The position numbers were made by a program, and so were the translations under genes. The notes under the pieces were generated by a model, which was not told the DNA's origin, ran no database searches, and saw only the letters and a program-made list of their open reading frames with translations. From a virus: DNA of 27,935 nucleotides. Location of the stretch: the IMG/VR virus record IMGVR_UViG_3300025889_000744, positions 1 to 27,935 of that record; one strand, 5' to 3'. Numbering within the stretch: the first letter of the stretch is position 1; every line of letters begins with the position of its first letter. Shown here in pieces: positions 1-27,935 of this stretch.

Positions 1-2412
1 GTAGCTACTGTTGATGTTGCAACAGGTATCACCCCGGACTCTGCTATACAGCAGTTAGATCAGTTTGCTAACTTAACTCCCCCGCAAGGAGTTTCTGCAT
101 CACAGTTAACATCAGCTGTTGCAAATGTAAAAGAAGCTGTATTAAAAGGAACAATAACACCCCAGCAATATCAAGCAGCACTAGCTGAAGAGTTAAATAA
201 AACAACAGCTGCACAGGGTGTTACCCGTCCTCCCATAACTGTAGACGAAATTAGAACACTTAGCGCACCCGCCGAAGCTGCACAAGTTAGTGGTGCAGAA
301 GTTGAAGCAGCCCGGGCAGGAGTAGCAGACTACACTATTAGCCCGGATGCTTTTGTGCCGGAGGTTACTGTAGGCAAAGTTAATCTAGCACCTACCCCCG
401 AAGCAGAAAAACAAGAGCGACAGGCTATAACAGGTACTGCTCCTACTGGTGTTGAAGCACAGATACTAGATAAGATTAGTTATACAGCATCTCAGGCTAG
501 GGCAGTTAAAGGGGCAGCTGCTAAGGGCGAAGCTGCAACAATGGTGGCACAGGTTGGTAATATACCTGAAAACATCACGGCTGCTATTGTAGAAGACCCG
601 GCTAAAGTTGAAGCCCAGATAGATAACGAGCCTATTAATGTACAAGCTGCTGTTGCTGCACTCCCGCCTGAAGCCCTTGTCTCTTCTCAGATGGAAGCAC
701 TTCTTGGTGGGCTAGAGTCTGGTGAAGTCCCCTCTTGGGCTAAACCTGCGGTAGCTGCTATTGAACAGAATCTTGCACAGCGGGGCATGAGTGCCTCCAC
801 TGTAGGCCGTGATTCTTTGTTTAATGCAATTATTCAGAGTGCGTTACCTATTGCACAGTCTAATGCACAGGCGTTACAGGCTAGGGCTGCACAGAATTTG
901 TCCAACCAGCAACAGGCAAACTTGCAAACTTCTCAGTTGGACATGACAAGGCGCATGCAGAATCTAGCTAACCAGCAGACAGCAGGAAGCCAGACTGCCC
1001 AGATGGCTAATGATATGGCTCAGTTGCAGAGTCAGTTTAAGCAACAGGCTACGTTAACTAGTGCAGAACAGGCACAGCAGGTTAGGTTGCAGAACCTACA
1101 GAACCAGCAACGTGCTGCCGAACTTAATGCGCAGAATCAACAGGCAATGAATGCACAGAACCTGTCTAACACGCAGCAGGTTGAGTTAGCAAATTTACAG
1201 ATTCAAAGCCAGACTGACTTGGCTAACATGTCTGCTGAGAATCAGGCCAAGCTTGCAGAGTTTCAGACAGCTGCGGAGTTTCTTGCTAAGAACGCCGACT
1301 TTAAACAGCAGATGGAATTAGCTAACCTTAGTTCAGAACAACAGACAAGGCTGGCTAATTTATCGGCTTTGAATCAGGCGAGTGCAGATAATCTTAGTGC
1401 TGCACAGCAGACTGAATTAGCAAACTTAAATGCCCGGATGCAGACTAACTTAGCTGCTGCCGAAATTGCAAAACAGCTTAATGTAGCCCAATTAAATGTA
1501 GATCAGCAACGTGCAGTGCAGAACGCATCTATGGTTGCTAACATAGACCTAACTAAGTTTAATGCTGCACAGCAGGTTGAGTTGGCTAACAGCCAGTTTA
1601 TGCAATCAACTACAATAGCCAATATGAACGCTAGGCAGCAAGCTGCTATGCAGAATGCTACTGCCTTGGCTTCAATGGATTTAGCTACTGCGGATCAGCG
1701 TACTAGACTAGCTATACAAAATGCACAGAACTTTTTGGCTTTAGATATGGCTAACTTGTCTAATCGGCAGCAAGCACTTGTTCTTGATCAGCAGATGCAG
1801 CAGCAGAGACTGTTGTCAGATCAGGCTGCTACAAACGCTGCCTTGCAGTTTAACGCAGCTAACAAACAACAGGCCCAGCAATTTATGGCTAACTTGTATA
1901 CGCAGACAGAGCAGTTTAACGCTGTCCAGACAAATGCTATGGCGCAGTTTAACGCTACTGAACAGAACAGGATCGCTGCTATAAACGCAGGAAATGAAAT
2001 TGATATAGCTAAGTTCAACAACCAGCTGACTACACAGCTAGAGCAGTTTAATGCCCAGATGGAGCAGCAACGCGAACTTTGGAATGCCCAAAATGCACAG
2101 GCAATCCAGCAGTCTAATATTGAATGGCGCAGACAGGCTAACACAATAGACACTGCTGCACAGAACGCTTCTAACCAAGCTGCTGCGCAGATGGCATTTA
2201 ATCTGACGGCTGCTGAGTTGTCTAACATTTGGCAGCAATTGCGTGATGAGGCTACATATGCTAGAACAGCATATGAAAATGAACAGCAGCGTAAGACAAC
2301 ATTGTATGCTACAGCGTTGTCTAACGAAGCAAGTATTTCTGAAACAGGCAGTACATCTGCTATGGACAGAGTAGTTAATATAATTGCGAGCATACTAGCG
2401 AGTGGTGGTTAA
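1..2412 (+). CDS. Structural protein built of 11-residue coiled-coil repeats (5' end outside window)
   Basis: The frame is open from base 1 with no stop, so the gene begins left of the window; a GTG at 355 is only an internal codon. At least 803 residues are present. The first ~170 visible residues are Ala/Val/Pro/Glu-rich with low complexity. From the codon at 853 to 2304 the protein is 44 consecutive 11-residue units rich in Asn, Gln and Ala (for example ELANLSSEQQT), without any insertion or deletion. The last ~35 residues break the pattern. No signal peptide can be judged because the N-terminus is missing. It is the first of a tight + strand series of virion-type genes (2 bases to the next gene), so a role as a long rod-like virion or ejected protein is inferred. 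I recognise the style from marine phage structural regions but cannot name the family. GC and codon use are ordinary for the window. Confidence 0.85.
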   Translation, partial: VATVDVATGITPDSAIQQLDQFANLTPPQGVSASQLTSAVANVKEAVLKGTITPQQYQAALAEELNKTTAAQGVTRPPITVDEIRTLSAPAEAAQVSGAEVEAARAGVADYTISPDAFVPEVTVGKVNLAPTPEAEKQERQAITGTAPTGVEAQILDKISYTASQARAVKGAAAKGEAATMVAQVGNIPENITAAIVEDPAKVEAQIDNEPINVQAAVAALPPEALVSSQMEALLGGLESGEVPSWAKPAVAAIEQNLAQRGMSASTVGRDSLFNAIIQSALPIAQSNAQALQARAAQNLSNQQQANLQTSQLDMTRRMQNLANQQTAGSQTAQMANDMAQLQSQFKQQATLTSAEQAQQVRLQNLQNQQRAAELNAQNQQAMNAQNLSNTQQVELANLQIQSQTDLANMSAENQAKLAEFQTAAEFLAKNADFKQQMELANLSSEQQTRLANLSALNQASADNLSAAQQTELANLNARMQTNLAAAEIAKQLNVAQLNVDQQRAVQNASMVANIDLTKFNAAQQVELANSQFMQSTTIANMNARQQAAMQNATALASMDLATADQRTRLAIQNAQNFLALDMANLSNRQQALVLDQQMQQQRLLSDQAATNAALQFNAANKQQAQQFMANLYTQTEQFNAVQTNAMAQFNATEQNRIAAINAGNEIDIAKFNNQLTTQLEQFNAQMEQQRELWNAQNAQAIQQSNIEWRRQANTIDTAAQNASNQAAAQMAFNLTAAELSNIWQQLRDEATYARTAYENEQQRKTTLYATALSNEASISETGSTSAMDRVVNIIASILASGG
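853..2304 (+). repeat. 44 tandem hendecad (33-base / 11-residue) protein repeats
   Basis: Splitting the translated frame into consecutive blocks of 11 residues from codon 853 gives 44 blocks in constant register. Asn occupies position 4 in 27 of 44 blocks; position 2 or 3 is commonly Leu, Phe, Met or Ile; positions 9-10 are often Gln-Gln. Copies are diverged at DNA level, so this is an old protein repeat rather than a fresh DNA tandem repeat. Hendecads (3.67 residues per turn) are known to form nearly straight to right-handed coiled coils. Confidence 0.85.
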
Positions 2413-2414
2413 AC

Positions 2415-3533
2415 ATGGGATTTTTTAGCAAAATATTTAAAGGCGTAAAGAAAGTCTTTAAGAAAATTGGTAAAGGTATTAAAAAGGTTGCCATGAAAGT
2501 CGGCAAGTTTATGGACAAGATTGGCATTGTCGGTCAAATTGCTATGTCGTTTATCCTGCCAGCAGTGGGAGGAGCCTTGTTAAAAGGGCTTGGGACAACA
2601 TTAGGAAAAGTAGCAGCATGGGCATCAACTCCCGGCAGTAGTGCTTTGATACAGGGAGCAAAAGCTGTAATAGGAACTGCTACAAAGTTTGTTACTCAGA
2701 CCGCTAGGGCGTTTAATACTGTTACTTCAGGTGTTAAAAACTTTCTTGGTGAAACAATTAAGACAGCTGCTAATAAAATTCCCGGAATAAATATTGAAGG
2801 AGCAGCTAAAAACTTTTTTGGCACTGGCGGGGCATTTGAACGTGCAGCAGGTGCTACTGCTAACACATGGAATACTACAATTGGTTCAGCTAAGTGGATG
2901 GAGCAGTTTGATCCTTTGGCGGGGGCTAAACAGACCACATCTCAAATTGCTGATATAGTAGCCGATACAACAGAAGCTATTGGTTATACCCCTGCTTCTC
3001 CACTGCCGGAAGGTTTTAGGCCGGGAATTGACACTCTGCCTGATACTTATACCCCAGCATCTTGGGATTCTACCACACCTTCCTTGTTAGCACAGGGAGC
3101 CTCTACTGGGATAGAAACACTTAAAAAGGCTTCTCCAGTTACTGGTCAAGGTTATAAGCAGCAGTTGTTATCTGGACAAGCAGACTTTGCCTCTACTGCT
3201 GGTGGTCTTCCAGTAGAAGATACAGGTTTTAAATTCTACGAGGCCGGTACTGGTGTTGAAAAAACAGGCATTAATCTAACAGGAGAGGCAGTTGCTGCCG
3301 GAACAACTGAAATATTAAAAACAGCAGCTACCTCGTATCTTGAGTCAGGTTATGGTCAGACTACAGCAACAGGTGGCTATAACGCACCTATGCTGCTTGG
3401 TCAGTACGAAGTAGAAGAAGCAGCACCACTGCCTCAGTTTGGTTTCCCGATGTATCAGTTTGATATCGCCCAGCCGGGAGAGGCGTACTACAGGCCAATG
3501 AGTTCTTGGAAAAGAGCAATGGGAGTAGCCTAA
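2415..3533 (+). CDS. Virion protein with cationic amphipathic N-terminus (putative membrane-active ejection protein)
   Basis: A 372-residue protein. Residues 1-35 carry 12 lysines and a single acidic residue, with Phe, Ile and Val alternating, as in cationic amphipathic helices. Residues 10-20 (GVKKVFKKIGK) and 21-31 (GIKKVAMKVGK) are two copies of the same 11-residue unit. Residues 38-65 are hydrophobic and Gly/Ala-rich and could enter a membrane. The remainder is Ala/Thr/Gly-rich without recognisable domains. It follows the repeat protein by 2 bases and precedes the next gene by 1 base; the ribosome site is the weak AGTGGTGG overlapping the previous gene's end. Proteins beginning with this Lys-rich pattern recur in marine phage structural modules. 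A function in opening the host membrane during DNA ejection is inferred, not shown. Confidence 0.75.
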   Translation: MGFFSKIFKGVKKVFKKIGKGIKKVAMKVGKFMDKIGIVGQIAMSFILPAVGGALLKGLGTTLGKVAAWASTPGSSALIQGAKAVIGTATKFVTQTARAFNTVTSGVKNFLGETIKTAANKIPGINIEGAAKNFFGTGGAFERAAGATANTWNTTIGSAKWMEQFDPLAGAKQTTSQIADIVADTTEAIGYTPASPLPEGFRPGIDTLPDTYTPASWDSTTPSLLAQGASTGIETLKKASPVTGQGYKQQLLSGQADFASTAGGLPVEDTGFKFYEAGTGVEKTGINLTGEAVAAGTTEILKTAATSYLESGYGQTTATGGYNAPMLLGQYEVEEAAPLPQFGFPMYQFDIAQPGEAYYRPMSSWKRAMGVA

Positions 3534-3534
3534 G

Positions 3535-4107
3535 ATGAATCAAGATATGGCAGATTATATTACTAGGGCGGGACGGGCTATCCCCGGGCAGTCCCTGACT
3601 AATGATCCTGAAAGCCCACAGCCTTTTGAAAAGTCTCCTGAGTTTACAGAGATGCGGGATGCTTTAGAATATCTTTTTGTAGCTATAACACAAGAAGAAA
3701 CCTATGTACCACTAATGCAAGAAATTGCTAGTGGTTATCCTATTATGGATTTTGTACAGGTGTTTTTGTTTGAAGGGTTTAACAACGGCAAGTGGAATCC
3801 CGACTTAATGCTTCTGTTAGCTGAACCTATGACCTACATGATTATGGCTTTAGCTGAACGTCTTGATATTGACTACGTTATATATCGGGGTGAAGAGCAA
3901 GAAGATGCAGCTGAAGACCAAGTTCTTGGTATTAAAGGTTCAGAAGAAATTGTAGAAAAAATTAAAAAAGCTAAAGGTGTACCTTCTGGAATGTTGCCCC
4001 CCACGATAACAGAAGCAATTGAAGAAATGCCTGTAGACAGCTTGATGGCTCAACCGCCTGTAGAAGAAGCTGAAGAAGCCCCCGCCAGTTTGATGGCACA
4101 ACAGTAA
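3535..4107 (+). CDS. Small acidic structural-region protein
   Basis: 190 residues. The start ATG follows the previous stop by one base and has GGGAG about 10 bases upstream. The core (residues ~15-125) has the pattern of a family I recognise from marine phages, near tail or virion genes: a proline-rich entry (SLTNDPESPQPFEKSPEFT), a helical segment, then NNGKWNPDLMLLLAEPMTYMI. The function of that family is unknown to me. The C-terminus is acidic and Pro/Glu/Ala-rich and contains the short motif SLMAQ twice (near residues 169 and 186), which may be a docking peptide. No membrane segment or signal peptide is visible; the Leu/Met-rich stretch at ~100-115 looks like a buried helix. Its position between virion proteins argues for a structural or assembly role. 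Confidence 0.75.
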   Translation: MNQDMADYITRAGRAIPGQSLTNDPESPQPFEKSPEFTEMRDALEYLFVAITQEETYVPLMQEIASGYPIMDFVQVFLFEGFNNGKWNPDLMLLLAEPMTYMIMALAERLDIDYVIYRGEEQEDAAEDQVLGIKGSEEIVEKIKKAKGVPSGMLPPTITEAIEEMPVDSLMAQPPVEEAEEAPASLMAQQ

Positions 4108-4120
4108 GAGGATTATATAA

Positions 4121-5959
4121 ATGGCTATTGAACAGTTTGGGCAGTCACTGCTTTCAGGACAGCGTCAGAGGCAGCGTAGGATAGCTAATCAGCAGCGTAA
4201 AATGCAGAGGGAAGCTGCTATTGGTACACTCGTAGGTGCTGTTGGCAATCAATTTTTAAAATCTAAAACTGAAGAGTTTCTAAACAATGAAGCAAATGCT
4301 GCTGCCCGGATAAATTACAAAAAATATTTAAACCGTGCTGGTAGTATTGTTGATGAATACAAACAGGCTGAGAATTTTGCTGGTGGGGTAGAAGCTTATC
4401 TTAAAGACAAGCGTTTTAATTATTTGAAGCTTGATGCCGACAAAGAAATGCCCGATCTTATTAACTACAACGAAGGCGATATAAATGTTGAATTAGAGGC
4501 TCAGGCAAAAGAATGGGCAGCTGCCAATGTTGGTAATTTTAAATCAGCATATGAATCTGCACTTGGAATGGGAACTCAAGAAGAGTTTGAACAGGCAATA
4601 AGAAACGGTTACGAAGGCCCGGCCAATATGGGTGATTGGATGGTGCGTGGTATAACCGGGATGTTTACCGGAAAGAAAGCTGGTTCTTTAAAAGCAGCTT
4701 CTGCAACTAGAAGGCGTGATGCTATGTTGCAAGCAGGTCAAAATATTGAAGCTTTTGATGCTGCTATTAATTCTGGTTGGGATGTTGATTCTTCTGAAAG
4801 ATTTAATGAAGCTATTAAAAATAAAAAAATTGCACGAGATAATGGACAAAGAGAATATTTAGGCAGAAAACCAATTAATGTGTATATTGCAGGAAAAGCT
4901 GTTACTGTATTCCAAAATGAATACAAAATTACTTATAGAAGTGGAAAAACAGAAACACAAAATGTATGGGATATGAACCATCAACCTACTGCGGAATATT
5001 TAAAAAGAGATGTTAGTGGTAGTAGAAACACAAATACTACTCAAAACGTAGAAAAAAGAGGAGATGGTTTTGATCAGGTTACTGTAACATATGAATACAC
5101 TGATAAGCTTACTGGGGAAATAAATACTGTACATAGTACTTATATTCAGCCTAGTGCAGGTGCGGCTGATGCACTATCAAGAGTAACTGATTCTGAAAAA
5201 GAGATTACTCTTAGAAATCAACAAATAATAGCTTCAGACACTTTAAATGACCGTGAAAATCCTGAACTAACTTATGCAGGAATTGCTGAAGATTGGGCAT
5301 CTCAAAAGATTCCTGTTATAGATGGGGAAAGAAAAGCTGGTCAATCCGAAAAAACTGAATTACTAAATAATATAACAAATATAGCAGCTGGAAAAACTAG
5401 ACAGCTTTTAAATACATATTTTGAATCAGGAGAAGAAGTTACTGGTTTTACTCCAGACTCTCCTCAATTAGAAGCTTTCCAAAATGATTACCCAGAATTA
5501 AATAGATTAGTTTTAATGTCAGAAATCCAAGCTATGAAAAGCCAGAAAAATTTTGAAACTGGGGAATTTTCTAATCAGCAAGGTTATGCTTTTGATGTTA
5601 GCAATACTAGTGAAACTAGTATAGATTTACTTGCTTCTTTTTTAGCTGCTGAAAGATCAAGAATTCCTGTAAATTTAAGTCAGGATACTATGGATAAAAT
5701 TCTTAATTCTATAGATATAACAACAATTGATAATTTACCAGAAGATAGAATACAGAGTCTTGCTTCAAGATTTACTGGTGATGAAACGGAAGAGGATGCT
5801 TTAAAAAGACTTTCAAATCTATACCCCACTACTACAAGAGAGTTAGTGAAAGGCATGCTTGCTTTTCAAACTATTATGATAAGAGCCAATGCGCTTCCTC
5901 CACAACGTCCTCGTTCCGATAATAGTTTTGATATTAATACAATTGCGCCAGCAATTTAA
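4121..5959 (+). CDS. Internal-virion-type protein, 612 residues
   Basis: The start is supported by GAGGA 8 bases upstream. Residues 1-50 are rich in Gln and Arg (QSLLSGQRQRQRR) followed by an Ala/Gly hydrophobic stretch (IGTLVGAVGNQFL); the rest is a largely helical, charged protein with no catalytic motif I can identify. Order and size, just before a giant virion protein, fit the internal core or ejection proteins of T7-like phages (gp14/gp15 position), but there is no sequence match I can claim. From about base 4780 to the end the gene is much more AT-rich than its first 600 bases, with AGA used for most arginines, suggesting the second half has a different history. Could alternatively be a tail accessory protein. 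Confidence 0.7.
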   Translation: MAIEQFGQSLLSGQRQRQRRIANQQRKMQREAAIGTLVGAVGNQFLKSKTEEFLNNEANAAARINYKKYLNRAGSIVDEYKQAENFAGGVEAYLKDKRFNYLKLDADKEMPDLINYNEGDINVELEAQAKEWAAANVGNFKSAYESALGMGTQEEFEQAIRNGYEGPANMGDWMVRGITGMFTGKKAGSLKAASATRRRDAMLQAGQNIEAFDAAINSGWDVDSSERFNEAIKNKKIARDNGQREYLGRKPINVYIAGKAVTVFQNEYKITYRSGKTETQNVWDMNHQPTAEYLKRDVSGSRNTNTTQNVEKRGDGFDQVTVTYEYTDKLTGEINTVHSTYIQPSAGAADALSRVTDSEKEITLRNQQIIASDTLNDRENPELTYAGIAEDWASQKIPVIDGERKAGQSEKTELLNNITNIAAGKTRQLLNTYFESGEEVTGFTPDSPQLEAFQNDYPELNRLVLMSEIQAMKSQKNFETGEFSNQQGYAFDVSNTSETSIDLLASFLAAERSRIPVNLSQDTMDKILNSIDITTIDNLPEDRIQSLASRFTGDETEEDALKRLSNLYPTTTRELVKGMLAFQTIMIRANALPPQRPRSDNSFDINTIAPAI

Positions 5960-5988
5960 TACATTGATTTTTTTTCTGAGTATTTATA

Positions 5989-8900
5989 ATGCCTATTATT
6001 AATAAGAAAAAAGCAAGAACTACATTAACAGAAGAAGATTATCAAACTAATTTTGATAATGCGATTTCTTATTATGAAAATAATAAAGAAACTTTTGACA
6101 ACTATCAGCCATCAGAAGAAATAAGAGTACAGCCAACAGTTAGTATGTTGGATAATGATGCTGATTTTCAAAACGATGTTGAAATGCTGGCTACTTATTT
6201 TGGTTCTAACCAAAGTGCATTAGGAAGCTTATTTACTGGTAATGCTATTAATCCTGATTATCGCGAATTTTTAAGAGATGGAGATTGGCGGTTAACTTCT
6301 GTTATTGATCGGGCAAAGGCTATGGAAGATGCGCCCGAAGAAGTTAAAGCAGCTTATAAAAGAGTTAGAACTTCATGGGATAACGCAGATTTAAAAGGAT
6401 ACGGGCAATATTTGGAAGCTTTAAAAGACGGTACAATTGATGCCGTAACTGATCCGTTTACTCTTATTTCAATGTTGGCTGTACCTCTTACAGGTGGGGG
6501 TACGGCTGCTGCTGCTACACTAGCCAAAGAAGGCGTTAAAAAGAAAGCAATGCAGACATTAAGTAACATTGCTCTTGCAAAAACTGCCGGTACTGGGGCT
6601 GTTGGTGGCGGTATATCAGGCGCAGCTTGGTCAGGAGTAGATGACTTTTATAGGCAGCAGACAGAACTTTCTGCTGGGATGATTGATGAGTTTAGTAATG
6701 CACGTTTAGCTACCGCTATAGGTCTTGGTGGTACATTTGGTGCGGGCTTGGGGGCTGTTGTTGGTGGATGGACAAACAAAGCTGCTCAAAAAGTAGAAAA
6801 TCAACTCATACCTGAAACTAGGAGATTAACTTACCAAGGCGAGAATGTTGGCAAGCCTACTTTATTTCTTGAAAAATTAATAACTGGGGATGAAGGTCTT
6901 CCGTTTGCTGGAGATGTAACCGAAGAACTAACTTCTTTGTTAAAAAGAATTCCTATAAGGTCTGCGTCAATTGATGAAGCAGGAGAATTAACAGGAACTA
7001 GGGGCTTCCCTGTTGATTTGGATATAAATAAATGGGAAGTGGTAGATGATGTTGCTGCTCGTCTAACTAAAAAATATGGTGGTGGTGAAGCTACTCAGCA
7101 AGAACTTGCTGACCTCCTTAGATCATATTTAAATACAGCTAAAAGAAAAAATCTAAACGGTGAGCAAATCATTGAAGGGTTACAAAGTGTATTCTTAGAC
7201 TACAGGACTGCTGCTTTTAGAGAAGGGACACCTTTACCAACTACAGCTAGATACCAGCCTTTTGAAGGCGGGGTCGGGCGTGTTGACAGGGTCGGTCGCC
7301 CCGAACCTGATCGCATTGTCACCCGATCTAAAGTTGATGACCCATTAGAAACACAGGGGCTAATCCCCAATGCTGAAGAAAATGCAGCACAGAAGCTGGG
7401 TAATAGGCTGTTGTTTAATACTGGTAGACTGTTAAACAAATTGAATGCTACTGTGCTGGCAGGTAGAGCAACCGATTTAATAAGCCCCTATACAAAGCAT
7501 TCAAAAATTGCTGCGGAATTGGAAAAAAGATTAAGGTATGATTCTCCTATTAAAATTACCGGATCAAAAGTAGGAGTAGACGATGTTCTTCAGGAAGATT
7601 ACTTTGAAACATTTAGAACTAACTATGGTAAGTTTGTAACTGATTTTAAATTTATATATGAACCTATAGTTTTAAATGCTAAAGGTGAATTGGGCGATAA
7701 CGTCAATGATTTTTTAATTAAAGCTTTGCGAACAGGAGAAATGCCCAAAGAGGCTAGTCCTATACTACAGCAAGCAGCCAAAAAAATTCGTGCGCTATTT
7801 GATGAGCGTGGTGTTGCTATGGGTATGGAAGACATTCCAGAAAACTACATGCCCCGCTTGTGGAAGCGAAGTGCCATAGAAAATAATCAGTCTGAGTTTG
7901 AAAGCATGCTGGTTAAATCTGGGTACAGCGCAGATGAAGCTAACTCAATTACTGAAAGCATGATAAACAAAAACATGGACATGCTGATTGCAGATGGAGG
8001 CCCGTCCGATACTATATTCCTAAAACCCCGAGTGTTAGAAAAAATTACTAACGATGACATGTTTTCTAAATTTTTAGAAAATGATTTGCGTGTTATAGTT
8101 AATGAATATGGCAGTCAGTCAGCCAGACGAATTGCAAAACAAAACATTCTAGGAATTAAAAACGAAAGCGAGTTTAAAAAATACTGGTTGGAAAGCATTA
8201 AGAAAGAACTTCAAAATGCTGACTTTACTAACACAGATATCGCTAAAGCACAAAAAGATATACTAGATGTATATCGTTCTATTACAGGCGAAAACTTAGA
8301 TAGGTTCGGGTCTACAGGGCAGAGTATTGTTGATGCTTATTCTTTGGGTACAAGGGTAGCACTACTTCCGCTTGCTACTTTGTCCAGCTTAACTGAAATA
8401 TTTATTAATATTTCTAAAGCTGGTGTACGCAATACTGCTAAAGGATTTTTTGGAGCCTCTGAAAATTCATTCAAAACTATATCAACTCAAGCTAAAAACA
8501 AGCTTCTTAAAGAAGGCTATACCGAACCTGAAATATGGCGGGAGATGCAAGAGATTGGTCTTGCTATGGATCAGGCAGCAGCTGATGTTACTGACAGGCT
8601 GGCTGGTGAAGCCCTTTCTACAGGAAGAATGCGTAAATTAAACAACGTATTTTTCCGGGCTAACATGCTAGACCAGTGGACAAAGTTTGTTCAAATGTCT
8701 TCATATATCTCCGGCAAAAATATGATCGTAGATAACATTGAGGCTATTGGGCAGAACCAAGGACTAGCTGCAAGCAGACGTATAATGAACAAGCGCAGAG
8801 AACTAGCTGAGTTTGGAATTAAAGTTGACGATGCTCTAGCTTGGTACAATGGCGGTATGCAAACTGATGATCCTTTTATGAAGCAAATTCAAAAAGGTGC

Positions 8901-11691
8901 GGGGAGATACACTAACGAAGTTATTCTTAATCCATCAGCTGCCTCCGGCTTAAAACCCTTACTGCATTCTAATCCTAAATCTAGTGTGTTCTTCCTGTTG
9001 ATGGGCTATCCGGCTGCATTTACAAATACTATTCTTAAAAAAGCTGTTAGTAAAATGGTAGACAATCCTGTTGGTAATGTCCCCAAAACATTTGCTGCTG
9101 CTTACATTATGACTGAGACAGCTAGGTTTACTAACTGGGCTAGAAGCCACGGAACAAGCGAAGAAGACGGGCCAGAAGCTGCATACCAAAAAGCATTCTT
9201 GCGTTGGGGCGGTGCTGGTTCTTATCTTGATATGTTTCAGAGGGCGCAGACAAGTGCAAAATATTATGACACTGGTACAATAAATTATATTGCTGCTCCC
9301 TTTGGGCCGTTAGCTGGGGATGCATTGAAGCTGGTTAAAACTGGAAATATTGCAGAATTTGTTGGAACAAAAGTTCCGGGTTATGGTGCGATATCTACAG
9401 TAGGCGGTCAGGAAGCTTTAGATAATTATAGAAAGTTTTTAAGGGATGCGGATAAAAATATAAAAGAAGCCGTAACGCCTAAAGAAGAAAAGCCGTTTAG
9501 CATGTATGCTAAGGGAGGTGTTGTATTAGACGTTCCTAAAGTTCCTGAAGAACCCGATGAGCGTATAGATAAAATGACAGGACTACCTTATAACGAACAG
9601 GCGGGTGCTGCTTTCATTGATGAAGAAGATCGTCAAGGTTTTGCTTTGGGCGGGAAGATCGCACAAAAAGTTGGTAAACCTATAAGTGATTTTTTAAGGA
9701 AGGCTTTAGTAAGTGAAGAACCTTTGGATAAGATAGCTAACCCAAAATATTTCAATTTAGATGAAGACACTTTCTATGGGCTGACCACAGCAGTAGAAGA
9801 AACAAAAGTTAAGTTTGATTTGAACAAGGTAACTGATCCAGATGACTATCAGTTTGATGAAGCCAATGATTATTTAACTGAAGTGTACCGCGAAATAACT
9901 GGGGAATCACCAGCAGAAGCCCCATTAGGACGTATACTTGATTATGAAGAGGCAGTAACAGAACCTTATATTACACGGACAAAGCAAAGTGAAGAAATTC
10001 TCAATCCTAAAGTTGAGTCTATAAGAGAAGATATGTATCTGCTAGAACTAGAGGCTAAAAACAATCCTGAAATTATGGATATGGTAGATGAAGTTTTTGG
10101 TGATATGCCACAGGGTACTAGTTTAGAATATACCCCGCCTGTCGTAAGTGAAGCATCTAGAAATAAAAGTAGGAAGGCGTTTACCGAAAGGTCTGATAAA
10201 AAAGAACCTGTCTATAGAGCAACCAGTTCGGGACAAGATACTGAATTTGATATTGCAATAGCAGGTTCTGATGAAATAGGTATGCATGTAGGGTCTTCAG
10301 GCTCATCTCATATCATAGCTAGACAGGCTATGTATGATAAAATGGACGCACCAGATTTTCTAGCGCAGCAATTTACCAAAAAAGAAACAGATAGATTCTT
10401 TAAAGATCAGTCGGATGTAGCCAGAACCGAACCATTTATTAACCCAATAGCTATGCAAAAAGGATATATACAGGTTCGTAATCCGCTTGAATTAGAGGAT
10501 ATTGGTCGTTGGGATGTTTATACTAGGTTAGGTGATCCTCGCGAAAAAACTAAAACTATGCGGGCTATAGTTGCACAGTCTGCTAGGCTGACTAATATGT
10601 CAGATGAAAAAAGAAAAGAAGCTTTATCTGGTTTGGAACGTCTGGCTAAAGATGTTTTAGATGCTAATATATATGGGCAGCCTACTGATCCAGTAGATAG
10701 ATTAAAAGTATGGGCATTCTCTAAAAGATTTAGAGAAGAGTTAGAAAAGCTGGGATTTGATTCTATAAAGTATAAGAATGAGGTTGAACTTTCTGCCCCC
10801 GGAGAAGACCCCTATTCTTATATATTGTTCAAGCCGAATCAGTTTAAAACTTTCAATGCTTCATTGTTTGATATAAATGATCCAAGAAGTAACTATGTTG
10901 AAGGCGGTAAAATAGCTAAGTCTATCTTCCAATCTATTGCTAACAAGCTGAGAAAGGGGGCTGACGTAGCAGGTACACAGGCCACTCGTTTCTTTGGCAT
11001 GACACCGGAAGATATCCAGTGGGCTAAATCACTCGGCATGAAATATGGTCAGCGAGAAGAGATGGACGGGCGGGGAGACGCAGCACGACATCTTGCTTTA
11101 GGTTGGTTGGCTAAAAATTCTAAACGCCCAGAGACAGCCAAGTTCTTTATCAATGCTAGAGAAGTTATATCCAACGTCCCTGAACGGGAAATGGATCAGT
11201 TTAATAACAACCTTGGTTTTGCTATGGATGCCCGGGATAGGGCTGAAGCAGAGGAGCGTATAACCAAACTGATAGATGAGCAGCAAGCCCGCTATATGAC
11301 TCCCGCCCAAAGTCAGGAGTTACATGGTTATAAAAAAGGCGGTTACATACATCCAGAAAACTTTGAATTCTTACAAAGCTACCATGATGCAGTAGTGCGT
11401 GGTGGTATGGCTGGAAAGATGGAGGGAGATGATGTAACCATGTACATCAAAGGGCTGGGAGTAAATGGTAAGGAGTATCTACTTCCTAGCTATGACCCCG
11501 AAAAGGGCACAATACTTTCAGATAAAGGGACTGTAATGAAATTCAAAAAGCTGATAGATACTGGTGTTATCAAAGGCTATGACAGTCCTGAACAAGCCGA
11601 AGAAGAACGTAAAAAGATGTATGATGTTATTGTCAAAAAACGTCAGAAGCGAGTACATGGTGGTAAGGTCATGAAGGCGTGTGCAGTATGA
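5989..11691 (+). CDS. Giant modular internal virion / ejection protein (1900 residues) with ADP-ribosyltransferase-like domain
   Basis: Residues 1-1174 form the body: a charged N-terminus, then Gly/Ala-rich hydrophobic segments at roughly 145-260 that could contact membrane, then long helical stretches. This fits the last large internal virion protein of T7-like phages (gp16 position). The C-terminal third is a chain of modules, each opened by a Gly-Gly motif at residues 1176, 1221, 1639, 1784 and 1891. The first carries EPDERIDKMTG. The second (about 1405-1635) has VYRAT, GMHVGSS and YILFKPNQFK..LFDINDP, the layout of phage polyvalent-protein ADP-ribosyltransferases. The third (about 1690-1783) has GDAARH and MDQFNNN, resembling DUF6973. 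The fourth (1785-1890) is a conserved-looking unit of unknown role. No good ribosome site precedes the ATG. The stop overlaps the lysin start as ATGA. Module names are inference from motif layout. Confidence 0.75.
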   Translation: MPIINKKKARTTLTEEDYQTNFDNAISYYENNKETFDNYQPSEEIRVQPTVSMLDNDADFQNDVEMLATYFGSNQSALGSLFTGNAINPDYREFLRDGDWRLTSVIDRAKAMEDAPEEVKAAYKRVRTSWDNADLKGYGQYLEALKDGTIDAVTDPFTLISMLAVPLTGGGTAAAATLAKEGVKKKAMQTLSNIALAKTAGTGAVGGGISGAAWSGVDDFYRQQTELSAGMIDEFSNARLATAIGLGGTFGAGLGAVVGGWTNKAAQKVENQLIPETRRLTYQGENVGKPTLFLEKLITGDEGLPFAGDVTEELTSLLKRIPIRSASIDEAGELTGTRGFPVDLDINKWEVVDDVAARLTKKYGGGEATQQELADLLRSYLNTAKRKNLNGEQIIEGLQSVFLDYRTAAFREGTPLPTTARYQPFEGGVGRVDRVGRPEPDRIVTRSKVDDPLETQGLIPNAEENAAQKLGNRLLFNTGRLLNKLNATVLAGRATDLISPYTKHSKIAAELEKRLRYDSPIKITGSKVGVDDVLQEDYFETFRTNYGKFVTDFKFIYEPIVLNAKGELGDNVNDFLIKALRTGEMPKEASPILQQAAKKIRALFDERGVAMGMEDIPENYMPRLWKRSAIENNQSEFESMLVKSGYSADEANSITESMINKNMDMLIADGGPSDTIFLKPRVLEKITNDDMFSKFLENDLRVIVNEYGSQSARRIAKQNILGIKNESEFKKYWLESIKKELQNADFTNTDIAKAQKDILDVYRSITGENLDRFGSTGQSIVDAYSLGTRVALLPLATLSSLTEIFINISKAGVRNTAKGFFGASENSFKTISTQAKNKLLKEGYTEPEIWREMQEIGLAMDQAAADVTDRLAGEALSTGRMRKLNNVFFRANMLDQWTKFVQMSSYISGKNMIVDNIEAIGQNQGLAASRRIMNKRRELAEFGIKVDDALAWYNGGMQTDDPFMKQIQKGAGRYTNEVILNPSAASGLKPLLHSNPKSSVFFLLMGYPAAFTNTILKKAVSKMVDNPVGNVPKTFAAAYIMTETARFTNWARSHGTSEEDGPEAAYQKAFLRWGGAGSYLDMFQRAQTSAKYYDTGTINYIAAPFGPLAGDALKLVKTGNIAEFVGTKVPGYGAISTVGGQEALDNYRKFLRDADKNIKEAVTPKEEKPFSMYAKGGVVLDVPKVPEEPDERIDKMTGLPYNEQAGAAFIDEEDRQGFALGGKIAQKVGKPISDFLRKALVSEEPLDKIANPKYFNLDEDTFYGLTTAVEETKVKFDLNKVTDPDDYQFDEANDYLTEVYREITGESPAEAPLGRILDYEEAVTEPYITRTKQSEEILNPKVESIREDMYLLELEAKNNPEIMDMVDEVFGDMPQGTSLEYTPPVVSEASRNKSRKAFTERSDKKEPVYRATSSGQDTEFDIAIAGSDEIGMHVGSSGSSHIIARQAMYDKMDAPDFLAQQFTKKETDRFFKDQSDVARTEPFINPIAMQKGYIQVRNPLELEDIGRWDVYTRLGDPREKTKTMRAIVAQSARLTNMSDEKRKEALSGLERLAKDVLDANIYGQPTDPVDRLKVWAFSKRFREELEKLGFDSIKYKNEVELSAPGEDPYSYILFKPNQFKTFNASLFDINDPRSNYVEGGKIAKSIFQSIANKLRKGADVAGTQATRFFGMTPEDIQWAKSLGMKYGQREEMDGRGDAARHLALGWLAKNSKRPETAKFFINAREVISNVPEREMDQFNNNLGFAMDARDRAEAEERITKLIDEQQARYMTPAQSQELHGYKKGGYIHPENFEFLQSYHDAVVRGGMAGKMEGDDVTMYIKGLGVNGKEYLLPSYDPEKGTILSDKGTVMKFKKLIDTGVIKGYDSPEQAEEERKKMYDVIVKKRQKRVHGGKVMKACAV

Positions 11692-12044
11692 AGTACTTTA
11701 CAGAGAATGAACTGAAGTGTTCCCACTGCGGGGAACAGGGCATGAACGATGACTTCATGCAGAAAGTAGAAAAGCTGCGTGAGGAGTTAGGGTTTCCCTT
11801 TCCCGTTACCAGCGCATACCGCTGCCCGGAACATCCAATAGAAGCTAAAAAATCTACTCCGGGCGCACATGCTAGTGGTCGTGCAATAGATATAGGCGTA
11901 ACCCATGAGAACGCCTATAAGCTAGTACAGGCTGCTCTCAATTCCGGGTTTACTGGTATAGGTATTAACCAGAAAGGCTCAGGCCGTTTCATCCACATCG
12001 ATGATCTAGATGAAGGCATTCGTCCTACAGTCTGGAGTTATTAA
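11688..12044 (+). CDS. M15-family zinc peptidase, putative endolysin
   Basis: 118 residues from the ATG at 11688, chosen because it overlaps the previous stop as ATGA and has AAGG about 10 bases upstream; a GTG at 11679 has no spacing for a ribosome site. The fold signature is peptidase M15 (M15_3-like): H61-x2-G-x-A-x-D68 (HASGRAID) and H103-I-D105 supply the zinc ligands and catalytic region, and SAYRCPEHP is the usual preceding segment. C11-x2-C14 in the N-terminus is common in phage members. Such enzymes cut peptide cross-links in peptidoglycan. It is the last gene of the late block, the usual place for a lysis gene, and its end overlaps the convergent - strand gene by 20 bases. No signal peptide is seen, so release would need a holin, which is not confidently identified here. 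Confidence 0.85.
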   Translation: MKYFTENELKCSHCGEQGMNDDFMQKVEKLREELGFPFPVTSAYRCPEHPIEAKKSTPGAHASGRAIDIGVTHENAYKLVQAALNSGFTGIGINQKGSGRFIHIDDLDEGIRPTVWSY

Positions 12045-12243
12045 ACGCACATATCTCATCTTCAAGATATTTGTGTAGCCCCTCCAACTTTAACTCAGCC
12101 TCGCTAATTGCTTTATAAATTAGCGGGGCATCTTCTTTTTTGAACACTTTATTTATTTTATCTTTAGGCAGCATACTCATTTCTGTTATCAGGTCACCCT
12201 GCAAATTAATAAGTAACTTAAAAGATATTAGATTCCCTTCCAT
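12025..12243 (-). CDS. Small hypothetical protein, last gene of the - strand block
   Basis: 72 residues, ATG at 12243 inside the last codons of nrdB (16-base overlap). The translation is protein-like: an amphipathic, Leu/Ile-rich first third (LISFKLLINLQGDLITEM) followed by a charged helical segment with Lys and Glu. There are no cysteine pairs, so it is not a glutaredoxin or thioredoxin, which would be the common neighbour of NrdB. Its last 20 bases overlap the end of the convergent lysin gene, and its coding region also contains the + strand late terminator, so part of its sequence is doubly constrained. Function unknown. Confidence 0.6.
   Translation of the reverse strand: MEGNLISFKLLINLQGDLITEMSMLPKDKINKVFKKEDAPLIYKAISEAELKLEGLHKYLEDEICAFNNSRL
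12098..12141 (+). terminator. Rho-independent terminator of the late (+ strand) operon
   Basis: Arms 12098-12109 and 12118-12129 form a 12-bp stem with one G-U pair and an 8-base loop, followed by TCTTCTTTTTT at 12131-12141. It lies 54 bases past the lysin stop. On the - strand the G-U becomes an A-C mismatch and there is no U-run, so it should act only on + strand transcripts. It sits inside the coding region of the convergent gene 12025-12243. Confidence 0.7.
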
Positions 12244-13196
12244 ACCACATTCTCCTGCTTACCACGCAGTCCTGCTTTCATGTAGGCTGTTGCCCTACCT
12301 TCAAAAAAGTTTTGGTGTTCAACGCCAAGCACATCATCCAACCAGTGCAGTGGGTTGTCCTTAACCTTGTAGTTGGGCTTGAGACCCAGCTGTAGCAGTC
12401 TACGGTCAGCTATATAATGAACATAATCACCCATTTCTGATCGGGTTAATCCTCGGATATCACCCATCTCAAACACTAAATCCAAGAACTTTTGCTCCAA
12501 CCTGACCATGTCCCGGCATGCCTGATAGATTTCTTTCTTGAAATCATCTGTCCAAATATCCAGATTCTCCTGAATAAACTCCCGGAACAGGCGGGTCATC
12601 GCTTCTACATGCAGAGACTCATCTTTGATACTGTAACTAACTATCTGGCCCATGCCCTTCATACGCCCAAAGCGGGGGAAGTTTAGCAGGATAACAAAGC
12701 TGCTGAACAACTGTAGCCCCTCGGTGAAGGCACTGTACACGGCGAGGTTCTTAGCAATTGAACCTTTGTCCTTCACTGATATGCGTAGGCTGTTGACATA
12801 CTCATGCTTGTCGGACATCTCCTCGTACTCAGCAAAGGCTTTGTATTCTATCTCGGGCATACCTACCGTATCCAACAACAGGCTGTAGGCGTGTTGATGA
12901 ATAGACTCCATGTTGGCGAATGCGCCCATCATCATCCGGGCTTCCGGCTTCTTGAAGATGCGCATGTAGCGGTCAATGTAACCACTACCTACATCCACAT
13001 CTGACTGAGTGAACAACCTAAATATCTGCGTCAGAAGGTTCTTCTCCTCGTTACTCATGTCCTGCCAATCCTTAACATCATTGTGCAGGGGTACATCCTC
13101 TGGGAACCAGTGCATCTGGTTCTGCTGGAAGTAGTAGTCAAACATCCACGGGTAGTCAAAAGGCTTGTAGTAATCTCTAGTGCTAAGTAAACTCAT
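12228..13196 (-). CDS. nrdB: Ribonucleotide reductase class I, small (radical) subunit
   Basis: 322 residues, AGGAG 8 bases before the ATG. It holds the di-iron site and tyrosyl radical that start ribonucleotide reduction by NrdA. By spacing against E. coli NrdB, the ligands are D66, E97, H100, E159, E193 and H196, and the radical tyrosine is Y104 (E97-SI-H100-QHA-Y104; second half-site KDESLH). All are present, so the subunit should be active. It is a little shorter than E. coli NrdB (376). The C-terminus (RATAYMKAGLRG and beyond) should carry the NrdA-docking tail. nrdA lies upstream, separated by three tiny genes rather than directly adjacent. Radical tyrosine and ligand set point to class Ia/b, requiring oxygen. 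Confidence 0.95.
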   Translation of the reverse strand: MSLLSTRDYYKPFDYPWMFDYYFQQNQMHWFPEDVPLHNDVKDWQDMSNEEKNLLTQIFRLFTQSDVDVGSGYIDRYMRIFKKPEARMMMGAFANMESIHQHAYSLLLDTVGMPEIEYKAFAEYEEMSDKHEYVNSLRISVKDKGSIAKNLAVYSAFTEGLQLFSSFVILLNFPRFGRMKGMGQIVSYSIKDESLHVEAMTRLFREFIQENLDIWTDDFKKEIYQACRDMVRLEQKFLDLVFEMGDIRGLTRSEMGDYVHYIADRRLLQLGLKPNYKVKDNPLHWLDDVLGVEHQNFFEGRATAYMKAGLRGKQENVVWKGI

Positions 13197-13211
13197 TCGT
13201 TATCTCCTTCT

Positions 13212-13412
13212 TTATTTTTTATAATCCACACCAAAATGACCAAGCACTGTCTTCAAATGCTTGGCAAGTTTCTTATAATACTTCCTGTCTTCTTTAAGCG
13301 CGTAGTTTTTTTTAAAACATCTGGCATTGTCAAGCGTACGCTCCAACTCTTTGACTATAAGTTGATCAAGACAATCTTCATCAACATCAATATTTAACGT
13401 AATTTTAGCCAT
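13212..13412 (-). CDS. Small hypothetical protein between nrdA and nrdB
   Basis: 66 residues from the ATG at 13412, chosen because GAGG lies 9 bases upstream and the upstream in-frame extension (to 13532) runs entirely inside the preceding gene. The protein has a short beta-like start (AKITLNIDVDEDCLDQLIVKEL) and then Lys-rich helices ending in HLKTVLGHFGV. This layout recalls small phage proteins of unknown function whose C-terminus reads like LKxVLxYY. It overlaps the previous gene by 8 bases and is 15 bases before nrdB, so it is certainly co-transcribed with the reductase genes. No metal site or catalytic motif seen. Confidence 0.65.
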   Translation of the reverse strand: MAKITLNIDVDEDCLDQLIVKELERTLDNARCFKKNYALKEDRKYYKKLAKHLKTVLGHFGVDYKK

Positions 13413-13587
13413 TGCCTTTTTCCTCACCATAATGAAATTGTCCAAACTCTTCCCAATATTCTTTGTGGCACTTACGTTCATGATAACAGTTGAAGCATGT
13501 GCCAGTAAGATCATCAAACTCTGGTGTCTCACAGATGTCTAACTTTTCCAATGTTCCCCAAGAATTGGGATCGCATTTGCATTCCAT
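13405..13587 (-). CDS. Small cysteine-rich, putative zinc-binding protein
   Basis: 60 residues, ATG at 13587 with AGG seven bases upstream. Six cysteines are arranged as C3-x-C5 at the N-terminus, one near residue 19, then TGTCFNCYHERKCH (C-x2-C-x5-C), with acidic stretches between. The spacing suggests one structural zinc site or a small redox module. Its place between nrdA and nrdB raises the possibility of a reductant or assembly partner for the reductase, but there is no classical CPYC or CGPC redox motif, so this is only a guess. Overlaps the next gene by 8 bases. Confidence 0.6.
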   Translation of the reverse strand: MECKCDPNSWGTLEKLDICETPEFDDLTGTCFNCYHERKCHKEYWEEFGQFHYGEEKGNG

Positions 13588-13589
13588 AA

Positions 13590-13742
13590 CTACCTGCCTT
13601 GGCCCCGGTATTTTTTGTGCGAAGCCTTTTGATATTTACTCATCGTGCTACGTTTGATATTACCTCGTCCGATGGACGTACCTTTTACGCCCTTGCCTTC
13701 TTTTATAAGTTTGTTAGCTTCTTTAATTGTATTCTTACCCAT
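13590..13742 (-). CDS. Tiny basic protein (50 residues) downstream of nrdA
   Basis: ATG at 13742, five bases after the nrdA stop, with AAGG in the nrdA stop region as ribosome site; TAG at 13590-13592. The product (MGKNTIKEANKLIKEGKGVK at the N-terminus, ending KYRGQGR) is about one-third Lys/Arg with almost no acidic residues. It fills what would otherwise be a 150-base gap in a block with no other gap that size. Possibly a nucleic-acid-binding peptide. Function unknown. Confidence 0.55.
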   Translation of the reverse strand: MGKNTIKEANKLIKEGKGVKGTSIGRGNIKRSTMSKYQKASHKKYRGQGR

Positions 13743-13747
13743 TGTAA

Positions 13748-15640
13748 CTAACCTTCACAACTTAAACAAACACCCAGATCAATGCGGGGAATCTTAATGT
13801 TAACATTCTCTGCTGACCTAGCAGCATCAGACCGCAGGTAGTACAGCGACTTCAGCTTCTTGGCCCCGGCCCAGTGTACATCATTCACATATTGAAGATA
13901 CTCATCGTGAACCTGCTGCGGTTCCGTGGCTTTAGGCGGGACAAAGAATAGGTTAACACTCTGGCTCTGGCAGATATAATCCTGACGCTGATGTGCATGT
14001 TCAATAATCCATATCTGGTTTATCTCGGGGGCAGTTTTAAATATCTCTTTCTGATCCTCGGTAAAGATATCCATGTGTTGAATAGACCCGCCGTGGGCCG
14101 AAATATCCCGCCAAATTTCATCACGTTTTTTCTGGCTACCCGGGAACATCTCAAAGATTAAATCGTCTAAGTATTTATTCTTGACCTTAAAGCTGCCCGA
14201 CAGGGTTTTATGTGTGTACACATTAGCCCGGAACGGTTCAATAGAGGGGCTTGTACCACCACATATAATTGAACTGGAGGCATTAGGAGCCACCGCCATG
14301 AGATGTGCGTTGCGCCTGTTGCTACCGCTTACATCGGGAGCCTCCCCTCTTGCAGCAGCCAGCTGTTCTGTGGCCTCAACTGCCTTAGTCTTAATGTTAT
14401 TGAATGCCCTGTGGTTGAATGCCGTGGCGTACATGCTTTCAAACGGGATGTGGTGTGCCTGAAGATAGGTATGAAATCCCATCGCTCCTAGGCCCACAGA
14501 ACGCTCCCTGTAGGCAGAATAAGCTGCCTTTGTGTAGCCCTCCATGCCCGGCTTAACGTAGCTTTTAAATCGTTTAAAGTTAGCTGTGTACCCGCCCAAG
14601 TTGTTAGTGTCCACGATAGCTGCAATGAAATGCTCTAGCACGTTATCCAGCATTGTGATCAGGTCGGGGATGAAATTATCGTCATCGCTCCACTGGTCAT
14701 AGTATTCTAAGTTAACACTGGACAGGCAGCAGACAGCTGTCCTTTCTTCATTGGTTGCTAGGGTTATTTCAGAACAAAGATTACTTTGCTTTATTTGAAG
14801 CCCCAAGTCTTTCTGTTGTTTGGGCAGGGCTGCATTGCAGGTATCAATGTTAACAATGTAAGGCTCCCCGGTTTCTGCCCGGGTGTTAATGATCTGAAAC
14901 CACAAATCACGGGCCGACACGGTCTTGACCGCAGTGTTGCTCTTGGGGTCTATCAGCCTCCATTCGCTGTCATTCTCTACGGCATCCAAGAAATCGTTAG
15001 TCAGGTTAACTGCGTTGTGCAGGTTGAGGCACTTGCGGTTGATGTCCCCACCAGTAGTCTTGCGCATGGCTATAAACTCTTCTATCTCTGGATGACTGAT
15101 ATCCATGTAAGCAGCGTAGCTACCCCGCCGTGTAACGCCTTGGTTGAAGGCCAGCATCTGGCTGTCTACAACGTGCATGAAAGGGATGGAACCAGTAGAC
15201 TTACTACCGTGAGTAGTATCCACACCATTACTCCGCACATGGCCCCAATAACCACCGATCCCTCCACCTGTGCTTGCCAGCCATATGTTCTCATCATAAT
15301 GAGCAGAAAGACCGTGGCGGGAATCAGGAACAAAATTAAGAAAGCAGCTGATAGGTAGGCCACGGCTAGTTCCCCCGTTACTAAGGATAGGAGTGCTAAA
15401 CATGAACCACATATTACTAGCATAGGTATAAAGTCGCTGTGCAAGACCGAAATCAGTAACCCCTTTGTACGTTGCCCCGTATACAGCAGCCCTAGCAAAA
15501 GCTTCTTGAGCATGAGTTTCTCCTTCCCAGAAATATCTATCTTTCAATGTCGCAATTGCAAAAGCATCCAGTAAAGCCTCCTTGTCGTAATCTATTTTTA
15601 ATCCTAGATATTCCTGCACACCTAATTTGTCATTACTCAC
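13748..15640 (-). CDS. nrdA: Ribonucleotide reductase class I, large (catalytic) subunit
   Basis: 630 residues, GTG start overlapping the previous stop as GTGA. It reduces ribonucleotides to deoxyribonucleotides for phage DNA synthesis. Active-site residues visible: C99 (PISC) and C304 (VCCLS) as the redox pair, N287-L-C289-S-E291 as the radical cysteine loop, Y600-Y601 (LYYLR) of the radical path, and the C-terminal shuttle pair C625-x2-C628 (CLSCEG). The N-terminal ATP-cone (about 90 residues in E. coli NrdA, which is 761 long) is absent: the protein starts straight in the helical domain that precedes the barrel. The enzyme should therefore lack dATP shut-off at the activity site. Encoded with nrdB and a DUF3310 gene, forming a nucleotide supply cluster. 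Confidence 0.95.
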   Translation of the reverse strand: MSNDKLGVQEYLGLKIDYDKEALLDAFAIATLKDRYFWEGETHAQEAFARAAVYGATYKGVTDFGLAQRLYTYASNMWFMFSTPILSNGGTSRGLPISCFLNFVPDSRHGLSAHYDENIWLASTGGGIGGYWGHVRSNGVDTTHGSKSTGSIPFMHVVDSQMLAFNQGVTRRGSYAAYMDISHPEIEEFIAMRKTTGGDINRKCLNLHNAVNLTNDFLDAVENDSEWRLIDPKSNTAVKTVSARDLWFQIINTRAETGEPYIVNIDTCNAALPKQQKDLGLQIKQSNLCSEITLATNEERTAVCCLSSVNLEYYDQWSDDDNFIPDLITMLDNVLEHFIAAIVDTNNLGGYTANFKRFKSYVKPGMEGYTKAAYSAYRERSVGLGAMGFHTYLQAHHIPFESMYATAFNHRAFNNIKTKAVEATEQLAAARGEAPDVSGSNRRNAHLMAVAPNASSSIICGGTSPSIEPFRANVYTHKTLSGSFKVKNKYLDDLIFEMFPGSQKKRDEIWRDISAHGGSIQHMDIFTEDQKEIFKTAPEINQIWIIEHAHQRQDYICQSQSVNLFFVPPKATEPQQVHDEYLQYVNDVHWAGAKKLKSLYYLRSDAARSAENVNIKIPRIDLGVCLSCEG

Positions 15641-15933
15641 GGCACAATTCCTTCCTTGATAATTGTGGACATCATACGCTTTTCATACCATTCAGCCTTG
15701 CGTAAGTCTTCAATTCCATTTTTGTATCTGAACCTCCAGCGATACTTCAAGCTGTTGCCCCGGCAGTAACCTACAAATTCCTCGGGCGAAAGCATTGCGC
15801 GGATAGCATCAATACATTCAATATTGCCTTGGTTATAATGGGCGGGAGAGTTAACAATATCATGTTGCTTTTCTGCCCTCAGTTTCTGTCCTACTGCATA
15901 CCACTCTTCTGGTGTTGCGTTATCAATAGACAT
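15637..15933 (-). CDS. DUF3310 protein (T7 gp1.7 nucleotide-kinase-like)
   Basis: 98 residues. The C-terminal two-thirds has the DUF3310 signature: VNSPAHYNQGNIECIDAI, then a helix, GNSLKYRWRFRYKNG, and DLRKAEWYEKRM. In T7 the protein carrying this domain, gp1.7, is a nucleotide kinase that phosphorylates dTMP and dGMP; many phage copies are annotated by that analogy, and the present protein is shorter, so catalytic activity is an inference. The ATG overlaps the endonuclease stop as TAATG, and its own stop overlaps the nrdA start as GTGA, so its translation is coupled to both. The context, directly ahead of ribonucleotide reductase, supports a role in making DNA precursors. Confidence 0.85.
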   Translation of the reverse strand: MSIDNATPEEWYAVGQKLRAEKQHDIVNSPAHYNQGNIECIDAIRAMLSPEEFVGYCRGNSLKYRWRFRYKNGIEDLRKAEWYEKRMMSTIIKEGIVP

Positions 15934-16442
15934 TAGTCTGTCTCCTTATTTTCATCAAAGTACTCGTTTACAAAACTCTCGCTCTTGCGATATTCCATAT
16001 CAACCCATTCATCCGGCAGGGTATACTCGCTGTACCATTTAAATCCATTTGATTCAGCCCACTCAGAGTGGCTCCGTTTTGTGCCATCCTTTCTACGTTT
16101 AGCTTGTGGCATCGGAGCAGCAGGATTGGCAAATAAAAATACTAACTCATAATCCCGGGGCAATGCTTTCTGAATCCAGATATATTTACTGTACTCTGCA
16201 AAGTCCCAGAACCTGCCCTTGGCCTCTATGAGATAGGTTACACGCCCTATTTTCTTAACAAAGTCTGGATGATACTTATGGTTTACGGTGTAGTCTAGAA
16301 TTTTACTGTGGTGTTTCCAGCCTTTCAGCAGCCCAGTATGTAATTCAGATTCCCAAATTGAATCGTAGTTAGCCGGGACATTCTTTTGTACTGGACGCTC
16401 CCGCCTTTTCTTACGAAGTCCATTTCTAATTTTGGCCTTCAA
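15933..16442 (-). CDS. Endonuclease I, Holliday junction resolvase (T7 gp3-like)
   Basis: 169 residues with a TTG start at 16442, supported by GGAAGAGG about 10 bases upstream and a TTGA overlap with the preceding stop. The nuclease core follows T7 endonuclease I: E31/E33 (IWESELHTGL), Y-H-P-D60-F, then E73-A-K75 in strand YLIEAKG, and the C-terminal half with HSEWAESNGFKWYSEYTLPDEW, matching the order in T7 (PDF, ETK, GIKFADKLIPAEW). It would cut branched DNA before packaging and help degrade host DNA. The N-terminal 20 residues are very basic (KKRRERP), fitting DNA binding. The enzyme normally works as a domain-swapped dimer. A longer C-terminal acidic tail than in T7 is visible. Confidence 0.88.
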   Translation of the reverse strand: MKAKIRNGLRKKRRERPVQKNVPANYDSIWESELHTGLLKGWKHHSKILDYTVNHKYHPDFVKKIGRVTYLIEAKGRFWDFAEYSKYIWIQKALPRDYELVFLFANPAAPMPQAKRRKDGTKRSHSEWAESNGFKWYSEYTLPDEWVDMEYRKSESFVNEYFDENKETD

Positions 16443-16600
16443 TGTATTACAACCTCTTCCCTGTTTATTAATTCTATTTCTATTAGTTCATATAAATGCA
16501 TTAATGTGTCATCACTAAGATACACATTCTTATTATGCTTATATATCTCTAACCCAATGATCATGAGCAACTCATTAAGATGATCGTTTTCTTCGTTCAT
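16439..16600 (-). CDS. Small hypothetical protein (53 residues)
   Basis: ATG at 16600 inside the end of the preceding gene (26-base overlap); TGA at 16439-16441 overlapping the TTG of endonuclease I. The product is acidic and helical: it begins MNEENDHLNELLMIIG and continues with DDTLMHLYELIEIELIN. Without it there would be a 130-base gap in an otherwise overlapping set of genes, and the endonuclease ribosome site lies in its last codons. The ribosome site for this gene itself is weak (AAAAAGA), so translation may depend on coupling. Function unknown. Confidence 0.55.
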   Translation of the reverse strand: MNEENDHLNELLMIIGLEIYKHNKNVYLSDDTLMHLYELIEIELINREEVVIH

Positions 16601-16811
16601 TCTTTTTGATCTGCTTTATGGCCCACCTAAAAGAATATGGAGCCACTGTATATTTTCCTTGAAGAAGGAAGTGCGTCTGTGTTGACAGCTTGCTTAAGAT
16701 ATTATCAATAGTGATACTAGCCTGATCTTCTTTCCCAAGCTGCCCACGCAGCCAGTCTACAAGTTCTAGCTTGGCTAGTTTCCTTATCCGTTTTGCTTGT
16801 CTGCCGTTCAT
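16575..16811 (-). CDS. Small conserved-looking basic phage protein
   Basis: 78 residues; the ATG overlaps the exonuclease stop as ATGA. The N-terminus (GRQAKRIRKLAK) and C-terminus (SYRWAIKQIKKNERRKRS-like; here YSFRWAIKQIKK) are strongly basic, with a neutral middle containing THFLLQGKYTVAPY. I recall small phage proteins of this layout next to replication nucleases, with no assigned function. Position between an exonuclease and endonuclease I suggests a nucleic-acid-binding accessory role, which is inference. Confidence 0.7.
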   Translation of the reverse strand: MNGRQAKRIRKLAKLELVDWLRGQLGKEDQASITIDNILSKLSTQTHFLLQGKYTVAPYSFRWAIKQIKKNERRKRSS

Positions 16812-17668
16812 AAAACTTCCTCAACATTCGGGGCAACAACAACCTCTGTCAGGTACACTAAACCTTTAGCGTACTTAAACGCCCTCAACCCCCGCCCATC
16901 ATTGGCATCAGCATAGCAATCATACTTATAGTTGCAGTAGGAGCAGTTCTTAGAAATCTTTTGGTTGCCTTTCGCGCCTTCATCTTCAATCGGGTAACAC
17001 CTTGCGGGCGGTGAGTCGGATACTATTATATCTTTAACTGACTTAATCCTGTCTTCAATGTTAGGCTTGTCCAAGTCCTCTGGAATGAATAAACACAGTT
17101 CTCCGCTTTCCTTGTTGATAACAAGGAACCCACCAGAGTTAGTGCCTTCAGCAGCCTCGTAACCCGCAAGCTGACCCAGATATCCAAAGGGGTCGTTCTC
17201 TGCCAGAGTTCCGTATTTAAATTTACTAAATGAAAAACTGGAAGCAGTCTTAACATCCACTACCTCACCATCTATTTTACAATCTATATGTCCTTGGATA
17301 CCATCAACAGTAACTTCTTTCTGTTGGTCGGAAACGGCGTGGCCTGAAAGCTTGACCAGCAGTAGTACCAGTTCTTCAAGAATATGCCCATACAAAAATT
17401 TAATCATTAAACTTGGTGACATGCCCCCATCTTTAGATTCAGCCCGGGAGTCGTACCACAGCTGGCGCATAGGTCTACCTACGTTAGACATTCTTAAAGT
17501 AAAGTTTGAGTTTCTTTCAGCGGGTCTTGCCCAACTAATGAAAGCCTGTTTCATTGATTCACCAAATTCTTCAATGAGTTCATCTGATACATCTACAGGA
17601 TTACCCTCTGTCAGAGGTTTTAGCGTGGCGTATATGTCTTCTATTAATGTATCAATTGTTTTCGGCAT
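16808..17668 (-). CDS. PD-(D/E)XK exonuclease, Cas4/RecB-like, with C-terminal cysteine cluster
   Basis: 286 residues; start at 17668 overlaps the previous gene by 17 bases, with AGGT 8 bases upstream. The core has E98/E99 in a helix, G126-H-I-D129, D138-V-K140 in the next strand, and the QxxxY motif at Q166-Y170, the classic RecB/Cas4/lambda-exonuclease-like order. Residues C242-x2-C245-x5-C251 match the C-terminal triad of iron-sulfur RecB-family nucleases. The fourth candidate, C224, is just upstream of the triad; no cysteine occurs before C130, whereas in Cas4 and AddB the fourth ligand is N-terminal. Likely degrades DNA from ends, supplying nucleotides or making single strands for recombination, taking the place of T7 gp6. 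Located in the replication cluster right after polymerase and a GIY-YIG-like gene. Confidence 0.85.
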   Translation of the reverse strand: MPKTIDTLIEDIYATLKPLTEGNPVDVSDELIEEFGESMKQAFISWARPAERNSNFTLRMSNVGRPMRQLWYDSRAESKDGGMSPSLMIKFLYGHILEELVLLLVKLSGHAVSDQQKEVTVDGIQGHIDCKIDGEVVDVKTASSFSFSKFKYGTLAENDPFGYLGQLAGYEAAEGTNSGGFLVINKESGELCLFIPEDLDKPNIEDRIKSVKDIIVSDSPPARCYPIEDEGAKGNQKISKNCSYCNYKYDCYADANDGRGLRAFKYAKGLVYLTEVVVAPNVEEVL

Positions 17669-18281
17669 TATCTATTACCTGATTGAGTGTATTTAATGCA
17701 TCGGAAACACTTAGTTTAAACCATTCATTTCTAGAACGAAACTTCTTTTTTTTAAGTTCTTCATGAAAAAGTTTTTCTACAAGCGGTGCGTCTGACACGG
17801 CTATTGAATATTCAATTTTATAATCTCTGTGCGGAGACCCGGTTTGAAAAGCATTAAGTCTATCCGGCACTGACATAGCACGGCCTATCTTCAGCCAGCT
17901 TTCCCAAGCGGGATTTGATATTAAATAAACATTACCTTCCTGTATTTTTTTATTTTTATAGTATTCATTAAATACTACATCATTGTAATTTTTGTATACC
18001 CCGGGTGTGTGGGTCGGGTCAGAAACAGGAATATATTTACCACCAACATACATGCGTTTTTTATTTTTCCGCATGTGTGATTCCAAAGTTTGCCTACCTG
18101 CTGATCCCCCAATGTAATACCAGATACCATCCTTGTATTGCAGATTAATATAATCACGATAAATTTCAGGTAGATTGTTTTTGACTGTGTCACCACACTC
18201 AACACAAACAATCTCCTCCCAGTGAAGATGCTGTACTTTTAAATCTTCGTTGCAGCTTTCGCATTCAACTAGATAAGTCAT
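17652..18281 (-). CDS. Zinc-ribbon plus GIY-YIG-type (T5orf172-like) nuclease-family protein
   Basis: 209 residues, start supported by TGAGGG just upstream. The N-terminus is a zinc ribbon (C7-x2-C10, C26-x2-C29). The middle (residues ~45-105) contains WYYIGGS and KRMYVGGKYIP, which may help DNA recognition. The C-terminal 95 residues are GIY-YIG-like of the T5orf172/MUG113 type: N117-V-Y-L, W129-L-K-I-G133, R141-L, E169, H173 and E187-W-F. Such genes are often freestanding homing-type endonucleases. It sits between DNA polymerase and exonuclease, a typical insertion point for selfish nucleases, but it overlaps the exonuclease start by 17 bases, which shows full integration into the operon. 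Whether it is an active nuclease is not shown. Confidence 0.8.
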   Translation of the reverse strand: MTYLVECESCNEDLKVQHLHWEEIVCVECGDTVKNNLPEIYRDYINLQYKDGIWYYIGGSAGRQTLESHMRKNKKRMYVGGKYIPVSDPTHTPGVYKNYNDVVFNEYYKNKKIQEGNVYLISNPAWESWLKIGRAMSVPDRLNAFQTGSPHRDYKIEYSIAVSDAPLVEKLFHEELKKKKFRSRNEWFKLSVSDALNTLNQVIDNAENN

Positions 18282-18290
18282 AGATAACCC

Positions 18291-20039
18291 TCAGTGTGTC
18301 CCGCTCCAATCATCTCCTACATTGTATTCCCCATCAAGCGGGCAGTTTAGTTCTAATGCAACACCTGCCTCTACTATAGCATCAATACCAAGTTCACCAA
18401 CCAGTTCAGCATCCTGCGCCAGAGCCTCAACCTGCCACTCATCGTGGATGTTAGCTACAATCTTGGCATTAAGATTGTTTGACTTTAGCTTGTCATCAAA
18501 TAGAACCAAAGCTTTCTTCATCACGATTGCACCTGCACCTTGAAGCAGCGAGTTCAAGGCAGCATGTGATGATCTAATAAATATCTTGCGCCCATCTATT
18601 CCCCGGACATAACCTTTTGATGCTGCTCTTTCAACTCGTTTTGCAAGAGCAGCAAATGCTGGGAGATTATTAAGAAAAGATTCCCTAAGTCGTTTACCAT
18701 GATTTTTGTTTCCCCCAACCACTGTTCCAAGCTTTTCATTTCCTGCTCCGTATATGAGTGCATAGATGAAAGTTTTAGCCTGATCTCTTGATTCAAGTCC
18801 TGCAAGCTTTTGATTAGCTGTGTGGATGTCTCCATTGAGTATTTCATTTGTAAATTCCTCGTCATTCATATAGTGGGCCAGCATACGCAATTCCAAACCA
18901 CTAGCGTCAATACCTACCAGTTTATAACCAGTAGGTACACGCCAGCATTTCCTGCATTCTTTTCCATATGGCGCACGGGTACTTGGTACTTGTGCCATAT
19001 TGGGATCGCGGTGTGTCATGCGTCCAGTAATAGTCCCATTTGAATTGACATAACCATGAACCCTGCCATCCTCGCATGAAAACTTAAACCAAGATTTAAT
19101 CTGTGCTATCCGCTTCTGAAGCAGCAGGTACTCCGCTATAAGCTGTGCTTGAGGAATGTCATCTATTTCCATAAGCGTACCTTCATCAACTATCGGCTGA
19201 CCAGTAGGGGTAAACTTGGTTGGCTTCCAGCCAAAGTCTTGCAGATACTCGCCAATCTGTTTGCGGGAACCAAGATTGAATTCTGTTTCAAGATGCCTAT
19301 CAACGAACCCAGCGACACATGCAATCTTGAACTCCTCGTCTGTCATTCTGACGCGGTTCCCCGATGCTGTGTCAGCCATTCGGGCCGGAACTCCCGACTT
19401 GGTTTCTCTGGCATACAGCCTGATGGTTTCAACCTTAGGTTTGAACTGCTGGTGAACCTCATCAACAACCTCAACTAGTCTTTTATTTAATGTAGAAAGA
19501 AGTGCAGAGGCGTGGTCGGTATCAAACATAAAACCATTGATGCGCTGCTCGTCTAGCAGACGGTAGCACTGATGCTCCAGCTTGATGCTGTCCCCGGAAA
19601 AACCTTGGGCTTCTTTGCGCAGTTGCAAATAGACCCTAGCATTGAGTTGCACATCGCGCTCACAGTACTCAAGCATCTCACTTGAAAACTTGCTGAAGTC
19701 ATTGAACTCAATCTTGTTATAGCCAAGCTTATAACCCCAAGACTCAAGACCGTGACCGCCATCCCGAGTAGGATTGAAAAGTCTAGATAAGACAAGTGTG
19801 TCAACAATCTTTTTATCGTACAGGTTGACACCTGTCAGTCTCTTGACTGTTGGTATATCAAATCCAAGGATGTTGTGCCCGATAAGTTTATCGGCCTGAC
19901 TAACAAACTCTATGCCTTCATCTATTTCTTTAGGCCCAAAGCTGTGCAGCATCTCGCCATCAATGTCATAAGCAACAACGCACCAGATAGTATTACAATT
20001 TGTTAGGCCGTTTGTTTCTATGTCAAAGACTAAGTTCAC
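18291..20039 (-). CDS. Family A DNA polymerase (T7 gp5-like)
   Basis: 582 residues; GTG start overlapping the primase-helicase stop as GTGA. It copies the phage genome. The 3'-5' exonuclease is intact: D6-I-E8, N56...D61, Y125-x3-D129. Polymerase motifs: TGRMTHRDPNMAQVPS (340-353), motif A D378-ASGLEL-R385, motif B R418-x3-K422-x3-Y426-x3-Y430-G, motif C H532-D533-E534. The residue matching E. coli Pol I F762 is tyrosine (Y426), as in T7 (Y526). At 582 residues it is about 120 shorter than T7 gp5, and I see no insert in the thumb region (about 150-330) that would equal T7's thioredoxin-binding loop, so processivity may be achieved differently. Directly coupled to the helicase gene upstream. 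Confidence 0.95.
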   Translation of the reverse strand: MNLVFDIETNGLTNCNTIWCVVAYDIDGEMLHSFGPKEIDEGIEFVSQADKLIGHNILGFDIPTVKRLTGVNLYDKKIVDTLVLSRLFNPTRDGGHGLESWGYKLGYNKIEFNDFSKFSSEMLEYCERDVQLNARVYLQLRKEAQGFSGDSIKLEHQCYRLLDEQRINGFMFDTDHASALLSTLNKRLVEVVDEVHQQFKPKVETIRLYARETKSGVPARMADTASGNRVRMTDEEFKIACVAGFVDRHLETEFNLGSRKQIGEYLQDFGWKPTKFTPTGQPIVDEGTLMEIDDIPQAQLIAEYLLLQKRIAQIKSWFKFSCEDGRVHGYVNSNGTITGRMTHRDPNMAQVPSTRAPYGKECRKCWRVPTGYKLVGIDASGLELRMLAHYMNDEEFTNEILNGDIHTANQKLAGLESRDQAKTFIYALIYGAGNEKLGTVVGGNKNHGKRLRESFLNNLPAFAALAKRVERAASKGYVRGIDGRKIFIRSSHAALNSLLQGAGAIVMKKALVLFDDKLKSNNLNAKIVANIHDEWQVEALAQDAELVGELGIDAIVEAGVALELNCPLDGEYNVGDDWSGTH

Positions 20040-21709
20040 AGTAAATCCCCTACCTCTTCATCAAACTCATCATCAAACACTTCGTTGAGTCTGCCTGTTT
20101 CATTATTATAATGCAAGTTTGTAGCCTTACCTACATCCCCGGTGTATCTGGATTTAAGTACACGCATTGTAGTGGTGTTAGCTTCCTCGGGATCATCAGA
20201 CTGTTGGTTGCGCTCAAGAGCGATAACACAATCGCTTAACTGGGCTATGCTTTGACTGCCCCGCAAGTGGCTAAGGCTAACAGTAATACCATTCTCATGG
20301 CCCCTGTTGCCCTCTGTGCGTCTCAAATGGGACACCAATATCATTCCTGCCCCTGTCTCCTCCACTATTGAACGGAGCCTGTGCATGATGCTATCAATGA
20401 TCCTACGCTCATCACCTTCGGTGTAAGCCGACACAAGCATATGCAAGTGGTCAAGCACAATCCACTTACAGTCGCAGCCGATAATCATAAACCTGATCTT
20501 ACTGTATATCTCTTCAACATCCTGAACACCAAGATGCGAGTACACCCAGACCCTGCCATCGTTCCCATCACCATTTATCTTTTTCCAGATGGCAGAGAGA
20601 TAATCGTAGTCATACTTTTCCCTGATGTGGTCAATGTATATCCTGTCATTAGCTTCAATAGACATGATGCCATCAAGAGTCCTGTTCTGATTTTCTTCAA
20701 GAGCAATGATGCCCAGATTATCTTTGGTTGTAGTAAGCAGCCAGTGTTCCAGTTCTCGTACAACACTAGACTTACCAAGGCCGGTGCCTCCAGTAACAGT
20801 CAGCAACTCGCCCTGCCTGATGCCGTACAGCTTCTTGTTGAGACCTTCCCAAGGGAATGGTATAGAGTCTTTCTTTTCCCTGTTCATCCAGCTGTCAAAG
20901 CAATCGCTGGCCCTGACAACCCCGCTTGGAGTGTAAAGCTTTGCGCCCCACCAAGCTTCCATGTACTTCTGACGCATGCCTTTCTTCAGCATGTCATTAG
21001 CATCTTTGAATTCTTCAGGCATCGTGAGTATCTTAGCTTTGCCCGGACTCAATAACCTAGCCACCTTGCGGGCAGCTTCCCGTCCCGGCTGGTCGTTATC
21101 AAAGTTGATAACTACTTCCTGATATTTTTCTAGGAACTCAAGTGAGTTCTTCACATCACGTTCTGCACCTGCTGCACCATTCTTCAGGGAAACTACAGGC
21201 CACTTTGAACCTTGCATTTCATAGGATGCCATTGCATCGCACTCGCCTTCAGTTATGGTGATACGCTTTGCAGCACCTTCAGAAAACAGGTTCTGCCCGA
21301 ACAGACCAGTACCTATTGATGTGCCCTTCCAAGAAAAAATCTTGTTAGGTTCACGCACCTTGTAACCTGCTACCTCATTGGCAACATAGTACGGGTACAT
21401 ATGCCTACAGATTTTTCCATTAATATTTTTTAAGGATTTAACGCCAAAGAACTTGGCTGTTTCTAATGATATTCCCCTGTCCGTAAGGGGGTTAAACTCC
21501 CCCGAACTGGTATCAATAATATCGGGTAGACTTTGAGTAATGTTTATTGATTTTTGTTGAGCCATAAATACCTCACCCTCAGTGGCTTTTTCATAATCTT
21601 TTATATAACTGTTACAACTAAAGCAATAGGCAGAACCATCCTCGTTTAAAGATGCAGGGTCTGACCCCTTGCAATTAGGACAATAGATGTGTGTTTTAAT
21701 GAATGACAT
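20036..21709 (-). CDS. Bifunctional primase-helicase (T7 gp4-like)
   Basis: 557 residues, ATG at 21709, with GAGGAT 11 bases upstream. Domains in order: zinc-binding primase finger C10-x2-C13 and C29-x2-C32; TOPRIM primase core with E154 (TITEGECDAM) and D204-N-D206 (NFDNDQPGR); then a RecA-type DnaB-family helicase with Walker A GGTGLGKSS (307-315) and Walker B WIVLD (D420). The tail (DDEFDEEVGDLL) is acidic like that of T7 gp4, which contacts the polymerase. It would unwind DNA and lay down primers at the fork. A strong terminator ends only 17 bases ahead of the start codon, so expression depends on read-through. Length is close to T7 gp4 (566). Confidence 0.95.
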   Translation of the reverse strand: MSFIKTHIYCPNCKGSDPASLNEDGSAYCFSCNSYIKDYEKATEGEVFMAQQKSINITQSLPDIIDTSSGEFNPLTDRGISLETAKFFGVKSLKNINGKICRHMYPYYVANEVAGYKVREPNKIFSWKGTSIGTGLFGQNLFSEGAAKRITITEGECDAMASYEMQGSKWPVVSLKNGAAGAERDVKNSLEFLEKYQEVVINFDNDQPGREAARKVARLLSPGKAKILTMPEEFKDANDMLKKGMRQKYMEAWWGAKLYTPSGVVRASDCFDSWMNREKKDSIPFPWEGLNKKLYGIRQGELLTVTGGTGLGKSSVVRELEHWLLTTTKDNLGIIALEENQNRTLDGIMSIEANDRIYIDHIREKYDYDYLSAIWKKINGDGNDGRVWVYSHLGVQDVEEIYSKIRFMIIGCDCKWIVLDHLHMLVSAYTEGDERRIIDSIMHRLRSIVEETGAGMILVSHLRRTEGNRGHENGITVSLSHLRGSQSIAQLSDCVIALERNQQSDDPEEANTTTMRVLKSRYTGDVGKATNLHYNNETGRLNEVFDDEFDEEVGDLL

Positions 21710-21725
21710 TTATAAGTATCCTCAG

Positions 21726-21758
21726 AAAAAAAAGGGAGGGCTTTTTACGGCCCTCCCT
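21726..21758 (-). terminator. Strong Rho-independent terminator ahead of primase-helicase
   Basis: On the - strand the stem GGGAGGGC / GCCCTCCC (21757-21750 with 21741-21734, extended by one A-T pair at 21758/21733) has an 8-base loop and is followed directly by eight U (21733-21726). It lies downstream of the SSB and DUF6447-like genes and 17 bases before the primase-helicase ATG, leaving no room for a normal promoter in between. Confidence 0.88.
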
Positions 21759-21762
21759 AAAG

Positions 21763-21789
21763 TTCACCTGAAAGGAGTAAACAGGTGAA
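21763..21789. repeat. 8-bp dyad next to the terminator
   Basis: TTCACCTG (21763-21770) and CAGGTGAA (21782-21789) are perfect inverted repeats around an 11-base centre. In the - strand RNA it forms a second hairpin 4 to 5 bases before the terminator stem. Could be a protein-binding operator or part of a read-through control element; the sequence alone does not decide. Confidence 0.5.
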
Positions 21790-21801
21790 GGTGAGGGGAA
21801 C

Positions 21802-22005
21802 TCATTCTTCCTGAACTAGAGCCTCGTCAGTCAAAGCAGCTTGGATTTTACGATTAAGTTCGGCAGCACAACACTTAAGTACATAAGCTTTCTTACCCAG
21901 TAGGATAAGTTCGTTCTGTACCTCTGAAAGAGTAAGGAAGTCTTCCTTGACTTCCTCGCCCATAGTGGAGATATCGTACCTTCTGCCGTCTACTTCGTAA
22001 ATCAC
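21802..22005 (-). CDS. Small DUF6447-like protein
   Basis: 67 residues; ATG overlaps the SSB stop as ATGA. The N-terminus MIYEVDGRRYDISTMGEEVKE, followed by a helical LSEVQNELILLGKKAYVLK segment, follows the pattern I know from the DUF6447 family: a short beta hairpin with a Y-D pair and then a long helix. No function is known for the family. It shares a promoter and a terminator with SSB, so it should be made in similar amounts, and a role connected with single-stranded DNA or replication is a reasonable inference. Confidence 0.7.
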   Translation of the reverse strand: MIYEVDGRRYDISTMGEEVKEDFLTLSEVQNELILLGKKAYVLKCCAAELNRKIQAALTDEALVQEE

Positions 22006-22439
22006 AACTCATCCTCAAAAGGATCAGCTGAATCTGCTTCAACTTCAAACTCATCACCGGGCTGGTTAGCATAGCTGACCAGATCAATGACCTGCATAGC
22101 CATGAAGTCCAGACCTTTGTGATTAGTACCTTTGTAGTTGGACTCCCACTCCTTGTACTGAACTTTAACCTTGGAGCCGTTGCCAACCAGACAATTGATC
22201 TCGCGCTTGGCGGCATCAAAAAGCTTTGGTGCAGAGCGCACCATACCGTTGGGGCCATTGACCTTGCGCTTGATAACAAGTGCCGGGCCTTCATCCATCT
22301 CCTTGATGGAGAAACCACGAGATTCAAAATCCTTGGCGGTCTTGCTGTCAACAACCAGATTAACTGAATAAACTGGATCGTAAGTTGTGTTGGGCTGAGT
22401 TACGCTTGCCCAGTAAGCGGTTCCAGATACAACTGGCAT
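22002..22439 (-). CDS. Single-stranded DNA binding protein (T7 gp2.5-like)
   Basis: 145 residues from ATG at 22439, chosen over an in-frame ATG at 22502 because AGAGGTG lies 7 bases upstream and a promoter overlaps the longer version. The body is an OB-fold-like mix of strands (GTAYWASVTQPN, YSVNLVVDSKTAK, SKVKVQYKEWE). The last ~17 residues are acidic (DEFEVEADSADPFEDEL), as in gp2.5 and bacterial SSB, where the tail recruits polymerase and helicase. It would coat single strands at the fork and promote annealing. Neighbours confirm the role: helicase and polymerase follow downstream. It appears to be transcribed from its own promoter and ended by a strong terminator, which suits a protein needed in large amounts. 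Confidence 0.88.
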   Translation of the reverse strand: MPVVSGTAYWASVTQPNTTYDPVYSVNLVVDSKTAKDFESRGFSIKEMDEGPALVIKRKVNGPNGMVRSAPKLFDAAKREINCLVGNGSKVKVQYKEWESNYKGTNHKGLDFMAMQVIDLVSYANQPGDEFEVEADSADPFEDEL

Positions 22440-22473
22440 ATTACACCTCTTGTGTATTGTTGATTGAAATTGG

Positions 22474-22502
22474 ATCGTAATTCCTTTCTTGTGGCATGTC
22501 AA
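22474..22502 (-). promoter_or_regulatory. Sigma70-like promoter for the SSB gene
   Basis: On the - strand TTGACA (22502-22497) is followed after exactly 17 bases by TACGAT (22479-22474), 4 of 6 to the -10 consensus including its first two and last two bases, with a T-rich stretch just upstream. Transcription would start near 22467, leaving a leader of about 28 bases before the ATG at 22439. The region between genes here is 71 bases, among the longest in the - strand block. Confidence 0.65.
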
Positions 22503-22510
22503 GAAAAAAG

Positions 22511-22795
22511 TTACGACTTTACTATTATTCTATCCGCAAGCTTCTGACTTGCATGCCAGCCAACAACAGCCAGCAGTGCAAACTCAATTGTGGATGGAAT
22601 AAATCCTGTCTTGCTTTCAAAGTCTTTTAGTTCTATAATCTCTATAAAGACCAGTAAAGCACCTATTAAACTTATTATATAACAACTTAAAGAAAGTACT
22701 ACAAGCAACCTGTGGTAGTTGTCGTAAGAAGAATTATAAGTATCTTTTATATCTTTTAAACATTTAATTATTTCATGTTGTATATTATTAAACAT
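22511..22795 (-). CDS. Small membrane protein with two predicted membrane segments
   Basis: 94 residues from ATG at 22795, chosen because AGGA lies 7 bases upstream; another ATG two codons earlier (22801) overlaps the previous stop as ATGA but has no ribosome site spacing. One clear membrane helix (RLLVVLSLSCYIISLIGALL, continuing VFIEII) is followed by a charged loop and a second, weaker one (IEFALLAVVGWHASQKLA). The N-terminus is hydrophilic with a KDIKDTY stretch. Two helices and small size are compatible with a holin, but it lies in the early/replication block far from the lysin and lacks the usual charged holin tail, so a different membrane role in early infection is as likely. Confidence 0.65.
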   Translation of the reverse strand: MFNNIQHEIIKCLKDIKDTYNSSYDNYHRLLVVLSLSCYIISLIGALLVFIEIIELKDFESKTGFIPSTIEFALLAVVGWHASQKLADRIIVKS

Positions 22796-22797
22796 AA

Positions 22798-23220
22798 TCA
22801 TATCCTAATGAAACTATTAATATCTATATGGAGTACTGGCTCAACATCCTGCCAATCATTTCTGTCTGTTCTACCACCTTGGGATATGCAAAAGTCACTA
22901 ATTGTATCCAATCTTATGTATCCTGATTGGTCTAACCATCTAACACAGAGGTTAGTTGGTTTGCTAAGAGACCGGGAAAACTCCTTAGCTTTCAAATATT
23001 TACTTAAACTTATTATATATGTAGGGTACTGCTCCTTCCTGCATGTTCTGTTTTTTAGTTCAGCAAACCCGATTAAAGTGCCACCTCGGTAGCAACAGTA
23101 ATCTATTCCGTATTGCACTGGCATCTTTGTTAACTCACAATCCCAAACGGTTTGGATCATGTCAGCAAAACTTTGCTCTTCCTTTAAGCTATGCGTTGTC
23201 TCATACTTTTGTCTAGGCAT
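22798..23220 (-). CDS. PD-(D/E)XK superfamily nuclease-like protein
   Basis: 140 residues from the ATG at 23220 (GGAG six bases upstream); a TTG four codons earlier is less likely. The core shows E15 in a first helix, G-I-D40 in strand one, and E54-L-K56 in strand two (LIGFAELKNRT), the spacing of PD-(D/E)XK enzymes. The C-terminal GGRTDRNDWQDVEPVLHI is a segment I recall from small phage relatives. It may nick or cut DNA, perhaps host DNA, or be a non-catalytic structural relative. It overlaps the upstream gene by 8 bases and belongs to a run of phage accessory genes. No DNA-binding finger is visible. Confidence 0.7.
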   Translation of the reverse strand: MPRQKYETTHSLKEEQSFADMIQTVWDCELTKMPVQYGIDYCCYRGGTLIGFAELKNRTCRKEQYPTYIISLSKYLKAKEFSRSLSKPTNLCVRWLDQSGYIRLDTISDFCISQGGRTDRNDWQDVEPVLHIDINSFIRI

Positions 23221-23725
23221 ACTGTTCTCCAAACCACATTGGCGGGGCTGTATAGTTCCACTTAGCCATGTAGGCTTTTTCTTTATTGTAATAATTTCTA
23301 TAAGACTCTACATGACTAACGCCATGTAGTTTGCATTCATCCGGCATAGCCAATGTCGGCTCAGTAAACTCCCCGGTTGGGATATTTACTGGAAGGTCTT
23401 CCAAGTATACTGAAAGGAATGCCGACTTGTGCATCTTGTTGTATCTAAAACTATATTCAAATAGAAGATGCATCCACATTTTATAAAGCCATTTATAATT
23501 AGCAGAATTTTGTCTAACCCAGACAGCACTTGGATGATTAACGTGTGTAGCCTTGTACAATACATCTTGCCTATCGTCAGGTAATTCTTTGTTTTCATTA
23601 CCATCAAGTACACGATGAGCCGTGGATAACAGCTGGGCATATTCTAAAATCATTTTAACACAGTGTTTGTCGCAGTGGTTTTCAGCACAGATTCTTGGAT
23701 GACTATCCAAATAAAATATGTTCAT
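23213..23725 (-). CDS. Conserved phage protein with HCDKHxxKMILE motif
   Basis: 170 residues; AAAGGAG 10 bases before the ATG. The N-terminus MNIFYLD...H17-C-D-K-H21-CVKMILEYAQLLSTAHR belongs to a family widespread in phages and usually left unnamed; a C-terminal part with ESYRNYYNKEKAYMAKW and PPMWF completes it. Conserved His, Cys, Asp and Lys residues at the start hint at a catalytic or metal site. Some databases have attached pyrimidine-dimer glycosylase names to relatives, but I see no T4 DenV pattern and do not adopt that. The gene overlaps the HD-domain gene by 23 bases and the PD-(D/E)XK gene by 8. Confidence 0.75.
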   Translation of the reverse strand: MNIFYLDSHPRICAENHCDKHCVKMILEYAQLLSTAHRVLDGNENKELPDDRQDVLYKATHVNHPSAVWVRQNSANYKWLYKMWMHLLFEYSFRYNKMHKSAFLSVYLEDLPVNIPTGEFTEPTLAMPDECKLHGVSHVESYRNYYNKEKAYMAKWNYTAPPMWFGEQYA

Positions 23726-24179
23726 TATATTTTCTCCTTTGATTTAAAATAATCTTACCTTCATCTGATACTAGCTGATACGGGTCAACCTCTATTCCTA
23801 CTCTAGGTAAATCAAGTCTGTCACCGTCCCAACAAGCAGCAACAGTAGGATTCTTGGCTTCTTTAGACCAAGGTTTACCAGAAGTATGATCCTTCACGGC
23901 TATACACAGTATTCCAAAATCAGAATCATTAAGATCAATTAAATCTCTGTGTAGCTTTGCAAACTCAGCACCCCTAGCACCATGTTCAGGATCATCATCT
24001 TCGTTTTCTCTCATACAATCATGTAATACTGCAAAGTACTGGATGATGCTACGGTTTGCTCCATTTAATCTGGCAATCTCAAGTCCATTTGTTTTTACCC
24101 TATTCCAATGATTAATACCATGAAACTCAGAATGATACATAAATGATTGTTCTTTAATAATATTTAAAAGTTTATTCAT
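23703..24179 (-). CDS. HD-domain phosphohydrolase-like protein
   Basis: 158 residues from ATG at 24179, chosen for its ATGA overlap with the preceding stop and GGGAGAG upstream. HD-superfamily ligands appear in order: H20-G-x2-H24-W, the H53-D54 doublet (AVLHDCMRENED), H66, H98 and D118/D120 (CWDGDRLDLPRVG). The HG..HW start and CWD.DRLDL ending are typical of a bacterial and phage subgroup of HD proteins of unknown substrate. HD enzymes act on nucleotides or second messengers, so roles in nucleotide conversion or in removing a host alarm nucleotide are possible; the sequence does not decide. Confidence 0.8.
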   Translation of the reverse strand: MNKLLNIIKEQSFMYHSEFHGINHWNRVKTNGLEIARLNGANRSIIQYFAVLHDCMRENEDDDPEHGARGAEFAKLHRDLIDLNDSDFGILCIAVKDHTSGKPWSKEAKNPTVAACWDGDRLDLPRVGIEVDPYQLVSDEGKIILNQRRKYNEHILFG

Positions 24180-24460
24180 GCTGTTACTCTCCCTCCACAA
24201 CGAGAGCAAATGTATGTATATTTGTCTATTTCAGGTCTATGCATAGCTTCAGCTTCATCTTGGAAACTAGCGATTCTCCCGCAAGATGTTGTATGTATAT
24301 CTCTATCGGCTGATACAGGTTTCCAATAACAAAGTGCAACTGTTTCACTATCTTCCATTGAATTCAAAGCATATTGCTCTGCTTCTAAATCAGATAACCC
24401 TTTATCTAATCCTTCTTCGTATTTATTTTCTAGATACATTTCAGTTTGTTTGCAACTCAT
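24176..24460 (-). CDS. Hypothetical protein with C-terminal cysteine pair
   Basis: 94 residues, with AGGAGG six bases before ATG at 24460. The N-terminal half is acidic and helical with a DLEAEQYALNSME segment. The C-terminus has SCGR, then YICSRCGGRV: two CxxC-like groups about 25 residues apart that could form a zinc ribbon. The gene begins just after a weak terminator that follows the DUF932 gene. Not recognised; a regulator or adaptor role cannot be supported beyond the possible zinc site. Confidence 0.65.
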   Translation of the reverse strand: MSCKQTEMYLENKYEEGLDKGLSDLEAEQYALNSMEDSETVALCYWKPVSADRDIHTTSCGRIASFQDEAEAMHRPEIDKYTYICSRCGGRVTA

Positions 24461-24472
24461 GTTACCTCCTTT

Positions 24473-24491
24473 AAAAATGCCATCCTTGGCA
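24473..24491 (-). terminator. Weak intrinsic terminator after the DUF932 gene
   Basis: On the - strand TGCCA (24491-24487), loop AGGA, TGGCA (24482-24478) then UUUUU (24477-24473). The stem is only 5 bp, so partial termination at most is expected. It starts 14 bases after the DUF932 stop and ends next to the AGGAGG of the following gene. Confidence 0.4.
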
Positions 24492-24504
24492 ACTGTTAGT
24501 TGGT

Positions 24505-25428
24505 TTAAGCAGCCAGCTTAGTTACTACATTCTGAACTGTTGCCTCACGTTTACGCTGTAAGGTACTAATATCTGAACCCTTTCTCGCAGCTGGAGCATG
24601 GGTTGACCAATCAGTGAAAGTATTATACAAAGTCCACTGATTCTTACCAAGTTTTCTAGAGTACTTTTCCCAAGCATCTAAAAGATATACATAATCTTTA
24701 TTGGCTTTGCCTGTTTCCATCAACTTGGTTTCAAACTCATTAAAATCAGAACCTAAATTCAGCGCATGGAAGATCGCTATCTTAGCTTCATGTGTAGAAA
24801 TAAATGTATTTCTAAGCTTTGACCACATATCATTTTGCTGGGCGAACACTTCTAAAGCACCGCCAACAACCCTAGCTGCGTGATTTATATTAAGATTCTT
24901 GGAATGTTTAGCCGTGTAAATAGTCGCTGCATTTTTAGTCCAGACCTGACCATTCATACAAGCATTTTGCCTAGCACCTCCCGACAGTAAGAAACTAAAC
25001 GTACCATCGTAGCTGTTAGTACCAAGGAAAGTTAGAACAGCAGTATCACCATCCGGGGTAGTTAAACTATGAGCCGGGAGAGTGTGATGAACAAAGCACT
25101 TAGAGCCGTTGCCACCAATGGTGATCTTCTCCTGAATACCAGTGCAATCAAGATCAGAACGCTCAAGAATAGCACGTTGATTATTAATCATTTGTTTATG
25201 AGTAACTAGATGATACTTTTTGCTAACAACTCCTAACTCATCCCAAGTATCCCCACGATAGATAGCCATCTTGCTAGACTCTACTGAGACATCAGGGCAA
25301 TTCGCCGAATCCGTAGGATAAAAGAATAACGGTGTTATTTCAGTATCAAAATTAGCTTGACCATATCCATTGTAGTATAGGTCAAGCATATGCTTACGGT
25401 TGTTGTTTATTGAAAGTACATTAGTCAT
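24505..25428 (-). CDS. DUF932 family phage protein
   Basis: 307 residues; AAAGGAGA upstream of ATG at 25428, which overlaps the previous gene by 8 bases. The family pattern is visible: an N-terminal YRGDTWDELGVVSKKYHLV segment, the central TFLGTNSYDGTFSF and ARQNACMNGQVW (about 152-163), and C-terminal helices with WTLYNTFTDWSTH. DUF932 proteins are common in phages, plasmids and integrative elements; the function is unknown. It is the largest gene in the early-type block at the right of the window, followed by a weak terminator, and may be expressed highly. No membrane segment, no known catalytic motif. Confidence 0.85.
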   Translation of the reverse strand: MTNVLSINNNRKHMLDLYYNGYGQANFDTEITPLFFYPTDSANCPDVSVESSKMAIYRGDTWDELGVVSKKYHLVTHKQMINNQRAILERSDLDCTGIQEKITIGGNGSKCFVHHTLPAHSLTTPDGDTAVLTFLGTNSYDGTFSFLLSGGARQNACMNGQVWTKNAATIYTAKHSKNLNINHAARVVGGALEVFAQQNDMWSKLRNTFISTHEAKIAIFHALNLGSDFNEFETKLMETGKANKDYVYLLDAWEKYSRKLGKNQWTLYNTFTDWSTHAPAARKGSDISTLQRKREATVQNVVTKLAA

Positions 25429-25690
25429 TGCTGTTCTCCTTTGTCATTTGGATTAGTTTTTGTTTACGCTTTTCAAAATCTTCAATAGCCAGTACTGCGG
25501 GCATCATTCCTGTAACTCTCCCTAATGCTCTGGCACATGAGAATCTTATATCATCTTCTTCACTTCTGGTTTTTATTAACACTGCGTCAACCAAGTCAGA
25601 AACAAGCGGGCCAAATTCAACCATTTGCTTGTATTCTTCTAGGGCTAGATCAAACTCACTCATTTCCCTTCTAACCTCATTAATTTGCAT
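25421..25690 (-). CDS. Small helical hypothetical protein
   Basis: 89 residues; AAAGGAG nine bases upstream of ATG at 25690. Entirely helical in appearance, acidic first half (MSEFDLALEEYKQMVEFG) and a basic C-terminus (FEKRKQKLIQM). The middle FSCARALGRVTGMMPAVLAIEDF could be a short helix-turn repeat. Its message begins just after a perfect 20-bp hairpin (25707-25753) that ends 16 bases before the start codon. Function unknown. Confidence 0.6.
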   Translation of the reverse strand: MQINEVRREMSEFDLALEEYKQMVEFGPLVSDLVDAVLIKTRSEEDDIRFSCARALGRVTGMMPAVLAIEDFEKRKQKLIQMTKENSND

Positions 25691-25706
25691 AGCGTTCTCC
25701 TTTGAA

Positions 25707-25753
25707 GGAATGATATAAATCTCTTTGTAAAATAAAGAGATTTATATCATTCC
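25707..25753. repeat. Perfect 20-bp inverted repeat with 7-base loop
   Basis: Arm 25707-25726 (GGAATGATATAAATCTCTTT) is exactly complementary to 25734-25753, with loop GTAAAAT. No U-run follows on either strand (on the - strand TTCAAAGGAG follows), so a plain terminator is unlikely. The stop codon of gene 25747-25944 lies inside the arm, and the ribosome site of gene 25421-25690 begins a few bases past the other arm. Confidence 0.9.
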
Positions 25754-25944
25754 GTAAATTTTAATGTAGATGCTTGCTGTTTTTTCTCAGCATAGCTTTC
25801 AGAACTAATTTGCGTAATCGCAAACGGTGTGCCGTACTGCTCCGCAAGTTCTATAGCTTCGGGATAAGTTTTATCCTTAATTAATATCTTATGTCCTGAA
25901 GTATAAACTTCCCAGTTTAAAACTTGTCTTTTCATATGACTCAT
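25747..25944 (-). CDS. Small hypothetical protein
   Basis: 65 residues; ATG overlaps the previous stop as TAATG, with GAGGAGG about 11 bases upstream. The sequence suggests a short alpha/beta fold: NWEVYTSGHKILI (strands), YPEAIELAEQYG (helix), PFAITQISS (strand). This arrangement is seen in many tiny phage proteins. The last codon and stop fall inside the 20-bp inverted repeat, so terminating ribosomes would cover one arm. Not recognised. Confidence 0.6.
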   Translation of the reverse strand: MSHMKRQVLNWEVYTSGHKILIKDKTYPEAIELAEQYGTPFAITQISSESYAEKKQQASTLKFTE

Positions 25945-26156
25945 TAATGCACTACCTCCTCTTCGGATTCTTCATAAATCATGTCTAGCGTTACACTCAG
26001 ACCGTTTAACGCTTCATCCTTTGAAATCTCATGCAGCTTTGCTATTGATGAATACATTACCAGCAAAGCTTCAATAACTTCTAAATCGGATAAATTATAT
26101 TTCATAGCTGCTTCTTGAGTTTTTTTGCAAAACTTTATCATAGTCTTTCTTTTCAT
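25944..26156 (-). CDS. Small hypothetical helical protein
   Basis: 70 residues; AAAGGAG 8 bases before the ATG at 26156, overlapping the end of the upstream gene. A basic N-terminus (MKRKTMIKFCKKTQ) is followed by helices with SDLEVIEALLVMYSSIAKLHE and an acidic end (EESEEEVV). The layout resembles small helical bundle proteins or antirestriction-type acidic proteins in size only; no motif supports a function. Confidence 0.6.
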   Translation of the reverse strand: MKRKTMIKFCKKTQEAAMKYNLSDLEVIEALLVMYSSIAKLHEISKDEALNGLSVTLDMIYEESEEEVVH

Positions 26157-26157
26157 T

Positions 26158-26433
26158 TTATATCTCCTTTATTGAAATTATTTTTTCACCTTTCGCTAAG
26201 GTCGGTTTCAGTTCTGAGACTGCCTCAAAAAAGTCTTTGCATTCAATAACATATCGCCATTCAACATCAGATTCATCTGAAACGAATGCCTCGTAACGAA
26301 TACCAATACGTCTATCTATATCTGCCATCTCTTCCTGATGTTGCCACCAATCGTTAAACCTTTGCTCTTTTGAACCATAGGTTTCTTCATAGTCTCTTTC
26401 TAACTCTGCAATATCTACTGGGTCGCGGGGCAT
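26158..26433 (-). CDS. Small acidic hypothetical protein
   Basis: 91 residues; AGGAGGTAAAGG precedes ATG at 26433, a near-perfect ribosome site. The first half is charged and rich in Trp, Glu and Asp (NDWWQHQEEMADIDRRIG); the second half looks like alternating strand and helix (WRYVIECKDFFEAVSELKPT). Strong ribosome site and early position suggest substantial early expression, possibly of a host-acting protein, but this is inference only. Not recognised. Confidence 0.6.
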   Translation of the reverse strand: MPRDPVDIAELERDYEETYGSKEQRFNDWWQHQEEMADIDRRIGIRYEAFVSDESDVEWRYVIECKDFFEAVSELKPTLAKGEKIISIKEI

Positions 26434-26444
26434 ACCTTTACCTC

Positions 26445-26564
26445 CTAAATTATATAGTTGTTAAAATTTTCTATGAACCCTGAGTCAATGAACAAGAAGT
26501 ACATAAACACCCAAGGAACAGTATTAATTATAAATGAAGTTAACAATTCAAGATAGTTTTTCAT
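26445..26564 (-). CDS. Tiny single-span membrane protein (39 residues)
   Basis: ATG at 26564 with AAGGAA about 12 bases upstream; TAG at 26445-26447 merges into the AGGAGG of the next gene. Residues 5-26 are one hydrophobic span (LELLTSFIINTVPWVFMYFL), flanked by a short Lys-containing N-terminus and a polar C-terminus. Without it the stretch from 26434 to 26580 would be the largest gap of the right end. A small inner-membrane peptide of unknown function, perhaps host-directed; coding status is likely but unproven. Confidence 0.5.
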   Translation of the reverse strand: MKNYLELLTSFIINTVPWVFMYFLFIDSGFIENFNNYII

Positions 26565-26580
26565 AGTTCATTTTTTCCTT

Positions 26581-26817
26581 TTAGCCCTTATGCCCAAACG
26601 GTGTACCATCACTGTCATACAGATCAGGGTCATCGAAATCAAACTCAACTTGATAAAATGTTAGTTGATATTGTTTTTTCTTCGGGAAATGTTTAGAAGA
26701 CATCTCATAAGTATTTTTAGCTTTTAAAAATTTTTCCTCTAACAATTTAACTAACTCGTGAATAGTAATATTTTCATCAAATTTAACAGAGACTATAGTT
26801 CTATTTATAAAAGACAT
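26581..26817 (-). CDS. Small hypothetical protein
   Basis: 78 residues; ATG overlaps the preceding stop as TAATG, with GAGGGAGG about 9 bases upstream. A strand-helix start (RTIVSVKFDENITIHELVKLLEEKF) is followed by a basic middle (SSKHFPKKKQYQL) and an acidic end (FDFDDPDLYDSDG). No motif recognised. Translationally coupled to the zinc-site protein before it. Confidence 0.6.
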   Translation of the reverse strand: MSFINRTIVSVKFDENITIHELVKLLEEKFLKAKNTYEMSSKHFPKKKQYQLTFYQVEFDFDDPDLYDSDGTPFGHKG

Positions 26818-26981
26818 TACACTTCCTCCCTCTCATTATTTTTTAATACTTCAATCAAGATTGAATCGGGCTGATCATCTTGGTAAACATCACATTTAGG
26901 ACAATAGTCTAGAGTCTTTGGATGTATGTAGTTTTCTTTACACTCACAATCCCAGTGAGTTGGGGTTGTTATTACTTCCAT
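26817..26981 (-). CDS. Tiny zinc-ribbon-like protein (54 residues)
   Basis: ATG at 26981 with TGAGGA 8 bases upstream, starting inside the preceding gene (38-base overlap); TAA at 26817-26819. The sequence THWDCECKENYIH...DYCPKC gives C12-x-C14 and C27-x2-C30, a plausible single zinc site, followed by an acidic tail with DDQPDS. I recall small phage proteins beginning with this H-W-D-C-E-C pattern; no function is known. Confidence 0.65.
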   Translation of the reverse strand: MEVITTPTHWDCECKENYIHPKTLDYCPKCDVYQDDQPDSILIEVLKNNEREEV

Positions 26982-27150
26982 AAGCTATCCTCATTGCTTG
27001 CGCAGAGCTATACACCGCTCCTTGTGTGAAAGCTAAACGAACTATATGAACCAAGGCATCGGATAAACCAACACCTTCGAGTTTTCTACGTATAGCATCA
27101 CACTCTTCTACGATGTTATCTATTTCATAATCGAATTCATCATTTGTCAT
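26944..27150 (-). CDS. Small hypothetical protein
   Basis: 68 residues, ATG at 27150 inside the end of the preceding gene (11-base overlap), with a weak ribosome site (GGGCGCAAAAG). Acidic helical N-terminus (NDEFDYEIDNIVEECDAI), then LSDALVHIVRLAFTQGAVYSSAQAMRIAYG, which looks like two helices. The end overlaps the start of the zinc-site gene. Not recognised. Confidence 0.55.
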   Translation of the reverse strand: MTNDEFDYEIDNIVEECDAIRRKLEGVGLSDALVHIVRLAFTQGAVYSSAQAMRIAYGSNNNPNSLGL

Positions 27151-27532
27151 CTTTTGCGCCCATGTTTATCCAAGTTTCCCAATGATCGCCAGAGTAATCA
27201 ACTTTAGGTGCATACATTTTTAACAACTTAAAATGTTCTATTCTTTTTTCTTTCTCAGCTGCATCATGAAACATTTGTAATACGGAAAACTCATTTGGGT
27301 TTTGACATACTACATCAGGAACTTCATCCTCAAAAGCTTCAATAAGTTCTTGTACAGCACCCCCAAACTCCATCATTTCTGGATTGTTATGGTCTAACAA
27401 CCAACCTACGGCACAATGTTTTGAACCTCTGCCATAAACACAAGCACTGTTGCCATTAGCATTAATCAAACATCTACCGCCTTGCTCTACAATTTTCTTA
27501 ACTGCAAAATTCAATGCTTCTGATAAGTTCAT
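27140..27532 (-). CDS. Conserved phage hypothetical protein with GGRCL...CAVGWLL pattern
   Basis: 130 residues; ATG overlaps the preceding stop as ATGA. The N-terminal half has EQGGRCLINANGNSACVYG and KHCAVGWLLD, a spacing of Gly and Cys that I recall from a family of phage proteins without known function. The rest is acidic and helical, with a W-rich end (HWETWINMG). Three cysteines at the front could bind metal. Cotranscribed with the small genes on both sides. Confidence 0.65.
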   Translation of the reverse strand: MNLSEALNFAVKKIVEQGGRCLINANGNSACVYGRGSKHCAVGWLLDHNNPEMMEFGGAVQELIEAFEDEVPDVVCQNPNEFSVLQMFHDAAEKEKRIEHFKLLKMYAPKVDYSGDHWETWINMGAKDDK

Positions 27533-27747
27533 CGTACAATCTCCACTGGTTCGTTTGTTTCAATCCACACCTTTGCTCCGCAAGACAATGGATTGTCCGG
27601 GGAATATATTACTCGTCCATTAGTAAATACTACTTCGTCACACTTTCTGTTCTGCTTGTAGTCTTTAACAGTAAGTACTGGCCTTGAGCCACCGTCTTTG
27701 CTGTTGGCCCTAATGTTATGCTGGTTAACGTGAATTCTAGTTATCAT
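27529..27747 (-). CDS. Small conserved phage hypothetical protein
   Basis: 72 residues; ATG overlaps the upstream stop as ATGA. The sequence has a beta-rich pattern starting ITRIHVNQHNIRANSKDGG and ending VIYSPDNPLSCGAKVWIET, both of which I recognise from short proteins in the early regions of many phages. No known function, no catalytic motif. The basic N-terminus and the SCGAKVW turn are its most constant-looking parts. Confidence 0.7.
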   Translation of the reverse strand: MITRIHVNQHNIRANSKDGGSRPVLTVKDYKQNRKCDEVVFTNGRVIYSPDNPLSCGAKVWIETNEPVEIVR

Positions 27748-27917
27748 ACTTCTGCCCTCTCAACCCAGAATTTAAACCCTAGTTTCTTAGCTATTTCTAT
27801 AGTGCTTCTGGTCAATGTCTTACTACCAGCCAGCTGGGCCAGTAGTTTAGCCTCTTCACTGACTGGATAGATGTGTTCAGTACCATAATTGTTTTTAACT
27901 TTTACTCGCAATAGCAT
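27744..27917 (-). CDS. Tiny conserved-looking phage protein (57 residues)
   Basis: ATG at 27917 with AAGGAG nine bases upstream at the very edge of the window; TGA at 27744-27746 overlaps the next start as ATGA. The product (LLRVKVKNNYGTEHIYPVSE..., then KTLTRSTIEIAKKLGFKFWV) has a strand-strand-helix-strand look, and the segment KTLTR plus a helix is familiar from small phage proteins. It is the first complete - strand gene at the right edge; the promoter of the block lies outside the window. Confidence 0.65.
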   Translation of the reverse strand: MLLRVKVKNNYGTEHIYPVSEEAKLLAQLAGSKTLTRSTIEIAKKLGFKFWVERAEV

Positions 27918-27935
27918 GTCGCTGTCTCCTTAAAA

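Follow-up and report, generated by a model that had tools for sequence, protein, structure and literature searches.

ORF1, the first gene of the 27,935-nucleotide viral stretch analysed here (the window), encodes a protein with an uninterrupted array of 11-residue (hendecad) repeats, and among its relatives this array grows or shrinks only in whole multiples of 11 residues, over a range of about 155 to 900 residues. The array, the constraint on its register, a pattern of two hydrophobic seams, the exclusion of proline and a conserved gene cassette are established features of the ORF1 family. We propose, at about even odds (probability roughly 0.5), that ORF1 is a virion-internal DNA-ejection (pilot) protein of HMO-2011-like podophages, the helices of which would lie side by side in an amide-faced conduit. 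Since ORF1 is truncated at the window edge (803 aa, compared with about 1005 aa in L002, a relative that is 96% identical to it), the array makes up the C-terminal portion of a protein longer than the part encoded here. The features are listed in Table 1.

Table 1. Coordinates of ORF1, its landmarks and the genes that follow it in the window.
Feature	Position	Strand	Remarks
ORF1, hendecad-array protein	1..2412	+	803 aa, truncated at the 5' end by the window edge, which is the end of the virus record
N-flank anchor PxWA (W246)	730..741	+	Conserved shortly upstream of the array
Full in-register hendecad run, residues 283-792	847..2376	+	From Viterbi model; starts at near-invariant Pro283 (LPIAQ)
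44 hendecads of the first-pass annotation, residues 285-768	853..2304	+	From translation
C-terminal anchor QSNIEWRR (W709)	2110..2133	+	Within the array; W246-W709 distance 463 = 1 mod 11
ORF2, 372 aa	2415..3533	+	N-terminus amphipathic and cationic, also a hydrophobic segment; weak match to a tape-measure PHROG, E 0.005
ORF3, 190 aa, cassette member	3535..4107	+	Same place in isolates
ORF4, 612 aa	4121..5959	+	Position of T7 gp15 / P22 gp20 by order only; no family match
ORF5, 1900 aa, large virion/endolysin protein	5989..11691	+	T7 gp16 position; phrog_7348 (endolysin) 1e-191, phrog_6958 (virion structural) 2e-25

Translation of positions 853-2304 yields 484 residues, which divide into 44 units of 11 with zero slips; Asn occupies position 4 in 27 of the 44 units, and Leu, Phe, Met or Ile occur at positions 2-3. 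The first-pass annotation had read the repeats in this way, and the run is even longer (about 46 units): a cyclic 11-state Viterbi model in which slips are permitted returned a single unbroken run of 46.4 hendecads. The self-identity of ORF1 reaches z values of 8.0, 8.3, 6.6, 9.2 and 5.9 at lags of 11, 22, 33, 44 and 55 residues, whereas no lag exceeds z = 4.8 in any of 2,000 shuffles, and the proposed 11-residue period thus stands well above chance. The window array is 11-periodic throughout, with a KD power of 0.3 at 7/2 and no heptad segment.

A single proline occurs in the 35,301 array residues of 104 representatives, in which the longest proline-free stretch is 865 residues; the window array contains none after Pro283. 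AlphaFold2 predicts the window protein at low confidence (mean pLDDT 57) and as helical across the array, with helices at residues 302-386 and 588-732 and shorter broken helices between them. In the model of the short relative L204 (72 sequences), predicted helices span residues 186-316 (131 residues), 320-387 (68 residues) and 391-457, and the mean pLDDT per 10-residue block is about 56-85 with a peak of 84-85 at residues 301-350. Disorder or short broken helices had been named in the first pass as grounds to reject its reading; short helices do occur mid-array in the window model, and the helices of 131 and 68 residues in L204 are predicted at about 58-85. A Foldseek search of the PDB identified no solved fold that matches the array protein, and the confident matches in BFVD looked like members of the array family. 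Sequence searches of Pfam, PHROGs and the PDB with ORF1 and 20-72 relatives returned chance matches only.

A classical hendecad coiled coil (a-d-e-h) does not describe the array, which lacks the single hydrophobic stripe of such a coil. In the window array, the hydropathy signal at 11/3 has a power of 0.0 and that at 11/5, the second harmonic of the helix, a power of 21; the averages over the 104 representatives are 0.5 and 16.6, respectively. On an 11/3 wheel, hydrophobic residues form two seams about 170 degrees apart: one at positions 5 and 2, with Gln/Asn at position 9 between them, and the other at positions 3, 7 and 11, which adjoins the Asn at position 4. The seams part an amide face from a charged face of the helix. 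Polar residues, mainly Q, S, T and N, occupy positions 6 and 10, where 1-2% are hydrophobic, and positions 8 and 1 are 42% charged. Of the hendecad reading in the first-pass annotation, the period, the helical nature and the unusual Asn/Gln content are supported, and the classical coiled coil is not. Judged from its composition, a helix with seams so far apart could contact a neighbour on either side, in the manner of a sheet or large barrel.

Periods of 11 residues and Ala/Gln richness are also found in LEA proteins and apolipoproteins, and the low-confidence monomer prediction of the window protein would suit a surface-active or disordered 11-mer array that lies on membranes or fills space. 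We regard this explanation as improbable, since the amphipathic power at 11/3 is zero and an exact register over 155-903 residues is unexpected for a disordered chain.

To compare array lengths, each relative was anchored on the Trp before the array (PxWA) and on a Trp in its C-terminal part (WRR), two anchors that flank most, not all, of the array. The distance between them equals 1 mod 11 in all 224 distinct relatives and takes 22 values from 155 to 903 residues; if the classes were free, the chance of 22 lengths in one residue class would be 11^-21. The N- and C-terminal lengths of the same 224 proteins are scattered over all mod-11 classes, which indicates that the flanks are unconstrained. 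All 12 isolates checked obey the rule. An artefact caused by sliding of the C-anchor model along the array was rejected, as the model has a single match in 221 of the 224 proteins and the outer W+35 and R+55 are fixed (W at +35 in 216 proteins and P at +36 in 219). No published account of the repeat or of the mod-11 rule was found in the literature searched. Such a whole-multiple-of-11 rule across a six-fold size range is an unusually clean mark of structural selection.

Arrays of the family comprise about 17-80 hendecads. Parsimony on a FastTree tree of the flanks gives at least 35 length changes, a count that is approximate because the flanks used for the tree are short. The steps include single units and also ten units (463, 573, 683, 793 and 903). 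The anchor distance is 199-353 in HMO-2011 gp25 and its isolate orthologues, compared with 463 in the window protein. Six relatives (L082, L087, L094, L079, L081 and L088) have anchor distances of 683-903, with 55/110-residue super-periods and up to about 80 hendecads.

The pattern is kept at the protein level, because the units have neither synonymous-codon similarity nor a tandem DNA repeat. In the window, the DNA of the units is just as similar as their amino acids demand (z between -0.7 and 0.7), and Tandem Repeats Finder did not find a 33-bp array. These results bear on the possibility that the array is a neutral by-product of slippage or unequal recombination on 33-bp repeats, with no structural selection. 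The 110-residue steps and the 55/110-residue super-periods of the longest arrays, which are traces of block duplication, do reveal past duplications. However, the residue pattern and the exclusion of proline hold across 104 divergent representatives, and the 11-residue steps persist although the DNA units of the window are unalike, which renders a neutral origin highly improbable. DNA slippage as the sole cause is out, given that the window has no synonymous similarity and no 33-bp array.

The array gene has more than 580 matches in IMG/VR. Among the relatives with the same gene order are the SAR116 phage HMO-2011, the Roseobacter CRP phages, the pelagiphages HTVC103P/104P/115P/033P and the podophages CHOED, MQM1 and the Pseudoalteromonas phage Slicky01. 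HMO-2011-like phages rank with the most abundant marine phages. HMO-2011 gp25 and its isolate orthologues are annotated only as 'hypothetical', and the gene has no Pfam family and no consistent PHROG. It is located after the tail genes and before the genes of 372, 190, 612 and 1900 aa, and in the isolates examined it is likewise accompanied by an ORF5-type large endolysin/virion gene and partners. T7 and P22 cassettes of similar order encode ejected proteins (PMC8954989). From this gene order we infer that ORF1 is a virion protein, as the first-pass annotation had labelled it; virion proteomics, cryo-EM, cryo-ET or a structure for HMO-2011-like phages or any member of the array family was not found in the literature searched.

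Several further features were observed around the cassette. ORF2 starts (2415-2530) with a Lys-rich amphipathic stretch, KIFKGVKKVFKKIGKGIKK, and in L082 a 33-bp tandem repeat directly after the array gene (10354-10428) encodes ORF2-like Gly/Lys/Phe 11-mers. A Peptidase_M15_3 gene (PF08291, 6e-15; window 11679-12044, + strand), the GTG start of which overlaps the end of ORF5, probably encodes a lysis or wall-cutting enzyme. The small and large subunits of a ribonucleotide reductase are encoded on the minus strand (12228-13196 and 13748-15640), and with its small chain the enzyme is of class I type; unlike the window, HMO-2011 and CRP-13 are annotated with an adenosylcobalamin-dependent class II ribonucleotide reductase. 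In HTVC115P (L291, 9534-9983), an annotated toxin-activating lysine-acyltransferase gene separates the array gene from the cassette gene that follows. In HTVC033P (L025, 5106-7220), the array gene is immediately preceded by genes for two 2OG-Fe(II) oxygenases and a putative ferrochelatase.

To search for similar proteins, we built a hendecad profile of the family so that the periodic pattern alone scores. Scanned for hidden kinship, the ejection proteins of T7, P22, Sf6 and P-SSP7, two tape measures and the P22 needle all fail to match the profile. The pilot protein H of phiX174, which forms a decameric helical tube of three hendecads and eleven heptads with N/Q/R at 18 of its 23 inward, lumen-facing positions (PMC7354561), scores 22.9 bits at residues 141-177, a value that one of 2,000 shuffles reached. 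The H protein of G4 scores 23.7 bits (0 of 2,000 shuffles), while that of alpha3 scores 10.8 bits and is not a match. Only one of the 11 registers scores positively on H, and in this register the H glutamines at positions 1 and 8 fall on array positions 10 and 6; p is 0.019 when the hendecad columns are permuted. H outscores 788 of 789 non-family ORFs. The match supports an H-like way of working, not membership of the H family.

The sole exception among these ORFs is a 619-aa protein with amide-rich hendecads (87 bits) in a probable prophage of Sphingomonas baiyangensis (L117, 6999-8858). This protein matches phrog_4287, 'DNA ejection protein' (E 2e-5), and its gene adjoins a virion-structural PHROG gene. 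The match lends weak support, because two other phrog_4287 relatives have no clear array, and it may partly reflect composition. The prophage is a possible cultivable test case.

The cassette and the helical nature of ORF1 would be the same for an internal head protein that is not ejected and instead builds a core, or a scaffold that organises DNA, around the portal. Its amide-rich faces could contact packaged DNA, and the array length is unrelated to the envelope need. This role appears unlikely to us, as the T7 and P22 cassettes of this order encode proteins that are ejected (PMC8954989) and the array length is unrelated to genome size in isolates. The anchor distance is 210-221 in isolates of 63-66 kb and 353 in several isolates of 54 kb. 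A capsid ruler was rejected on the same figures, since the array does not lengthen with the genome. The link to capsid diameter that the first pass had drawn is not supported in MQM1 either: with a capsid of 70.6 nm and a tail of 9.2 nm (PMC10410586), this phage has an array of about 21 hendecads, which as one helix would measure about 35 nm.

The first-pass annotation had also considered a needle. An external tail needle or fibre would be a trimeric coiled-coil rod. Hendecads are known in trimeric fibres, and in P22 the gene for the needle immediately precedes those for the ejection proteins. We disfavour this assignment as distinctly unlikely: the single hydrophobic stripe is absent (power 0.0 at 11/3), the P22 needle does not fit the family profile, the MQM1 array as one helix is far longer than the 9.2 nm tail (PMC10410586), and the CRP phages are described as short-tailed (PMC6918029). 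A tape-measure protein, that is, a ruler with 11-residue marks, is a still poorer candidate. In some siphophage tape measures, 11-residue repeats do carry W/F markers and vary in number (PMC3271669, PMC5099701); in units 31-38 of the window array, Phe/Trp recurs at position 3, interrupted once, and the array family changes length stepwise. However, there is no long tail to measure, as the short MQM1 tail illustrates, and the TP901-1 tape measure has a power of 50.6 at 11/3 and 0.0 at 11/5, the opposite of the array, and does not match the profile.

The ejected conduit or tunnel, which was already raised in the first pass, is the best hypothesis. The C-terminal array of ORF1 would form a near-continuous α-helix with opposed hydrophobic seams at positions 5-9-2 and 3-7-11. 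Copies of the array would pack side by side, joined along these seams, and build a wall, in the simplest case a tube; its Gln/Ser/Asn face (positions 6 and 10) would look one way and its charged face (positions 8 and 1) the other. Once ejected together with ORF2-ORF5, the tube would prolong the very short tail across the envelope, and the uncharged amide face would line the path of the DNA, as in the lumen of the phiX174 H tube. We propose that the array length changes only by whole hendecads because every unit must stay in register with its neighbours. A single straight helix would extend about 76 nm for the window array and over 120 nm for the 903 class, which exceeds the envelope need, so that folding back or stacking must be assumed.

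Tentatively, and with well under even odds, the array may be a modular DNA-delivery conduit, the length of which is set by the count of identical-register hendecads, up to about 80 units. If so, its two opposed seams together with a lumen lined by amides would make it an exceptionally long α-helical barrel system that arose independently of the phiX174 H tube. The strict length rule makes envelope crossing by short-tailed phages directly testable with small in-frame deletions, and, if the array forms a conduit, its naturally occurring length variants would supply a graded set of helical DNA channels for biophysics and design.

HMO-2011 gp25 and its orthologues in the CRP, HTVC, CHOED, MQM1 and Slicky01 phages belong to the same family as ORF1. 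T7 gp14/gp15/gp16 and P22 gp7/gp20/gp16 are helical and resemble it in cassette layout and gene position, with ORF5 at the place of gp16; however, such an array occurs in none of them, and ORF1 has no sequence, PHROG, Pfam or PDB match to them. The tape measures of TP901-1 and staphylococcal phages share the variable count of 11-residue repeats, the helicity and a role in DNA transit, but siphophage tape measures set the length of a long tail and carry one 11/3 stripe with W/F markers, whereas the array has two stripes at 11/5. The H proteins of phiX174 (PDB 4JPP) and G4 have helical 11-residue repeats and in one register resemble the array in their Gln/charged/hydrophobic pattern; the phiX174 tube, like the array, has an N/Q-rich face and, as is proposed for the array, serves DNA delivery in a phage without a long tail. 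H is not detectably homologous to the array family and belongs to a different virus realm, and alpha3 H does not match. The H tube is 17 nm long and changes from three hendecads to 11 heptads, whereas arrays of the ORF1 family run for about 17-80 hendecads with no heptads. Helical phage delivery proteins are already known, while a hendecad array that has two seams and an amide face and varies in length only by fixed steps appears to be a new form among them.
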